This document shows, one piece after another, positions 1 through 64,000 of a DNA stretch of 64,000 bases. The notes under the pieces are model-generated. The model was not told the DNA's origin, did not search any database, and saw only the letters and a list, made by a program, of their open reading frames with translations. The stretch comes from a bacterium (GTDB lineage: Bacteria; Oederibacteriota; PGYV01). Position 1 is the first letter of the stretch; every line of letters starts with the position of its first letter. Where the stretch lies: positions 98,411 through 162,410 of the forward strand of contig JAKQNO010000071.1 in NCBI GenBank assembly GCA_029565735.1, read 5' to 3'. The position numbers were made by a program, and so were the translations under genes.

Positions 1-725
1 ATGCTGCTGGACTCTTGAATTGTGCCAGGCAATAATTTACCATCAGAATCTTTTATTTTTCGCTTCAAAGATACCATTCTTAAATCAACCAACTTAATAA
101 TATTATCTTTTTCATCAAAAAAAGCTATCTCATTTAAATCGTACGTATATATCCTTTCACCTTTTAAATTAAATACCTGTTTTTTAGGACTAAATTCATT
201 TCCCGTTCTAAGATTATAACTAACCACAATAAAATCGTTTACAAACTTTATCGAATCGATCACTCCATAAAACGTCCCCGTTCCAATCTGTTTTTTCCAA
301 ACCTCTTCACCTAAACTATCTAATAGTATCAACTCTAAATCGCATACGCCGTTACCTCCGCATTGAGGTATTTTTTCATCATCAAAAAACTTTCCACTGC
401 ACTTTATCAAAGCCACTTCATTTTTATTGTCGGCAATACAAAATTCATAAAACTCTATAACATTTTCAACAACACCATTTGAATTTATCTGTTTTATTTG
501 GCGTTCCGTAGATAACCGCTTTATTTCTTCACCTTTTTTATTTAAAACAGTTAGAATGTAATGCATATGAGTAAATTCATAAATTGCACTTATAACAAAC
601 GGGCCTCTTTCTTCAATTATTCTTACATTTTGATTCGCAGTTTTGCTTTCTGAAATTCCCAACCCACCAACTATAAAAATTAAAAATAATAATTTAACAA
701 TTGTTACTCGTCTTTTTTTATTCAT
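1..725 (-). CDS. Hypothetical secreted protein (partial, runs off window start)
   Basis: Open minus frame from ATG at 725 (MNKKRRVTIVKLLFLIFIVGGLGISESK...) with signal peptide; ATGA overlap with the upstream gene; no stop before position 1. Confidence 0.65.
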   Translation of the reverse strand, partial: MNKKRRVTIVKLLFLIFIVGGLGISESKTANQNVRIIEERGPFVISAIYEFTHMHYILTVLNKKGEEIKRLSTERQIKQINSNGVVENVIEFYEFCIADNKNEVALIKCSGKFFDDEKIPQCGGNGVCDLELILLDSLGEEVWKKQIGTGTFYGVIDSIKFVNDFIVVSYNLRTGNEFSPKKQVFNLKGERIYTYDLNEIAFFDEKDNIIKLVDLRMVSLKRKIKDSDGKLLPGTIQESSS

Positions 726-1096
726 CAGTTTTCCTTTATTTTTAGCATCAATTGTATAACTCTAATAAACTCGTCAGGATTATCAGGCGTAATTGCCCAT
801 TCATTAATAATCATTCCATCTTTTCTTTCAATTATTACCGTTTCACCCCAGATATTATTTCTAATACTCAACCTAGATACAAAGGGTACAACCATTGCTT
901 CCAGCGATGAAACCTTTTTAATACTTTTTATATTATTAAAAGATATAAAAAAAACAGGAATTATTCCAAAAAGATAAATAACAATCCTTTTTTGCTCCAC
1001 CTTATATTGCAAGAAAAATCTAAAAAACCATTGAAAAAATATTATAAGCACAATAACAAATCCAATAGCTTTCAAATACTCAACACCAACACTCAT
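725..1096 (-). CDS. Hypothetical small membrane protein
   Basis: 123-aa ORF with N-terminal hydrophobic segments; overlaps the next gene by ATGA. Confidence 0.6.
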   Translation of the reverse strand: MSVGVEYLKAIGFVIVLIIFFQWFFRFFLQYKVEQKRIVIYLFGIIPVFFISFNNIKSIKKVSSLEAMVVPFVSRLSIRNNIWGETVIIERKDGMIINEWAITPDNPDEFIRVIQLMLKIKEN

Positions 1097-1160
1097 TTTT
1101 CTTCACCTTTCCACTTTTCTACTTTATCAATTCCGAGCCGCTGAACTGCCGAACTGCTTA

Positions 1161-1199
1161 GCTGTCCCCTATCACTTCCGCTCACAAGCTCGCTCCAAC
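1161..1199 (-). repeat. Dispersed intergenic repeat fragment
   Basis: Minus-strand GTTGGAGCGAGCTTGTGAGCGGAAGTGATAGGGGACAG resembles 16226-16300 (GTTGGAGCGAGCCTGCGAAGCGGAAAT...GTCAGGGGAAGAG). Confidence 0.5.
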
Positions 1200-1206
1200 A
1201 ATGACT

Positions 1207-2166
1207 TTAAAGGAAAGCTTCCCTTATATACATAAACTCTTCTTGTGTAAGCCCTTTGTCTGCGGCGGACAGGTTCATCTTTACCTGCTGTAAGTTCCTG
1301 AAACCCGGAATTACGCACGCGGCTGTTTCATGATACAGAATATACTGCAAAGCGGCTCGTACAAGTTCTTCGCCGGCGGCGCCGAATTTGGCTTTAAGTT
1401 TATCCACGCCGTCCATTAATTTTTCAAAATTTCCGGGCTTAAATTCATCCATTGTTTCCCTGACATCGTTTTTGTCAAATACAGGCGGGTTTTCCCTGCT
1501 GAATTTGCCGGTCAAAAGCCCGCGTGAAAGCGGGTTAAAAGCGACAAAAGTGATGTTAAGCTCTTTCATCATTTTGCTTACCGGGCCTTCCGCGACAAAG
1601 TCAGGGTGTATTATGTTGCACCAGCTCTGGATGCAGTCCGGTTTTATCCTTGGGGCAAGCCTTAAAAAATCAGCTGCCGAATATCCGGAAAGGCCGATGG
1701 CCTTTATCATGCCTTCGCTTCTTAATTTATGAAATTCGGCAATTGCGCCTTCCAGATAAGCGTCGTCTTTTCCAAAATCACAGTTATGAAAGTAATAAAT
1801 GTCCAGCGTTTCCCTTTTTAAGTTCTTAAGCGACTGCTCGCACTGGCGCCTTATATTGCGCGCGTCAAAAGCGTTTTCAAATTCATTTTTGTTCCATCCC
1901 ACTTTGCTTGCAATTATCACCTGCTTATTTCTTGCGCCAAGCGCTGATGCCAGCATTTTTTCCGCTTTCCCGCTGCCGTATACGTCAGCGTTGTCAAAAT
2001 GGTTAACGCCGTTATCAACCGCGTAATTAATCGCCTCTGCCGCGTCCTTATCGGAAACCCCGCGCCATCCCATCCCTCCGCTGTCAACATCGCCGCCAAG
2101 CGTCCAGCATCCAAGCGATATTTCAGACACCATGATTCCTGTTTTACCAATCTCGCGTTTGTTCAT
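1207..2166 (-). CDS. Aldo/keto reductase
   Basis: 319 aa; MNKREIGKTGIMVSEISLGCWTLGG, HFDNADVYGSGKAE, ASKVGW, GLSGYS motifs typical of the AKR family. Confidence 0.93.
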   Translation of the reverse strand: MNKREIGKTGIMVSEISLGCWTLGGDVDSGGMGWRGVSDKDAAEAINYAVDNGVNHFDNADVYGSGKAEKMLASALGARNKQVIIASKVGWNKNEFENAFDARNIRRQCEQSLKNLKRETLDIYYFHNCDFGKDDAYLEGAIAEFHKLRSEGMIKAIGLSGYSAADFLRLAPRIKPDCIQSWCNIIHPDFVAEGPVSKMMKELNITFVAFNPLSRGLLTGKFSRENPPVFDKNDVRETMDEFKPGNFEKLMDGVDKLKAKFGAAGEELVRAALQYILYHETAACVIPGFRNLQQVKMNLSAADKGLTQEEFMYIREAFL

Positions 2167-2283
2167 ATTATTACCTCCCTGCGTTTTCAGTTGAAATTAC
2201 ATTTTTATTATAACACGGAAGGAAAAACTTAAGCTATAAGCAGTCAGGCAATTAAGCATAAGCGAAAACTTAAAATCAATATT

Positions 2284-2445
2284 CCGCTATAGTTTATCTG
2301 CCCATAGCTTAAATCCCTATGTTTACGCTATAGCTTAACTGCTATAGCTTAAATCGCTATGTTTCCGCTATAGCTTAACTGCCTATAGCTTAAATCGCTA
2401 TTTTTCCGCTATAGCTTAACTGCCTATAGCTTAAATCGCTATGTT
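2284..2445. repeat. Tandem repeat, about 4 copies of a 40-42 bp unit
   Basis: Unit approx. CCGCTATAGCTTAACTGCCTATAGCTTAAATCGCTATGTTT, itself built from two CTATAGCTTAA half-units. Confidence 0.9.
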
Positions 2446-2450
2446 TTAAA

Positions 2451-3290
2451 TCACTTCCCGTACTTATCCGCCATATACGAACTTCTTACAAACACCCCTG
2501 ATTCGGCGTGTTCAAAACCTTTTTTAAGGGCTTCTTCCCTGTAAAACTCAAACTGTTCCGGCTTTATATATTCCACAACCGGCGTGTTTTCTTTTGCCGG
2601 CTGCATATACTGCCCTATTGAAATATAATCCACATCCGCCCCGCGTATGTCATCAAGGGTTTTAAGCACCTGTTCCTGCGTTTCGCCAAGGCCAAGCATA
2701 ATACCTGATTTTGTTTTTTTCGCCCCAAACTGCTTTGCTTTTTTTAAAACATCAAGGCTTCTGTCAAATGAAGCGCCTTTCCTGATATGATAAAGCGACG
2801 GCACAACCTCTATGTTATGCGCGAACACATCCGGCCCGGCGTCAACTACGGTTTTTATGTCTGCTTCATTACCCTTAAAATCCGGGACAAGCACCTCTAT
2901 TTTTATCCCCTCAGCGCGTGCTTTCTTTATTATATCGGCAAAAACTGACGCGCCGCCGTCTTTTAAGTCATCCCTTGTAACAGACGTCACCACAAGGTAT
3001 TTTACTTTAAGTTTATTGGCGGCCTCTATTACATTTTCCGCTTCCTTCGGAATTAAAGCCTGCGGTTCTGCTTTCATTACATTGCAGAACAGACACTGCC
3101 TTGTGCAGGCGCTGCCAAGTATTAAAAACGTGGCAGTGCCGCGGCCGTAGCATTCGGATAAGTTGGGGCAGCGAGCGCTGTGGCAAACGGTATGAAGGCC
3201 CATACCGCTTAAAACGCCCTCTGTGGCGTGCATGTTCTTAAAGTCTATTTTTTTCTTCGCCCAGTCGGGGCGTTTAATTATTTCAGCCAA
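2451..3290 (-). CDS. lipA: Lipoyl synthase
   Basis: 279 aa; CHSARCPNLSECYGRGTATFLILGSACTRQCLFCNV (radical SAM CxxxCxxC plus auxiliary cluster). Confidence 0.96.
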   Translation of the reverse strand: MAEIIKRPDWAKKKIDFKNMHATEGVLSGMGLHTVCHSARCPNLSECYGRGTATFLILGSACTRQCLFCNVMKAEPQALIPKEAENVIEAANKLKVKYLVVTSVTRDDLKDGGASVFADIIKKARAEGIKIEVLVPDFKGNEADIKTVVDAGPDVFAHNIEVVPSLYHIRKGASFDRSLDVLKKAKQFGAKKTKSGIMLGLGETQEQVLKTLDDIRGADVDYISIGQYMQPAKENTPVVEYIKPEQFEFYREEALKKGFEHAESGVFVRSSYMADKYGK

Positions 3291-3291
3291 T

Positions 3292-4089
3292 TTAAAGTTT
3301 CCCTTCCATGTTCCATTTTAACAGCGCGTATTTGCCGGTTAACAGTTTTAATATCTCTTTTTTTTCTTCCATTGTAAAATCCGCGGGGTTAAGTTCGCAG
3401 TTAAAGGTTTCCATAAAAGCAGCCGCCATATTTGCCGCGGCTTCGGCGGGCGCAATCTGCCTTTTTAAAAGCGCGTTTAAACAGGTATAATTATTACCTT
3501 TCACCGGGCATTTAAAGTATTTTTCATGTTCTTCGCTTCCGGCAAGCGGCAGCGACCCGTGCTGAAAAATAAGCCCCTTAACCCTTGCCTGCGCGTTGCC
3601 GCCTATCTTTTTGCCGTCAATAATAATGTCGTATTCTTCTGTTCCGGAAAAACAGAATCCCGCCCTTTGCCCGTGATTTTCTTCCGGCCGCGCGTAAACG
3701 CCGTAAGACGGGTTAAGCCCGAATTTTTTGTACATCAGGATGATAAAAGAATTTAATTTTTCAAAAGTTTTTTTAACCGGCTCCCCTTTGCAGTTAATAT
3801 CCTCTTCGCGGCACACAAGGCTGTATGTAAGTTCATTTATATGGAATATGGCGCCGCCGCCCGTCAGCCTGCGGACAACGGGGACTTTATCATCAAGGCA
3901 GGCGTCTATATTGATGTCTTTTTCCGCGTCCTGATATTTTCCAAGGGAAATGCCCGGGGGATTCCATGAATAAAACCTTAACTGAGGCACGCCTGTCTGC
4001 AGGCAGCGCGAGATAAGAAATTCGTCAATGGCCATATTCTCGTATGGGGAATTGGCCTTAAATGGAAAAAAATCCGCCTTTAAAAACAT
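3292..4089 (-). CDS. lplA: Lipoate-protein ligase A / octanoyltransferase family
   Basis: 265 aa; PQLRFYSWNPPGISLGKYQ, VVRRLTGGGAIFH, GKKIGGNAQ motifs. Confidence 0.9.
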   Translation of the reverse strand: MFLKADFFPFKANSPYENMAIDEFLISRCLQTGVPQLRFYSWNPPGISLGKYQDAEKDINIDACLDDKVPVVRRLTGGGAIFHINELTYSLVCREEDINCKGEPVKKTFEKLNSFIILMYKKFGLNPSYGVYARPEENHGQRAGFCFSGTEEYDIIIDGKKIGGNAQARVKGLIFQHGSLPLAGSEEHEKYFKCPVKGNNYTCLNALLKRQIAPAEAAANMAAAFMETFNCELNPADFTMEEKKEILKLLTGKYALLKWNMEGKL

Positions 4090-5519
4090 TTAAGCTTTGG
4101 TTCCCTCGCGGCTTTTGTTTCATCCGGCCTGGATATGGGGGTGGTGACCGGAGTGTTCTTTATTTTATCGGGGTCTGTTTCCGCAAGCCTGGCAATGTCA
4201 ATCATGGCTTCTATAAAGAGATCCATGTCCTGTTTGGACTCTGTTTCCGTGGGCTCTATCATTATTGCCTCTTCAACCACAAGCGGAAAATATATTGTGG
4301 GCGGGTGGAAGCCCCTGTCTATCAGCGCCTTGGCAATATCAAGGGCGTGAACGCCGTGCACTACCTGTTTTTTCGCGCTGAAAACCGCTTCGTGCATGCA
4401 GGTGCGGTCATACGGCAGGAAATAATACGGCTTTAATTTTGCCATTATGTAATTGGCGTTTAATACCGCCTTTTCAGACACATCAATAAGCCCTTCTTTT
4501 CCAAGCATTGTGATGTACGTGAACGCTTTTAACATCACGCCGAAGTTTCCGAAGAAAGACGCTATGTTTCCTATAGTATGCGGCACGTTAAAATCAAGCG
4601 TGAATTTATTGTCTTTTGTCTTTACAACCGCCGGTACAGGCACAAAATCTGCAAGTTTTTCGGATACTCCCACCATTCCGGCGCCCGGCCCGCCGCCGCC
4701 GTGCGGGGTGGAAAAGGTCTTGTGCAGGTTTAAGTGCACAATGTCAAAGCCCATGTCTCCCGGCCTTGCCTTGCCCATAATCGCGTTTAAGTTGGCGCCG
4801 TCATAATACATAAGCGCGTCAAATTTTCTTGCAAGTGCGGATACTTCCAGCACTTCTTTTTCAAATACGCCAAGCGTGCTTGGAACTGTCATCATTATGC
4901 CGGCCGTCTGCGCGTTAATTTTTTCCTTAAGGGCGTTTAAATCAATCCCGCCGGCTGAATTGACCGGCACTGTCACAACTTCATATCCCGCGGCCGCGGC
5001 TGACGCCGGGTTTGTGCCGTGAGCGGATTCCGGGACTATTATGTGCGTCTTATTATTGTTGTGCACCCTGTGATACTGCGCCATTAAAAGTATGCCCGTC
5101 ATTTCACCGTGCGCGCCCGCGTAAGGCTGGGTGGTCATTTTTTTCATCCCTGTTATTTCGCACATCATCTCAGCGGTCCTGTAAATCACTTCAAACGCGC
5201 CCTGTACCGCGTCTTCTTTTACATACGCCAGCATGGGATGCGCGTTTATAAAGCCGGGCAGCACAGATGCGGCTTCGTTTACTTTAGGATTGTATTTCAT
5301 TGTGCAGGAGCCAAGCGGGTAAAAATGCGTGTCAACGGAGTAGTTTAAGCGCGAAAGGTTGGTGTAATGCCTTATAACATCAAGTTCAGACACTTCCGGA
5401 AGCATATTGTCTTTCTGCCTTAACAGGGAGGAATCCAGAATACTTTGTGTTTTTTTATCCGGAGTACCTGGGTCAACCCCTGCCCTTCCTTTTACGCTTT
5501 TTTCAAATATGGTTTTCAT
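4080..5519 (-). CDS. gcvPB: Glycine dehydrogenase (decarboxylating) subunit 2
   Basis: 479 aa; FYPLGSCTMKYNPK, PSTLGVFE, NLHKTFSTPHGGGGPGAG (PLP-lysine region). Confidence 0.96.
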   Translation of the reverse strand: MKTIFEKSVKGRAGVDPGTPDKKTQSILDSSLLRQKDNMLPEVSELDVIRHYTNLSRLNYSVDTHFYPLGSCTMKYNPKVNEAASVLPGFINAHPMLAYVKEDAVQGAFEVIYRTAEMMCEITGMKKMTTQPYAGAHGEMTGILLMAQYHRVHNNNKTHIIVPESAHGTNPASAAAAGYEVVTVPVNSAGGIDLNALKEKINAQTAGIMMTVPSTLGVFEKEVLEVSALARKFDALMYYDGANLNAIMGKARPGDMGFDIVHLNLHKTFSTPHGGGGPGAGMVGVSEKLADFVPVPAVVKTKDNKFTLDFNVPHTIGNIASFFGNFGVMLKAFTYITMLGKEGLIDVSEKAVLNANYIMAKLKPYYFLPYDRTCMHEAVFSAKKQVVHGVHALDIAKALIDRGFHPPTIYFPLVVEEAIMIEPTETESKQDMDLFIEAMIDIARLAETDPDKIKNTPVTTPISRPDETKAAREPKLKCF

Positions 5520-5544
5520 AATTTACCTTCTTTTTTAGGTTTTA

Positions 5545-6876
5545 TTACGCGCGTTTGCTTGCGGCTTTAACAAACAAATCAATTTCAGATACCGCCGTAT
5601 TTTCCGTGGCATTCATGATAACAGTGTTTTTATCCTGCGGGTAAAAACACGAAGCCGGAAGCCCCGCGATAAAACCTTCCGATGCCATTTCGCTAACGAA
5701 TACCTTCGCGTCTTTTTTAAGCTTTACCGGAAATTCATTGAAAGTGGCTCCGTTGGGTATTTCAAAGCCCGGTATTGATGCCAGTTTGCTTTTTAAATAC
5801 TCCGCTCTTTCAAGGTTTATAAGGGCAAGTTTTTTAAAGCCCTCTTTTCCCATTAACGACAGAAACACAACAGCCCGCAGCGCGCATAGCGCCTGATTGC
5901 TGCAGATGTTGGAAGTGGCCTTTTCCCTTTTTATGTGCTGCTCCCTTGCCTGAAGCGTAAGCACGTAAACCGTGCGCCCTTCTTTATCCGTGGTTTCGCC
6001 CACTATCCTGCCGGGTATTTTTCTCATAAATTTTTTGTTTACAGCCATTATGCCAAGGTAAGGCCCGCCGAATGAAAGCGGCTGCCCCAAAGACTGCCCT
6101 TCTGCCACCGCGATATCCGCGCCCATTTCCGCGGGCGTCTTTAAAATTCCAAGCGATACCGGGTAAAAAGATAATATGGATGCAGCCCCCTGTTTTGCCG
6201 CCTGCGCGAACACGGAAGTGTAATCATTTACAAAACCGTAAAAATTGGGGTTCTGCGCGACAACCGCGGCCGTGTCATTATCTATCATGGCCGCAAGCGC
6301 CTTTAAATCTGTACGGCCGTTTACTGCCGGCGCTTCAACAAATTCCACACCGATATTTTTCGCGTGTGTTTTTACCATTTTAATATGCAGCGGATTGACT
6401 CCGCCATCAATGATGACTTTCTTTTTTTTACTTCCGCGGAAAGCCATGTTAACGGCTTCATATATCGCTGTGCCGCCGTCATATAAAGATGCATTTGAAA
6501 GTTCCATTCCCGTAATACCGGATATCATGGACTGGTATTCAAAAACCGCCCTTAAAGTGCCCTGCGACGCTTCCGGCTGATAAGGCGTGTAAGCGGTGTA
6601 AAATTCCGCGCGCGAACTTATGGTGTCCACAGCCGCGGGGATAAAGTGGTCGTAATAGCCGCCGCCAATAAAAGACGCCGTAAAAGTTGTGTTCTTTGAA
6701 GCAAGTTCCTGCATTTCATTTAATGCTTCATATTCGGTTATACCTTTTGGAAGGTTAAAAGATTTTGCGCGAAGTTCCGGCGTAATATCGGAAAAAAGCG
6801 ATTCTATCGTGGGGGCTCCCGCCGCCTGCAGCATTTCTTTTATTTCAGATTCTGTATGCGGGGTAAAACCTGCCAT
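5545..6876 (-). CDS. gcvPA: Glycine dehydrogenase (decarboxylating) subunit 1
   Basis: 443 aa; FIGGGYYDHFIPAAVDTI, AYTPYQPEASQGTLRAVFEYQSMI. Confidence 0.96.
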   Translation of the reverse strand: MAGFTPHTESEIKEMLQAAGAPTIESLFSDITPELRAKSFNLPKGITEYEALNEMQELASKNTTFTASFIGGGYYDHFIPAAVDTISSRAEFYTAYTPYQPEASQGTLRAVFEYQSMISGITGMELSNASLYDGGTAIYEAVNMAFRGSKKKKVIIDGGVNPLHIKMVKTHAKNIGVEFVEAPAVNGRTDLKALAAMIDNDTAAVVAQNPNFYGFVNDYTSVFAQAAKQGAASILSFYPVSLGILKTPAEMGADIAVAEGQSLGQPLSFGGPYLGIMAVNKKFMRKIPGRIVGETTDKEGRTVYVLTLQAREQHIKREKATSNICSNQALCALRAVVFLSLMGKEGFKKLALINLERAEYLKSKLASIPGFEIPNGATFNEFPVKLKKDAKVFVSEMASEGFIAGLPASCFYPQDKNTVIMNATENTAVSEIDLFVKAASKRA

Positions 6877-7262
6877 TATTCAAGGCCTTCAAGGTATTTT
6901 TTATATGCCGCCGCGTCTAAAAGGTTTTTTGTCTCTGACGCGTCTGAAATTTCCAGTTCCGCTATCCACCCTTTTTCAAAAGGCGAAGAATTAATCAAGC
7001 CGGGGTTGTCTTCCAGTTCTCCGTTAAAACCGATTACTTTTCCGGATACCGGCGAATAAATATCGGACGCGGCTTTCACGGATTCTATTCCGGTTATTAC
7101 GCCGAACTGCTTTACGTTAAACCCCTTTTCAGGCGGTTCGCAGAAAGTAATGTCCCCAAGTTTGTGCTGCGCGTAATCCGTGATTCCTATTTTCGCTTTC
7201 TTTCCGTCAATTTTTACCCATTCGTGTTCTTTTGTGTAAAAATAACCTTCAGTTACGTTCAT
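6876..7262 (-). CDS. gcvH: Glycine cleavage system H protein
   Basis: 128 aa; YTKEHEWVKIDG, GVITGIESVKAASDIYSPVSGKV (lipoyl-lysine site). Confidence 0.97.
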   Translation of the reverse strand: MNVTEGYFYTKEHEWVKIDGKKAKIGITDYAQHKLGDITFCEPPEKGFNVKQFGVITGIESVKAASDIYSPVSGKVIGFNGELEDNPGLINSSPFEKGWIAELEISDASETKNLLDAAAYKKYLEGLE

Positions 7263-7289
7263 CGTACCCTCCTGATAATTATTGAATTA

Positions 7290-8384
7290 TTATAGTTTCA
7301 TCCTTATTGATTCGCTTTTTAAAAAAGGCATCTGAACAACCGTTGCGGATGCCGTGCCCCTTCCAAGGTCTATTTCAAATACCGTCCCGATTTCCGCGGA
7401 CTGCGGCTTTACGTATCCCATTCCTATTCCGCAGTTTAAGTGGGGCGAAAACACGCCGCTTGATACAGTGCCGATTGCGGAGCCGTTTTTTACTATGGAA
7501 GAACTGTGCCTTGGAGTCCTTCTTCCGTCTATTTTAAATCCGCACAGCTTTTTTTCAACTCCGCCGTCTTTCTGTTTTACAAGCGCGGCTTTGCCGGTAA
7601 ACTCTTTTTCAAAATCAATAAATTTTTCCATTCCGGCTTCAACAGGCGTGATTTCTTCCGTCAGTTCATCGCCGTACAGCGGAAGCCCGGCTTCTGACCT
7701 TAATATGTCGCGGCTTCCAAGCCCCGCGGGCGCCGCGCCGTTTTTAATCGCTTCGTTCCAGAAAGCAAGCGCGTTTTTATTGTCCAGGTAAACTTCAAAA
7801 CCAAGTTCGCCCGTGTATCCGGTCCTGCTTATTATCCTGTCTTCGCCCAATAACGGAAATTTCTTAAAGGTAAAATATTTAAGTTCGGCAAGGCCGGTGC
7901 CTGCAATCTTTTTCATTACGTCGTATGCCTTGGGCCCCTGCACGTCAAACTTGGCAACGCCGGCGGAAATGTTTTCAATAAAAGCGGAGGAAGACAGGCG
8001 TGACTTTATGGTTTCATAATCGCGCGATTCATTGGACGCGTTTACAACTATCATCCATTCGTCGCTTTTTATCCTGTAGACTATAAGGTCGTCAATTACG
8101 GTCCCGTTTTCATTTAACAGAAAACCGTATTTGCAGGAACCTTCTTTTATCTTTGTGACAGGCACGGTAATTGCCATGTCAAGCGAGCAGTTTTCCGGGT
8201 TTTCTTTTACGATAATTTCGCCCATGTGGCTTATGTCAAAAATTGAACATCCGGTGCGGGTTATTTTTGTCTCTTCAATAATGGATCCGTAATGGATTGG
8301 CATGCAGTATCCGGCAAAAGGCGCCATAAGCGCGTTTAACCTTACGTGTTCATCAAATAATGGTGTTTTTTTATCGTCAGCCAT
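7290..8384 (-). CDS. gcvT: Aminomethyltransferase (glycine cleavage T protein)
   Basis: 364 aa; FDISHMGEI, RTGYTGELGFEVY, LGSRDILRSEAGLPLYG. Confidence 0.96.
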   Translation of the reverse strand: MADDKKTPLFDEHVRLNALMAPFAGYCMPIHYGSIIEETKITRTGCSIFDISHMGEIIVKENPENCSLDMAITVPVTKIKEGSCKYGFLLNENGTVIDDLIVYRIKSDEWMIVVNASNESRDYETIKSRLSSSAFIENISAGVAKFDVQGPKAYDVMKKIAGTGLAELKYFTFKKFPLLGEDRIISRTGYTGELGFEVYLDNKNALAFWNEAIKNGAAPAGLGSRDILRSEAGLPLYGDELTEEITPVEAGMEKFIDFEKEFTGKAALVKQKDGGVEKKLCGFKIDGRRTPRHSSSIVKNGSAIGTVSSGVFSPHLNCGIGMGYVKPQSAEIGTVFEIDLGRGTASATVVQMPFLKSESIRMKL

Positions 8385-8452
8385 GTGAATTTAACCGCCT
8401 TTAAAATTAAGATACGCTATTTTATAACAGGGCGGAGTACGCGTCAAGAAAT

Positions 8453-8491
8453 AAAAAAACCGTTAATACAAATTTGTATTAACGGTTTTTT
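8453..8491 (-). terminator. Intrinsic terminator/attenuator-like hairpin
   Basis: AAAAAACCGTTAATACAAATTTGTATTAACGGTTTTTTA near-perfect palindrome with A/T tracts; lies about 70 bp upstream of gcvT in the same orientation. Confidence 0.75.
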
Positions 8492-8494
8492 ATG

Positions 8495-8790
8495 TGCCGC
8501 CGTTCTTTTTTGGTGTGTGCCCGCTTTCGCGGACAACATGATATAAGGGGGTATATTGTTAGGAAAGATACGGCGACACTATATTTTCCGGCAGAATTTA
8601 AAGCCGCTTTTTCCCGAAACGCTTTTTTGAATTTTATACATTTCATTAAGGGTACAGAAAGTGTCGCCGCCCATTTTCTAAGGCGTGTGCCGCTTTCGCG
8701 GCATTGATATAAGGGGGTATATCTTAGAGGAGTGAGGCGACGACACTTGCTGCACCTGTATAGTTTATATTGACATTTAAATGAGCTCCC
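8495..8790 (-). ncRNA. Candidate structured leader RNA with two copies of a ~65-nt motif
   Basis: Minus strand holds two copies of GTGTCGyCG...ATATACCCCCTTATATCA...CCGCGAAAGCGG..CACAC, each with a GAAA-tetraloop hairpin, followed by the terminator at 8453-8491. Confidence 0.4.
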
Positions 8791-9081
8791 CGCAAAAAAC
8801 GAAACCAATTATAAATATTATACTTATTTATTCTGCATAATCAAGTTTTTTTGTCAGATTTTTTATTTTTTTTTACATTTTTGTAACAATTACAATTTTT
8901 CGCCTTTATTTTAAAGGATTTATTGAATTTGTAAATAATTTGTCATAAATGTCTTGCTTATTTTATTCTTCCGCCCTGTTAAACCATGATATTATTGTTT
9001 GGCCCGGATTAGTGCCCCTGTTTATTAAAACCACATATTTAAATATTGCATTAAAATTAATTTTTCAAAGTATAAAATACA

Positions 9082-9097
9082 GGTGATGTAAATCACA
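9082..9097. promoter_or_regulatory. CRP/FNR-family-like binding site
   Basis: GGTGA-TGTAAA-TCACA, 9 of 10 positions of the TGTGA-N6-TCACA consensus, about 50 bp upstream of the 9149 ATG. Confidence 0.4.
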
Positions 9098-9148
9098 TAA
9101 TATTTTTGCCCATATATGTAAAATTATAAAAAATATTCAGGGGGATTT

Positions 9149-10393
9149 ATGAGACGAATAGCAGTAATACTTTTAACATTTATGCTTTTAGTATTAATTA
9201 TTTCATGTGCGGGAAAAAGAAATCCAACAGCACCTTCAATTGAACAGCCTGCAACTGCGTCCGGCACATATACGCCGACAGTAGTAATAACTGCAACTTA
9301 CACATCAACAACAGCCGTTACTGCCACTTATACTTCGTCACCTGTTGTTACTTCAACCAACACTTCATCGCCTGTTCTTTCCGCGACAAATACCTTTACA
9401 ACAGCCGTCACAGCAACTAATACCTCTTCATCTGTTGTTACTCCAACTATTACCCCGTCACCAATTATTACAGCCACTGTTACCACAACTAAAATTATTA
9501 CTGCCACTATTACCCCGTCGCCAACTCTTACATCCACTGCCACCTCAACAAAAATTATTACAGCCACCAATACCGTTACCATTACATCAACCGCCACAGC
9601 AACACAGACCGCAACCATTACAATCAGCGTGTCGGTTTCCCCCACATTGAATGCCACGCCGCCCGCTGCCACGGTTAAGATTATTTCCATTCATCACAGC
9701 ACGGGACAGCACTGGCTGGAATCAGGATACGGAGGCCTTGGCACAGCCTTAAACGCGAATAATTATTTCGTAAGCGATACAAATTACGGGTGGTCTGCCC
9801 CGGGATATGACCAGGGAAGTTATACAGATACAACTGACTGGCAAAACTGGTTCAGGGACGAAGTCATGCCTTTTGTATTTACTGAAAATAATAATTCCTG
9901 TTATACAAACACGATAAACGAACCGGCGGGAGAAAACGAAATAATAATGTTTAAGTCGTGCTTTCCAAACAGCGAAGTCGGCAGTGAAATAACGGATGAA
10001 CAGGCAATTTATAACAGTTTGCTTACTTACATGGCCGGCCATACCGACAAGCTGTTTATACTTATCATACCGCCGCCAATGCAGTTTATATCTGACCCCG
10101 CGGCAACAAGGGTGCTTTCAAACTGGCTTTATGACAGGCAGAACGGCTGGCTTAAAAATTATACACACGGAAACGTTTATGCTTATGACTATTACAACGT
10201 GCTGACGCATCAGGATAACCACCACAGGCTGGTAAACGGCGTTGAAAGCCATGAAGTAAATAACGCGCAGAATACTCTTTATTACCCCACAAATTCCGGC
10301 GATGATCACCCGACAGTTGAAGGCCAGGAAAAAGCCACGTCCGAATTTCTTCCGCTTCTTAACGCGTGGTACAGGCAGTGGAAAGGGCTGTAA
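9149..10393 (+). CDS. Lipoprotein with Thr-rich repeat linker and C-terminal SGNH-hydrolase-like domain
   Basis: 414 aa; lipobox LIISCAGK; TxT-rich region of about 130 aa; C-terminal domain with IHHSTGQHW and DDHPTVEG (DxxH-like). Confidence 0.75.
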   Translation: MRRIAVILLTFMLLVLIISCAGKRNPTAPSIEQPATASGTYTPTVVITATYTSTTAVTATYTSSPVVTSTNTSSPVLSATNTFTTAVTATNTSSSVVTPTITPSPIITATVTTTKIITATITPSPTLTSTATSTKIITATNTVTITSTATATQTATITISVSVSPTLNATPPAATVKIISIHHSTGQHWLESGYGGLGTALNANNYFVSDTNYGWSAPGYDQGSYTDTTDWQNWFRDEVMPFVFTENNNSCYTNTINEPAGENEIIMFKSCFPNSEVGSEITDEQAIYNSLLTYMAGHTDKLFILIIPPPMQFISDPAATRVLSNWLYDRQNGWLKNYTHGNVYAYDYYNVLTHQDNHHRLVNGVESHEVNNAQNTLYYPTNSGDDHPTVEGQEKATSEFLPLLNAWYRQWKGL

Positions 10394-10460
10394 ACCGCAG
10401 TTAACGTTTTAACCTGCACCCGTATTTGAACCGGTTTTAATAACCAATTACATACCAAAT

Positions 10461-10499
10461 AAAAAAGCCCTTTGGCCTAAAAAACCAAAGGGCTTTTTT
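10461..10499. terminator. Bidirectional intrinsic terminator
   Basis: AAAAAAGCCCTTTGG-cctaaaaaa-CCAAAGGGCTTTTTT between convergent 9149 CDS and ssrA. Confidence 0.9.
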
Positions 10500-10504
10500 A
10501 TTTT

Positions 10505-10845
10505 TGGTGGAGGCGGTGGGATTTGAACCCACGTCCAGACCTGCTTTAGCAAGGGCGCTACATGCTTGTTCCGGAATTTAGATTCGCTTTGCGGGCTTCT
10601 CCGGACAGAATACCGCAAAGCTACCTTCCCTGAATCTTAGCTTCTGAACCGGGATTAGAGTTCAAAAGAGCAGCCTACTGTTGGTCCGCCGCATCTCCCC
10701 GTAGGCAAAGAAGGTGAGACGGTGCCGCATTAAGCAGCTAAAGCGTAGTTATTGTCGTTTATACTGTTCCACATTATTAACGAGGCTGTGGGACCTCGGC
10801 ATGCTCCCTGTACCTACACGAGACCTGTCGAAACCGGTCGCCCCC
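10505..10845 (-). ncRNA. ssrA: Transfer-messenger RNA (tmRNA)
   Basis: Minus strand 5' GGGGGCGACCGGTTTCGACAGG...; tag ORF ...AACGACAATAACTACGCTTTAGCTGCTTAA; 3' GTGGGTTCAAATCCCACCGCCTCCACCA. Confidence 0.96.
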
Positions 10846-10944
10846 AAAAACTGTTAATTCACCCTGACAGGACGAATAAACAGTTTTTAGGAATGTGTGA
10901 GTGTTACACTTTTAAAGAACCTTTTAACTGACACTACAAAACCA

Positions 10945-11079
10945 CGCACCCTAAAGGGTGCGGTTACCGGAACAAAAACAAAATACCGGACAGCGCAGGA
11001 GCGCTGTCCCTGCGAAAACAATACAATTATACCATAAAAATATAAACACGCGGGCTGAAGACCCGCGTCTACCAGACCT
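10945..11079. repeat. Cluster of three palindromic (REP-like) hairpins
   Basis: CGCACCCTAAAGGGTGCG, GGACAGCGCAGGAGCGCTGTCC, and ACGCGGGCTGAAGACCCGCGTCTACC in the ssrA-smpB spacer. Confidence 0.7.
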
Positions 11080-11161
11080 TACTGCAAGAACAAAAAAAAT
11101 ATTAATTTTCAATACGGTTTTTATTTATGGGATATGGGATTACAGTTTATGGGATAGTATT

Positions 11162-11614
11162 TTACAGGTTTATCTTGTACCTTGCTTCTTCCCTCTGCAG
11201 GTCGCGTTTTTTGATTGTTTCGCGCTTGTCAAAAGCCTGCTTGCCTTTTGCCAGCCCTATTTCCACCTTTGCCTTGCCCTTCTTAAAATAAACCGCAAGC
11301 GGCACTATTGTAAGGCCTGCCTTGCTTAGTTTGCCCGCTATCCTGTCTATTTCCTTGCGGTGCATTAAAAGTTTCCTGTCGCGCATTTCCGGATGGTTGT
11401 TTATATTGCCGTGGGAATACGGGCTAATATGGACGTTCATCATTATAAGTTCGCCTTTCATCAGGCGCACAAACCCGTCCTGCAGGTTTATCCTGCCGTC
11501 GCGGATTGATTTTACTTCCGTGCCTTTTAAGGCGATACCCGCTTCGTATTTTTCCAGGATTTCATAGTTATGAAAGGCCTTCCTGTTCCTTGCCGCGGCC
11601 GATGCGTCCGTCAT
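11162..11614 (-). CDS. smpB: SsrA-binding protein
   Basis: 150 aa; NRKAFHNYEILEKYEAGIALKGTEVKSIRDGRINLQDGFV, HISPYSHGNINNH, adjacent to ssrA. Confidence 0.97.
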   Translation of the reverse strand: MTDASAAARNRKAFHNYEILEKYEAGIALKGTEVKSIRDGRINLQDGFVRLMKGELIMMNVHISPYSHGNINNHPEMRDRKLLMHRKEIDRIAGKLSKAGLTIVPLAVYFKKGKAKVEIGLAKGKQAFDKRETIKKRDLQREEARYKINL

Positions 11615-14600
11615 TTTACCACCGCGATTTTTGTGCGGAAAGTATCCGCGTTGTTTATCTTAAGTATGCCGTAATATACTCCGCTTATTACGGTTGTGCC
11701 GTAATTATTTTTACCGTCCCATTCATATTTATACAGTACGCCGCCCGTCAGCGAATCCGCGGAAGCAAGCGTCCTTACCTTTCTGCCTGTGACGTCAAAT
11801 ATTTCAAGTTTTATCTCCGCGTCTTCAGGTAAAAAGAACTGAAGTGTGGTGGAACGCGTAAGCGGGCTGAACGGGTTTGGATAGTTGTAAAAACTTGTCT
11901 TTAAATCAGACCCTATGGTAAGTATTGAATCGGAAATATAAGGGTACTGCGCGCCGGAAGGTTCGCAGTAAAGCCTTGTCCCGTCAAGTTTTTCGAATAA
12001 TAAGGCAGCCTGGTTTTCTATTGAAATATTAAGCCTGCCCGCGGGCGCGCCGCTTAACACATCCATAAAGAATTCAAGGTTTATTGATGAAGCCGGCGAA
12101 ATAAGCCTGTCAACCGGCACAAATACGGTTTTGGACGCGCCCCACGCCGTTGATGTAATAAAGCCATCAGCATCGCTTATTATTATGTTTTCCACCGCGC
12201 GGTTATCCTGCGTGCTTATTGTAAGGGTTACGCCCGCAAGCCTGTATTCAGGGCCGCCCGCGTTGGGATTAATTGCCGTCAGCCCAAACAGCGGTATTCC
12301 GCGCGCGCCTTCCCTTACCGTGGCTATTTCATGTTTTATAAAATCTGTAAGCGCAAGGTTGCCGTACGCGCTGACAGTCACCGGTATCGCGTCAGTTACG
12401 GCGTTTGTGTAAACAAAGTTTCTGTCAACCGCGGTCACCGAGTAAAAAAGCCCGGGTTTTAAGAACCTTACCACAAACTGCGCCTCGCCCGGATCTAAAT
12501 CCTTGTCTGTGTCGCCAATTGTCCACTGAGGCTGCGATGATACCATTCCCGCAGTGACACCGGTTCCGGATACCATACTCCAGCTGTTCTGTTCCACCAT
12601 TCTTACGGTTATTGTAACCGGGCGGCCCGCTTCCTGGACGTCCGGAGCCCCCGTGTATCCCGGCGCGGAGGAGATAAACGACTGCCCCGGCGCTATTGCA
12701 ATAATTGATATCAAAGCTGTATTTGTGGGCGTAACCGTTGGGGTTGTTGACATTGTAACAGTCGGGGTTATGGTTTCAGTTACAGTCTGCGTATTTGTCT
12801 GCGTAATTGTCATTGTCACCGAAGAGGTCACTGTTTCCGTGACAGTCTGTGTTACTGTCATGGTCGCGGTTAATGTGGCGGTCTGCGTGACTGTCGGTGA
12901 TGCGGTTAATGTTGAAGTTGTTGTGAATGTGGGCGTGGCTGTTTGGGTCATTGTCTGTGTCACGGTTTGCGTGACAGTCTGCGTTGCTGTAAGCGTTGCC
13001 GAAGGCGTGGCTGTCTGTGTTATTGTCTGCGTTACAGTCCGCGTCGTTGTCTCTGTTACTGTCTGCGTCACGGTTTGTGTCACTGTCTGCGTTGCCGTCT
13101 GTGTGACTGTCTGCGTTGTTGTTTCAGTCACAGTCTGTGTTGCTGTCTGCGTTATTGTCTGCGTTGCTGTCTGTGTGGCTGTTTCTGTTATTGTCTGTGT
13201 TACTGTATTGGTAATTGTTTCTGTTATGGTCTGCGTAACGGTTTGTGTGACAGTCTGCGTTACAGTCTGTGTGTTTGTTTGTGTTATTGTTTCGGTTACT
13301 GTCTGTGTTGCACTCTGTGTGATTGTTTCTGTTGCTGTCTGCGTTATGGTTTCCGTCACTGTCTGTGTTGCTGTTTGTGTTATTGTTTCTGTTGCTGTCT
13401 GCGTTATGGTTTCTGTGACGGTCTGCGTTATGGTTTCTGTGGCAGTCTGCGTTATGGTTTCTGTTACTGTCCGAGTTATAGTTTCCGTCACGGTCTGTGT
13501 CATTGTTTCTGTCACTGTCTGCGTGGCAGTTTGGCTTATGGTCTGTGTTGCCGTTTCAGTCACAGTTTCTGTCACTGTCTGCGTCACGGTTTCGGTTACA
13601 GTCTGCGTTGCTGTCTGTGTTACTGTTGACGTGTGCACAAGCACTGACTGCGAATATCCCGACGGCGCAGACGCTGTTACTGCCGCACCCATTGCGTTTA
13701 ATTCCGCGGTAAACGCCTTTACCCCCGCGTCTGATACGGCGCTGAATTTTATTACGTCAAAGTTCGGGTCAGATAAAACATTCCATCCCGCGCCCGCGTA
13801 TATTACTTCCACGTCTGCCCCGTTCATTGAAGCAGAGGCGCCCGGATACGCTGTTGACAGCCCGCCTGTTACGCTGACTCCTGCCGGTATTTTTATAAGC
13901 ACGCTTGTTATTGGCCCTTCGTTTCTTGCGCTGATTCTGTATGTGTATCCTGTAAGCTGCCCGAACGCCGTATAATTGGGTTCTATATACCCGTAAGCAG
14001 AAGGTGTGAACGTGGATGTGGGAGTTGCTGTCTGCGTTATTGTCTGTGTTACGGTCTGCGTCGGGGTCTGCGTGATTGTTTCAGTTGCCGTCTGCGTTAT
14101 TGTTTCTGTTGCTGTACGGGTTATGGTTTCAGTTACGGTCTGCGTTGCCGTCTGTGTGATTGTTTCTGTGACCGTCTGTGTTGTACTCTGTGTTATTGTC
14201 TCTGTTGCTGTACGGGTTATGGTTTCAGTTGCTGTCTGCGTTGCAGTCTGTGTGATTGTTTCTGTTGCTGTCTGTGTAACGCTCTGTGTTATTGTCTCTG
14301 TTGCTGTGCGGGTTATGGTTTCAGTTACGGTCTGCGTTGCTGTCTGTGTGATTGTTTCTGTGACCGTCTGTGTTGCACTCTGTGTTATTGTCTCTGTTGC
14401 TGTACGGGTTATGGTTTCAGTTATGGTCTGCGTTGCTGTCTGTGTTACAGTCTGCGTCACAGTCTGCGTTGCCGTCCGTGTTACGGTTTCTGTGACGGTC
14501 TGCGTTGAGGTTTGCGTGACTGTCTGTGTGTTGGTTTGCGTCACTGTCTGCGTCACGGTTTCGGTTACAGTCTGAGTTGCTGTCTGTGTTACGGTTGACG

Positions 14601-15966
14601 TGTGCACAATTACTGCCTGAGAATATCCCGACGGCGCAGACGCTGTTACAGCCGCGCCCATCGCGTTTAATTCCGCGGTAAACGCCTTTACCCCCGCGTC
14701 TGATACGGCGCTGAATTTTATTACGTCAAAATTCGGGTCAGATAAAACGTTCCATCCCGCGCCCGCGTATATTACTTCCACGTCAGACCCGTTCATTGAA
14801 GCAGAGGCGCCTGGATACGCTGTTGACAGCCCGCCTGTCACGCTTACCCCTGCAGGTATTTTTATAAGCACGCTTGTTATTGGCCCTTCGTTTCTTGCGC
14901 TGATTCTGTATGTGTATCCTGTAAGCTGCCCGAACGCCGTATAATTTGGCTCTATATACCCGTAAGCAGAAGGGGTATATGTGGATGTGGGAGTTGCTGT
15001 CTGCGTTATTGTCTGCGTAACAGTCTGCGTTGCGGTTTCTGTTATGGTCTGTGTCACGCTCTGTGTTATTGTTTCGGTTGCTGTCTGTGTTACGGTCTGC
15101 GTCACAGTCTGCGTGGCTGTTTCTGTTATGGTCTGCGTTGCGGTCTGTGTATCTGTCTGTGTTACGGTTTGTGTTATTGTTTCTGTCACTGTCTGTGTTG
15201 CGCTCTGCGTTATTGTTTCTGTTGCTGTGCCCGTCACAGTTTCAGTAACTGTCTGTGTGGCGGTTTGGGTATCTGTCTGCGTCGCGGTTTGGGTTACAGT
15301 CTGCGTTACGGTTTGTGTCATTGTTTCTGTCACAGTGCCGGTTGACGTTTCTGTTATTGTCTGCGTGTCTGTGGGAGTAATTGTTAAAGTTGTTGTCAGC
15401 GATATTGTGGGGGTGACGGTTTTTGTAGGCATTGTGTAGTCAATTTCAAGATAAACATAATCAATATACGCGGCGGTAAATTCCATTGCCGTTACGGCGC
15501 GCGAGGTTATTACGGCCCCAAGGCTGTCAATTAAAGCCGCGTCCCACGCGTATGCCGCGGTAATATCCAGATCAGATATCACGTATGAATCAGCCATCAC
15601 AACAGAAGTATAGGGCGTGTCAATATCCCCTGTCTTCCATGTATTGCCGCTGTCCAGTGTAAGGTTTAATTCCAGAGTATCATCCAGAATTCCTCCGTCA
15701 GCGCGCTGTTTCACGCGGACCCTGACGGAATTTATTATTATTTCCTGAGTAAGAAGATTGTTAAAACCCGTGTATAACCTTGCCGCGTCCGCGGAGGTTG
15801 AAGAATCAATATTGTTATTGGATGTGATGTTTTCAGGATTTGCCCAGTCAGATGTCCGGCCCGGCATGCTGCCGTTGGCTGAAAGCGTTATAATATCCGC
15901 GCTTATATTAGAACATATACCAGCTATGAAAGCTGTAACTATCAAAAACACTCGCAGCACTGACAT
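11611..15966 (-). CDS. Large secreted Thr-rich repeat protein with C-terminal FlgD/PNPF-type domain
   Basis: 1451 aa; signal peptide; long TxTx (TVTQTATETITQ) tracts; duplicated ~125-aa module; C-terminus YNYPNPFSPLTRSTTLQFFLPEDAEIKLEIFDVTGRKVRTL...SGVYYGILK. Confidence 0.85.
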   Translation of the reverse strand: MSVLRVFLIVTAFIAGICSNISADIITLSANGSMPGRTSDWANPENITSNNNIDSSTSADAARLYTGFNNLLTQEIIINSVRVRVKQRADGGILDDTLELNLTLDSGNTWKTGDIDTPYTSVVMADSYVISDLDITAAYAWDAALIDSLGAVITSRAVTAMEFTAAYIDYVYLEIDYTMPTKTVTPTISLTTTLTITPTDTQTITETSTGTVTETMTQTVTQTVTQTATQTDTQTATQTVTETVTGTATETITQSATQTVTETITQTVTQTDTQTATQTITETATQTVTQTVTQTATETITQSVTQTITETATQTVTQTITQTATPTSTYTPSAYGYIEPNYTAFGQLTGYTYRISARNEGPITSVLIKIPAGVSVTGGLSTAYPGASASMNGSDVEVIYAGAGWNVLSDPNFDVIKFSAVSDAGVKAFTAELNAMGAAVTASAPSGYSQAVIVHTSTVTQTATQTVTETVTQTVTQTNTQTVTQTSTQTVTETVTRTATQTVTQTVTQTATQTITETITRTATETITQSATQTVTETITQTATQTVTETITRTATETITQSVTQTATETITQTATQTATETITRTATETITQSTTQTVTETITQTATQTVTETITRTATETITQTATETITQTPTQTVTQTITQTATPTSTFTPSAYGYIEPNYTAFGQLTGYTYRISARNEGPITSVLIKIPAGVSVTGGLSTAYPGASASMNGADVEVIYAGAGWNVLSDPNFDVIKFSAVSDAGVKAFTAELNAMGAAVTASAPSGYSQSVLVHTSTVTQTATQTVTETVTQTVTETVTETATQTISQTATQTVTETMTQTVTETITRTVTETITQTATETITQTVTETITQTATETITQTATQTVTETITQTATETITQSATQTVTETITQTNTQTVTQTVTQTVTQTITETITNTVTQTITETATQTATQTITQTATQTVTETTTQTVTQTATQTVTQTVTQTVTETTTRTVTQTITQTATPSATLTATQTVTQTVTQTMTQTATPTFTTTSTLTASPTVTQTATLTATMTVTQTVTETVTSSVTMTITQTNTQTVTETITPTVTMSTTPTVTPTNTALISIIAIAPGQSFISSAPGYTGAPDVQEAGRPVTITVRMVEQNSWSMVSGTGVTAGMVSSQPQWTIGDTDKDLDPGEAQFVVRFLKPGLFYSVTAVDRNFVYTNAVTDAIPVTVSAYGNLALTDFIKHEIATVREGARGIPLFGLTAINPNAGGPEYRLAGVTLTISTQDNRAVENIIISDADGFITSTAWGASKTVFVPVDRLISPASSINLEFFMDVLSGAPAGRLNISIENQAALLFEKLDGTRLYCEPSGAQYPYISDSILTIGSDLKTSFYNYPNPFSPLTRSTTLQFFLPEDAEIKLEIFDVTGRKVRTLASADSLTGGVLYKYEWDGKNNYGTTVISGVYYGILKINNADTFRTKIAVVK
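13631..14005 (-). repeat. Intragenic duplication, copy 2 of a ~375-bp module
   Basis: Near-identical to 14600-14974 (offset 969 bp); encodes AYGYIEPNYTAFGQLTGYTYRISARNEGPITSVLIKIPAG... Confidence 0.9.
14600..14974 (-). repeat. Intragenic duplication, copy 1 of a ~375-bp module
   Basis: See 13631-14005. Confidence 0.9.
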
Positions 15967-16059
15967 ACCTCTATATTAATATAGGCCAAATTGTTCCCCA
16001 GGCCCCGATAATACTACTATTATACTATATAAAAACGGCAAATAAAGGGATTATTATAA

Positions 16060-16460
16060 GGAAAGACCGAGGGACGAAAGACCAGAGGGACGGATGCACA
16101 GAGGGACAGATGGACGGAAGTAAAGTCGTAAAGCTTGGCAGTTTAGATCTGGTAGACGCGGGTCTTTAGCCCGCGGCAGTTATATTTGTTTTTATATAAT
16201 GACAGGTTTATGCCTTTAGGGCTCGGTTGGAGCGAGCCTGCGAAGCGGAAATCCCCGGGCTTGCGCGGGTTTACAAGCGCAAGTGTCAGGGGAAGAGCAG
16301 AGGGACGGAAGAAAAAACAAATATAAATCTACTGCCGCTGGCTAAAGACCCGCGTCTACCAAATTTAAACCAAACTGCTGAACATCAGAACTGCCAAACC
16401 TTTTGTCTTTACTTCTGTCCCTCCGTGCGTCCGTCCCTCTGTCCCTCTATCTCTACCCCT
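16060..16460. repeat. Composite intergenic repeat with long imperfect inverted arms
   Basis: GGTAGACGCGGGTCTTTAGCCCGCGGCAG (16151-16179) and its inverted copy (16332-16360), extended outward by matching GAGGGACGG/CCGTCCCTC 8-bp-period tracts (16064-16121 versus 16408-16460). Confidence 0.8.
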
Positions 16461-17337
16461 TCTTCGCCCTTGGGTGCGCTTTGTCGTATTCCTTTTTAAG
16501 CCTTGCCACAGTCAGATGCGTGTATATCTGGGTTGTGGACAGGCTGCTGTGCCCCAAAAGTTCCTGCACGGAACGCAGGTCAGCGCCGCGGTCTAAAAGA
16601 TGCGTCGCGTATGAATGCCTTAGCGTGTGCGGGGTCACTTCTTTCTGAATACCCGCCTTTAACACGTATTTTTTCATCATTCTTTCTATGCTTCTTGCCG
16701 TAAGGCGCGTCCCGTTTTTATTTACAAAAAGCGGCCCCGCGTCAAATTTTGCCTTTAATTCCCTTATGTACTGTTTAAGTATCTGCAGCGCTATGCCGCC
16801 TACCGGCACTATGCGTTCTTTGGACCCTTTTCCAAGCACCTTAATTTCCTCGTTCACATAATCAATATCGCCGGAATTAAGCTTTACAAGTTCGTCTATC
16901 CTGACGCCCGTGGAATAAATGAATTCAAGTATGGCCCTGTCGCGCAGCCCGAAGAAGTCCTTAATATCCGGGGATTCCAGAAGCGCGGCGGTTTCATCTT
17001 CGGTCAAAAAACCGGGAAGCCTTTTTTCCGCCTTGGGGGTAAGCACGTATTCAAACGGGTTGGATTTTATTTTTTTGCCGCGCAGCAGGAACCTGTAAAA
17101 ATTCCTGCACGCCACTATTTTTCTTATCACGGAATTGCGGTTATATTTGGCGCGGGAAAGTTTTTCCATAAAAGCCCTTATTGAAGCCTCGTCGGCCTTT
17201 TCAAAACTTCCGGCGTGCTTTAAAAACTGGCGTATGTCGTTGCCGTAGCTTTCGGCTGTCTTGGGCGAATAATTCTTTTCGTGTAAAAGGTGGCGCAGGT
17301 AAGAATCAAGTTCCGGGCTGTTCTCCCGTTCACTCAT
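16453..17337 (-). CDS. xerC: Tyrosine recombinase XerC/XerD family
   Basis: MSERENSPELDSYLRHLLHEKNYSPKTAESY..., HTLRHSYATHLLDRGADLRSVQELLGHSSLSTTQIYTH. Start placed at the internal Met after AAGGA. Confidence 0.93.
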   Translation of the reverse strand: MSERENSPELDSYLRHLLHEKNYSPKTAESYGNDIRQFLKHAGSFEKADEASIRAFMEKLSRAKYNRNSVIRKIVACRNFYRFLLRGKKIKSNPFEYVLTPKAEKRLPGFLTEDETAALLESPDIKDFFGLRDRAILEFIYSTGVRIDELVKLNSGDIDYVNEEIKVLGKGSKERIVPVGGIALQILKQYIRELKAKFDAGPLFVNKNGTRLTARSIERMMKKYVLKAGIQKEVTPHTLRHSYATHLLDRGADLRSVQELLGHSSLSTTQIYTHLTVARLKKEYDKAHPRAKKG

Positions 17338-19705
17338 TCGAAACGGTTTCCTTGTCATACTTGTAATCGCACTGCCTGCAGTATACCGTCACGTTGTTCT
17401 TGCGCCATTTTTCAAGAAGGAAAGGCGCGCCGCATTTTGGGCATTTTTCATCAATGGGCTTGTCCCACACCATAAATTTGCACTTGGGATAATTGCTGCA
17501 CCCGTAAAATTTTCTGGTCATCTTGAATGTTCTTTCTATTATATCCCCGCCGCAGTCAGGGCAAGGGACTCCGGCCTTTATTATATGCTGCTTTGTGTAT
17601 TTGCATTCAGGGTAGCGCGAGCACGCGATAAAAGCGCCGTAAGGGCCGCGTTTTAACAAAAGCGCGCTGCCGCAGTCAGGGCAGCTGCCCTCTATCTTTT
17701 CCTGCTCCCTTTCCATGCCTTCCATGGGCTTCGCGTTCTTGCATTCCGGATATTTTTCGCAGGACAGGAATTTGCCGAACCTGCCCCATTTTATTATCAT
17801 CCTGCTTCCGCACTTTTCGCATTTTTCCTCAATATTGCCCTCAAGCTCGCGTTTCATTTCATCCATGTGCGGTTCCGCCGCGGCTATAAGTTCCGACAGG
17901 TTGGAGAAGAAATCCTTTAACAGCGTTTTCCATTCAACGCTTCCCTCTTCAACGCGGTCAAGGTCGCCTTCCATTTTAGCTGTAAATTCTTCGTTTATAA
18001 TAGTCGGGAAATTCTTTGACAGAATGCCGGACACAAGGGTGCCAAGTTCGGTCGGCATAAACTTTCCCCTGTCCCTGTCCACATATTTCCTGTAAACAAG
18101 GGTGGAGATAATGGGCGCGTACGTGGAAGGCCTGCCGATATCTTTTTCTTCAAGCGCTTTAACAAGCGACGCGTCCGTGAAATACGGGGGCGGCTGGGTA
18201 AAGTGCTGCTCGGGCTTTAATTCCAAAAGCGATAAAGAGTCGCCTGTGTTTAATTCCGGAAGAAGCGCCTGTTCCTGGCTTCCATCGTCAGCGTCCTGTT
18301 CGCCGTTTTCCTGTTCTTTCGGCTCTTCGTCGTAAAGCTTCATGAAGCCGTCGAATTTTTTTACCGACCCGTTTGCCTGCAGCGTGTACGGGCCCGCGCT
18401 TATTTTTACGCGCGTGTCGTCAAATACGGCCGGCACGCTCTGCGACGCCATAAACCTTTTCCATATTATGGAGTATATCTTGAACTGGTCCGGGTCAAGG
18501 CTGTCCTTTACGGCGCCCAGGTTTCTGTAAGCCGAAGACGGCCTTATGGCTTCGTGCGCGTCCTGCGACGATTTTTTGCTTTTATAAACATTTGGCTCCG
18601 CCGGCACGTATTCGGGCCCAAGGTTTTCGCCTATGTATTTCATGGCTTCCTGCTGGGCTTCCGCGGCAACCCTTAAACTGTCGGTACGCATGTAGGTTAT
18701 AAGACCCACGTGGCCTTCGCCCTTGATGTCAATACCTTCATAAAGCTGCTGCGCCAGCATCATTGTCTTCTGCGCGGTGAACCTAAAACGCCTTGCGGCG
18801 TCCTGCTGAAGCGTGCTGGTTATAAAAGGCGGGTACTGTTTGCGCCTTCTTTCTTTTTTTATGACATCAGAAACCGTGTACTGCTGGTTTTTAAGCTCCG
18901 CCACCACGGCTGCGGAATCCGGCTCCGCTTTTAAATCAATTTTTTCGCCGTTTTTTTCCGTAAGCTTGGCTTCAAATTTTCCGGCGTTTATTTTTTCAAA
19001 TAATCCCTTAACGCTCCAGTATTCCACGGGGTTAAACGCGTCAATTTCCGCCTGCCTGTCCACTATAAGTTTTAACGCGACAGACTGCACCCTTCCGGCT
19101 GACAGCCCTTTTCTTAACACTTTCCATAAAAGCGGGCTTAAGCGGTAGCCCACAAGCCTGTCCAACACCCTTCTTGCCTGCTGGGCGTTTACCAGGTTAA
19201 TGTTAATTTCACGCGGATTATCAAGCGCCTTTAACACGGCGGTCTTTGTGATTTCGTTGAATGTAACCCTGACAATTTTCTGGGAACCCGGGTCCTTCTG
19301 CACGCGCTGAATTTCGTTTGCAACGTGCCAGCAGATGGCTTCGCCCTCGCGGTCAGGGTCGGTGGCAAGGTATATTTCGGCCGCGTTTTTTGTTTCTTCC
19401 TTTATTTCCTTTAAAATTTTCTTTTTGTCCTTCATTACTATATAGGTGGGGGTAAAGTCGTGTTCAACGTCAACGCCCAGTTTTGTTTTGGGAAGGTCAA
19501 AGATATGGCCTTTGGTGGCAAGGACCTTGTATTTGCCCGCCACAAATTTTTTTATGGTATTAACCTTGGTGGGAGACTCAACAAGGATAATTTTTCCGCT
19601 TTTTTCTTTGCCGGACTTTTTGGCTTTGGCCGTTTTTTTTACGGATGCCGGCTTTGCCTTTTTTTCCGGGCTTTTCTTTTTTTCATTTCCGGTGCTGTCA
19701 GACAA
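17330..19705 (-). CDS. topA: DNA topoisomerase I
   Basis: GKIILVESPTKVNTIKKF, ATDPDREGEAICWH, LITYMRTDSLR, C-terminal C4 zinc ribbons. A TTG start at 19705 is preferred because AGGAGG precedes it (track start 19738). Confidence 0.96.
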   Translation of the reverse strand: MSDSTGNEKKKSPEKKAKPASVKKTAKAKKSGKEKSGKIILVESPTKVNTIKKFVAGKYKVLATKGHIFDLPKTKLGVDVEHDFTPTYIVMKDKKKILKEIKEETKNAAEIYLATDPDREGEAICWHVANEIQRVQKDPGSQKIVRVTFNEITKTAVLKALDNPREININLVNAQQARRVLDRLVGYRLSPLLWKVLRKGLSAGRVQSVALKLIVDRQAEIDAFNPVEYWSVKGLFEKINAGKFEAKLTEKNGEKIDLKAEPDSAAVVAELKNQQYTVSDVIKKERRRKQYPPFITSTLQQDAARRFRFTAQKTMMLAQQLYEGIDIKGEGHVGLITYMRTDSLRVAAEAQQEAMKYIGENLGPEYVPAEPNVYKSKKSSQDAHEAIRPSSAYRNLGAVKDSLDPDQFKIYSIIWKRFMASQSVPAVFDDTRVKISAGPYTLQANGSVKKFDGFMKLYDEEPKEQENGEQDADDGSQEQALLPELNTGDSLSLLELKPEQHFTQPPPYFTDASLVKALEEKDIGRPSTYAPIISTLVYRKYVDRDRGKFMPTELGTLVSGILSKNFPTIINEEFTAKMEGDLDRVEEGSVEWKTLLKDFFSNLSELIAAAEPHMDEMKRELEGNIEEKCEKCGSRMIIKWGRFGKFLSCEKYPECKNAKPMEGMEREQEKIEGSCPDCGSALLLKRGPYGAFIACSRYPECKYTKQHIIKAGVPCPDCGGDIIERTFKMTRKFYGCSNYPKCKFMVWDKPIDEKCPKCGAPFLLEKWRKNNVTVYCRQCDYKYDKETVSNE

Positions 19706-19721
19706 TGTATAACCTCCTGGT

Positions 19722-20840
19722 TTACCTGTTGCGCACAAAATTCATTCCGGCAAGCTGCCTTATCGCGCCCTTCATTTCAAGCATTGTCAGCGTGGAGCTC
19801 AATTTAATTACATCAATATTACTTTCTAAAGCGATAATGTCAACATGTTTTTTTTCAAAACTTATTTTTTCATAAACCGTTTTTTCGCTTTCTGTCAGGT
19901 TTAACGCCGTATTTACCGCTGTTTCAGCGTTGGTGTCCGGTATTTTTATGTCCTCAAAAAATTCTATAAGAATGTCATCCGCGTCCTGCACAATCTTTGC
20001 GCCCTGGGAAATAAGCCGGTTGGCGCCGCGCGACTTTAAGGAAAAAATGGAGCCGGGTATGGCAAATACTTCCCTCCCCTGTTCAAGCGCAAAGTCAGCC
20101 GTTATCATTGTGCCGCTTTTTTCTCCGGCTTCCACAACCAGCACGCCTTTTGACAGCCCGCTTATGACCCTGTTGCGCTGCGGAAAGTTCTGTTTTAAAC
20201 CTTCGGCGTAAAAAGGGAATTCCGATATTATGGTAGCCTTTTCAAGCATCTCTTTTATAAGCGGCCTGTTTATCATGGTCAGAAGCTGGCCGAACCCGAA
20301 ACCCAGAACACCGGCGGTGTAGATTCCGCTGTTTAACGCCGCCCTGTGCGCCCTGCTGTCAATACCTGTTGCCAGGCCGCTTATCACGGAAAAGTCCGAA
20401 AAAATTGCGCGCATGCGCTGAACAACGCGCCTTACGGCCGCGTCGCCGTATTCAGTACACTGCCGCGTGCCCACTATCGCAAGCGGAAGCGCGGTTTCCC
20501 GGTAATCCGCCCCTGCCATGTACAGGACAGGCGGAGGGTCGTATATGGTTTTTAACTGCTTTGGGTATTCTATGTCATCACTGCAGATAATACGGACAGA
20601 GTTTTTTTGGCACGCCTCTTCTTCGCGTTCCGTAATTTCCGGGGTTAAGGCAAGTATGTCTTTCGCCGTTTCAACACCAATGCCTTCAACCGCAGTCAGC
20701 ATTTCGGGCGACGCATCAAAAATATCAAGGCAGGAACCGAAAACATTGATAAGCCTGCGGAGTTTTATCCCGCCGATTGCGGGAATAGTGTTAATGGCGA
20801 TTAATGCGTCTTTTTCCGTGCAGAATTTTCCCATTGTCAA
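19722..20840 (-). CDS. dprA: DNA processing protein DprA
   Basis: 372 aa; YPKQLKTIYDPPPVLYMAG, AIVGTRQCTEYG, VISGLATGIDSRAHRAAL. Confidence 0.95.
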   Translation of the reverse strand: MTMGKFCTEKDALIAINTIPAIGGIKLRRLINVFGSCLDIFDASPEMLTAVEGIGVETAKDILALTPEITEREEEACQKNSVRIICSDDIEYPKQLKTIYDPPPVLYMAGADYRETALPLAIVGTRQCTEYGDAAVRRVVQRMRAIFSDFSVISGLATGIDSRAHRAALNSGIYTAGVLGFGFGQLLTMINRPLIKEMLEKATIISEFPFYAEGLKQNFPQRNRVISGLSKGVLVVEAGEKSGTMITADFALEQGREVFAIPGSIFSLKSRGANRLISQGAKIVQDADDILIEFFEDIKIPDTNAETAVNTALNLTESEKTVYEKISFEKKHVDIIALESNIDVIKLSSTLTMLEMKGAIRQLAGMNFVRNR

Positions 20841-20939
20841 AACCCCTCTAAAGTTTTTTGATGCAATAGGATTTTACTATTACCAAGCAAATGCTGTCAA
20901 GCAAATACCCAAATAAAACCAATTAAACATATTGCAAAG

Positions 20940-20983
20940 TTTTCTATAAATTTTCTATTGACTTTCTAACTGTTTTCTATTAC
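20940..20983 (+). promoter_or_regulatory. Four direct repeats at 11-bp period overlapping the predicted promoter of the LexA-methyltransferase gene
   Basis: TTTCTA starts at 20941, 20952, 20963, 20974. Predicted -35 TTGACT (20958-20963), 17-bp spacer, -10 TACATT (20981-20986). Confidence 0.75.
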
Positions 20984-21013
20984 ATTATTTAAAACAAAAC
21001 ACGGAGGGTGTTT

Positions 21014-22531
21014 ATGATAACCAATAAGCAAAAAAAGATAGTAGATTACATAAACGATTACACAACAAAACACAACTTTGCTCCTTCTTTAACTGAAATT
21101 TGCAAACACTGCAAAATGGCTTCCGTTTCAACCGCACACTATCATATTAACAAATTATATTCAGCCGGGATTTTAGAGAAACAAAATCATAAATCACGTT
21201 CTTTATACATAAACGAAACCGAAAAATTATTGACAATACCTATACTGGGAACTATTTCCGCAGGGCAACCTATTGAAGCAATTCAAAACACAGAAACAAT
21301 AGCAGTCCCTAAAAGTAAAATACCTGATAAGTGCACAGTTTATGCACTTAGAGTATCAGGCGAAAGTATGAAAGACGAAAATATTAACAATGGCGATATA
21401 GTATTAGTAAAAAAACAAAATTTTGCCGTTAATGGGGATAAAGTAATTGCGCTTTTAGGAGGTTATGAAGTTACATTAAAAAGGTATTTTAAAGAAAAGA
21501 GAGCCATACGATTACAACCAGCCAACAAAGACTATTCTCCTATAATATTAAAACAAAGTGATTATTTAACTATACAGGGTGTAGTTATAGATTTAATCAA
21601 AAATTTTAAAGTGTCCGAAGAAATAGAATTAATGAATCCTATTACTAAAACCGCACCTGCACCATCAAATAAAATAATATTAGGTGATGTAATTGAAGAA
21701 CTACGAAAATTGCCTGACAACCATTTTGATATAGTCATTATCGATCCTCCTTACAATATAGGAAAAAATTTTGGTAATAACAATGATAAAATGGAAATGA
21801 ACGACTACGTTGATTGGTTTAAAAAATGGTTTAGAGAAAGTATGCGGGTAATGAAACCAACAGGAACGCTATTCATATATGGCTTTAGTGAAATCTTAGC
21901 TCACCTTTCCGTAGAGATACATTACGAAAAAAGATGGTTAATTTGGCACTATACAAATAAAAATGTTGCTTCTTTGAACTTCTGGCAAAGAAGTCACGAA
22001 GCAATAATTTGTGTTTGGAAAAATAATCCTATTTTTAATCGTGACGATGTAAGAGAACCTTATACTGAAGGTTTTTTAAATGGCGCAGCAGGAAAAATAA
22101 GAAAAGGTACCAATGGAAGATTTAGCAGAAATGGCAAGGAAACAGTATATAACGCCCATGAGAATGGAGCATTACCTCGGGATGTGTTAAAAGTTCCTGC
22201 TTTAGCAGGTGGTGCCGGCATGGTTGAACGTTGGTTTTTATGTAAAACATGCGGAAATGTTTACGAACCCCGCTTATTACAAGACCATATTAATCACGAA
22301 ATAATAAAACACCCGACGCAAAAACCAATGGAATTAACAAGAAGACTTATTAAATCTTGCAAGCCCGAAGAAAAAGGTTCAGTTTTAATTCCATTTGCCG
22401 GCAGCGGATCAGAATGTGCTGTTGCAAAAGAACTTGGTCTTTCATATGTAGGTATAGAAATTAATCCAGATTATATTAAATTGGCAGAAAAAATGATTTT
22501 TCAAACAAATAAGAATTGTGTCTTATTTTAA
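21014..22531 (+). CDS. LexA-type autocleavable repressor fused to beta-class DNA methyltransferase
   Basis: ATG at 21014 follows GGAGGG (track start GTG 21008). N-terminal winged-HTH, ISAGQP cleavage site, RVSGESMKDENI (Ser) and EVTLKRYF (Lys) as in LexA; C-terminal IIDPPYNIG, HPTQKPMELTRRLI, PFAGSGSECAVAKELGLSYVGIEINPDY. Confidence 0.93.
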   Translation: MITNKQKKIVDYINDYTTKHNFAPSLTEICKHCKMASVSTAHYHINKLYSAGILEKQNHKSRSLYINETEKLLTIPILGTISAGQPIEAIQNTETIAVPKSKIPDKCTVYALRVSGESMKDENINNGDIVLVKKQNFAVNGDKVIALLGGYEVTLKRYFKEKRAIRLQPANKDYSPIILKQSDYLTIQGVVIDLIKNFKVSEEIELMNPITKTAPAPSNKIILGDVIEELRKLPDNHFDIVIIDPPYNIGKNFGNNNDKMEMNDYVDWFKKWFRESMRVMKPTGTLFIYGFSEILAHLSVEIHYEKRWLIWHYTNKNVASLNFWQRSHEAIICVWKNNPIFNRDDVREPYTEGFLNGAAGKIRKGTNGRFSRNGKETVYNAHENGALPRDVLKVPALAGGAGMVERWFLCKTCGNVYEPRLLQDHINHEIIKHPTQKPMELTRRLIKSCKPEEKGSVLIPFAGSGSECAVAKELGLSYVGIEINPDYIKLAEKMIFQTNKNCVLF

Positions 22532-23205
22532 ACATCTATCTCTTTCTTTTTAGAAATAAAAGGTTTCTTAGTGAATAACACAAAACCATTTTCTAGTCGT
22601 TTCAAATTCTTATTTTCTATAAATCTTTTATATGGTAATCTTAACTCCCCTTTCTTAGTCTTTGGATTTTCAAAATATTCTCCGGAGGGTACATCATATT
22701 TAAGTTCAATAAATTCCCCTTCAATACTTTTTCCTGACTTTTTTTCTTTTCGAACTTCTCTACTGAACGTTTGTTTTTTTATCTGATAATTTAATACCAC
22801 TCCTTTATAGTCAACTTTAAAATCTATACCTTTATGGTCTAACTCTTCTGACATTTCAACTGTATTTTTTCCAAAAACAGCTTCTGCTACATATCCAGCA
22901 TGAATTTGCGTGATTATACTTGCCCAAGTTCTATAAATTCTTGCTGGCAGACCCTTATAAAAACAGGTTTTACACATAGTTGTTTTTTCTCTAAACGCTT
23001 CTATTTCACTGCTATATTTTTCACTATATTTTTTATAAAATTCTTCAAAAGAAATATAAATTTTTTTATTCCAATAAACATCGTAAAGCAAAAATAAAGC
23101 CTGGATATTTTTTGGTAAATCCATTTCAACAATTTTTATATTTCTATACATTTCTCTATATTGCCTGAGATTTACTTTTTCAAGTAATTTTTCAAATTCT
23201 TCCAT
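22528..23205 (-). CDS. Probable type II restriction endonuclease (PD-(D/E)XK, MjaI-like by recollection)
   Basis: 225 aa from ATG 23205 after AGGAGG (track start 23280). GIDFKVDYKGVVLNYQIKKQTF fits D-x(n)-QxK; CKTCFYKGLPARIYRTWASIITQIHAGYVAEAVFG; convergent with a DNA methyltransferase. Confidence 0.7.
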   Translation of the reverse strand: MEEFEKLLEKVNLRQYREMYRNIKIVEMDLPKNIQALFLLYDVYWNKKIYISFEEFYKKYSEKYSSEIEAFREKTTMCKTCFYKGLPARIYRTWASIITQIHAGYVAEAVFGKNTVEMSEELDHKGIDFKVDYKGVVLNYQIKKQTFSREVRKEKKSGKSIEGEFIELKYDVPSGEYFENPKTKKGELRLPYKRFIENKNLKRLENGFVLFTKKPFISKKKEIDV

Positions 23206-23222
23206 TCGTAACCTCCTTGTAT

Positions 23223-23242
23223 AATAACCTTTGTTTGTTATT
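23223..23242. promoter_or_regulatory. Dyad upstream of the endonuclease gene
   Basis: AATAAC-N8-GTTATT, about 18 bp upstream of the endonuclease ATG. Confidence 0.35.
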
Positions 23243-23309
23243 GTATCTTTTATAAATAATTTAGCAAGTATTTTTAACATTCAATTCACTAATTCCTTCT
23301 GTTTTTTAA

Positions 23310-24317
23310 TTACAACTTCATCTTCCCTATCATCAGATAATCTTTGTCAAAACCCGCGCTGTAATATATATACCCGTCGGCGCATACGGCTGCAGGGTAC
23401 ACGTTTTTGCCCGCCGCTATGTTCTGATAGCACATATCATCCCCGGCGCCAAGTTCAATGGCGCGCGCGCCGCAGTTATCAAGGTTTTCCCCGTTATAAC
23501 ACACAACCTGAAATTTGGACTTTCTGTCTTTTTTTGCAAGAAAATATATTCTGCCTTCATAATCCCCTATATACGCGTGAACAAAATACCCCGTGCCTTT
23601 TTCCTGCTCCACATACCCTTCGGCAAGGTTATATTTCATAAGCTTCATTTTCCCTTTGTCAATATAATCCTGTATAGCGTACACGGCGTACCTTCCGTTT
23701 ATGTAAGCTTCATCCAGAAGGCTCATATTATTAATTCCGATAAATTTTCCCATGACTTTTGCCATTTTATCTTCCTCTTCGCCGCCGCCCGGCGGAGTAA
23801 GTATGGAGTATTGCGATTTTTCAGGCATCTGGTTTTTGTTGCCTTTTGCAACCGGGGTGTACTTTAAACCCTTTTGTTCAAAGACGCGGCCGCTGCCGCT
23901 GTCAATAAAGGCGTTGCTGATTTCCTTAAAAGTAATCACCCTTTCCCCCTGCGCGTCATAAAAATGCAGCTGCTGCCCCCTTAAAAAATAAACACCGTTA
24001 TCGTAAAACCCGCGAAACTTCATCCTTATCACGCGGAAAGAATCGCTTTTTGAAAATGTATAAATGGTTTTGCATACCCCGTCTTTTTGGGAATACTTAA
24101 GCACCCTGTCGTTTGCCTGGTCCAGAAAATACATTTCGCCTGACGCGTCGGCGGCAAACTGCGTGTAAAGGCGGCAGCTGTCGGTTCCGGAGCCGGATTC
24201 AACGTTTATCCTTCCCATATCCATGCCCGATGCTTTTCTTGGTATTTTTATTATTTCAGCGGAAAAAACACACCCCCAGAAAGCCATAAATAATAAAACA
24301 GCAATAAACTTTTTCAT
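23310..24317 (-). CDS. Hypothetical secreted protein
   Basis: Signal peptide MKKFIAVLLFMAFWGCVFSAE from ATG 24317 (ATGA overlap with upstream gene); track start 24404 adds a non-signal N-terminus. Confidence 0.7.
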   Translation of the reverse strand: MKKFIAVLLFMAFWGCVFSAEIIKIPRKASGMDMGRINVESGSGTDSCRLYTQFAADASGEMYFLDQANDRVLKYSQKDGVCKTIYTFSKSDSFRVIRMKFRGFYDNGVYFLRGQQLHFYDAQGERVITFKEISNAFIDSGSGRVFEQKGLKYTPVAKGNKNQMPEKSQYSILTPPGGGEEEDKMAKVMGKFIGINNMSLLDEAYINGRYAVYAIQDYIDKGKMKLMKYNLAEGYVEQEKGTGYFVHAYIGDYEGRIYFLAKKDRKSKFQVVCYNGENLDNCGARAIELGAGDDMCYQNIAAGKNVYPAAVCADGYIYYSAGFDKDYLMIGKMKL

Positions 24318-25102
24318 TCCGCAGCCGCCCGTATAACGCTCTCGCCGCCGTTGGCTTCGTCGCATTCGGCAAGCGCGGAAGCCATGCACGGCGCCGGCAC
24401 GCATACAATATCGCCCGGCACGGTATCGCTTGAATAATGGTCAAGGACGCCGCTTGCGTGTATTACCACGTCGCCTTCGTAATAATAACTGTAGCCGGTA
24501 AACTCGCCGTCAGCGTCAAATTCCGCCTTTCTTTGTATGTCGTTTACCAGATACGGCAAATCGCCGTCATTTAAAAAAGCCGCTTCGTTCCTTTTCCAGA
24601 AGACTTTTTTATCCGTAAAGAAAATCCCCACATGCCTTGGCGCCCTGTAAAAAAACATTATGTCCCCGTTTTTTTTCTTTTCTGTTTTATGTTTTTCAAG
24701 CTCTTCGGATTTTTTCTTTTTCTGATACCAGTTGTTTGCCATGCATTTAAACTGCGTGCTTACAAGGTCAGACACCTTTATGCTTTTCACGCCGTTATTT
24801 TCATACACCCACTGGATAAATCCGGAACAGTCAAACCCTTTAAGGCACTCTGTTGATGTCTGATAGCAGGAAGAAGGTTTTTGCGGGCAGCTTTTGCATT
24901 TTACGCAGGGGCCTTTTCTGTTGTCGTTTTTGGCGCAGGAAAAATAATCATACGGCGATTTGGCGCCGTATACGTAATCCATACCGACATAATGAGACGC
25001 TGTGTTATACAGGGCTTTGGTAAATTCCGTTTCCCTGTCAGCCGCGTTAATCAGGGAGAAAAAAACGGCAATTACAATACCGGCAAAAATTGTTTTTTTC
25101 AT
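24314..25102 (-). CDS. NlpC/P60-family cell wall hydrolase with Cys-rich insertion
   Basis: 262 aa; signal peptide; FDCSGFIQWVYENNG, GDIMFFYRAPRHVGIFF; insertion CAKNDNRKGPCVKCKSCPQKPSSCYQTSTEC. Confidence 0.8.
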   Translation of the reverse strand: MKKTIFAGIVIAVFFSLINAADRETEFTKALYNTASHYVGMDYVYGAKSPYDYFSCAKNDNRKGPCVKCKSCPQKPSSCYQTSTECLKGFDCSGFIQWVYENNGVKSIKVSDLVSTQFKCMANNWYQKKKKSEELEKHKTEKKKNGDIMFFYRAPRHVGIFFTDKKVFWKRNEAAFLNDGDLPYLVNDIQRKAEFDADGEFTGYSYYYEGDVVIHASGVLDHYSSDTVPGDIVCVPAPCMASALAECDEANGGESVIRAAAE

Positions 25103-25153
25103 TCAGGCATCCTGTTTTTTTCGCTTTTGCTTAAATGCTTATTGCTTGTTTTT

Positions 25154-27271
25154 TCACACAAACCTTATTTCAATACTGTCGCCGTTTTTAACGGGCGTTG
25201 TATAGCCGGCTTTTTCGCCGTTTAAACGCAGATCAAGCATTTTGCCTTTAAGCCTTCCGGTGTCTATGGGGTAATTTTTAAAAATTGATGACAGGATAAC
25301 AGGTTCCTGCGGCGCTTTTATCTCTATAGACGCGCCGTTTATTATGAATTCATCCCCGCCCGCCCTTTTGCCGTTCATTGTGATTTCAAACCTGTCGGAT
25401 TCTATTTCATAAGGCTTTCCGTTTATCGTGACCGTAATGGAGCTGTTAACAGGGCCGTTAAACAGGTCGCGTATCCTGTAAAAACTTGGCTTGTCCGCAT
25501 ATTCAAGTTTATCAAAGTTTTTAACAGTATAACCGGGCGTTATGTCAACGCCGTTGGCTTTAAGCATGTAGTTTCTCTGTTTTAACACCCGGGGCTCGCC
25601 GTTTATGGTTATTATTATGTCGCGTTCCTGCGCGGACGCGCCGAAAGTGATTCCTGCGGCGGCAAGCACGTCAGACGCTTTAACCTGCAGCGCGGTTGTG
25701 ACAGAAGCCCTGTCCGGTATATTGTCATCAGGCGCGGCTTTAACTCCGTTTATGTAAATTTCCGGCGCTATTTTTTCAACCCTTCCGTTTAACTCCACCG
25801 TAAGGGAATTCTCCGGCGCTGTCAGCGCCGATACTTTTACCGATGCGTTATCGCCGTTTTTTACCCCCGTAATTATTATGTCATCGCCGTTTGCTATTGA
25901 ATCATCTATTGATTTTAATTTTCCGTTTACAAAAAACTGCGCGTGCTCGCCGCGGCCGCCGCGTATAATCCTTAAACTGCCGTTGACAGTAAAGGTCAAA
26001 GCGTCCCCGGGTTTGCCGTACAGATTTTTTAATTCTATGCCGGCGGCTATAACCGCGTCCATCACTTTTATGTCCTGTTCCATGTTGATTATGTAATGTT
26101 TTTCACCGTTTACTTTTACTTCTATAAACCCAAGTCCGCGGCCGTAAAGCGCGGTATCAAGTATGCCTATGGGCGTAGCGCCTTCGGTGCCGCCCAGCTC
26201 TTCGGGCAGGTTTTCTATTTTTAAGGAAGAGCGCGGCTCCCTGCTGCCCACCCTGTTTTCAGGCAGGCCAAGTTTTGCCGCAACCCTGCTTCTTAAATAC
26301 GCAAAGGAACTTCCGCCGCCCACCATCACAACGGCGCGCGGCTGTTTGCCGTTTAAAAGCAGTATTTGATCGGCTATGTCACCGGCTATTTCATCGGTTT
26401 TTTCGCGCACCGCGGATATAAAGTCGCTGTGTTCTATTGTAAAACCGTTTCCGAAAATATCACGCCCGTTAATAGGCCCGCCTTCGGCGGAATCTTTTTT
26501 TATTTTTTCGGCCTGATGAAAATCAGTAAGGTATTCGTTTAATACTGTTTCCGTAAGCTCGTCACCGGCTTTGGGAATCATTCCGTAGGCCGTTATTTTT
26601 CCGCCTTCGGTGACTGCAATATCGGATGTGCCGGCGCCCACGTCAACAAGCGCAAGGTTTAAAAGCCTCATATCTTCCGGAATGGTGACAGCCATCGCGG
26701 CTATGGGTTCAAGGGTCAGCCCCGTAAGCTTAAGCCCGCAGTTTTTCAGGACAGCCGTAAGGCTGTCAAAAGTTATCTTTGGAAGGAAAGTAATAATTAA
26801 AACAGCGCCTATGTTTTCTTTGGCAAAATGCTGCAGCGGATTTTTGATGGGCTGCCCGTCAAGGGTGTAATTACAAACGCTGTAGCCCACGCAGTAATAC
26901 CCCTGTTTTTTTTCTTCGGCCATTTTTAAGTGCGCTTTTTTCACGCATTCAAGGGTAAGGGCACGCAGGTCGTCGCCGGTTATTTCCCCTTTTTTATTCA
27001 GCAGCGACTCTGTTTTCTCGGTGTGAAGGTTCCTTCCGGCAAGCGCGGTTACCGTTTCTGTTATAACCGTGTTATTTCTGCGTTCAAGTTCTGTTTTTAT
27101 TTCCAGGACTATCCTGGAAACCTCTTCAATGCTGTGAATCTGGCCGTCAACCATCGCTCTTTTTTCGTGTTCTTTCAGGCACGCGTCAATTATTTTTATA
27201 GTACCTGCGTCAAGTTCGCCCAGTATTCCGGCAACCTTTCTTGTTCCGATATCAAGTGCAAAGACAGCCAT
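25154..27271 (-). CDS. FtsA/PilM-like actin-fold ATPase with C-terminal repeat region
   Basis: 705 aa; MAVFALDIGTRKVAGIL, LALVDVGAGTSDIAVTEGG, VVMVGGGSSFAYL; C-terminal repeats with INGEPRV/VNGKLK-type motifs. Confidence 0.82.
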   Translation of the reverse strand: MAVFALDIGTRKVAGILGELDAGTIKIIDACLKEHEKRAMVDGQIHSIEEVSRIVLEIKTELERRNNTVITETVTALAGRNLHTEKTESLLNKKGEITGDDLRALTLECVKKAHLKMAEEKKQGYYCVGYSVCNYTLDGQPIKNPLQHFAKENIGAVLIITFLPKITFDSLTAVLKNCGLKLTGLTLEPIAAMAVTIPEDMRLLNLALVDVGAGTSDIAVTEGGKITAYGMIPKAGDELTETVLNEYLTDFHQAEKIKKDSAEGGPINGRDIFGNGFTIEHSDFISAVREKTDEIAGDIADQILLLNGKQPRAVVMVGGGSSFAYLRSRVAAKLGLPENRVGSREPRSSLKIENLPEELGGTEGATPIGILDTALYGRGLGFIEVKVNGEKHYIINMEQDIKVMDAVIAAGIELKNLYGKPGDALTFTVNGSLRIIRGGRGEHAQFFVNGKLKSIDDSIANGDDIIITGVKNGDNASVKVSALTAPENSLTVELNGRVEKIAPEIYINGVKAAPDDNIPDRASVTTALQVKASDVLAAAGITFGASAQERDIIITINGEPRVLKQRNYMLKANGVDITPGYTVKNFDKLEYADKPSFYRIRDLFNGPVNSSITVTINGKPYEIESDRFEITMNGKRAGGDEFIINGASIEIKAPQEPVILSSIFKNYPIDTGRLKGKMLDLRLNGEKAGYTTPVKNGDSIEIRFV

Positions 27272-27272
27272 T

Positions 27273-27896
27273 TTATTCCACCCTTATTGCCGACAGAAGC
27301 ACTTTTACCGAAGGTATATCCGGAACCAGAAGCAGGTAGCCCTTTATGACCTTGTCATTTGCCTCGGAAAACTGGGTTTCAATTGAAAGTATATGCGTGG
27401 ACATCCCTTCAAACCCTTCGGAAAGGGAGTTTAGAATGGCGCCCGAAATGTCAAAAACAAGGCTTGGCACCGAAGGCAATAACAACAATCCCAGAAATTC
27501 ATTAAGCGCGTTCATATACGCGCCCGCAAGTATGTTTCCCGTCTCTTTAATTGCGGAGTTCCCGACTTCGGATAAAACTTTAGTGGTGCCCACGGGGTTC
27601 TGCAGAAGCATATCGGCAAGCGACAGCGCGCTTTCCCTTGTCAGAAGCAGAAGTATCTTGGCTGTCACATCGCCAAGAACATTCATTATAATTCCCGCCA
27701 CCAGGGTGTTTGAATCGCCAAGAAGGTTTTCAACTTCCTGAAGCTTTAATATTTTTACCTGCGGCACGGATATCATTATTTTTTTCTTTAAAAGCTGCGA
27801 AAGGGCTGTCGCGGCGTGGCCGGCGCCAACGTTTCCGACCTCTTTAAGCGCGTCCACCTGAATCTCTGTAAGCGTCAGCAGCGAATCATCGGGCAT
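27273..27896 (-). CDS. cheC: Chemotaxis protein CheC-like phosphatase
   Basis: 207 aa; DALKEVGNVGAGHAATALSQLL, SAIKETGNILAGAYMNALNEFL. Confidence 0.92.
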   Translation of the reverse strand: MPDDSLLTLTEIQVDALKEVGNVGAGHAATALSQLLKKKIMISVPQVKILKLQEVENLLGDSNTLVAGIIMNVLGDVTAKILLLLTRESALSLADMLLQNPVGTTKVLSEVGNSAIKETGNILAGAYMNALNEFLGLLLLPSVPSLVFDISGAILNSLSEGFEGMSTHILSIETQFSEANDKVIKGYLLLVPDIPSVKVLLSAIRVE

Positions 27897-27970
27897 TTTT
27901 AAACTCCTGTTGTTTTTTTCTTTCCGGACTTAATGATATTTCATAAACTTTCATGTGTCAAACAGTATTC

Positions 27971-29974
27971 TTAAAGCAGAGCCGTAATATCCACAATAAG
28001 GCTTATGGAGCCGTCGCCAAGTATGGTGACGCCCGAAAAACCCCTGGCGAATTTTAAGAATTCGCCCAGGCTTTTTATGGCGACTTCCTGCTGGCCTATC
28101 ACGCGGTCCACTTCTATCGCGGCTTTTTTGTCCCTTACGTCCACAATCACAAGCTCGTGCGACGCCGACTCCGTACGCGGTTTTCCCAGAAGTTCCATAA
28201 GGCTGTAAACCGGTATTACCTCTTCCCTTAATATAATAACCTTCCTGTTCTGAATAAAACGGTAGTCTTTTTCAAAACTTTCAAAGGTTTCAACGGTATG
28301 TATTACAGGTATGGAATACGTTTCTTTGCCCGCCTTCACAAGAAGCGCCTGCACTATCGCAAGGGTAAGCGGAAGCTTCATTATGAATTTTGAACCTTCA
28401 CCGGGATAATTTTCTATTTTAAAAATGCCGCCGAAGCTTTCAACCTTTGTTTTTACGACATCCACGCCTACGCCGCGGCCTGAAACCTTATTGACGCTTT
28501 CCACCGTGGAAAAACCCGGCAGCGCTATAAGCGACACCACTTCTTCATCGCTCATGTTCCTTAAACGTTCTTCTGTTACAACTTTTCTCTCAAGGGCTTT
28601 TTTCCTGACAGCGGCGGTGTTAATTCCCGCGCCGTCGTCAGATACCTCTATTATGACCGAATTACGCTCCCTTTTTGCCGAAAGCCTTATGACTCCCTTT
28701 GGATTCTTGCCCGCTTTAATCCTGTCATCAGGCATTTCAATGCCGTGCGCAACGGAATTTCTTATAAGATGAAGAAGGGGCTCGCTCATTTCTTCCAGGA
28801 CTGTCCTGTCTATTTCTATGTCATTGCCTTCAATTTCAACATCGGCCTGCTTTCCTGACTGCACGGCAAGGTCGCGCACGGAACGCGGAAACCGGTCAAA
28901 CATATTTGACACAGGAAGCATCCTTACGCTTGTTATTTCTATCTGAAGTTCGTCAATGACCCTGTCAAATTCCTCCACCGTGTCGTTAAGAAGGCCGTAT
29001 TTTTTTTCTTTTGCAATCTGGTCAAACCTTATCTTGTTTATCACAAGCTCGCCGACAAGGTTCATCAGCGTGTCAAGTTTTTCTATGCTTACCCTTACGC
29101 TCTGCGAAGAGGAATGTTTTTTTTCTTTTGCCGCGGCCGAATCCGCGCTTAAAACCGTTTCGTCCGGTTTTTTTTGCGCTTCAGGCTCCGCGCTTTTTTT
29201 GGCGCCGGAAGCTTCCTTAACCAGCACTTCCTTTACTTCGGAAACTTTTGCGGCAAGCGCCTTTGCCTGCGCGGCGCCAAGTTCGGTTGCAAAAACAAAT
29301 TCAAATTCGCCGTTAAAGTTACCCTCTTCAATATCTTTGGAAGAAGGGCTGGACCCTATAATTTCGCCTTTTTCCGAAAGGTTCCTTGAAACCATGAAAG
29401 CACGGACGTTTTTAAACGCGCATTTGTCATCAAGGATTATTTTTATATAAAAAACATTCATGGACCTTGACGCCGCCGCGTCCAGTGTTTTTTGGTCCAC
29501 AACAGATTTAAACCCGCCGGCAATATCAGCCGCGGGCGCTTCTTTTTTTTCCGCTGCCGGTTTAATCACAGGCGTTTCAGGCGTATCCTGCCCGCTTTCA
29601 AGGTGTTTTTTTATGCTGTCCGCCACAATTGCGGCGCCCGCGGAATAGTCAGTGTTTGTCTCCGCAATGGAATCAATGAAATCGGAAAGCGCGTCAACGC
29701 TTTTAAACAGCAGGTTCATAATTTCCAGCGTGGGCCTTGTCTTTCCGGAGCGTATGGAATCAAGCACTTCCTCCAGGATGTGGGTAAATCCGGCCATCCT
29801 GTCATACCCCATGGTCGCGGACATCCCCTTAAGCGTGTGCGCCGCGCGGAAAAGTTCGTTGACCGGCGTTAAATCATCCAGGTTTTTTTCAAGGGCCAGA
29901 AGGGAATTATTAAGGTTGTTGACGTTTTCCCTTGCCTCTTCCATAAAGACTTCCCTGTAATTTTCCATATCCAT
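27971..29974 (-). CDS. cheA: Chemotaxis histidine kinase CheA
   Basis: 667 aa; Hpt FRAAHTLKGMSATMGY, HLIRNSVAHGIEMPD, VSGRGVGVDVVKTKVE, C-terminal CheW-like domain. Confidence 0.97.
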   Translation of the reverse strand: MDMENYREVFMEEARENVNNLNNSLLALEKNLDDLTPVNELFRAAHTLKGMSATMGYDRMAGFTHILEEVLDSIRSGKTRPTLEIMNLLFKSVDALSDFIDSIAETNTDYSAGAAIVADSIKKHLESGQDTPETPVIKPAAEKKEAPAADIAGGFKSVVDQKTLDAAASRSMNVFYIKIILDDKCAFKNVRAFMVSRNLSEKGEIIGSSPSSKDIEEGNFNGEFEFVFATELGAAQAKALAAKVSEVKEVLVKEASGAKKSAEPEAQKKPDETVLSADSAAAKEKKHSSSQSVRVSIEKLDTLMNLVGELVINKIRFDQIAKEKKYGLLNDTVEEFDRVIDELQIEITSVRMLPVSNMFDRFPRSVRDLAVQSGKQADVEIEGNDIEIDRTVLEEMSEPLLHLIRNSVAHGIEMPDDRIKAGKNPKGVIRLSAKRERNSVIIEVSDDGAGINTAAVRKKALERKVVTEERLRNMSDEEVVSLIALPGFSTVESVNKVSGRGVGVDVVKTKVESFGGIFKIENYPGEGSKFIMKLPLTLAIVQALLVKAGKETYSIPVIHTVETFESFEKDYRFIQNRKVIILREEVIPVYSLMELLGKPRTESASHELVIVDVRDKKAAIEVDRVIGQQEVAIKSLGEFLKFARGFSGVTILGDGSISLIVDITALL

Positions 29975-31035
29975 TATTTGCCGCCCGTTATGCGCTCTAT
30001 AGCGGAAACAAGCGCGTCTTTCATTCCGGAGATGGATGACACTTCGTCAGCCAACCCCCTGTCAATTACCGCTTTGGGCATTCCAAAAATAACGCTGCTG
30101 TTTTTGTCCTGCGCCAGTATGACGCCTTTTTTTGCCTTAAGCCTTTCCGCGCCCGCTGACGCGTCCTTGCCCATTCCGGTCAGAACCACAGCAAGCGTTT
30201 TTCCGTCAAATTTTTCCGCGACCGAAAACAGCGTCATATCCGCGCTTGGCCTTACGCCAAGCCTGGTGGGTTTCTGATTAAGCGCTATTTTGTACTGCCC
30301 GCCTTCTTTTTCTATTTCCATATGATAATTGCCGGGCGCCACGTACGCTTTGCCCGCGGTTATAATTTCGCCTTCTTCGGCTTCCTTGATGCTTATAAGG
30401 GACTGGCTGTTAAGCCTTTCCGCCAGGGTTTTTGTAAAGCCCTGCGACATATGCTGCACCACAAGGTACGCGGCAGGCAGGTTTCTTGGTATTTTCGGCA
30501 GGAATTCCGAAAGCGCCCTTGGCCCGCCCGTTGATGTCGCAACGGTAACAAGAATAAAATCCTTAACCTCTTTTTCTTTGTCTCCGGATTTTTTTTCAAC
30601 TTTTTCCGGGGTAAAAAATGTCAGTTTGGAAACATCGGTGGTTGCCGCGGCTTTTATTTTTTTTACAAGTTCTTCCTTTACCTTTTTTATGTCTATTGAA
30701 ATCTCGCCGGATGGTTTGCACACAAAATCCACGGCGCCGTATTCAAGCGCCTGCAGCGTGGTTTCCGCGCCTTTAGGGGTATACGCGGAGAGCATGATAA
30801 CGGGAGTCGGCGTTTCGCTCATTATGTAGCCAAGGGTGGTAAGGCCGTCCATTTTTGGCATTTCCACGTCAAGGGTTATAACATCCGGTTTTAACTCAAA
30901 GGTTTTCTTAATGGCTTCCTGGCCGTCTTTGGCAGTGTCAATAACTTCAATTTCATCATCTTCCTGAAGCATCTGGGGTATTACTTTTCTCATAAAAGCG
31001 GAATCGTCAACAACAAGTACCCTTGTCTTTCCCAT
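29974..31035 (-). CDS. cheB: Chemotaxis methylesterase CheB
   Basis: 353 aa; receiver RVLVVDDSAFMRK; TVATSTGGPRALSEFLPKIP, VVQHMSQGFTKTLAERL, VLTGMGKDASAG. Confidence 0.97.
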   Translation of the reverse strand: MGKTRVLVVDDSAFMRKVIPQMLQEDDEIEVIDTAKDGQEAIKKTFELKPDVITLDVEMPKMDGLTTLGYIMSETPTPVIMLSAYTPKGAETTLQALEYGAVDFVCKPSGEISIDIKKVKEELVKKIKAAATTDVSKLTFFTPEKVEKKSGDKEKEVKDFILVTVATSTGGPRALSEFLPKIPRNLPAAYLVVQHMSQGFTKTLAERLNSQSLISIKEAEEGEIITAGKAYVAPGNYHMEIEKEGGQYKIALNQKPTRLGVRPSADMTLFSVAEKFDGKTLAVVLTGMGKDASAGAERLKAKKGVILAQDKNSSVIFGMPKAVIDRGLADEVSSISGMKDALVSAIERITGGK

Positions 31036-31038
31036 TTA

Positions 31039-31404
31039 TCAGCTCTCCTGCAGTGTTCTGTCAACCGCCTCCAGAACCCTTGCCGGCTGAAAAGGTTTGA
31101 TTACAAAATCCTTGGCGCCCGCCTGAATGGCCTCTATGACCATTGCCTGCTGGCCCATCGCGCTGCACATAAGTATTTTTGCCGAAGGATCCTCCGCCAG
31201 TATCGCTTTTACCGCTTCTATGCCGTTCATCTCGGGCATTATGATATCCATGGTGACAAGGTCAGGGCGCAGCTCTTTATATTTTTCAAGAGCTTCTTTT
31301 CCGTTTGAAGCTTCGCCCACAACCTCAACATCCTTTTTCTTAAGGATATTTCTCAGCATGCTTCTCATGAATTTTGTGTCGTCAACAATCAGGACTTTCT
31401 TCAA
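31039..31404 (-). CDS. cheY: Response regulator CheY
   Basis: 121 aa; KVLIVDDTKFMRSMLRNIL, VTMDIIMPEMNG, KDFVIKPFQ. Confidence 0.95.
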   Translation of the reverse strand: MKKVLIVDDTKFMRSMLRNILKKKDVEVVGEASNGKEALEKYKELRPDLVTMDIIMPEMNGIEAVKAILAEDPSAKILMCSAMGQQAMVIEAIQAGAKDFVIKPFQPARVLEAVDRTLQES

Positions 31405-31870
31405 TGCCCGCCTCCATCATGGATATCCCCTGAATTTCGGAATTTTCCTCTTCAGAAAATATTTTTTCTATATCAAGAAAAACCACTATCTTATCGTCAA
31501 GCTGCACGACGGCTTCTATGTATTTGCCTCCGACGCTTACTATTGAAGGAGGCGCCGGCAGTATCTGCTCTTCAGGTACGGAAAGCACCTGCGTCACTTC
31601 ATCCACAATCACTCCCGCAAGCTGGCTGCCGTGCATTTCTATTATTATTATCCTTACGTTTTTTCCGCGCGCGTCTTCGTGCAGTTTAAACCGCTTGCGC
31701 AGGTCTATTATCGGTATTATCTTTCCCCTTAAGTTTATCACGCCTTCTATAAAGGACGGCGCAGTGGGCACCGGCGTTATCTGTTTAAGCCTTATTATTT
31801 CCACAACCTTCATAATATTAAAGGCAAATTCCTCGCCTTTCAGCCTGAATCCCACTATTTTCTTTTCCAC
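31382..31870 (-). CDS. cheW: Chemotaxis coupling protein CheW
   Basis: 162 aa; VGFRLKGEEFAFNIMKVVEIIR, FIEGVINLRGKIIPIIDLRKRF. Confidence 0.95.
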   Translation of the reverse strand: MEKKIVGFRLKGEEFAFNIMKVVEIIRLKQITPVPTAPSFIEGVINLRGKIIPIIDLRKRFKLHEDARGKNVRIIIIEMHGSQLAGVIVDEVTQVLSVPEEQILPAPPSIVSVGGKYIEAVVQLDDKIVVFLDIEKIFSEEENSEIQGISMMEAGIEESPDC

Positions 31871-31873
31871 TTT

Positions 31874-33154
31874 TTACTCCGTCTTAAATTTGGAAACAGA
31901 TTCGCGGAGCGTTTCCGTCATCTGCGCCAGTTCCTGCGCCTGCGCCGCTATTTCCTGCATTGACGCCGTCTGTTCCTGCGTGGACGCCGAAGCCTGCTGG
32001 GTTCCAGCGGCGGTTTGTTCGGACACAGCAGCTATCTCTTCAACCGCTTTTACAACTTTATCAGTATCCTCTGCCTGCGCTTTTGTAAGGCTGAATATTT
32101 CATTGGCAAGCGCGACCACTTTTGTGACAACGGTATTTATTTCTTTTAAAGCCTGGCCGCTCTCTTTTACCACGGTTTTGCCCTCTTCGGTTTCGCGCAC
32201 GCCGGTCATTATGTCCACCACCACCTGGGCGGTGCGTTCATGAATGTCTTCAACAAGGCCGGCTATTTCTTTGGCGGCATCGCCGGACCCTTCCGCAAGT
32301 TTTCGTACCTCTTCCGCCACAACCGCAAAACCGCGCCCCGCCTCTCCCGCGCGCGCCGCCTCTATGTTGGCGTTAAGTGCAAGAAGGTTGGTTTCGTCGG
32401 CGATTTCGGTTATTATATTCACCACTTCTTCTATCTTTTCCGAATACCTCTTAAGTTCCTCTATGGAATCCTTTGCCTTGCTTGTGACCTGCACAATATC
32501 GTCAATTTTTACAATTGTCTGCTTTACCGCTTCCATGCCTTTTTCGGAAGCATCCTTGGCTTCGTTGGCAACGTTTAACACGTCTTCGGATTTCTGCGCC
32601 ACAGTCTGGATTGAATCCGACATGTTTTCCATAATCCTTGAAGTTTCAACCGTGCGCTCCGCCTGCTGTTCCACTCCGCGGGCTATCTGCTGGACAGTGG
32701 AGCTAATTTCCTCCGCCGACGCGTTTATCTGCTGAGTGGATGCCGACAGGTTTTCCGACAGCATCCTCATATTGTCAATTGACTCCTTCATCTGCAGAAG
32801 TATTTTTTTCATTGAAGAAGTCATCTTGTTTATAGGCCTTGCAATAACAGGCAGAAAACCGTCCTTTTCCTCCACCTTTGTGGTTAAGTCTCCGTCCGCG
32901 ACCCTGTCAAAAAAGAAAGCAACATTGGTAAAAGCGTCTATCACGGCTTTTGCACCCATAAAAACAGCTGCGGCGCCCGCAAGTGCAAGCACGCCTATGG
33001 TGAGCATAAAAAACATAAAAGGTTTTTCATACAGCCTTAAAAAATAAAGCGACGAAGCCAGGACAATACCCGTCAACACCGCGACCGACAGGTTTATTAT
33101 AAGCATCTTCTTCAGAAAAAAACCTTTTTTACCGCTGTTATTTCCGGCCATCAT
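31874..33154 (-). CDS. Methyl-accepting chemotaxis protein
   Basis: 426 aa; two closely spaced TM segments, HAMP, signalling hairpin [38 protein letters not shown]. Confidence 0.95.
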
Positions 33155-33158
33155 TCCC

Positions 33159-33635
33159 TCACACTATTTTAATATCCCTGCCAAAACTTCTGACCTGCGC
33201 CTTTTTTTCCGCCACAAAATATTCTATAGTCCTGCCGTAATTGCTTCCGGTATCCTCCCCAAGAATCGGGATACCCTTTCTTTCAAGAATTTCTTTTGCT
33301 TTTTTTATGTTCCTTGACCCTATTGCGTCAGATTCGTTTCCTATTTCAAACATCCTTGCGCCCCCGAATATCTTGGCGCGCATATTTTTTATGTTAACCC
33401 CCAAATCAATCATTGATTTGACAAGGTTCTCTATTCCCGTGTCCGCGTACCTGTTTTTATCGTGTGCCTTGCCCATTTTTTCCGGAAGCATTGCGTGAAG
33501 CATTCCCGCAAGCGGTTTTTCCTCGTCAAAACATACAACCACAATGCAGGATCCTATCCCGTAAGCGGTTAAAACTTCGCCGCTTACTCCCGTGTGCAGC
33601 TCTCCCATTCCAACCTTAATGCATTTAACGGCCAT
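33159..33635 (-). CDS. cheD: Chemoreceptor glutamine deamidase CheD
   Basis: 158 aa; [39 protein letters not shown]. Confidence 0.95.
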
Positions 33636-33642
33636 TTATTTT

Positions 33643-34263
33643 TCAGGCGCCGCTTGCCGTATTGTCAAGCGCCTTTAATATCTTACGCATGGATTCTTCA
33701 TCAGGAATCAAAAAAACCGTTGTCTGTATCTTGGCGGTTTCTTCAACCATGTCGGTTTCTATCAGCAGCGCTTCCGACCCGGTTTCGGCTATTTCCGCGG
33801 AAACCGTCTGAAATATCGCTTCTACCATGTCAACAGCCAGCGCCGGAACCGACGGCACGGAATTCAGCCCCATAAGTTTGGCTATCGCGTTCATATATGA
33901 TGATATCAGTATGTTCCCTATCTCCCTAAGCGCGGACTGTTCATTTTCCCCGAATTCTTTTGTGGTCCCAAGGCTGCGCCTCATTAAAAGGTCAATAATT
34001 AAAAACACTTTGTCCTGCGGAAATATCATCAGCGCCCGCCCTGTGACATCCCCGAAAATTTTCAGGTAAACAGCGGCCACTATCTGATTTTTTATCCCTA
34101 TCCTGTCAACCATTTTATCCGCGGGCACCATAACAACTTCCGGCACGCTTAAAGAAACATCCTTGCCCAAAAGCTGCGAAAGCGCGGTGGCCGCGTTGCC
34201 CGCGCCTATATTTCCCATTTCGCGCAGCGCGTCTTTGTGATAGTCGCTAAGTTTAATTGGCAT
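33643..34263 (-). CDS. cheC: CheC-family phosphatase (second copy)
   Basis: 206 aa; DALREMGNIGAGNAATALSQLLG, SALREIGNILISSYMNAI. Confidence 0.92.
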   Translation of the reverse strand: MPIKLSDYHKDALREMGNIGAGNAATALSQLLGKDVSLSVPEVVMVPADKMVDRIGIKNQIVAAVYLKIFGDVTGRALMIFPQDKVFLIIDLLMRRSLGTTKEFGENEQSALREIGNILISSYMNAIAKLMGLNSVPSVPALAVDMVEAIFQTVSAEIAETGSEALLIETDMVEETAKIQTTVFLIPDEESMRKILKALDNTASGA

Positions 34264-34629
34264 TTATGCTCCTATTATTTTTCTTACGGTTTCAAGCACG
34301 TTTGATTGTTCAAAAGGTTTTACAATGTAATCTTTAGCCCCCGCCTGAATGGCTTCAATTACAAGCGCCTGCTGCCCTATGGCGCTGCAGATAAGGACAT
34401 TCGCGGCCGGATAATCTTTCATAATCTCCCTTAAAGTGTCAATACCGCCCATTTCAGGCATTACCATATCCGAGATAAGCATGTCAGGAAGAAGTTTCTT
34501 ATAAAGTTCAACAGCCTCGCGGCCGTTGCCCGCTTCCCCCACCACTTCATACCCGCCCGAAGTCAGTATATTTTTCAGCATCATCCTCATGAACGCCGCG
34601 TCATCGGCTATTAATATTCTTTTTGCCAT
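34264..34629 (-). CDS. cheY: Response regulator CheY (second copy)
   Basis: 121 aa; RILIADDAAFMRMMLKNILTSGG, DMVMPEMGG, KDYIVKPFE. Confidence 0.94.
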   Translation of the reverse strand: MAKRILIADDAAFMRMMLKNILTSGGYEVVGEAGNGREAVELYKKLLPDMLISDMVMPEMGGIDTLREIMKDYPAANVLICSAIGQQALVIEAIQAGAKDYIVKPFEQSNVLETVRKIIGA

Positions 34630-34658
34630 TTAAACATTTCCTCCATATGGAATTTATA

Positions 34659-34997
34659 TCAAAGGGCGTCTTCTTTTCTTTCGCCCGTCCTTATCCTTAC
34701 CGCGTCAATAATTTCCGAAACAAATATTTTGCCGTCCCCTATCCTTCCGGTCCTTGTGCATTCCAATATTTCTTTTATAACCTTTTCGGCTTCGTTGTCC
34801 TTTACCACCATTTCCACCTTAGTCCTTGGCAGAAACTCCACCGCTATATCCTGGTCCTTCATCTTGTCAAGTTTGCTTTTCTGAACCCCAAAACCTTCGG
34901 CAGATGAAACCGTAAGGCCGCACACGCCGGTTTCTATCATTTTCTTCCTTAACGCTTCAAACTTTGAAGGGGCTGTTATGACCGTTATTTTTTTCAT
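34659..34997 (-). CDS. PII (GlnB/GlnK)-family signalling protein
   Basis: 112 aa; MKKITVITAPSKFEALRKKMIETGVCGLTVSSAEGFGVQK...VEFLPRTKVEMVVKDNEAEKVIKEILECTRTGRIGDGKIFVSEIIDAVRIRTGE. Confidence 0.92.
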   Translation of the reverse strand: MKKITVITAPSKFEALRKKMIETGVCGLTVSSAEGFGVQKSKLDKMKDQDIAVEFLPRTKVEMVVKDNEAEKVIKEILECTRTGRIGDGKIFVSEIIDAVRIRTGERKEDAL

Positions 34998-37183
34998 TAT
35001 TTAATTATCTTCTTTTTTGCGGCTGACGGCGATAGCTGAAGTTCTTTTCTCCATATTTCAACCATCCGTATGTTTTCCTGTGACTGGGTTGCAAGTTCGC
35101 TGTTGGGATTTATTTCAACGTATTTTTTCCACATTTCTATGGCTTCATCCCACCAGCTTTTATTTCTGAACACTTCCCCAAGCCTGAAATACGCTTCGGT
35201 CATTTTAGGGTCAATTTCCAGCGTTTTATGGTATTCAATGTCCGCTTCATCCCACCATTCTTTTTTATGGTAGGCCAAAGCAAGTTTCATATGCGCCGCG
35301 GGGTCTTTGCTTCCGGACGACACGGCCAAAATAAAGCACTTTACAGCCTCGTCATAATTTCCGGTTTCGTAATATACCGACCCTAAATTAAGCACCGCAT
35401 CCCTGTTATCAGGCTGTATTTCAAGCACTTTTTTATATTCTACAACAGCCTCCTGCAAATGTCCAGTATTTCTGTACGCGGCTGCCAAATCGCTGTGAAT
35501 TGCCGGGTTTTTCTCCTCGTTTTGGGCTTTTTCGCTTAATTTTGTTATGGTTTCCTTAAAGACCGTGTCTTTCTTTTTGGCGGCTTCAAGGTTCTTTCTG
35601 GCCACATCATAACCCGGCTCTATTTCCAGCGCTTTTTCAAAATATTTCACGGCTTCAATGAAAAAATTCTTTTTATACAAAGCCACGCCAAGGTTGTTAT
35701 AAGCCTTAAAGTATCCCGGGTCTATTTCAGCCGCTTTTTTATAGTATTCAATGGCAGTATCCAAATCGCCCATATTTTTGTATGAAACGCCCATGCTGTT
35801 GTAGGCCACCGCGTTATTAGGCTGCATGGAAATAACCTTCTGATACTCTATTACCGCTTCTTCATTTCTTCCCTTATCGGTCAGGACAAGGCCAAGATAA
35901 AGGTTAATCTCCGGCCTTCTCATGTAATGCGGCTGCAGTTCAAGCGCGCTTCTGAATTCAGTCACCGCTTCATCATACCGTTTTAATCTGTAATAGCACG
36001 TTCCAAGATAGTAGCGCCCTTCTGTATCATACGGCTCCTTTTCCAGATGCGCTTTTAATTTTTTTACCGCATCATCCAGAAGGTCCTGTTTTATGAACAC
36101 AACAGCCCTTTCAAGTTCTATCCTTCTGAATTCCGGATTTTCCTCCTCCACCGCGTCAAGCACGGCAAGCGCTTTTTTATAATCCCCCATTTCCCTGTAG
36201 GCCACGGCTATGTTAACCTTGGCATCCGCCATTTCCGGGTCTATTTTAAGCGTCTGCTTAAAAACTTCAATAGCGTCGCTTAAAAGGTGTTTTTTAATAA
36301 GAAGCTCGCCGAAGAAATTATAATACGCGGGATTCGCGCCGTTGTGGGAAATCGCTTTTTTTATCTCCCTTATCGCGTCGTCGGTGTACCCCTTCATCTT
36401 ATTTACGCGGGCAAGGTTGTAATACGCCTCTTCTTTCCTGTCTTCATTCATTGATTCCACGAATTTCTCGCGCTTCTGGGACTTTTCGTCAAAATGTTCT
36501 ATTACAAGCGTCTTGTTGGACTGCACAAAAGAAGGGTTAAGTTCAACAGCCCTGTTATAACACATCTGCGCTTCTTCGTCTTTGGAAAGCTCGCCGTATA
36601 CAAAACTTAAGTTGTAATACGCAAGCGCGTATTCCTTGTTAATCTGAACGGCTTTTTTAAGTTCAGCCTCCGCCTCTTCGTAAAACCCTTTTTTATAAAG
36701 GGTCTCTCCAAGGTTGTTCCTTATTTCCGCGTAGTTCGGATACTTTTCCAGGGCTTTTTTGAAAACTTCTTCCGCCTTGTCGTACTCGCCTGTGTTTTTA
36801 TAAATAACGCCCATCAGGTTCCTTGCAAGAAGGTGCTCCGGATTAAGCTCCAGCGCGCGGCTTAAAAGTTTAAGGCTTTCCTGATACTCCCCGGTGTAGC
36901 TTAAGGCGTTGCCAAGGTTATAGTATGTTTCAGGGTCTTCCGAATAAAACTGCACGGCTTTGCGATAGGCAAGTATGGCGCGGTCGTATATGCCTGTCTG
37001 CTTGTTTACGGATTTAAGGTTTTCCCTGGCCTGAACGTAATTCGGATTAAGTTCGATTGCTTTTTTGAAATTTTCTATGGCTTCCTGATACATGCCTTTG
37101 GAGTAATGATATACGCCAAGGTTATTTAAAGATACAGCGTCATCTTTGGTTTCTTTTTTTGGTGCATCCCCTTGTTCCGCCAC
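34997..37183 (-). CDS. TPR-repeat protein
   Basis: 728 aa of TPR units (e.g. AIEYYKKAAEIDPGYFKAYNNLGVALYKK). Confidence 0.93.
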   Translation of the reverse strand: MAEQGDAPKKETKDDAVSLNNLGVYHYSKGMYQEAIENFKKAIELNPNYVQARENLKSVNKQTGIYDRAILAYRKAVQFYSEDPETYYNLGNALSYTGEYQESLKLLSRALELNPEHLLARNLMGVIYKNTGEYDKAEEVFKKALEKYPNYAEIRNNLGETLYKKGFYEEAEAELKKAVQINKEYALAYYNLSFVYGELSKDEEAQMCYNRAVELNPSFVQSNKTLVIEHFDEKSQKREKFVESMNEDRKEEAYYNLARVNKMKGYTDDAIREIKKAISHNGANPAYYNFFGELLIKKHLLSDAIEVFKQTLKIDPEMADAKVNIAVAYREMGDYKKALAVLDAVEEENPEFRRIELERAVVFIKQDLLDDAVKKLKAHLEKEPYDTEGRYYLGTCYYRLKRYDEAVTEFRSALELQPHYMRRPEINLYLGLVLTDKGRNEEAVIEYQKVISMQPNNAVAYNSMGVSYKNMGDLDTAIEYYKKAAEIDPGYFKAYNNLGVALYKKNFFIEAVKYFEKALEIEPGYDVARKNLEAAKKKDTVFKETITKLSEKAQNEEKNPAIHSDLAAAYRNTGHLQEAVVEYKKVLEIQPDNRDAVLNLGSVYYETGNYDEAVKCFILAVSSGSKDPAAHMKLALAYHKKEWWDEADIEYHKTLEIDPKMTEAYFRLGEVFRNKSWWDEAIEMWKKYVEINPNSELATQSQENIRMVEIWRKELQLSPSAAKKKIIK

Positions 37184-37791
37184 TATGCGCCGTTTTCCTT
37201 TTCAGTTATCGCTTCCGGTTTAAGAAGCGTCACTATCTGCCCGCTGTCTTTTATTAGCCCGGCAATGTATTTTTTATCAGCGCTGAAAGCGCTTTTAGAA
37301 ACGTTTTCAAAATCAGAAACGTTAAAATTACGCACCGTTGCCACGCCGTCCACAAGAAACCCTATTTTTTCCTCTTTCACTTCCACAATTATTACCCTTG
37401 AATTTTCATCAACAGGGCTTGGCTTGCCGAAAATTTTACCGGAAAGGCTTATTATGGGAATCACGTCTTCCCTTATTCCCATCATACCAAGTATATACGG
37501 GGGCATTCCCGGGACAGGCGTTATTTTTTTTGTTTTGATAATTTCCTTTGAATACACCACTTCAATGGCAAAATTTTCATTGCATACCTGAAAAACAATT
37601 ACAAGCATCCCCTTAAGCACTTCCATTATCTGCTGTTCTCTTATCGCGCCTTTTCTTACAAGTATTTTTCCCAGCGGTTCGCCTGTATCCGCCTGCTCTC
37701 GCAGCGCATCTTCAAGCTGTTCTTTTTTTATGTATTCAGCCTGCAAAAGCAGCGTGCCAAGGCTTTTATCCTGCTTTTTTATCATTTCCAT
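37183..37791 (-). CDS. MshEN-like domain fused to CheW domain
   Basis: 202 aa; N-term SLGTLLLQAEYIKKEQLEDALREQADTGEPLGKILVRKGAIREQQIMEVL (MshEN/PilB-N type), C-term CheW fold. Confidence 0.8.
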   Translation of the reverse strand: MEMIKKQDKSLGTLLLQAEYIKKEQLEDALREQADTGEPLGKILVRKGAIREQQIMEVLKGMLVIVFQVCNENFAIEVVYSKEIIKTKKITPVPGMPPYILGMMGIREDVIPIISLSGKIFGKPSPVDENSRVIIVEVKEEKIGFLVDGVATVRNFNVSDFENVSKSAFSADKKYIAGLIKDSGQIVTLLKPEAITEKENGA

Positions 37792-37798
37792 TTTATGC

Positions 37799-38965
37799 CT
37801 AACCGCCCAGCAGCTTTAAATTCTTTTTTACAATCTCATTGTCAGGGCTTAATTCAAGCGACCTTCTCCAGTATTTTTTCGCGTCTTCGGGCTTGCTTTC
37901 TTTAAGCGCCATATTCCCCATTTTATAATAAATATCCCCGTTTTCCCTTCCTCTTTCTATTGCCTTGTTAAAATAATCCTTTGCCTCCCTGTACATTACT
38001 TTTTTATAATAGATATTGCCTATGTTTTCCAGAATCATCACATCGTCGCCTTTTTTATCAAGCGCTTTTTTGTATTCGGTAATGGCGTCATCCGGCTGGC
38101 CTTCTTCCATATAGATATATCCAAGCGCTTTATGGACCTCCGCGTCAGCCGCTCCCATTTCCGCCACTTTTTTATATTCTTCAACGGCCTCTTTTTTCTT
38201 CCCAAGTTTGCTGTATATTTCGCCCACAAGAAGGCATACATCGCTGTTTTGCTCCGAATTTTTTGAACGCAGCAGTTCCTTTAAAGCCTGTTCAAATTTT
38301 CCCTGGTTGTAATAAAGAATGCCAAGATTATAGGCAACCCCGGTTTCGGAAGGGTTAATCTTTACAGCTTTTTCATAGTATTCCACCGCTTTGGAGTAAT
38401 CCTTAAGTTCCCTGTATACATTTCCAAGCATTGAATGAATTCCGGAACTTTTCGGATTTGCCTGAAGCACTTTTTCATATTCAGCCGCGGCTTCCGTGTG
38501 TTTTTTACGGGTTTCATAAATATATCCGGATTTAAACCTTACCTCGCTGTACTCCGGTTTTAAGTCAAGTATTTCCCTGTATATTTTCAGCGCTTCGTCA
38601 AGATTGTCCATTTTAATATAAAGGTCGCCAAGGCCGTGTTTTAATTCAAGGTCCTTGGGTTTAATTTCTATGGCTTTTTTGTATTCTTCAAGGGCTTTTT
38701 CAAATTTGCCCATGTTGGCGTGCAGTTTCCCAAGTTTCATAAGGGCGTTAATATTCATCGGATTAAGCTTAAGGGCTTTGGCGTACTCCTCCGCCCCTTT
38801 ATCGTAATCCCCCTTAAAGACATACGCGTTTGCAAGGTGCGAATGCACCTCCGCGTCATCCGGATTTATGGAAAGCGCCCTTTCAAACTCTGAAATAGCC
38901 TGCGCAAAATTTCTGCTGACCGTAAAAGCAAGCCCCAGGTTTATATGGTCCTGTACTGTCTGCAT
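37799..38965 (-). CDS. TPR-repeat protein
   Basis: 388 aa of TPR units. Confidence 0.93.
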   Translation of the reverse strand: MQTVQDHINLGLAFTVSRNFAQAISEFERALSINPDDAEVHSHLANAYVFKGDYDKGAEEYAKALKLNPMNINALMKLGKLHANMGKFEKALEEYKKAIEIKPKDLELKHGLGDLYIKMDNLDEALKIYREILDLKPEYSEVRFKSGYIYETRKKHTEAAAEYEKVLQANPKSSGIHSMLGNVYRELKDYSKAVEYYEKAVKINPSETGVAYNLGILYYNQGKFEQALKELLRSKNSEQNSDVCLLVGEIYSKLGKKKEAVEEYKKVAEMGAADAEVHKALGYIYMEEGQPDDAITEYKKALDKKGDDVMILENIGNIYYKKVMYREAKDYFNKAIERGRENGDIYYKMGNMALKESKPEDAKKYWRRSLELSPDNEIVKKNLKLLGG

Positions 38966-39787
38966 CTATTCTCCCTTTTCTTCTTCCAGCTTGGTAAAAA
39001 TACGTTCCTTTATATTAATGCACTTAAATTTGTCCCTGTATTCCAGCAGCATAGTTTCAGTTTTTCCCATGAAAAAAATGCCGCCTTTTTTAAGCGCTTC
39101 ATGAAAATACAAAAGCACGTTTTTCTGCAGTTCCCTTGAAAAATATATTATCACGTTTCTGCAGAAAACAAAATCAAACTGCTCTTTTAAATACGGCTTC
39201 ATAAGGTTGGCCCTTATAAACTTGACCTTTTTTTTAATTGAATCTTTAATCCTGTAGAAGCCGCCGTCTTTAATAAAATATTTATTTCTCCTGGACGCGG
39301 CCACGTTGTCCAGGGTGTGCCCCTCATATTTTCCCTCTATGGCTTTGTATATTATCGCCTCGTCAATATCTGTCGCGTGAATTTCATAGTCAAATCCTTT
39401 GATTCCCAGCTTTTCCGCGGTCTCTTCAATGGAAATCGCTATGGAATAAGGCTCTTCACCGGAGCTGCAGCCCGCGCTCCATACGCTTATTTTTTTCATT
39501 CCGGATGACAGCATCTGCGGCAGTATATCATTTTCAAACACAATAAAGACTTCCGGGTCCCTGAAAAACTGTGTCACGTTAATGGTAAGCTTGTCAAGAA
39601 GCACTGCCATTTCACCGGAATCTTTTTCAAGCACCTTTAAATATTCCCCGTACAGCCTTAAACCCAGCGCCCTCATCCTTACCGCAAGCCTTCTTTTCAG
39701 GTAGTTTTCCTTGTACTGGTTGACATCAAGCCCGCGTTCTTTATGTATCTTTTCTTTAAGCCTGGAAAACTCCTTTATGTCATCCAT
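38966..39787 (-). CDS. cheR: Chemotaxis protein methyltransferase CheR
   Basis: 273 aa; LTINVTQFFRDPEVF, VWSAGCSSGEEPYSIAI, FDFVFCRNVIIYF. Confidence 0.97.
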   Translation of the reverse strand: MDDIKEFSRLKEKIHKERGLDVNQYKENYLKRRLAVRMRALGLRLYGEYLKVLEKDSGEMAVLLDKLTINVTQFFRDPEVFIVFENDILPQMLSSGMKKISVWSAGCSSGEEPYSIAISIEETAEKLGIKGFDYEIHATDIDEAIIYKAIEGKYEGHTLDNVAASRRNKYFIKDGGFYRIKDSIKKKVKFIRANLMKPYLKEQFDFVFCRNVIIYFSRELQKNVLLYFHEALKKGGIFFMGKTETMLLEYRDKFKCINIKERIFTKLEEEKGE

Positions 39788-39788
39788 T

Positions 39789-41171
39789 TCAGTTCAGCTG
39801 ATTTCCGGCAGGCGCGCCGTTTTCCTCTTCTATAATTTCAAGGAACTTTCCGACAAGTTTTGAATCAAACTGCGAACCGGAACATTTTTTCAGTTCGTTT
39901 ACGGCCGCGTCTTTTGTAAGCGCCTTCCTGTAAGGCCTGTCGGAACGCATTACCGAATACGCGTCCGCTATGGAACATATCCTGGCCCCAAGCGGGATAT
40001 CCTCCCCTTTAAGCTGCGACGGATAACCTCTGCCGTCAAAGTGTTCATGATGATACAGTATTATAGGCAGTATCTCTTCAAATATATCCAGTTTGTTAAG
40101 GATGCCGACCCCTTCTTTGGGATGCTTTTTAATTATCCCGAATTCCTCTTCCGTAAGCGAAGACGGCTTATTCAGTATGCTGCTGCTTATATTTATCTTG
40201 CCTATATCGTGCAGAAGCGAGGCGTAGCGTATTTTTTCCTTTTCTTTTTCCGGCAGGCCAAGTTTTTCCGCAAGCCGTATGGCGTATGTCATTGTGGCCA
40301 TTGAATGGCCGTGGGTCTCGTGGTCCTTGATGTCAATCGCGATGGCAAGGGCCTGAATTATCTTTTCGTAATTGCCTTTAAGCTTTGAAATAAGCGCGTG
40401 CTTTTCCATTATTATAAAGACCTGCTCGCTGAAAAATTCAAGTATGTAAACGTCTATTTCCCTGAAGGGCTTTTCCCTTACCGCCACCGTAAGCTCGCGC
40501 AGCTTATTTTCATCATACACAGGCACAATAACCGCGTTTAAACCCCGGGCATTTTCAATGAATCCCGTTGCATGCGCGTCCAGGTTTTTCAGAAAAAGGC
40601 CTTTTACCGCGGCTTCGTCAATTTCAGTTTTTATTACGCCGTGCATTTCTCCGTGTGAAAAAACAGAAATCATCGCGCCTTCTTTTGCCTGGTCCGCCGC
40701 GTAAACCTGCATGTGCCTTATGCCCATTATTGACTCTATGTTCCTTGAAAGCACTTTCCTTACAGCCATTGAATTTGTATCCGTCTTTATCTCGCGCAGC
40801 ATATCGTGCGCAAGCATAAGCGAATTTACGACTTTATTGACAAATTCTTTTTCTTCCGAATCCGCGTTTTTCAGCGCGGCATCTTTTCTTATTTTTCTTG
40901 AAAAATCGGCAAGCACGGACAAAAACGGCATGGAAAAGAGATAAAACATAAGTTCGCCGGTTTTTAATCCGTTTACGGAATAGAAAATAAAAACCGAAAA
41001 CACGGATATAAAGAGGCCGTTTATCCATGATTTCATATAGGACATCAGCACGGCAATCCCGCAGATAAAAGCGAAAACCCACTTTGCTTCCATTGCAAGG
41101 GGATTAAGCGCCAAAATAAAAACCAGAAATCCCGCCAGGACCTGTAAGGAAAGAATGCCGTTCTGCTTCAT
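39789..41171 (-). CDS. HD-GYP domain phosphodiesterase with N-terminal TM region
   Basis: 460 aa; HETHGHSMATMTYAIRLAEKLG, ASLLHDIGKINI, HHEHFDGRGYPSQLKGEDIPLGARICSIADAYSVM. Confidence 0.95.
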   Translation of the reverse strand: MKQNGILSLQVLAGFLVFILALNPLAMEAKWVFAFICGIAVLMSYMKSWINGLFISVFSVFIFYSVNGLKTGELMFYLFSMPFLSVLADFSRKIRKDAALKNADSEEKEFVNKVVNSLMLAHDMLREIKTDTNSMAVRKVLSRNIESIMGIRHMQVYAADQAKEGAMISVFSHGEMHGVIKTEIDEAAVKGLFLKNLDAHATGFIENARGLNAVIVPVYDENKLRELTVAVREKPFREIDVYILEFFSEQVFIIMEKHALISKLKGNYEKIIQALAIAIDIKDHETHGHSMATMTYAIRLAEKLGLPEKEKEKIRYASLLHDIGKINISSSILNKPSSLTEEEFGIIKKHPKEGVGILNKLDIFEEILPIILYHHEHFDGRGYPSQLKGEDIPLGARICSIADAYSVMRSDRPYRKALTKDAAVNELKKCSGSQFDSKLVGKFLEIIEEENGAPAGNQLN

Positions 41172-41179
41172 GAATGCCT

Positions 41180-42361
41180 CTATTTAGCAATAGTTTTTAC
41201 TGCGTAACCTTCGCTGAAAACCTCGCTCTGCTCAATAACTATCGCCGTTGCGCTGCTTTTCATGGAATTAATAACCATTATGCTGCCCACAACGTGGTAC
41301 AAATCCGGTTCCTTGTTTTCAGGGTCAGGTGTCTCCCTTAATACTTCAAGTTTTTCCCCGGGCAGTATGCCCTTATCCAGCCCGATGTTAATATAGACAA
41401 TATCCTTGTTTTTGAAATTTAAAGGGCCCTTAACGGTTTTAATTACGCTGCCCTGCCTTTCAACATTTTTGGATTTTACCTTTCTTGAAAGTTTTGCCTG
41501 ATAATCCTTGACTTCCCTGCGCAGCTTTATCTTATCTTTATTCCCTATGGGATCATAACTTTTGGTTATTACCACCTGAAAGATATTATCTTTTATGTTT
41601 TTTGTGACCCTTGCCACGCCGTTTACCTTCACAAGTTTTCCAAGCATTTCTCCGGTTTCTTTGTCAAAAATTTCCTCGGAATCGTCATAAATCATGAGTT
41701 CGCTTCCTGCTTTAACGCTTTTTCCGACGGTTATCTTGACGTAAGCCCTGTCATTCTGAACCATCATAAGTTTGTTGTCCACGGTATAAATAAACCCGTC
41801 ATCCGCGAAATTATCCGAAATAAATCCGGCGCGCTCCACAAGCACATAACCCGCGCTCTGAATTTTTCCTTTTTTCTCATCCTCCACAAGTATAAGTTCG
41901 CCCTCGCCGGCATCTTCGTAATCAACCACAAATTCGCCGCCCTCGCCTCGCTCTTCAAGGTCGCCGTAATCAACGTCAGCCCTTTTTTCCTGCGGCGCGG
42001 AATCTTCCTTCTTTTTCGCTATGAATTTTTCTATCTCTGACGGCTCTGTTTCGCCGGGAAGCAGTATAATTATGCCTTCGGTATCGCCGTTTTCATCCAC
42101 CACTATTGCGGGGGTTTCGGAAGGCTGCGCTGTTTCAATAGCAATAACCTTTGTTTCCACGGGTGTGGCAGAAGGTTCTGCCGCGGATAAATCTTCAGCC
42201 GCAGCCGGTATGGAAGTCGCCGTATCCTTTACCTCTTCAACGGCTTTCTGCTCTTCTATCTGCCGGGCAGGCCCGCTGGACATTATAAAATCATCGTCCT
42301 CCGCGAAAACAAGACCGGAAAAGATAAAAACCGACAGTAAAAATACAGTAATTTTTTTCAT
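41180..42361 (-). CDS. Hypothetical secreted protein
   Basis: Signal peptide MKKITVFLLSVFIFSGLVFAEDDD from ATG 42361 (track start 42400). Confidence 0.75.
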   Translation of the reverse strand: MKKITVFLLSVFIFSGLVFAEDDDFIMSSGPARQIEEQKAVEEVKDTATSIPAAAEDLSAAEPSATPVETKVIAIETAQPSETPAIVVDENGDTEGIIILLPGETEPSEIEKFIAKKKEDSAPQEKRADVDYGDLEERGEGGEFVVDYEDAGEGELILVEDEKKGKIQSAGYVLVERAGFISDNFADDGFIYTVDNKLMMVQNDRAYVKITVGKSVKAGSELMIYDDSEEIFDKETGEMLGKLVKVNGVARVTKNIKDNIFQVVITKSYDPIGNKDKIKLRREVKDYQAKLSRKVKSKNVERQGSVIKTVKGPLNFKNKDIVYINIGLDKGILPGEKLEVLRETPDPENKEPDLYHVVGSIMVINSMKSSATAIVIEQSEVFSEGYAVKTIAK

Positions 42362-42377
42362 TTTTCCACCTTTCAAA

Positions 42378-42794
42378 TCAGAAGTTGCCAAGTTCCGCAA
42401 GCCTGTCTTTTGCGCCTTTCACGTTTTTTCCTTCGGGGAACCTTTCCAGATAAGCTTTATAGGCAAACCTGGCTTTTGTCCCTTGCATCATCCTGTCAAG
42501 CACCATTGCTTTATAATAATTCATGTCATCTATCCTGTCGCTTGATTCATTTTTGTCATATTCATCATAGATATCATATGTTTCAAGGTATTTATCAATC
42601 ATTTGTTTTGCCCTTTCATACTTTCCGACGGTATAAACATATTTCATGTTTTTATACAGAGCAGCTTCAAGGTCCGCGTCTTTCAGTTCGGCCCTTGATT
42701 TTTCTTCCCATTTAACGCTTATATTTTCAGCTCCCCCGACAAAAACCACGGCAATTACAACAAGAATAGCGGTAATAAAACCCAAAAATTTCAT
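42378..42794 (-). CDS. Hypothetical membrane-anchored TPR-like protein
   Basis: MKFLGFITAILVVIAVVFVGG..., ERAKQMIDKYLETYD...ARFAYKAYLERFPEGKNVKGAKDRLAELGNF; start 42794 (track 42842). Confidence 0.7.
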   Translation of the reverse strand: MKFLGFITAILVVIAVVFVGGAENISVKWEEKSRAELKDADLEAALYKNMKYVYTVGKYERAKQMIDKYLETYDIYDEYDKNESSDRIDDMNYYKAMVLDRMMQGTKARFAYKAYLERFPEGKNVKGAKDRLAELGNF

Positions 42795-42913
42795 ATTTCC
42801 CTCCTTAAAATTAAGGATAATAATACATCTTAATAATATCAATAATAAGATATTTTGTCAATTTTGATTATAACTGTTTTTGCAGGTATTGTTGCCCGTC
42901 AGCGGCAAAAAAA

Positions 42914-42940
42914 AAGCCCGCGGCATAAAACCGCGGGCTT
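42914..42940 (-). terminator. Intrinsic terminator downstream of hcp
   Basis: AAGCCCGCGG-cataaaa-CCGCGGGCTT with flanking A/T tracts. Confidence 0.9.
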
Positions 42941-42964
42941 AAAAAAATACCTGCTTATTCTTGG

Positions 42965-44593
42965 TTATTTTCCTGCCATCATCGCATCAACATCGGCCTT
43001 TACTTCGCCTGTCGCTTTAATGTTAAACTTTTCAACAAGCACCTTTGCCACGCCCGGTGATAAAAACGCCGGTAATGTGGGCCCAAGCCTTATCCCTTTA
43101 ACCCCTAAAAACAGAAGCGCAAGCAGTACGGCAACGGCTTTCTGTTCATACCACGCTATGTCAAACGATATCGGAAGTTCGTTTATGTCCTTTAATCCGA
43201 ATACCTCTTTTAATTTAAGCGCGACTACAGCCAGCGAATATGAATCATTGCACTGTCCCGCGTCAAGCACGCGCGGTATGCCGCCGATATCACCAAGCTG
43301 AAGTTTGTTATACCTGTACTTGGCGCAGCCGGCAGTTAAAATAACCGTGTCTTTCGGAAGGTTTTCCGCGACTTCGGTAAAATAACTTCTTCCGGGCTGC
43401 CTGCCGTCGCAGCCGCCCATTACCACAAACCTTTTAATGGCGCCGCTTTTTACCGCGTCAACAACTTTGTCGGCAAGGGCAAGTATCTGGTCGTGCGCAA
43501 AACCGCCTATAATTTCTCCTTTTTCAAGTTCAACAGGCGGCGCGCATTTCTTTGCAAGCGCTATCACTTCGGAAAAATCCTTTGCCTTACCCTGTTCCCT
43601 GTCTGAAATGTGCTTTACTCCCGGATAACCCGCCATTCCGGTCGTGAACATCCTGTCTTTGTAGGAATCCCTTACAGGAACAATACAGTTGGTAGTCATT
43701 AAAATAGGCCCGTTAAATGTCTCGAACTCTTTATTCTGGTGCCACCACGAACCGCCGTAATTGCCCGCGAAATGTTTGTATTTTTTAAACGCGGGGTAAT
43801 AATTTGCCGGAAGCATTTCACTGTGTGTGTAAACATCAACACCGGTGCCGTCGGTCTGTTTTAAAAGTTCTTCCATATCCTTTAAATCATGGCCGGAGAT
43901 AAGGATTCCCGGGTTATTTCTTACGCCTATGTTTACCTTTGTGATTTCAGGTTTGCCGTATGTTTCCGTATTTGCCTTGTCAAGAAGCGCCATCGCCTTG
44001 ACCGACGTTTCGCCTGTTTCAAGCACAAGGGCGGTCAGTTCATCGGCGCCAAGGTTTTTGGGTATTGCCGCAAGCGCCTTTATCACAAAAGCAAAAACTT
44101 CATCGTCATAATAGCCAAGCATTGCCGCGTGGTCCGCGTATGCCGCCAGCCCTTTAAGCCCGAACAACATAAGGGATTTAAGCGACCTTGCGTCTTCATT
44201 TGAACTGTAGCTTAAAACCCCTGTAAGAAGCGCTTTCTGCGCGAATTCTTCCTTTGTTTTTCCTTCCCATACAGCGCAGTCAGGCGCGTTATTGTCATTT
44301 CCGGCTTTTGCCTTTAACTCTCCCCTTAACACAAACGCCTGCCTTATAAGTTTTTCAATCTTGTCATCGTCAAAGTTTGCGTTTGTGATTGTGGCAAACA
44401 GGGACTGGCACAGAAACAGCCCGTACTTTCTTTCTTTATTGCCTGTTTTTTCCGCGTAATACGATATTCCCTGTAAAAGGAATATCAGAAGGTCGTGAAG
44501 GTTTGAAGTGCTTTCATTTTTTCCGCACACCCCTTTTGCCGTACAGGCTGTGTTTTTTACCGTTTCCTGGCACTGATTACAGTACATTCCCAT
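42965..44593 (-). CDS. hcp: Hydroxylamine reductase (hybrid cluster protein)
   Basis: 542 aa; [62 protein letters not shown]. Confidence 0.97.
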
Positions 44594-44610
44594 CTTTTTT
44601 CCTCCTTAAA

Positions 44611-45012
44611 TTATTTTTGAAGCAGAGTTTTTATTGTCATTTTTTCAAATTCAGCGGTTACGCACCGCTCTATCCTTATTACTTCTCTTCTTAACGCGCA
44701 GCCCTCCCGGTTACAGCACGGTTTGCCCCTGAACATGCATTCTGACATTTTAAATTCTTTATGGTAAATTTTAATTAAATCTATCACTTTTATTTTAGCG
44801 GGATTTAAGGCAAGCTTTAATCCCCCTTCAGAACCCTCTTTTGATTTCACAATGCCCTTTTTTATCAAAGGCGCGATAACCCTTCTTAAGAATTGATACG
44901 GGATATTCTGTTTGTCAGAAATGCTTTTAACCGATAAATATGAATCCCCGCCGGAGGAAAGCTCCATTAAAGCCCTTACCGCGTAATCAGTATCTTTGTT
45001 TATCAGTTTCAT
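44611..45012 (-). CDS. Rrf2-family transcriptional regulator
   Basis: 133 aa; DTDYAVRALMELSSGGDSYLSVKSISDKQNIPYQFLRRVIAPLIKKGIVKSKEGSEGGLKLA; CMFRGKPCCNREGCALR Cys cluster. Confidence 0.93.
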   Translation of the reverse strand: MKLINKDTDYAVRALMELSSGGDSYLSVKSISDKQNIPYQFLRRVIAPLIKKGIVKSKEGSEGGLKLALNPAKIKVIDLIKIYHKEFKMSECMFRGKPCCNREGCALRREVIRIERCVTAEFEKMTIKTLLQK

Positions 45013-45021
45013 TTTTTCTCC

Positions 45022-45066
45022 TTTTATCCTTAACTGATACTAAAATAGTATCAGTTAAGGATAAAA
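45022..45066. promoter_or_regulatory. Perfect palindrome upstream of the Rrf2 gene (candidate operator)
   Basis: TTTTATCCTTAACTGATACTA-AAA-TAGTATCAGTTAAGGATAAAA; 21-bp arms, 3-bp centre; 10 bp upstream of the ATG. Confidence 0.75.
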
Positions 45067-45107
45067 AAGTCAACAATTATTTTACAGTGTTTTTATAGCA
45101 TTATGGC

Positions 45108-46841
45108 TTACTTCGTATTTCCGGTTTTTTCACTTTTGACAATGTTTATTATTTCACCGGCAACAGAATTTTTATCCAGCATTATCCTGTTTTTAGGGTC
45201 GCGCCTGTAAGACACTTCAACCTGCCCTGTCACAAAGTTCTTTTCGCCCACAACCACCCTTAAAGGGAAGCCTATAAGGTCGGCGTCCTTGAACTTTACG
45301 CCCGGCGATATGTCGCGGTCATCCATTATGACATCTATGCCCGCTTCTTTCAGCTCTTTGTAGAGAGTTTCGCAGTAATCCATGCCTTCCTTATATTTCG
45401 CGTTAACAACTATGATATTGACTTCATAAGGCGCTATTGCCATGGGCCAGATGATGCCGTTTTCGTCGTTGTTCTGCTCTATTGAAGCTGCCACAACCCT
45501 GGAAACCCCTATTCCGTAGCATCCCATAACCATTTCTTTGGATTTTCCGGATTCGTCAAGATATGTCGCTTTCATCGATTTGGAATACTTATTGCCAAGG
45601 AAAAACACGTGGCCCATTTCTATGCCTTTCTGTTCGTTTAATGCCCCGCCGCACTTGGGGCATTTATCCCCTTTTTTGGCAACAGCGAAATCAGCAATAA
45701 GGTTTTCCTGATAATCCCTGCCGCGGTTAACGCCTGTGTAATGATAGTCGTTTTCATTTCCGCCGGTGACTGTGTTTTTTAAATACGCGGCTGTTTCATC
45801 AACAGCCAGCCTTATTCCTTTTTCCCTTAAATTAATCGGGCCGGCAAATCCGACAGGCGCGCCGGTTTTTTCAAGTATCTCTTCGGGTGTGGCAAGGCGT
45901 ATTTCGGAAGCGCCAAGCGCGTTTTTCAGTTTCACTTCGTTTATTTCCCTGTCGCCCCTTATTACCGCTCCCGCCATCTTTTTTCCGTCAACTATGTAAA
46001 GTATTGTCTTGGCGGTTTCTTCAGGTTTTTTCCCTAAAAAAGCCGCAAGTTCTTCAACGGTTCTTATATTCGGAGTATGCACTTTTGTCAAAGGCTCTTC
46101 CGCCGCGTCCACAACCGGATCTTTTTTAAACGACGCCTTTTCCATATTAGCCGCGTATTCGCACTGTTCGCAGTATATTATCGTGTCTTCGCCTGTCTCG
46201 GCCAGAACCATAAACTCTGACGATAAATTGCCGCCTATGGCGCCGGAATCGGCTTCCACGGCGCGGAATTTAAAACCGATCCTTTTACAGATTTTAACGT
46301 AGGTTTCAAACATATTTTTATAACTTTTCATCGCGCCTTCTTCGTCGCGGTCAAAAGAGTAAGCGTCTTTCATTAAAAATTCCCTTGAACGCATAACGCC
46401 GAAACGCGGCCTTATTTCATCGCGGAACTTGCCCTGTATCTGGTATAGGTTTATGGGAAGCTGCTTGTAGGAATTTACCTCCCTGCGCACAAGGTCGGTT
46501 ATAACCTCTTCATGCGTCGGGCCAAGGGCGAATTCGTTGTCGTGCCTGTCTTTAATCCTCATCAGCTCTTTGCCGTAAACGTTCCAGCGCCCTGTTTCTT
46601 TCCACAGTTCCGCCGGTGACAGCACAGGCAATAAGACCTCCTGCGCGCCGGCTTTGTTCATCTCTTCCCTTATTATACTTATTACTTTCTGGAGTGATTT
46701 GAAGCCAAGCGGCATCCAGTCATATATGCCGGCGCCAAGTTTTTTTATCATACACGCGCGCAGCATAAATTTATGCGCGACTGTTTCCGCCTCTTTGGGC
46801 GTTTCGCGCAGGGTGTTTATTAAGGCACTGGAAAATCTCAT
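45108..46841 (-). CDS. proS: Prolyl-tRNA synthetase
   Basis: 577 aa; GAGIYDWMPLGFKSLQKV, ALGPTHEEVITDLVRRE, IQGKFRDEIRPRFGVMRSREFLMKDAYSF. Confidence 0.97.
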   Translation of the reverse strand: MRFSSALINTLRETPKEAETVAHKFMLRACMIKKLGAGIYDWMPLGFKSLQKVISIIREEMNKAGAQEVLLPVLSPAELWKETGRWNVYGKELMRIKDRHDNEFALGPTHEEVITDLVRREVNSYKQLPINLYQIQGKFRDEIRPRFGVMRSREFLMKDAYSFDRDEEGAMKSYKNMFETYVKICKRIGFKFRAVEADSGAIGGNLSSEFMVLAETGEDTIIYCEQCEYAANMEKASFKKDPVVDAAEEPLTKVHTPNIRTVEELAAFLGKKPEETAKTILYIVDGKKMAGAVIRGDREINEVKLKNALGASEIRLATPEEILEKTGAPVGFAGPINLREKGIRLAVDETAAYLKNTVTGGNENDYHYTGVNRGRDYQENLIADFAVAKKGDKCPKCGGALNEQKGIEMGHVFFLGNKYSKSMKATYLDESGKSKEMVMGCYGIGVSRVVAASIEQNNDENGIIWPMAIAPYEVNIIVVNAKYKEGMDYCETLYKELKEAGIDVIMDDRDISPGVKFKDADLIGFPLRVVVGEKNFVTGQVEVSYRRDPKNRIMLDKNSVAGEIINIVKSEKTGNTK

Positions 46842-46881
46842 TTTATTACCTCCTGAATTTATACATCCATAAATCCGTTTA

Positions 46882-47943
46882 TTATTTTATAAACTTCATC
46901 AGTTCCTTATTAAACTCTTTTAGCAAATCTTTTTTAGGGACGCGCTTTATGATTTTGCCCTTAACGGTTATAATTCCCACTTTCTTTCCGCCGGATACGC
47001 CAATGTCCGCGTGCGCCGCTTCGCCCGGCCCGTTGACAGAGCACCCCATCACAGCCACTTTAAGCGGTTTCGGGATATACATGGTAAGTTTTTCCACGTC
47101 TTTTGCAAGTTTTATCACGTTAATTTCCGTCCTGGCGCAGGTGGGGCATGAAATTATTTCAACGCCGTATTTGCGTATGCCAAGGTTGGACAGCATCCTG
47201 TAAGCCGCGTAAACTTCCAGCTCCGGTTCTGCCGTCAGCGACACCCTCATTGTATCCCCAAGCCCCTCATATAAAAGTATCCCAAGGCCTTCGGCGGATT
47301 TTATCATTCCGGATATTTCAGTGCCCGCCTCTGTTATCCCTATGTGAAGCGGATAGTCGCGCTCTCTGGAAAAAAGTTTATAAGCTTCAATTGTCGTCAT
47401 TACATCCGACGCTTTTAAGGACACTACAATATTTTCAAAATTATGCTTTTCAAAGTTTTCTATGTGCTCCATAAGGCTGGCTGTCATATTATTAGCCGCA
47501 TCGCAGGAGCTTTTATTTTTAAGTTTATATTTAATATCTTTCTGCAGCGAGCCTGAATTAACGCCTATCCTTATTGCGGTATTGTGTTTTTTGGCGGCGT
47601 TTATTACGGCTGTCACTTTATCTTCATTGCCTATATTTCCGGGATTTATCCTTATCTTATCAGCGCCGTTTTCCATGGCCTCTATGGCAAGCTTATAATC
47701 AAAATGAATGTCCGCTATTAGAGGGATATTTATCTTCTTTTTTATCTGCTTTAACGCAAGCGCGGATTCATGGTCAGGCACGGAGCAGCGGACAAGTTCG
47801 CACCCGGCTTTTTCAAGTTTTTTTATCTGCTCTATTGTGGCTTTCGCGTCAGCGGTTTTTGTATTGGTCATGGACTGCACGCGCACCGGCGCGCCGCCGC
47901 CTGTTTTCAATCCGCCTATATTTACAGCTTTTGTATTATTCAT
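46882..47943 (-). CDS. ispG: 4-hydroxy-3-methylbut-2-en-1-yl diphosphate synthase
   Basis: 353 aa; VRVQSMTNTKTADAKAT, LIADIHFDYKLA, ISCPTCARTEIN, AVMGCSVNGPGEAAHADIG. Confidence 0.97.
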   Translation of the reverse strand: MNNTKAVNIGGLKTGGGAPVRVQSMTNTKTADAKATIEQIKKLEKAGCELVRCSVPDHESALALKQIKKKINIPLIADIHFDYKLAIEAMENGADKIRINPGNIGNEDKVTAVINAAKKHNTAIRIGVNSGSLQKDIKYKLKNKSSCDAANNMTASLMEHIENFEKHNFENIVVSLKASDVMTTIEAYKLFSRERDYPLHIGITEAGTEISGMIKSAEGLGILLYEGLGDTMRVSLTAEPELEVYAAYRMLSNLGIRKYGVEIISCPTCARTEINVIKLAKDVEKLTMYIPKPLKVAVMGCSVNGPGEAAHADIGVSGGKKVGIITVKGKIIKRVPKKDLLKEFNKELMKFIK

Positions 47944-47961
47944 AAATCTCCTTATAAATAA

Positions 47962-49281
47962 TTACACCTTAAAAAACAGCCGCGCTATGTCTTTATACGT
48001 CACAAATACAAGCAATGCTATTAAAAGGAACCAGCCAAGCTGCATAAGCGCTTCCTGGAACTTTAATGACACGGGTTTTTTTGTTATTCCTTCAATGGCA
48101 AATATCAGCGCCAGGCCGCCGTCAAGCGGAAGCAGCGGAAGAAAATTTACTATCGCAAGGTTTATGTTGATTATCGCGAACAGCATTAAAAGGTTAATTA
48201 TGCCGGTCTTTGCGACTTTATACGAAATTTCCATTACGCCTATTGGGCCTGCAACGTCCGCCGCCATTTTTCTTGTTATCATCCTGTAAATGGATTTTAC
48301 AGTAAGCACGGTGAATTCCCATGTGTTGTTAAAGGCCTTTACAAAAGCCTTTGCCGGATTGTATCTTTCTTTAATGGTATTAAGCCCGGGAATAATGCCC
48401 GCCACGTAAACAGTTTCATTTTCCGATTTTTCTTCTTTAGGTGTGACATTAATTTTTACGGTTTCGCCTTTTCTGTTTACCTCAATTAACGCGCTCTTTC
48501 CCCCTGTTTTCTGAATCTGTGCCTTAAAATCATCCCAGTATTTGACCTTTTCCCCGTTGACAGATACAAGCATATCACCCTTTAACAGCCCGGAACTTTC
48601 CGCGGGATAACCTTTTTCAAAACTGTCAATGTACATTGTTTCGGCAAGCGGGCTTATACCTATAAAAGGCCTTTTTTCCTTTTCATTTAATATGGTCACT
48701 GATTCCTCTATTTTTGGAAACAGCTTTACGGTTTCTTCTTTGCCTTCGCGCGTATATTTAATAACCATTTCTTTATCGCCGGATTCTTTTATGCCCTGCG
48801 ACAGTTCTTCCCAGTATTTTATTTTTTTGCCGTTAATCTCCGTCACGGTATCGCCTGTTTTTATTCCCGCAAGCGCCGCCGGATAACCGGGGCTTACTTT
48901 CCCTATCTGCGGTTTTAAAACATCGTTTCCGGCCATTAAAACCACCCAAATTAGGAAAACCGCGAAAACATAGTTCATAAATACGCCGGATACAGCCACA
49001 AGCATTTTTTTAGGGACCGGCTGGTTTAAAAAAGCGTTTTCATTTTCCGGATGCGCTTCTTCAGGATGCTCGCCTTCAAGTTTTACGAATCCGCCAAGGA
49101 AAAAAAGCCACGAAATCATGTATTCTGTTTCGCCTTTTTTAAAGGACACAATTGGCGGGCCCCAGCCGATGGAAAACTTTTCAACTTTTATCCCCTGCGC
49201 TTTGGCAGAAACAAAATGTCCAAGTTCATGTACAAGGACGGTCATTCCAAGCGCTATTATTATGTACAATACTTCAACCAT
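47962..49281 (-). CDS. rseP: Site-2 protease (M50) RseP, two PDZ domains
   Basis: 439 aa; VLVHELGHFVSAKAQGIKVEKFSIGWGP, two PDZ regions, NFLPLLPLDGG. Confidence 0.95.
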   Translation of the reverse strand: MVEVLYIIIALGMTVLVHELGHFVSAKAQGIKVEKFSIGWGPPIVSFKKGETEYMISWLFFLGGFVKLEGEHPEEAHPENENAFLNQPVPKKMLVAVSGVFMNYVFAVFLIWVVLMAGNDVLKPQIGKVSPGYPAALAGIKTGDTVTEINGKKIKYWEELSQGIKESGDKEMVIKYTREGKEETVKLFPKIEESVTILNEKEKRPFIGISPLAETMYIDSFEKGYPAESSGLLKGDMLVSVNGEKVKYWDDFKAQIQKTGGKSALIEVNRKGETVKINVTPKEEKSENETVYVAGIIPGLNTIKERYNPAKAFVKAFNNTWEFTVLTVKSIYRMITRKMAADVAGPIGVMEISYKVAKTGIINLLMLFAIININLAIVNFLPLLPLDGGLALIFAIEGITKKPVSLKFQEALMQLGWFLLIALLVFVTYKDIARLFFKV

Positions 49282-50419
49282 TTATAATCTCCTGTGCCGC
49301 CTGCCTTGAAAGCAGGTCTGTTTTTAATATCTGTTCAAGACTGGGGTTCTTTATATTTTTATGCAATGAAACCGTTTTTTCAACAACTTCGGTTATTTTA
49401 TCAAATGTAATGCGTTTTTCAAGAAAAGCGTGCACGGCTGTTTCATTGGCCGCGTTCATGCAGGCCGGCATTGTGCCGCCGGCTTTTCCGGCTTTAAGCG
49501 CGATTGAAAACGCCTTGAACTTTGAAAAATCAACCGGGCAGAAATCAAGCCTTCCTGCTTTTGCCAAATCAAGCGGTTTTACGACGCCGCGCCTTCTTTC
49601 GGGATATGTAAGCGCGTACATAATAGGAAGCTTCATGTCAGGATTGGAAAGCTGTGCTATTACAGACCCGTCTATATATTCCACAAGCGAATGCACAATG
49701 GACTGAGGGTGTATCACCACTTCAATTTTTTCAAAAGGTATATCAAACAGGTAGTGCGCCTCTATCACTTCCAGCCCCTTGTTCATAAGGGTGGAAGAGT
49801 CTATGGTTATCTTTTTTCCCATTTTCCATGTGGGGTGGGCAAGCGCCTGTTCCACTGATATTTTACTGAAATTTTCAAAAGGCGTGTTTTTTAAAGGCCC
49901 GCCGGAAGCGGTAATTATAAGCTTTTTAATGTATTCTTTTTTATTTCCCTGCATTGCCTGAAAAACCGCGTTATGCTCGCTGTCAACCGGAAGTATTACG
50001 GCTTTGTGTTTCTTTGCCTCTTTTTTGATAAGCTCTCCGGCTATTATCAGCGCCTCTTTATTGGCAAGGGCTATTGTTTTGCCTTTTCTTATCGCGGATA
50101 AAAGCGGCACCATTCCCACGGCGCCCACCACGGATAACAGAACCACATCCGCTTCCTTTAATACCGCAAGTTTTATCAGCCCTTCAATGCCTGATAAAAC
50201 TTTTACGCCTTTAAGTTTACCCCTTAAATACCGCGCGGCGCCCGCGTTAAGCATTGCTACATATTTGGGTTTGTATTTTTTTGCCTGGCTTATCATCTCT
50301 TTGACATTGTCGTTTGCCGAAAGGGCGACAGCCCTGTAATCCGAAAGCGGCCCGTCAAAAAGTTCAAGCGCGGATTTTCCTATGGATCCTGTGGAGCCAA
50401 GTATGGCTATTTTTTTCAA
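49274..50419 (-). CDS. dxr: 1-deoxy-D-xylulose-5-phosphate reductoisomerase
   Basis: 381 aa; KIAILGSTGSIGKSALEL, LANKEALIIAGEL, PVDSEHNAVFQ, HPTWKMGKKITIDSSTLMNKGLEVIEAHYLF. Confidence 0.97.
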   Translation of the reverse strand: MKKIAILGSTGSIGKSALELFDGPLSDYRAVALSANDNVKEMISQAKKYKPKYVAMLNAGAARYLRGKLKGVKVLSGIEGLIKLAVLKEADVVLLSVVGAVGMVPLLSAIRKGKTIALANKEALIIAGELIKKEAKKHKAVILPVDSEHNAVFQAMQGNKKEYIKKLIITASGGPLKNTPFENFSKISVEQALAHPTWKMGKKITIDSSTLMNKGLEVIEAHYLFDIPFEKIEVVIHPQSIVHSLVEYIDGSVIAQLSNPDMKLPIMYALTYPERRRGVVKPLDLAKAGRLDFCPVDFSKFKAFSIALKAGKAGGTMPACMNAANETAVHAFLEKRITFDKITEVVEKTVSLHKNIKNPSLEQILKTDLLSRQAAQEIING

Positions 50420-50433
50420 GGTTTATCCTTTTA

Positions 50434-51237
50434 TTACATTAAAAAAGTTTTTATGTAGAAGTATAATACCGGAGCGTTAAACATCATGGAATCAATTTTA
50501 TCAAGGGCACCGCCGTGCTCCGGCAAAAGGTCTGATGAATTTTTTACGCCCGAATACCTTTTAATCACCGATTCCGCAATATCGCCTATCTGCCCGGTTA
50601 CGGACAATAAAAGCGCCAGAATCATTACGTGATGCAGGGCGATAAAACCTTTTGGCAGGACAGTATAGGATATTATCGCGGCAACAATAACATTTATGAC
50701 AATTCCGCCTATGCACCCTTCTATTGTTTTGCCCGGCGACAGTTCCGGAATAAGTTTGTGTTTGCCGATAGCCGAACCCACAAAATACGCCCCGCCGTCA
50801 TAAGTAAGCGTTAAAAGGCCAAGCAGAAAAACCCACCAGCTGCCTCCCGGTTCTATGAACCTTAACAGTATTCCAAACGAACCAAGAACAGTAATATAAA
50901 ACACCGGCCCAAGCGTATTAAATACCCTTGGCAGTTCAGCGGTGTCTTTTTTAAGTATGACCATAAAAAACAGCCCCATTATAAAAAGGGCGCTGGCAAA
51001 AAATATGTATGACTTTTCCATCTGCATTGTGATTAAAGCAAGTATTACAAAAGATATGGCAAGCCCTGTCAGCCTGAAATTTTTGTCGCCTTTTTTATCA
51101 AGCATTACATACAGCTCGTTTAAAGCCATTGTCAGGGCAATTATGTTAAGGCCCACAAAAAAATACGGATTTTTGTAAAAAATAAGAAAAACAAAAACAG
51201 GAAGTATAATAAGCGAAATGATAATCCTTTTAACCAT
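50434..51237 (-). CDS. cdsA: Phosphatidate cytidylyltransferase
   Basis: 267 aa; multi-TM; LSPGKTIEGCIGGI, GQIGDIAESVIKRYSGVKNSSDLLPEHGGALDKIDSMMFNAPV. Confidence 0.96.
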   Translation of the reverse strand: MVKRIIISLIILPVFVFLIFYKNPYFFVGLNIIALTMALNELYVMLDKKGDKNFRLTGLAISFVILALITMQMEKSYIFFASALFIMGLFFMVILKKDTAELPRVFNTLGPVFYITVLGSFGILLRFIEPGGSWWVFLLGLLTLTYDGGAYFVGSAIGKHKLIPELSPGKTIEGCIGGIVINVIVAAIISYTVLPKGFIALHHVMILALLLSVTGQIGDIAESVIKRYSGVKNSSDLLPEHGGALDKIDSMMFNAPVLYFYIKTFLM

Positions 51238-51946
51238 TTGTCAGCCCTCCAAACCTTCTGTCGCGCGCCTGATAATTTTCAATGGCGGCGACAAGCTCTT
51301 TTTTTCTGAAATCAGGCCACAGGGTGGCCGTAATATAAAGCTCTGAATAAGCAAGCTGCCATAAGAGAAAATTGCTTATCCTCATCTCTCCGCTTGTCCT
51401 TATCATAAGGTCCGGGTCGGGAACGCCTTTTGTGTAAAGGTTTTCTTCTATCATTTTTTCGGTGATTTCAGAAGGAGCGGTTTCGCCTTTTTTCACTTTT
51501 TTTGCTATTTTAACGACGGCATTTTTAATTTCATCGCGCGAGCCGTAGTTTAACGCCAGTATCATGGTAAGGCCGGTGTTTTTTGCCGATTCTTTTTCAA
51601 GCATGTTTATTTTTTTTACGACAACAGCGGGCAGTTTTTTCCTGTCGCCTATTGATTTAAAACGGATGTTGTTTTTCATGATGGTTACGCGTTCGCGCTT
51701 TAAATAAGAATCAAGCATTGACATTAAAAATTTCACTTCAGGTTCGGGGCGCTTCCAGTTTTCAGTGGAAAACGCGTAAAAGGTAAGGTATTTAATCCCC
51801 AGTTCCGCGCAGCTTTCCGTTATTACCCTTACGGATTCAGCCCCCTCTTTATGCCCCATTATCCTGGGCAGTCCCCTTTTTTTTGCCCATCTGCCATTTC
51901 CGTCCATTATGACGGCTATGTGCGCGGGCAGGCGGTTTTTATCCAC
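51230..51946 (-). CDS. uppS: Isoprenyl (undecaprenyl) diphosphate synthase
   Basis: 238 aa; PAHIAVIMDGNGRWAKKRGLPRIMGHKEGAE, YLTFYAFSTENWKRP, DLMIRTSGEMRISNFLLWQLAYSELY. Confidence 0.97.
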   Translation of the reverse strand: MDKNRLPAHIAVIMDGNGRWAKKRGLPRIMGHKEGAESVRVITESCAELGIKYLTFYAFSTENWKRPEPEVKFLMSMLDSYLKRERVTIMKNNIRFKSIGDRKKLPAVVVKKINMLEKESAKNTGLTMILALNYGSRDEIKNAVVKIAKKVKKGETAPSEITEKMIEENLYTKGVPDPDLMIRTSGEMRISNFLLWQLAYSELYITATLWPDFRKKELVAAIENYQARDRRFGGLTNG

Positions 51947-51956
51947 ATTATTATCC

Positions 51957-52511
51957 TTAAATCTTCATCAGTTCTTCTTCTTTTTGCTTTGCTATGTGGT
52001 CAATGTCCGCTATGGCTTTGTCCGTTATTTTCTGTATTTTGCCTTCAGCGTTTTTTAAATCGTCTTCTGACACTTCTTTTTTCTTTTCTTTTTCCTTTGC
52101 CTTTTCATTCGCGTCGCGCCTTATGTTTCTTATGTCGACTTTTGTCTCTTCGGCCATTTTTTTCACTTTTTTAACCATATCTTTTCTTGTCTCCTCGGTC
52201 AGCTCCGGAAACCTTACTTTAAGCGAATCCCCGGTATTGGTGACCGATACCCCAAGATTGGAAGCAATAATTGCTTTTTCTATCTCTGCCAAAGCCCCTT
52301 TATCCCACGGTTTTATGTCTATTGTCTTGGCTTCTATGACCGCAAGGCTTGCCACCTGGTTTATGGGCATTTCATTTCCGTAATAAGGCACCCTGATGCC
52401 GTCAAGCACCGACGTGCTTGCCCTGCCTGTCCTTAACGCGCCAAGCTCTTTTATAAAATGTTCCGCTGATTTTTTCATTTTGCCTTCGCATTCCGCAAAT
52501 ATCTGATTCAT
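51957..52511 (-). CDS. frr: Ribosome recycling factor
   Basis: 184 aa; ELGALRTGRASTSVLDGIRVPYYG, FPELTEETRKDMVK. Confidence 0.97.
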   Translation of the reverse strand: MNQIFAECEGKMKKSAEHFIKELGALRTGRASTSVLDGIRVPYYGNEMPINQVASLAVIEAKTIDIKPWDKGALAEIEKAIIASNLGVSVTNTGDSLKVRFPELTEETRKDMVKKVKKMAEETKVDIRNIRRDANEKAKEKEKKKEVSEDDLKNAEGKIQKITDKAIADIDHIAKQKEEELMKI

Positions 52512-52521
52512 AATTGCCTCC

Positions 52522-53250
52522 TTAGCTTATGGTGGTTCCTATATTTTTCTTCTGTACAACCTTTTTTATGTTCCCTTTTTCCTTCATATTGAATATTACA
52601 AGGGGTATATTGTTTTCCATGCAAAGCGATATCGCCGTGGAATCAATGACCTTTAAATTTTTGCTTAACACGTCCATGTATTTCATTGAAGTAAAGCGTT
52701 TCGCGTTTTTATCCGTCATGGGGTCGCCGCTGTAAACGCCGGAAACCTTTGTGGCTTTTAAGAACACTTCGGCGCCTATTTCAATTCCCCTTAAAGCCGC
52801 GGCCGTGTCTGTCGTAAAGTAGGGGTTTCCCGTGCCTCCCGCGAAGATAACCACCCGCCCTTTTTCAAGGTGCCTCATAGCCCTTCTTCTGATGTATGGT
52901 TCGGCAATCTGCTTCATTTCAATCGCGGTTAAGACCCTTGTGTGGACGCCCATCTGTTCCAGGATGTCCTGCACGGCCATCGCGTTTATAATTGTGGCAA
53001 GCATTCCTATGTAATCCCCCACCACCCTGTCTATCTTGATTTTTCCCCTTCCACCGCGGAAAATGTTTCCTCCGCCTATTACCACGCCTATCTGAACCCC
53101 CATTTTCTGAACTTCCTTTATTTCCGAAGCAATGCTGTGGATTGTTTCGTAATCAATCCCGCTGCTTTTATCGCCGGCCAAAGCTTCGCCGCTGATTTTC
53201 AGCATTATGCGTTTGTAATTTTTCCCGCCGGTTTTTTCTTTTTTCGCCAT
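52522..53250 (-). CDS. pyrH: UMP kinase
   Basis: 242 aa; [48 protein letters not shown]. Confidence 0.97.
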
Positions 53251-53312
53251 ATGTATTCTCCGCCTTTTAAAAGGGTATCGGTATAATCGCAGTTTATTGG
53301 CCCGTAAAATAT

Positions 53313-53342
53313 TATCCCCTCCCCACGTTAATGAGGAGGGGA
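53313..53342 (-). terminator. Possible hairpin terminator between tsf and pyrH
   Basis: ATCCCCTCC...GGAGGGGAT with a weak AT/T-rich tail on the minus strand. Confidence 0.5.
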
Positions 53343-53403
53343 TTGTTGTTTATTATAAAACATCCGCCCTTAAATCACAATGAAATATTGAACTTTTCGC
53401 GGG

Positions 53404-54006
53404 TTAAACGTTTTCTCCCAGTACAAACCTTGCAAACCTTTTGACCGAGATATTTTCCCCTATTTTTCCAATCTTTTCCTTAACAAGGGTATCCACGTTT
53501 TTGGTGTCGTCTTTCACAAAAAGCTGCTCTAAAAGGCATACTTCGCTGAAATATTTGTCCAGTTTGCCCAGAACTATCTTTTCAATTATGTTCGCCGGCT
53601 TTTTTGTTTCCGCCATCTGCGCTGTGTAAATCTCTTTTTCCTTCTCTATAACTTCAAGAGGAACCTCTTCGCGCCTTACGTAAAGCGGGTTCATGGCCGC
53701 TATCTGCATGGCTATATCTTTGCACAGTTCCTTAAAATCTTCGGTCCTGGCCACAAAATCAGTTTCGCAGTTTACTTCAAGCAGCACGCCCACTTTGCCT
53801 TCGCCGTGGATATAGCTGAAAATAAGCCCCTGATTGGCCGATTTTCCCGCCCTTTTTCCGGCGGAAGCAATTCCTTTTTCGCGCAGCCACTCGCCTGCCT
53901 TTTCAATATCGCCTTCGCATTCCATAAGAGCCTTGCGGCAGTCGCCGATGCCGGCGCCTGTTTTTTCCCTTAATTCTTTTACCAGTTCAGTTGTCACTTC
54001 TGCCAT
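53404..54006 (-). CDS. tsf: Elongation factor Ts
   Basis: 200 aa; VKELREKTGAGIGDCRKALMECEGDIEKAGEWLREKG, LLEVNCETDFVAR. Confidence 0.97.
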   Translation of the reverse strand: MAEVTTELVKELREKTGAGIGDCRKALMECEGDIEKAGEWLREKGIASAGKRAGKSANQGLIFSYIHGEGKVGVLLEVNCETDFVARTEDFKELCKDIAMQIAAMNPLYVRREEVPLEVIEKEKEIYTAQMAETKKPANIIEKIVLGKLDKYFSEVCLLEQLFVKDDTKNVDTLVKEKIGKIGENISVKRFARFVLGENV

Positions 54007-54045
54007 TTTATATCACCTTTTTTTAGTTTTTTCTGTTTTTAACTC

Positions 54046-54888
54046 TTATTTCGCGCCTTCAGGTTTTTCTTTGAAAACTTCGGCGTAATTTGTAGTATCT
54101 GCAGCCGCTGCCGCAACTTCAGCCGCGTTTTCCATTCCTTCAACAGACTGTTCTTTTGTCTTTTCCGATTCTTCCTTCTGCATCGCCACTTCTTTTTCTT
54201 TTTCCATGGCCACTTTTTCTTCTATGATGGTGTCGGCCATTATCTTGCACATAAGCCTTACAGCCCTTATGGCGTCGTCATTGCCGGGGATTATTTTGTC
54301 TATTCCGTCAGGGTCACAGTTTGTGTCAACAACGGCAACCACCGGAACTCCAAGCCTGTTGCCTTCGCGGACGGCGTTTTCTTCCCTTTTTACGTCAATG
54401 ATAAAAAGCGCGCCGGGAAGTTCGTTCATGTCCTTTAAGCCGCCAAGGTTATCCTGCAGCTTTTTCATTTCCTTTAACATGTTCATTTTTTCTTTTACCG
54501 GGTAGCGGTTGATATATCCGGTTGCTTCCATGTCTTCAAGCTGTTTTAAACGGGCAACCCTGGTTTTGATGGTGGAAAAATTGGTAAGAATTCCGCCCAG
54601 CCAGCGTGTGGAAATGTAAGGCATTCCGCAGCGTATGGCTTCTTCTTTAATGGCGTCTTTTGCCTGTTTCTTTGTGCCGACGAATATGACTTTTTCGCCG
54701 TTCCTTACGATTGTCCTTAAATACTGCGACGCTTCCTTGGTATACTTTAAGGTCTTCTGAAGGTCGATGATGTAAATCCCGTTCCTTGCGGCAAAGATGT
54801 AAGGTTTCATCTTTGGGTTCCATCTTTTGGTCTGGTGGCCAAAATGGACGCCTGATTCAAGCAGAGCTTTCATGGTAATCTGTGGCAT
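54046..54888 (-). CDS. rpsB: 30S ribosomal protein S2
   Basis: [46 protein letters not shown]; start at ATG 54888 behind AGGAGG (track start 55002). Confidence 0.97.
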
Positions 54889-54933
54889 GGTAGTTCCTCC
54901 TGCCGGTTTTTTCGCCTCTGTTTTCATCATCTC

Positions 54934-54968
54934 CCGCGGCACCCTTATGATAAAGGGACCGGCCGCGG
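54934..54968 (-). promoter_or_regulatory. Hairpin in the rpsB leader
   Basis: Minus strand CCGCGGC-cggt-CCCTTtatcatAAGGG-t-GCCGCGG, about 46 nt upstream of the rpsB start codon. Confidence 0.5.
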
Positions 54969-55130
54969 AATCCGAAAACATGCGTTTTTTAAAAGCCTGC
55001 AAATAATATCAGAATTAGCGGGCAAAAACAAGCATTATTTTATGGAAAAAAACAAATATCCGGCAAATAATTTCATATTCCATATGTTCCATAAAAACCT
55101 GCCCGTCTGTTTTGAATAGATACAAATTAT

Positions 55131-55973
55131 TTAAGGCAATAATATTTTTATCAAATCAACCTTTAATTCAAGCGCCTGTTTTTTAAAAGAATCCTTTTGA
55201 TTATTGTTAAACCTTCCCGCCGCTGTTATCCCCCCCGTTATATTTGTTGTATACATTACAGCTCCGGCAATGCCATAAAGAACAATCCCGCCAGTGTCGT
55301 GCTCTTTGATACTGTTATATAAATTATAGGCAATTATCGCATTTACAGTAAACGCAATCAAACTATCGGCATATCTTTCGCAATACAGGTATCCTCCTCC
55401 CGGCAGAACAGCACCCAAAAAACCGGCTAACACTTCACTCTTTTGATGAACCTCTTTATATCCGTCAATATATTCCACTATAGCATAGGCGGAATCATAG
55501 AGTTCATTGCCCTTTTGAATTTTTTCAAATTCAAGTTTTGAATCAGCCCAGTCATTTAATGACAGATAATTTATCCCCTGAAGATAAGCAAGTTCGGATA
55601 TTTGCAGTATTTCAGAATAGGCTTTACACAGCACAAGGGAATATTCATATTCTTTGCCGATATAAGAAGACAGTATTTTCCCTTTCGCAGATTCCGCTTT
55701 ATATTTTTTTCCGCCGTTTTGAAAAATATAATCAAAAGCATCCCTTGCTTGTTCTGTTTTATCCGCCAACAAATAAGACTTTGCCACCATAAAATAAGCG
55801 TAATCCGCGCTATTTTTTTCACCGGAATAAATGTATCTTTTATATTCACCAATAGCCCTGTAATAATCACCTTGTTTAAAAAGGTAATCGGCAAAACTCG
55901 TGCCGTCATTTCCGGCAGCAGTAATACGGGTTAAAAAAAGCACAAATAAAAACATCACAAACAGCCTTTTCAT
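55131..55973 (-). CDS. Hypothetical TPR-like secreted/membrane protein
   Basis: 280 aa; signal peptide, helical TPR-like repeats, hydrophobic C-terminal segments. Confidence 0.7.
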   Translation of the reverse strand: MKRLFVMFLFVLFLTRITAAGNDGTSFADYLFKQGDYYRAIGEYKRYIYSGEKNSADYAYFMVAKSYLLADKTEQARDAFDYIFQNGGKKYKAESAKGKILSSYIGKEYEYSLVLCKAYSEILQISELAYLQGINYLSLNDWADSKLEFEKIQKGNELYDSAYAIVEYIDGYKEVHQKSEVLAGFLGAVLPGGGYLYCERYADSLIAFTVNAIIAYNLYNSIKEHDTGGIVLYGIAGAVMYTTNITGGITAAGRFNNNQKDSFKKQALELKVDLIKILLP

Positions 55974-56401
55974 TTTTCACCTTTTCCTGCACTGCAACTG
56001 GAAAATATAATATTTTCTTCAACGTTATCAACAAATAAATTCTTTTCATAATCAATTTTATACCCGCCTTCCGCCGCAAATAAATGGCATCTTTGCAGCC
56101 TTCCGGCGGTTAAAATAACACCTTCCAGCAAACCAAAGTTATTAATGGCAAAAAACGAAAATCTCGAACAGGACGGATAAAAGACACATTGAGCGCCGGA
56201 TTTACCCGATATGTTTTTTTGATAAAACCTGATAAAAACAAGGGCGGTATACTCAAGATATGAATCTTGATTTAACAAAGCATTTTCCAGTTTTTCCTCG
56301 TTAAAACTATCATATTCTTTATCTGCTGCATCTTCATCCCAAAAAGCACATAAAACAGAACTTAAAAACAAAAAAAATATAAAAAAAATATATTTTTTCA
56401 T
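55970..56401 (-). CDS. yidD: YidD-family membrane protein insertion efficiency factor
   Basis: 143 aa; FIRFYQKNISGKSGAQCVFYPSCSRFSFFAINNFGLLEGVILTAGRLQRCH. Confidence 0.88.
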   Translation of the reverse strand: MKKYIFFIFFLFLSSVLCAFWDEDAADKEYDSFNEEKLENALLNQDSYLEYTALVFIRFYQKNISGKSGAQCVFYPSCSRFSFFAINNFGLLEGVILTAGRLQRCHLFAAEGGYKIDYEKNLFVDNVEENIIFSSCSAGKGEK

Positions 56402-57096
56402 TATAGCTTTCCTCTGATAACAATGCTATCTTTCGGAACAACAAAATACTTTACATATTCAGGAACTTTTTCTGTTTTTTTAAGTTTATATACCATTCTC
56501 TCCAAATATGATTCTCCGGAAATTTTTGAATATACCTCCACAAAAAGAGGAAATTTTTTATTGCCAATTTTCAGATAATTACCATACGTAACCCTCATTA
56601 AAATCGCCCGAGCAAGACCATACATAGCCACTTCTGTTAAGTTATCATCTGAATCATATTTAATTTCCAGGTTTTTTATTCCGGATCTTATTATGTCTTT
56701 TGGAACCCATTTAAAAATTACTCCGCTGTCAGAACTAATTTTTTTTACAAATATGAAACCCATGGCAGCAGGATCAATTTTTTTCACAGAAAGGCCCAAA
56801 GCGTTATTTCCTAAATTTTTATCCGATGGAATTATAAAAAGTTTATTTTCTTCAGGATAAAACACTTTTGTCTCATCTTTTTCAAAGGTTATTATTTGAT
56901 GTACCGGTTTTTTAATTTCAAAAAAAACCTTGTCTTCGCGTTTGCCGTCCGATTCCAGCAGATAAAAATCTCCTGATAGTTTTTCAACAATGTCATTTTC
57001 TATTAATTCTTTTTTAAACAAAAAAGCATAATCCCCGCATACTGCTGCAGAACCGCAGAAAAAAATCATAATAAAAGAAATTATTAATTTTTTCAA
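56401..57096 (-). CDS. LolA-like outer-membrane lipoprotein carrier-type protein
   Basis: 231 aa; signal peptide; GDFYLLESDGKREDKVFFEIKKPVHQIITFEKDETKVFYPEENKLFII pattern typical of LolA-fold. Confidence 0.55.
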   Translation of the reverse strand: MKKLIISFIMIFFCGSAAVCGDYAFLFKKELIENDIVEKLSGDFYLLESDGKREDKVFFEIKKPVHQIITFEKDETKVFYPEENKLFIIPSDKNLGNNALGLSVKKIDPAAMGFIFVKKISSDSGVIFKWVPKDIIRSGIKNLEIKYDSDDNLTEVAMYGLARAILMRVTYGNYLKIGNKKFPLFVEVYSKISGESYLERMVYKLKKTEKVPEYVKYFVVPKDSIVIRGKL

Positions 57097-57121
57097 AACT
57101 ATCTCCGCCTTATAAAAACAA

Positions 57122-57150
57122 AAAAAACCGGAAATAATACCCGGTTTTTT
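57122..57150 (-). terminator. Intrinsic terminator
   Basis: AAAAAACCGG-aaataatac-CCGGTTTTTT downstream of the 57186-57563 gene. Confidence 0.75.
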
Positions 57151-57185
57151 GTTTTTATTTAAATTTAATATTAACAGCCGCTGCT

Positions 57186-57563
57186 TTAAATAGAAGCCGC
57201 AGAAATCAGATAAATAACACCCATAATGGCAGATGAAATTCCACAGCCTATTATCGCGTTCATCCCCTGCTCGCCTTTTCCTTCATCTTTATAGCATGAT
57301 GTGTATGCCTGAAGATAATCAGATGATTTTCCCATGATTCTGTTTGCGGGCACAGACGGGCTTGCCACATAGCCAATTAAAATACCTATAACACCTAACA
57401 AACAACCGGAACCTATCCAAAGAACTTTGTTTACATCTGCCGCGGCATCCATCTGAGCCTGTGCGCAAACCGTGCCGGCTTCAGCCTTTTCCGCAAAAAC
57501 AACACCGCTAAAACCGGAAACTAAAAAAGATATAACCAAGAACATTACGAATAATTTTTTCAT
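57186..57563 (-). CDS. Hypothetical small membrane protein
   Basis: MKKLFVMFLVISFLVSGFSGVVFAEKAEAG..., two further TM segments; start ATG 57563 (track 57599). Confidence 0.7.
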   Translation of the reverse strand: MKKLFVMFLVISFLVSGFSGVVFAEKAEAGTVCAQAQMDAAADVNKVLWIGSGCLLGVIGILIGYVASPSVPANRIMGKSSDYLQAYTSCYKDEGKGEQGMNAIIGCGISSAIMGVIYLISAASI

Positions 57564-57855
57564 ACACCCTCCTGCGTATTTTAAAAGCTTCATAAGCAAT
57601 ATACAAAAACAGTATAAATTCCATATTTCTCTTATATGAACTTAAGTAATATACCCCCCCCGAGGTATTCTGTCAAGATTTTATTTCCGAATTTCTATTT
57701 TACATTCTTTTCTGGATGGAATTTTTTTGAACTGTTTTGTTACTAACATGCATAAAATTAGCGTCACTTAAATACAAACGAACACATGGCTTTATCCGGT
57801 TAACTTAGAATAGCAGGTTTTGCCTAAGGTTTGCCCTTAACGTATATAAAAAAGC

Positions 57856-59508
57856 TTAAATTTCGTATTTATACAGCGTCTTTAATCCGTTATACAGAAG
57901 GACGTTCGCGTAGGGTTTTACTATGCTTTTTAGCGGCTCTGTAAACCACGGGTATTTAAACATGAACCTGTAATCATCCGGCTCTTCCTGCCCAAGTATA
58001 TTTTTTATTGCGCCGGCCGACACCGGTATGCTTGCCACATAAACCTTGCTATCCTTTACTTTCATGAAAGAAAGGTAAGGATAAGCGTCGTTTAACAGCG
58101 CAAGGTGCTTGCCGTCGGTCACTTCAAGTTTTAAATACAGTTCTTCGTCAATATGCTGCGTGCGTCCTGCGTATTTTATCCTGTCAACGCGCACTTCTTC
58201 TTTTACTTCCTTGACGCCGAAATATTTTTTTATGGACTGCGCGAAACCTGTTGTCATCAATATGTCTTTTTTCAGTTTAATAAGCCTGTTAAAAAGCGCC
58301 GGCCTGTCCTGCTCTGCCGCGGACTGTTCCGTTAAGACCACAAGTTTTTCCCTGTATTTTGTCTCAACAGGGGTAAGATACACCGGCAGCCCCGCCATCA
58401 GCAGGTACTGGTGAAGGTAGTCCTCTCCCTCTGTATTTGCGGCCCTTAACACAGGCACCGTAAAAATCTTGCTGAAACCCGAAAGCCTGTCTATTTTTTC
58501 GGTGTGCTCAATAAGCGCCGTTACAAGCGGCCTGATTGTTTTCTGCCCCATAATGCCGGCGCAGAAAAGTATTATTTCATCGGCCCCGCCCAGAAGCGAC
58601 TGATACGCCTGTTCAACGTATATTTTTTCATCGCACATATACACGTCAAACCACGCTTTTTTAACTTTCTCTGGGGCAAGCTGTTTTATGTAGGTAAACA
58701 GCATAGAGCCGTGCACGGGCATAAACCTTGTGGTTTTAGGGTCCCTGCTTTCTGTCCCCACCGCGATTTCATCAAATAAAGGCACAAGCCTTTCAAGGTC
58801 ATAACCGTTCTTATGAAAATCCTGGTACCAGTTGGGGACCTTCAGAATAAGCTTTACTTTGCTGTTTACCTTTTTGGAGGGTTCAATAACGTATTTTTTT
58901 GCCGCATCAGCTATCGCCCTGCATCTGTATTCAGCCCATGTTTTTGCGCCTTTTGCTTTTGTGCATGCCGGGCATCTGCATACGGTAAAAAACCAGTCGT
59001 CTATTATGATTTCATTGAAAATGGCTGCCGTGGTTTCAAATATTTTTTTAAGGTTTTTTAATGCGTTTTTATCGGTATAGCAGCTTGCCGCGGACGGGCC
59101 CTCATTATATTTCGCAAGGTCCGACAGGTGCGTCGTTGTCACGCAGCCGGATACCGCGTACCCTTCTTTTTCAAGCTCCTTTTTTACCTGCTTTAAAAGC
59201 GCGGGGTCGGCGCTGTAGCCGTCCCTGTATGATTCAATATAAACGCGTTTGACATTTAAGTTCTGGAATATTTTCATGAACTGCTTTATTTCGCCGCCGT
59301 AATCGCGCACGTCAAACGCGGTGAATAATAAAGAGTATGAAAAATTCTTCGGCAAAGGTTTCTTTCCCGGAATGGGCGAAAAATCAGTGATAATCGGGTC
59401 TTTGGGAACCGACAGCGGCCATTTTCCAAGCGGCCTGTGTTTTTTCGCGGGGTAACTTAACGCTTCAATGAATTCCAAAGGTTCTTTGGTTTTTTTATTT
59501 TCCTGCAT
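57856..59508 (-). CDS. Hypothetical protein, possible TIM-barrel glycosidase-like fold
   Basis: 550 aa; IIIDDWFFTVCRCPACTKAKGAKTWAEYRCRAIADAAK, FDEIAVGTESRDP. Confidence 0.55.
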   Translation of the reverse strand: MQENKKTKEPLEFIEALSYPAKKHRPLGKWPLSVPKDPIITDFSPIPGKKPLPKNFSYSLLFTAFDVRDYGGEIKQFMKIFQNLNVKRVYIESYRDGYSADPALLKQVKKELEKEGYAVSGCVTTTHLSDLAKYNEGPSAASCYTDKNALKNLKKIFETTAAIFNEIIIDDWFFTVCRCPACTKAKGAKTWAEYRCRAIADAAKKYVIEPSKKVNSKVKLILKVPNWYQDFHKNGYDLERLVPLFDEIAVGTESRDPKTTRFMPVHGSMLFTYIKQLAPEKVKKAWFDVYMCDEKIYVEQAYQSLLGGADEIILFCAGIMGQKTIRPLVTALIEHTEKIDRLSGFSKIFTVPVLRAANTEGEDYLHQYLLMAGLPVYLTPVETKYREKLVVLTEQSAAEQDRPALFNRLIKLKKDILMTTGFAQSIKKYFGVKEVKEEVRVDRIKYAGRTQHIDEELYLKLEVTDGKHLALLNDAYPYLSFMKVKDSKVYVASIPVSAGAIKNILGQEEPDDYRFMFKYPWFTEPLKSIVKPYANVLLYNGLKTLYKYEI

Positions 59509-59599
59509 TTTTTGCTCCTGTTAAAACAATTTCATTATACACCCGCGGAGCAATAGTGACAACAATTTACAGGGTACTCACCAAATCAGTTTCACAGGA

Positions 59600-59624
59600 C
59601 AGAACCCGTGTTTCACGGGTTCTG
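59600..59624. repeat. Perfect palindrome
   Basis: CAGAACCCGTG-TTT-CACGGGTTCTG, no T-tract. Confidence 0.8.
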
Positions 59625-59654
59625 AAGGGAATATAAAACACATTCGACAGCGAA

Positions 59655-60599
59655 TTACTGTTCTTTATCTTCCATATATTTTTTTATTCTCTGTTTGGTC
59701 TTTCTTTCCTTGCTCTCTATTTCATTTAATTCAGCCCTGTAGAACGGCTCCATTTTTTCCATCTGCTCTATATACGCTTTCTGATCGGCCGTCATGCCGA
59801 TCCCGCCGCGTTTCATCCTTTTTAAATTATCAATGCGTTCCAGCCTGCGTTCCAGCCTGTATTTTTTTATCTTTCCGTCGCGCCTGTAATTTCTTACATG
59901 TTCTATTTTTCCGCGCAGGTCCTTTATTTCATTGTATTTTTTTACAAAATTGCGGCTTAATTTTTTTGCTTTCCCGGGTTTCCTTAATTTTTTTGTTATA
60001 ACCGTTTCATTATCCTTATCAAGAATTATGCTGTGAAGTTCATTGCCTTCCATATCATACCCGGTTACCGCCACGGCGCCGTCAAAAACCGCCACCTTGT
60101 CGTCATCTCCCGCGGACACCACAAACTCCGTGCCTTTTACCGCTGCCATTGCCATTTTTGTCCTTATCCCAAATTCCTCTTCTTTTGTCAGTTTTTTTAC
60201 GACAGACATTATGCTTCCTTTTATAAGTTCAATAAGGGTTTTGTTTGTTTTGCCCCTTTTTAAAAGTTTAATTGTCAGCTTGCTGTTGGGGTCAAGTTTT
60301 ATGATTGAAGCGTCATCAAAAATGATTTCCAGTTTTGACTGTATTTCGGTGTATACGGTATCGCCTTCAAACAGCGGGATGAATATGTCGTTGATTCTTT
60401 CCGGATAGCTTTCCCCTTTCCTTTTCAGCTGGCATTCGCCTTCAACTTCATTTATATAGGCGGCCGCGTTATCCGGAAAAAGAGCCTGTTCTGCGGCAGT
60501 AGTTTTTTTCTTTGTAACAGCCGCACCCTCTTTTGCCCCTGCAAAAACCGCGGAAGCGGCAAATATTAAAGAAAGGATAATTAAAAATGTTTTTTTCAT
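59655..60599 (-). CDS. FecR-domain secreted protein
   Basis: 314 aa; signal peptide; EGDTVYTEIQSKLEIIFDDASIIKLDPNSKLTIK...GIRTKMAMAAVKGTEFVV. Confidence 0.88.
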   Translation of the reverse strand: MKKTFLIILSLIFAASAVFAGAKEGAAVTKKKTTAAEQALFPDNAAAYINEVEGECQLKRKGESYPERINDIFIPLFEGDTVYTEIQSKLEIIFDDASIIKLDPNSKLTIKLLKRGKTNKTLIELIKGSIMSVVKKLTKEEEFGIRTKMAMAAVKGTEFVVSAGDDDKVAVFDGAVAVTGYDMEGNELHSIILDKDNETVITKKLRKPGKAKKLSRNFVKKYNEIKDLRGKIEHVRNYRRDGKIKKYRLERRLERIDNLKRMKRGGIGMTADQKAYIEQMEKMEPFYRAELNEIESKERKTKQRIKKYMEDKEQ

Positions 60600-60650
60600 T
60601 AAACACCTCTGTCTTATTTGGCTTAAATACCTTTTAAAATAGACGGCTGT

Positions 60651-62081
60651 TTATGGCTTTTTGTTTACCTGAAAAACCGAAAGCCTGCCTTTTTCCGGGC
60701 CGCATGTATGAAAATCCGCAAACACAATCTGCGAAGCCGCGGGAAAACTTTTTTTCACGGCCGCCGCGGCGTATTCCGGCGAAGTGTTTTTTACATATAC
60801 CGGCGCCACTCCGTGATAAATGGCAAGCTTGTAAAAAAGGTTAATGTCATGGGTGGCAGCGGCTATGGTGTTTTTAGGCCTGTAGTCGGATACATACCTG
60901 ATATCCTTTAAACTGCAGGCGCGTACCGCGACGACGCTGTTTTTTAAAACCCTTCCGCTTATGGCCGCGCCGTATGAAAGCACATTTTCGCAGTGATGGT
61001 CAGTTTCTATAAAAGCCGGCATATTGTCCGCTTTATCCATGTCAGATTCGGCTTTTTTAAGGATATCAGACATGACTTTGACGCTTTTTTCCGGATATTT
61101 TCCCATTGAAGTTTCGCCTGACAGCATGACCGCGTCTGTCCCGTCAATTACAGCGTTGTAAACATCGGTGATTTCGGCGCGCCCCGGATACGGGTTGTTT
61201 ATCATGCTTTCAAGCATCTGCGTTGCGACAATCACAATTTTCCCGGCATTGTTCGCCGCTTTTATAAGTTTCTTCTGGTATTCCGGAATGTTCGCGTAGC
61301 CCGCTTCAACCGCAAGGTCGCCGCGCGCCACCATTATTCCGTCGGCTTCCGCAAGGATAGCCTTAATGTCTTTTACCGCTTCAGGTTTTTCTATTTTGGC
61401 AATGATAAGCGGGGTGTTTGCGGGTTTTAATTTTTTTATGAACTTTTTCATTTCAACAAGGTCAGCCGCGCGCCTTACAAATGACAGGCAGACAATATCA
61501 ACGCTGTTATTCAGCCCGAATTTAAGGTCCTGCCTGTCTTTTTTGCTCATTGAACTTATAGGCAGTATAATGCCCGGAAGATTCACGCCTTTTCTGGAAG
61601 CCACATCGCCGCCGGCGGTTACCGTACACAATACCTCTTTTTTAACCGCATCCGCGGAAATGACTTTCAGCTGGACCATTCCGTCATTTATAAGTATCTC
61701 TTTTCCTTTTTTTACATGTTTGTATAAAACCGGCACATCTATCGGGATGACCTTTATGTCGGCATCAGAGATAAATTTTCCCGCGCATGAGATTTTAACT
61801 TTATCCCCTTTTTTAAGGGTGACAGAAGCCGGTATTTTGCCGATTCTTATCTTTGGCCCCTGCAGGTCCTGCATGACAGCCGCGTGAAAACCCTGCGAGC
61901 GCAGTTTTTTTACATAACCAAGTATCCCTTTGAAAAAACCGTAGTCCCCGTGCGAAAAATTCAGCCTGAAAACATTAACCCCGTTTTTTGCAAGTTCTGA
62001 CATTTTGAAATACGAAGCCGTTGCCGGCCCCAGAGTGGCTATAATTTTTGTCTTTTTCATTTTGTGTTTTCCATTATCCAT
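60651..62081 (-). CDS. pyk: Pyruvate kinase
   Basis: 476 aa; KIIATLGPATAS, VFRLNFSHGDY, DLQGPKIRIG, IMVARGDLAVEAG, GTDAVMLSGETSMGKYP. Confidence 0.97.
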   Translation of the reverse strand: MDNGKHKMKKTKIIATLGPATASYFKMSELAKNGVNVFRLNFSHGDYGFFKGILGYVKKLRSQGFHAAVMQDLQGPKIRIGKIPASVTLKKGDKVKISCAGKFISDADIKVIPIDVPVLYKHVKKGKEILINDGMVQLKVISADAVKKEVLCTVTAGGDVASRKGVNLPGIILPISSMSKKDRQDLKFGLNNSVDIVCLSFVRRAADLVEMKKFIKKLKPANTPLIIAKIEKPEAVKDIKAILAEADGIMVARGDLAVEAGYANIPEYQKKLIKAANNAGKIVIVATQMLESMINNPYPGRAEITDVYNAVIDGTDAVMLSGETSMGKYPEKSVKVMSDILKKAESDMDKADNMPAFIETDHHCENVLSYGAAISGRVLKNSVVAVRACSLKDIRYVSDYRPKNTIAAATHDINLFYKLAIYHGVAPVYVKNTSPEYAAAAVKKSFPAASQIVFADFHTCGPEKGRLSVFQVNKKP

Positions 62082-62377
62082 TTTATATAGTTTTCATTCC
62101 CGTTTTTTATCTCCACCACAGCCACTTCAGGCACTTCATATGAATGAAGTTCGTTCACCCTTTTGGTAATTTCCGCGGCAAGCGATTCTTTTGTGGCAAT
62201 CATCATCAGTTTTTCTTCGGCTTTTTCTATGGAACCTTTCCACCAGTAAGACGAACTTATCCCCTTAATTACGCTGACGCACGACGCAAGTTTTTCATTC
62301 AGCAGGGCTTCTTCTATCCTGTCAACATCTTCCTGCCTGTCTGCTGTAACGTAAACAAAACACGGTTTATCCTGCAT
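62057..62377 (-). CDS. cutA: Divalent-cation tolerance protein CutA
   Basis: 106 aa; LLNEKLASCVSVIKGISSSYWWKGSIEKAEEKLMMIATK, LHSYEVPEVAVVEI. Confidence 0.95.
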   Translation of the reverse strand: MQDKPCFVYVTADRQEDVDRIEEALLNEKLASCVSVIKGISSSYWWKGSIEKAEEKLMMIATKESLAAEITKRVNELHSYEVPEVAVVEIKNGNENYIKWIMENTK

Positions 62378-62439
62378 GGCTTATACCTCCCCTGTTTTAC
62401 TTTATTACAAGTATACCATTGATACGCCCGCCGGGCGAA

Positions 62440-63738
62440 CTAAAAAACAACCCTGTCCCTGCCGGCTTTTTTTGCCTTGTAAACATTTTCATCCGCCTGT
62501 TTTATCCTGCCGCTTATCCCGTTTAAACCTTCATTGGAAAATGCCACGCCTATGCTTAACGTTGCTTTTATGCGGCTGCCTTTATAAATGAAAACGGCCT
62601 TTTTTACGTTTGTCCTTATTTTCTCCGCCCTTCTCTGCGCTTCGGTTTCGGATTTGTCCCTTAAAAAAACAATTATTTCTTCGCCGCCGTACCGGCAGAC
62701 AATGCCTTCGGGCAGCGCCGTTTCCCTTATTATAAAAGCCACCCTGTTTAATACAACGTCCCCCGCGGCGTGGCCGTAAGTGTCGTTTATTTTTTTAAAA
62801 TGGTCAATGTCTATCATCATCACGGCAAGGTTGTTTCCTATTTTCGCGTCTGCCACGCCTTTCACTATGCCTTCCATATACTGCCTGTTATAAATTTTCA
62901 AAAGCGGGTCATAGTTTGCCATATGAAACAGGCAGCTTATCCAGTGCGCAAGCATTCCAAGAAAGAGCACAATTCCCATCATTGGCGCCAGCATAAGCGT
63001 TTTTTCATACGGGTCAGGGTGCATGTTCAGGTAAAACACCATAACAGCAAGGCTTACCAGGACGCTGCCAAAATTATGTTCTTCTTCAATTGTCAAAAAC
63101 GAAAATATCATTGAAAGCACAAGTATAAGAAGGCTGAATGTCCCAAAATATGAATCCGTGTCCTTTTCAAAAACCGGAAAAATATTCAGCAGAAGCACGT
63201 ACGCGGCAATGTTGAAAACAAAAACAAAGCCGGCCCATGCCCTGCCTGCCGCGAATCCGGTGGTGGCCGTGGCAATTATAACCAAAAGCAGGTTCAAAGC
63301 CAGCAGCAAAAGCATTAATTTAATGCCAAAGCCCTCCGGCAGATTGCCCGCTTTTTCGTACAAATCCAATGATATATCCATTATCTTCAGCCCGTTAAAC
63401 GGCCTGTTATAAACAAGAAGCAGGTTTATAAAAAAGGAAGACACCACGGCGCCCGACAAAAGCATTTTAAATTTGTATATTCTGGGATAGGAAAAAAGCG
63501 CGGTAATAATAACCAGAGCACCGGCAGAGACAATAACAAGGTTATAATTTAAGGATTTCATATACGCGGACATCTGCGTGGAATACAGATACCAGGCGGA
63601 ATGAAATACCGCAAGCAGAAGAAGCGTGCCGATTACAAATTCAGCCCTGTATTTTTTAAATGTTTCTTCGTATTTTTGGTTCAATTTTGTCTCCGTTATT
63701 TGATTAGACAAATTACAACAAAAACCGGAATTATGCAA
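62440..63738 (-). CDS. GGDEF-domain diguanylate cyclase (GGEEI), multi-TM N-terminus
   Basis: 432 aa; MMIDIDHFKKINDTYGHAAGDVVLNRVA, CRYGGEEIIVFL. Confidence 0.9.
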   Translation of the reverse strand: MHNSGFCCNLSNQITETKLNQKYEETFKKYRAEFVIGTLLLLAVFHSAWYLYSTQMSAYMKSLNYNLVIVSAGALVIITALFSYPRIYKFKMLLSGAVVSSFFINLLLVYNRPFNGLKIMDISLDLYEKAGNLPEGFGIKLMLLLLALNLLLVIIATATTGFAAGRAWAGFVFVFNIAAYVLLLNIFPVFEKDTDSYFGTFSLLILVLSMIFSFLTIEEEHNFGSVLVSLAVMVFYLNMHPDPYEKTLMLAPMMGIVLFLGMLAHWISCLFHMANYDPLLKIYNRQYMEGIVKGVADAKIGNNLAVMMIDIDHFKKINDTYGHAAGDVVLNRVAFIIRETALPEGIVCRYGGEEIIVFLRDKSETEAQRRAEKIRTNVKKAVFIYKGSRIKATLSIGVAFSNEGLNGISGRIKQADENVYKAKKAGRDRVVF

Positions 63739-63796
63739 GTAAGGTATAGGCGGAAGGTCAGAGGCTTAGAAGATTGGATGGTCAGCAATTTCAAAA

Positions 63797-63852
63797 CCCT
63801 CCGACCCTCCGACCCTCCGACCTTCCGACCTTCCGACCCTCTGTCCCTCCAT
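63797..63852. repeat. 8-bp tandem repeat (7 units of CCCTCCGA-like)
   Basis: CCCTCCGA x3, CCTTCCGA x2, CCCTCTGT, CCCTCCAT. Confidence 0.9.
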
Positions 63853-63924
63853 TCCTATAATAATATTGACGCTTTATCCCTTTACTGTTAAAATAACTAA
63901 AATTTTGAATCCCGGAGGACAATT

Positions 63925-64000
63925 GTGAGCAAATACAGTACAAAACTTGTAACAGTTCTTATATTTTCATTTTTTATTTCAACAATGGCAGGCGCGGCGA
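63925..64000 (+). CDS. Hypothetical secreted protein (5' partial)
   Basis: GTG start after GGAGG; VSKYSTKLVTVLIFSFFISTMAGAA signal peptide; runs off window end. Confidence 0.5.
   Translation, partial: MSKYSTKLVTVLIFSFFISTMAGAA

What the first reader, a model, noticed from the sequence alone, without database searches (positions are those of the whole stretch)
20940..20983. Four TTTCTA direct repeats at exact 11-bp spacing over the promoter of the LexA-methyltransferase gene
TTTCTA begins at 20941, 20952, 20963 and 20974, one repeat per DNA turn (11-mers TTTTCTATAAA, TTTTCTATTGA, CTTTCTAACTG, TTTTCTATTAC). Repeats 3 and 4 lie over or inside the 17-bp spacer of a predicted promoter (TTGACT 20958-20963, TACATT 20981-20986). 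Some LexA proteins bind direct repeats with an 11-bp period (alphaproteobacterial GTTC-N7-GTTC), so this is a plausible self-operator for the fused repressor. I did not see the array in the endonuclease upstream region.
Basis: partly seen in the sequence, partly recalled or inferred. Interest (0 to 1): 0.75.

Follow-up and report, generated by a model that had tools for sequence, protein, structure and literature searches.

The report
Self-operator of a LexA–methyltransferase fusion
Four copies of TTTCTA, one per 11 bases, sit on the promoter of a DNA-protecting enzyme that carries a LexA repressor head, and comparison with about 90 relatives shows that such repeats are the landing site of that head, so the enzyme most likely switches off its own gene and may release it when DNA is damaged.

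Summary
It is not chance: 3 of the 4 such pairs in the 2.47-Mb genome lie here, and 0 of 20,000 simulations gave four. In relatives, nearly all from Patescibacteria, 86 of 89 upstream regions carry a direct repeat at 11 bp (12 expected) and at no other distance; endonuclease upstream regions do not. The half-site changes with the protein: residue 43 of the recognition helix (F/Y/H versus E/Q) predicts base 6 (A versus other) 86 times of 86, also after collapsing relatives. The array is therefore very probably the self-operator, placed for repression. Repeats 3+4 are the conserved pair; 1+2 are extra. The operator is private: no array at recA, and the host has other LexA proteins. The 2.4-kb module is absent from two congeners, so it was probably acquired. 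The scissile Ala-Gly and the Ser/Lys dyad are invariant in 44 fusions, which suggests, but does not show, RecA-triggered release. Binding, repression and damage response were not tested. The fusion was not found in the papers searched.

The parts
20941..20957 (+). Half-sites 1 and 2 (TTTCTA x2, 11-bp register): extra upstream pair, just 5' of the -35 hexamer
   Evidence: Exact matches; no counterpart at this position in most relatives, which have one pair
20963..20979 (+). Half-sites 3 and 4 (TTTCTA x2): core operator pair between -35 and -10
   Evidence: Same place as the pair in orthologues, e.g. TTGACTTTCTATTTATTTTCTACTACAAT in L026; in 45 of 80 relatives with a + strand pair the -10 starts 5-8 nt from the start of the second half-site
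20958..20986 (+). Predicted sigma-70-type promoter TTGACT-17-TACATT of the methyltransferase gene
   Evidence: Promoter scan, 9 of 12 matches; same layout in orthologues
21014..22531 (+). Gene for the LexA HTH (res. 2-62) + S24 peptidase (76-192) + N6_N4 DNA methyltransferase (239-493) fusion; ATG at 21014
   Evidence: Pfam, NCBIfam lexA TIGR00498 160.8 bits, above its cut-off of 110.95; start agrees with 60-64% identical orthologues
22528..23205 (-). TaqI-family type II restriction endonuclease, convergent, 3' ends overlapping; likely start at 23205 (a longer frame reaches 23280)
   Evidence: PF09573 RE_TaqI 6.6e-35, PADLOC REase_II; conserved convergent partner in 22 relatives, whose homology begins near residue 26 of the longer frame
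20882..23305 (.). Acquired island: operator + LexA-methyltransferase + endonuclease
   Evidence: Flanks up to 20881 and from 23306/23317 align with two congeneric genomes, the island does not; G+C 0.27-0.33 against 0.46-0.48 in the flanks

Best explanation
The array is the operator of the LexA-methyltransferase fusion on its own promoter. The LexA winged helix of the fusion binds TTTCTA half-sites arranged as direct repeats one helical turn (11 bp) apart; the core pair (repeats 3+4) lies between -35 and -10, so bound protein should exclude RNA polymerase and hold methyltransferase expression down (negative autoregulation). The second pair (1+2) probably strengthens binding. Shown by comparison: that the repeat belongs to this gene family and that its sequence tracks the recognition helix. 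Inferred: physical binding and repression. Further inferred, with lower confidence (about 0.5): RecA-stimulated self-cleavage at Ala83-Gly84 separates the DNA-binding head from the S24-methyltransferase part, so DNA damage, including self-restriction by the partner endonuclease, relieves repression and gives a burst of methyltransferase.
For: 86 of 89 upstream regions of LexA-headed genes have a 7-mer repeat at 11 bp against 11.8 expected, with every other distance from 7 to 31 near background; endonuclease upstreams of the same loci: 4 of 23, background. Residue 43 class versus half-site base 6: 53/0/0/33; it ranks first in a scan of 64 residues x 7 bases. Still 6/0/0/15 after collapsing to 21 representatives. 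Residue 36 (A or other) versus base 5 (T or other): 33/1/6/46. On a tree of the S24 domain, 21 inferred changes of residue class and 21 of base, jointly 21; proteins with S24 domains about 80% identical but different HTHs have correspondingly different operators. Pair sits in the core promoter. AlphaFold model: helix 38-50 is the third helix of a winged HTH at pLDDT about 85; nearest PDB entries are LexA, including LexA-DNA and LexA-RecA complexes. A83, G84, S118 and K156 invariant in 44 fusions. RecA in host and 11 relatives tested. Forms without S24 (L034, L037, L038, L074) keep HTH and operator.
Against: No binding, expression or cleavage data exist. The tree rests on a short domain, so the count of 21 changes is an upper-end parsimony figure, and HTH plus promoter may have been exchanged as a block. 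A few loci have the best pair on the opposite strand or in the 5' UTR, and 4 of 90 fall below the scoring cut. Forms lacking S24 show that the damage-release step is not essential to the system.
Confidence: 0.87

Rival explanations
1. The LexA head is only a repressor head: the array is the self-operator, but the S24 domain serves as dimerisation and folding scaffold, and DNA damage plays no part.
For: Natural forms without the S24 domain keep HTH, methyltransferase and operator; the operator is not shared with recA.
Against: Scissile Ala-Gly, catalytic Ser and Lys are invariant in all 44 full-length fusions, which a mere scaffold would not need; RecA is present in all 12 genomes tested.
Confidence: 0.4
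2. The HTH-operator contact activates transcription or recruits the methyltransferase to this DNA, rather than repressing.
For: In some relatives a second pair lies in the 5' UTR on the other strand.
Against: The pair lies between -35 and -10 with the -10 directly behind the second half-site in most loci, a position typical of repression; LexA proteins are repressors (established knowledge).
Confidence: 0.07
3. The repeats bind another regulator, such as a separate C protein or a host LexA.
For: Some relatives have a small XRE-type HTH gene next to the endonuclease; the host has two more LexA-like proteins.
Against: Half-site sequence follows residues 36 and 43 of the fused HTH across the family; no XRE gene in the window's island; the array came with the island; the promoter of one host LexA has an unrelated palindrome.
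Confidence: 0.03
4. Chance repeat in AT-rich intergenic DNA.
For: The region has 28% G+C.
Against: 0 of 20,000 simulations; genome-wide rarity; conservation in 86 of 89 relatives.
Confidence: 0.01

Closest known systems
Alphaproteobacterial LexA operator GTTC-N7-GTTC (PMC8565304)
   Same: Direct repeat at 11-bp period read by a LexA winged helix, over the promoter
   Different: Half-site TTTC-TA (GTTCTA, TTTCGA, TTTCGG, GCTCGG in relatives); private to one gene, not a regulon; repressor fused to a methyltransferase
LexA of Patescibacteria (Sanchez-Osuna, Barbe, Erill 2017, doi 10.1111/1462-2920.13826; not held, known here only from citations)
   Same: Same bacterial group as nearly all relatives; cited together with other LexA proteins that read direct repeats (PMC7739468)
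   Different: I could not read it, so I cannot say whether it reports this motif or the fusions
Self-repressing type II methyltransferases with an N-terminal HTH (SsoII, Ecl18kI; reviewed in PMC3874152)
   Same: Methyltransferase represses its own gene through an N-terminal HTH and an operator overlapping the promoter
   Different: LexA winged helix plus S24 peptidase instead of a short HTH extension, beta-type amino-methyltransferase, direct-repeat operator, possible damage-triggered release
C-protein-controlled restriction-modification
   Same: Transcription control inside an R-M system
   Different: Regulator is the methyltransferase itself; no C gene in the window's island
TaqI restriction-modification
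   Same: Endonuclease of Pfam RE_TaqI
   Different: Methyltransferase has DPPY (244-247) before the FAGSG motif (461-465), the beta order, unlike gamma-type M.TaqI (recalled, not tested); target sequence not tested

Membership tests
LexA repressor (TIGR00498) | Whole-family score above the curated cut-off | tested here: met
   160.8 bits against 110.95, residues 2-198
LexA repressor (TIGR00498) | Winged HTH plus S24 domain with Ala-Gly scissile bond and Ser/Lys dyad | tested here: met
   Pfam; A83-G84, S118, K156 invariant in 44 fusions; fold match to LexA
LexA repressor (TIGR00498) | Controls an SOS regulon including recA | tested here: not met
   No 11-bp array before recA in 9 relatives whose recA upstream could be read; only the fusion's own promoter carries it in the host and, as a promoter element, in the relatives inspected
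LexA repressor (TIGR00498) | RecA-stimulated self-cleavage | not testable with these tools
   Needs purified protein
Direct-repeat LexA operators (GTTC-N7-GTTC type) | Two half-sites in direct orientation, 11 bp apart | tested here: met
   86 of 89 relatives; window four copies
Direct-repeat LexA operators (GTTC-N7-GTTC type) | GTTC half-site | tested here: not met
   TTTC in the window; GTTCTA second half-site in some relatives
Self-repressing methyltransferases of SsoII/Ecl18kI type | N-terminal HTH and operator on own promoter | tested here: met
   Domain order; array over promoter
Self-repressing methyltransferases of SsoII/Ecl18kI type | 5-methylcytosine methyltransferase | tested here: not met
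   N6_N4_Mtase in all 44 fusions
C-protein-controlled R-M | Separate C gene in the module | tested here: not met
   Island 20882-23305 holds only the fusion and the endonuclease
Type II R-M with TaqI-family endonuclease | RE_TaqI endonuclease beside a methyltransferase | tested here: met
Type II R-M with TaqI-family endonuclease | TCGA specificity | not tested
   No methylome or cleavage data

The most novel reading that the evidence does not exclude
A restriction-modification system with a built-in damage sensor: the methyltransferase is its own SOS-type repressor, so that cuts in under-methylated host DNA activate RecA, cleave the head off the methyltransferase and induce more methyltransferase until the genome is protected; a modular control head used across Patescibacteria with many different endonucleases.
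Probability: 0.45. Interest if true: 0.85.

Novelty: new variant of a known kind. Interest (0 to 1): 0.72.

Why it matters
Type II methyltransferases that repress themselves are known, and LexA proteins that read direct repeats are known, but a methyltransferase fused to a complete, apparently cleavable LexA repressor would join restriction control to the DNA-damage signal in one polypeptide. The fusion recurs in Patescibacteria (62 of 387 genomes of one class had a match at E <= 1e-52, most of them full fusions) with endonucleases of TaqI, MamI, BsaWI and HindIII type, so it looks like a general control head. The tight residue-to-base relation also gives a testable recognition code for LexA-type winged helices (residue 43 to base 6, residue 36 to base 5).

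Tried and rejected
Chance in AT-rich DNA: rejected. A shared SOS regulon box upstream of recA: rejected. Array before the endonuclease gene: absent in the window and in relatives. Viral contig scans failed six times because the machine gave no answer, so phage-borne fusions in IMG/VR were not examined; in the annotated phage and plasmid collections no record covers 80% of the fusion. Reading the 2017 Patescibacteria LexA paper: not held. Literature searches found no LexA-methyltransferase fusion. The AlphaFold model is poor for the methyltransferase part (mean pLDDT 60.5), so only its N-terminal 200 residues were used.

Full report
Observation. TTTCTA occurs at 20941, 20952, 20963 and 20974 on the + strand, exactly 11 bp apart, upstream of the ATG at 21014. 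A promoter-like site TTGACT-17-TACATT covers 20958-20986. The hexamer itself is not enriched in the window; its spacing is. The 2.47-Mb genome holds four TTTCTA-N5-TTTCTA pairs, three of them in this array; the fourth lies in the 5' end of an unrelated ORF. Markov simulations of the intergenic region gave a threefold array twice and a fourfold array never in 20,000 runs.

The gene. 21014-22531 encodes LexA_DNA_bind + Peptidase_S24 + N6_N4_Mtase; the first 198 residues pass the curated cut-off of NCBIfam LexA. The convergent gene is a TaqI-family endonuclease. The flanking DNA up to 20881 and from 23306 aligns with two congeneric genomes that lack everything between, and the module has lower G+C than its flanks. 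One of 45 genomes of the host phylum carries the fusion. Close relatives (60-64% identity over the full length) were found almost only in Patescibacteria, and in one class of that group 62 of 387 genomes had a match at E <= 1e-52, most of them fusions, a few open frames of LexA length. The module was therefore probably acquired from that direction, operator included.

The operator in relatives. I collected 90 LexA-headed genes with their upstream DNA. In 86 of 89 non-redundant upstream regions a 7-mer recurs at 11 bp with at most one mismatch; shuffles give 11.8, and all other distances from 7 to 31 stay near background. Upstream regions of the partner endonuclease are at background (4 of 23). 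In orthologues the pair lies between -35 and -10, for example TTGACTTTCTATTTATTTTCTACTACAAT in L026; in 45 of 80 loci the -10 starts 5-8 nt from the start of the second half-site. The window's repeats 3 and 4 occupy this place; repeats 1 and 2 are extra. The window is the only locus of the set with four.

The half-site follows the protein. Relatives use TTTCTA, GTTCTA, TTTCGA, TTTCGG, TTTAGG or GCTCGG. Residue 43 (window Tyr43; by my own alignment the position of Glu45 in E. coli LexA, recalled as a DNA-contacting residue) is F, Y or H in 53 proteins, all with A at base 6, and E or Q in 33, none with A. A blind scan over 64 residues and 7 bases ranks this pair first. Residue 36 Ala goes with T at base 5 (33 of 34), other residues mostly with G. 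Collapsing relatives to 21 representatives leaves 6/0/0/15. On a tree of the S24 domain the residue class and the base each change 21 times by parsimony, and jointly 21 times; that tree is weakly resolved, so the number is rough. Pairs of proteins with S24 domains about 80% identical but different heads have different operators that fit their heads, which means head and operator travel together. The half-site caller gave A and G at base 6 equal weight, so it did not create this result.

A private operator. No array stands before recA in the nine relatives where it could be read, and further TTTCTA pairs in twelve Patescibacteria genomes are at the level of the reversed control pattern and, in the loci inspected, not promoter-embedded except at the fusion gene itself. 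The host has two other LexA-like proteins; one, beside a dinB-like polymerase gene, has a palindromic promoter element TTAGCACA-AA-TGTGCTAA, the other is next to recA. So the fusion regulates itself, not the SOS regulon.

Mechanism. Placement in the core promoter implies repression (inference from position; LexA proteins are repressors). The S24 part keeps the Ala83-Gly84 bond, Ser118 and Lys156 in all 44 full-length fusions, and RecA is present in all genomes tested. This makes RecA-triggered self-cleavage plausible: it would remove the DNA-binding head, end repression and leave an S24-methyltransferase fragment. Forms without S24 (L034, L037, L038, L074) show that autoregulation can do without it. 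The predicted structure is good only for the N-terminal part, a winged HTH with residue 43 in its third helix, and matches LexA structures.

Breadth. All 44 full-length fusions tested have LexA, S24 and N6_N4_Mtase domains, but the methyltransferase parts differ, and the convergent partner is of TaqI, MamI, BsaWI, HindIII or other type II endonuclease families, or unassigned. The LexA head thus looks like a modular control unit of Patescibacteria R-M systems.

Known or new. Self-repression by a methyltransferase's HTH (PMC3874152) and direct-repeat LexA operators (PMC8565304, PMC7739468) are known. I found no paper on LexA-methyltransferase fusions, but the most relevant one (Sanchez-Osuna et al. 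2017 on Patescibacteria LexA) is not held, and it is cited together with direct-repeat LexA motifs, so the motif itself may already be reported. I file this as a new variant of a known kind.

Noticed in passing
Upstream of LexA fusions in L025-L126, e.g. L028 about 100 bp before its start codon; absent in the window: A perfect DnaA-box word (TTATCCACA, either strand) lies just upstream of the operator in 63 of 90 loci (background 0.02 per 160 bp), most often 10-11 or 19-24 bp before the first half-site. Whether DnaA acts there is unknown; the word is also enriched genome-wide over its reversed control.
   Followed up: partly
L034, L037, L038, L074: Natural fusions without the S24 domain (371-399 aa): LexA HTH joined directly to the methyltransferase, operator kept.
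   Followed up: partly
L025 3629-3847, L026 6219-6440: Small XRE-type HTH gene directly upstream of the endonuclease in some relatives, possibly a C protein; not in the window.
   Followed up: no
L042, L043, L046, L049 (convergent partner): Partner endonucleases of MamI, BsaWI and HindIII families next to LexA-methyltransferases; several other partners match no known family (L028, L040, L070, L075, L080, L084).
   Followed up: partly
L058 (host contig C118), between the divergent gene and lexA: Host lexA upstream region is filled with imperfect repeats of AAGCATAAGCGAATTAAGC / CGCTATAGCTTAATTGC type and has the palindrome TTAGCACA-AA-TGTGCTAA at a promoter-like site.
   Followed up: no
L116 upstream: Three half-sites at 11-bp steps (TTTCGG, TTTCGT, TTTCGG), the nearest to the window's four.
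   Followed up: no
L070, L084, L086, L091, L093, L108: Mixed operators TTTCGAT...TTTCTAT in proteins with Ser36 and Phe43, which suggests that Ser36 tolerates G or T at base 5.
   Followed up: no
window 63796-63830 and 13058-13460: Short tandem periodicities of 8 bp (TCCGACC) and 12/24 bp (TGTCTGCGTT) unrelated to the finding.
   Followed up: no
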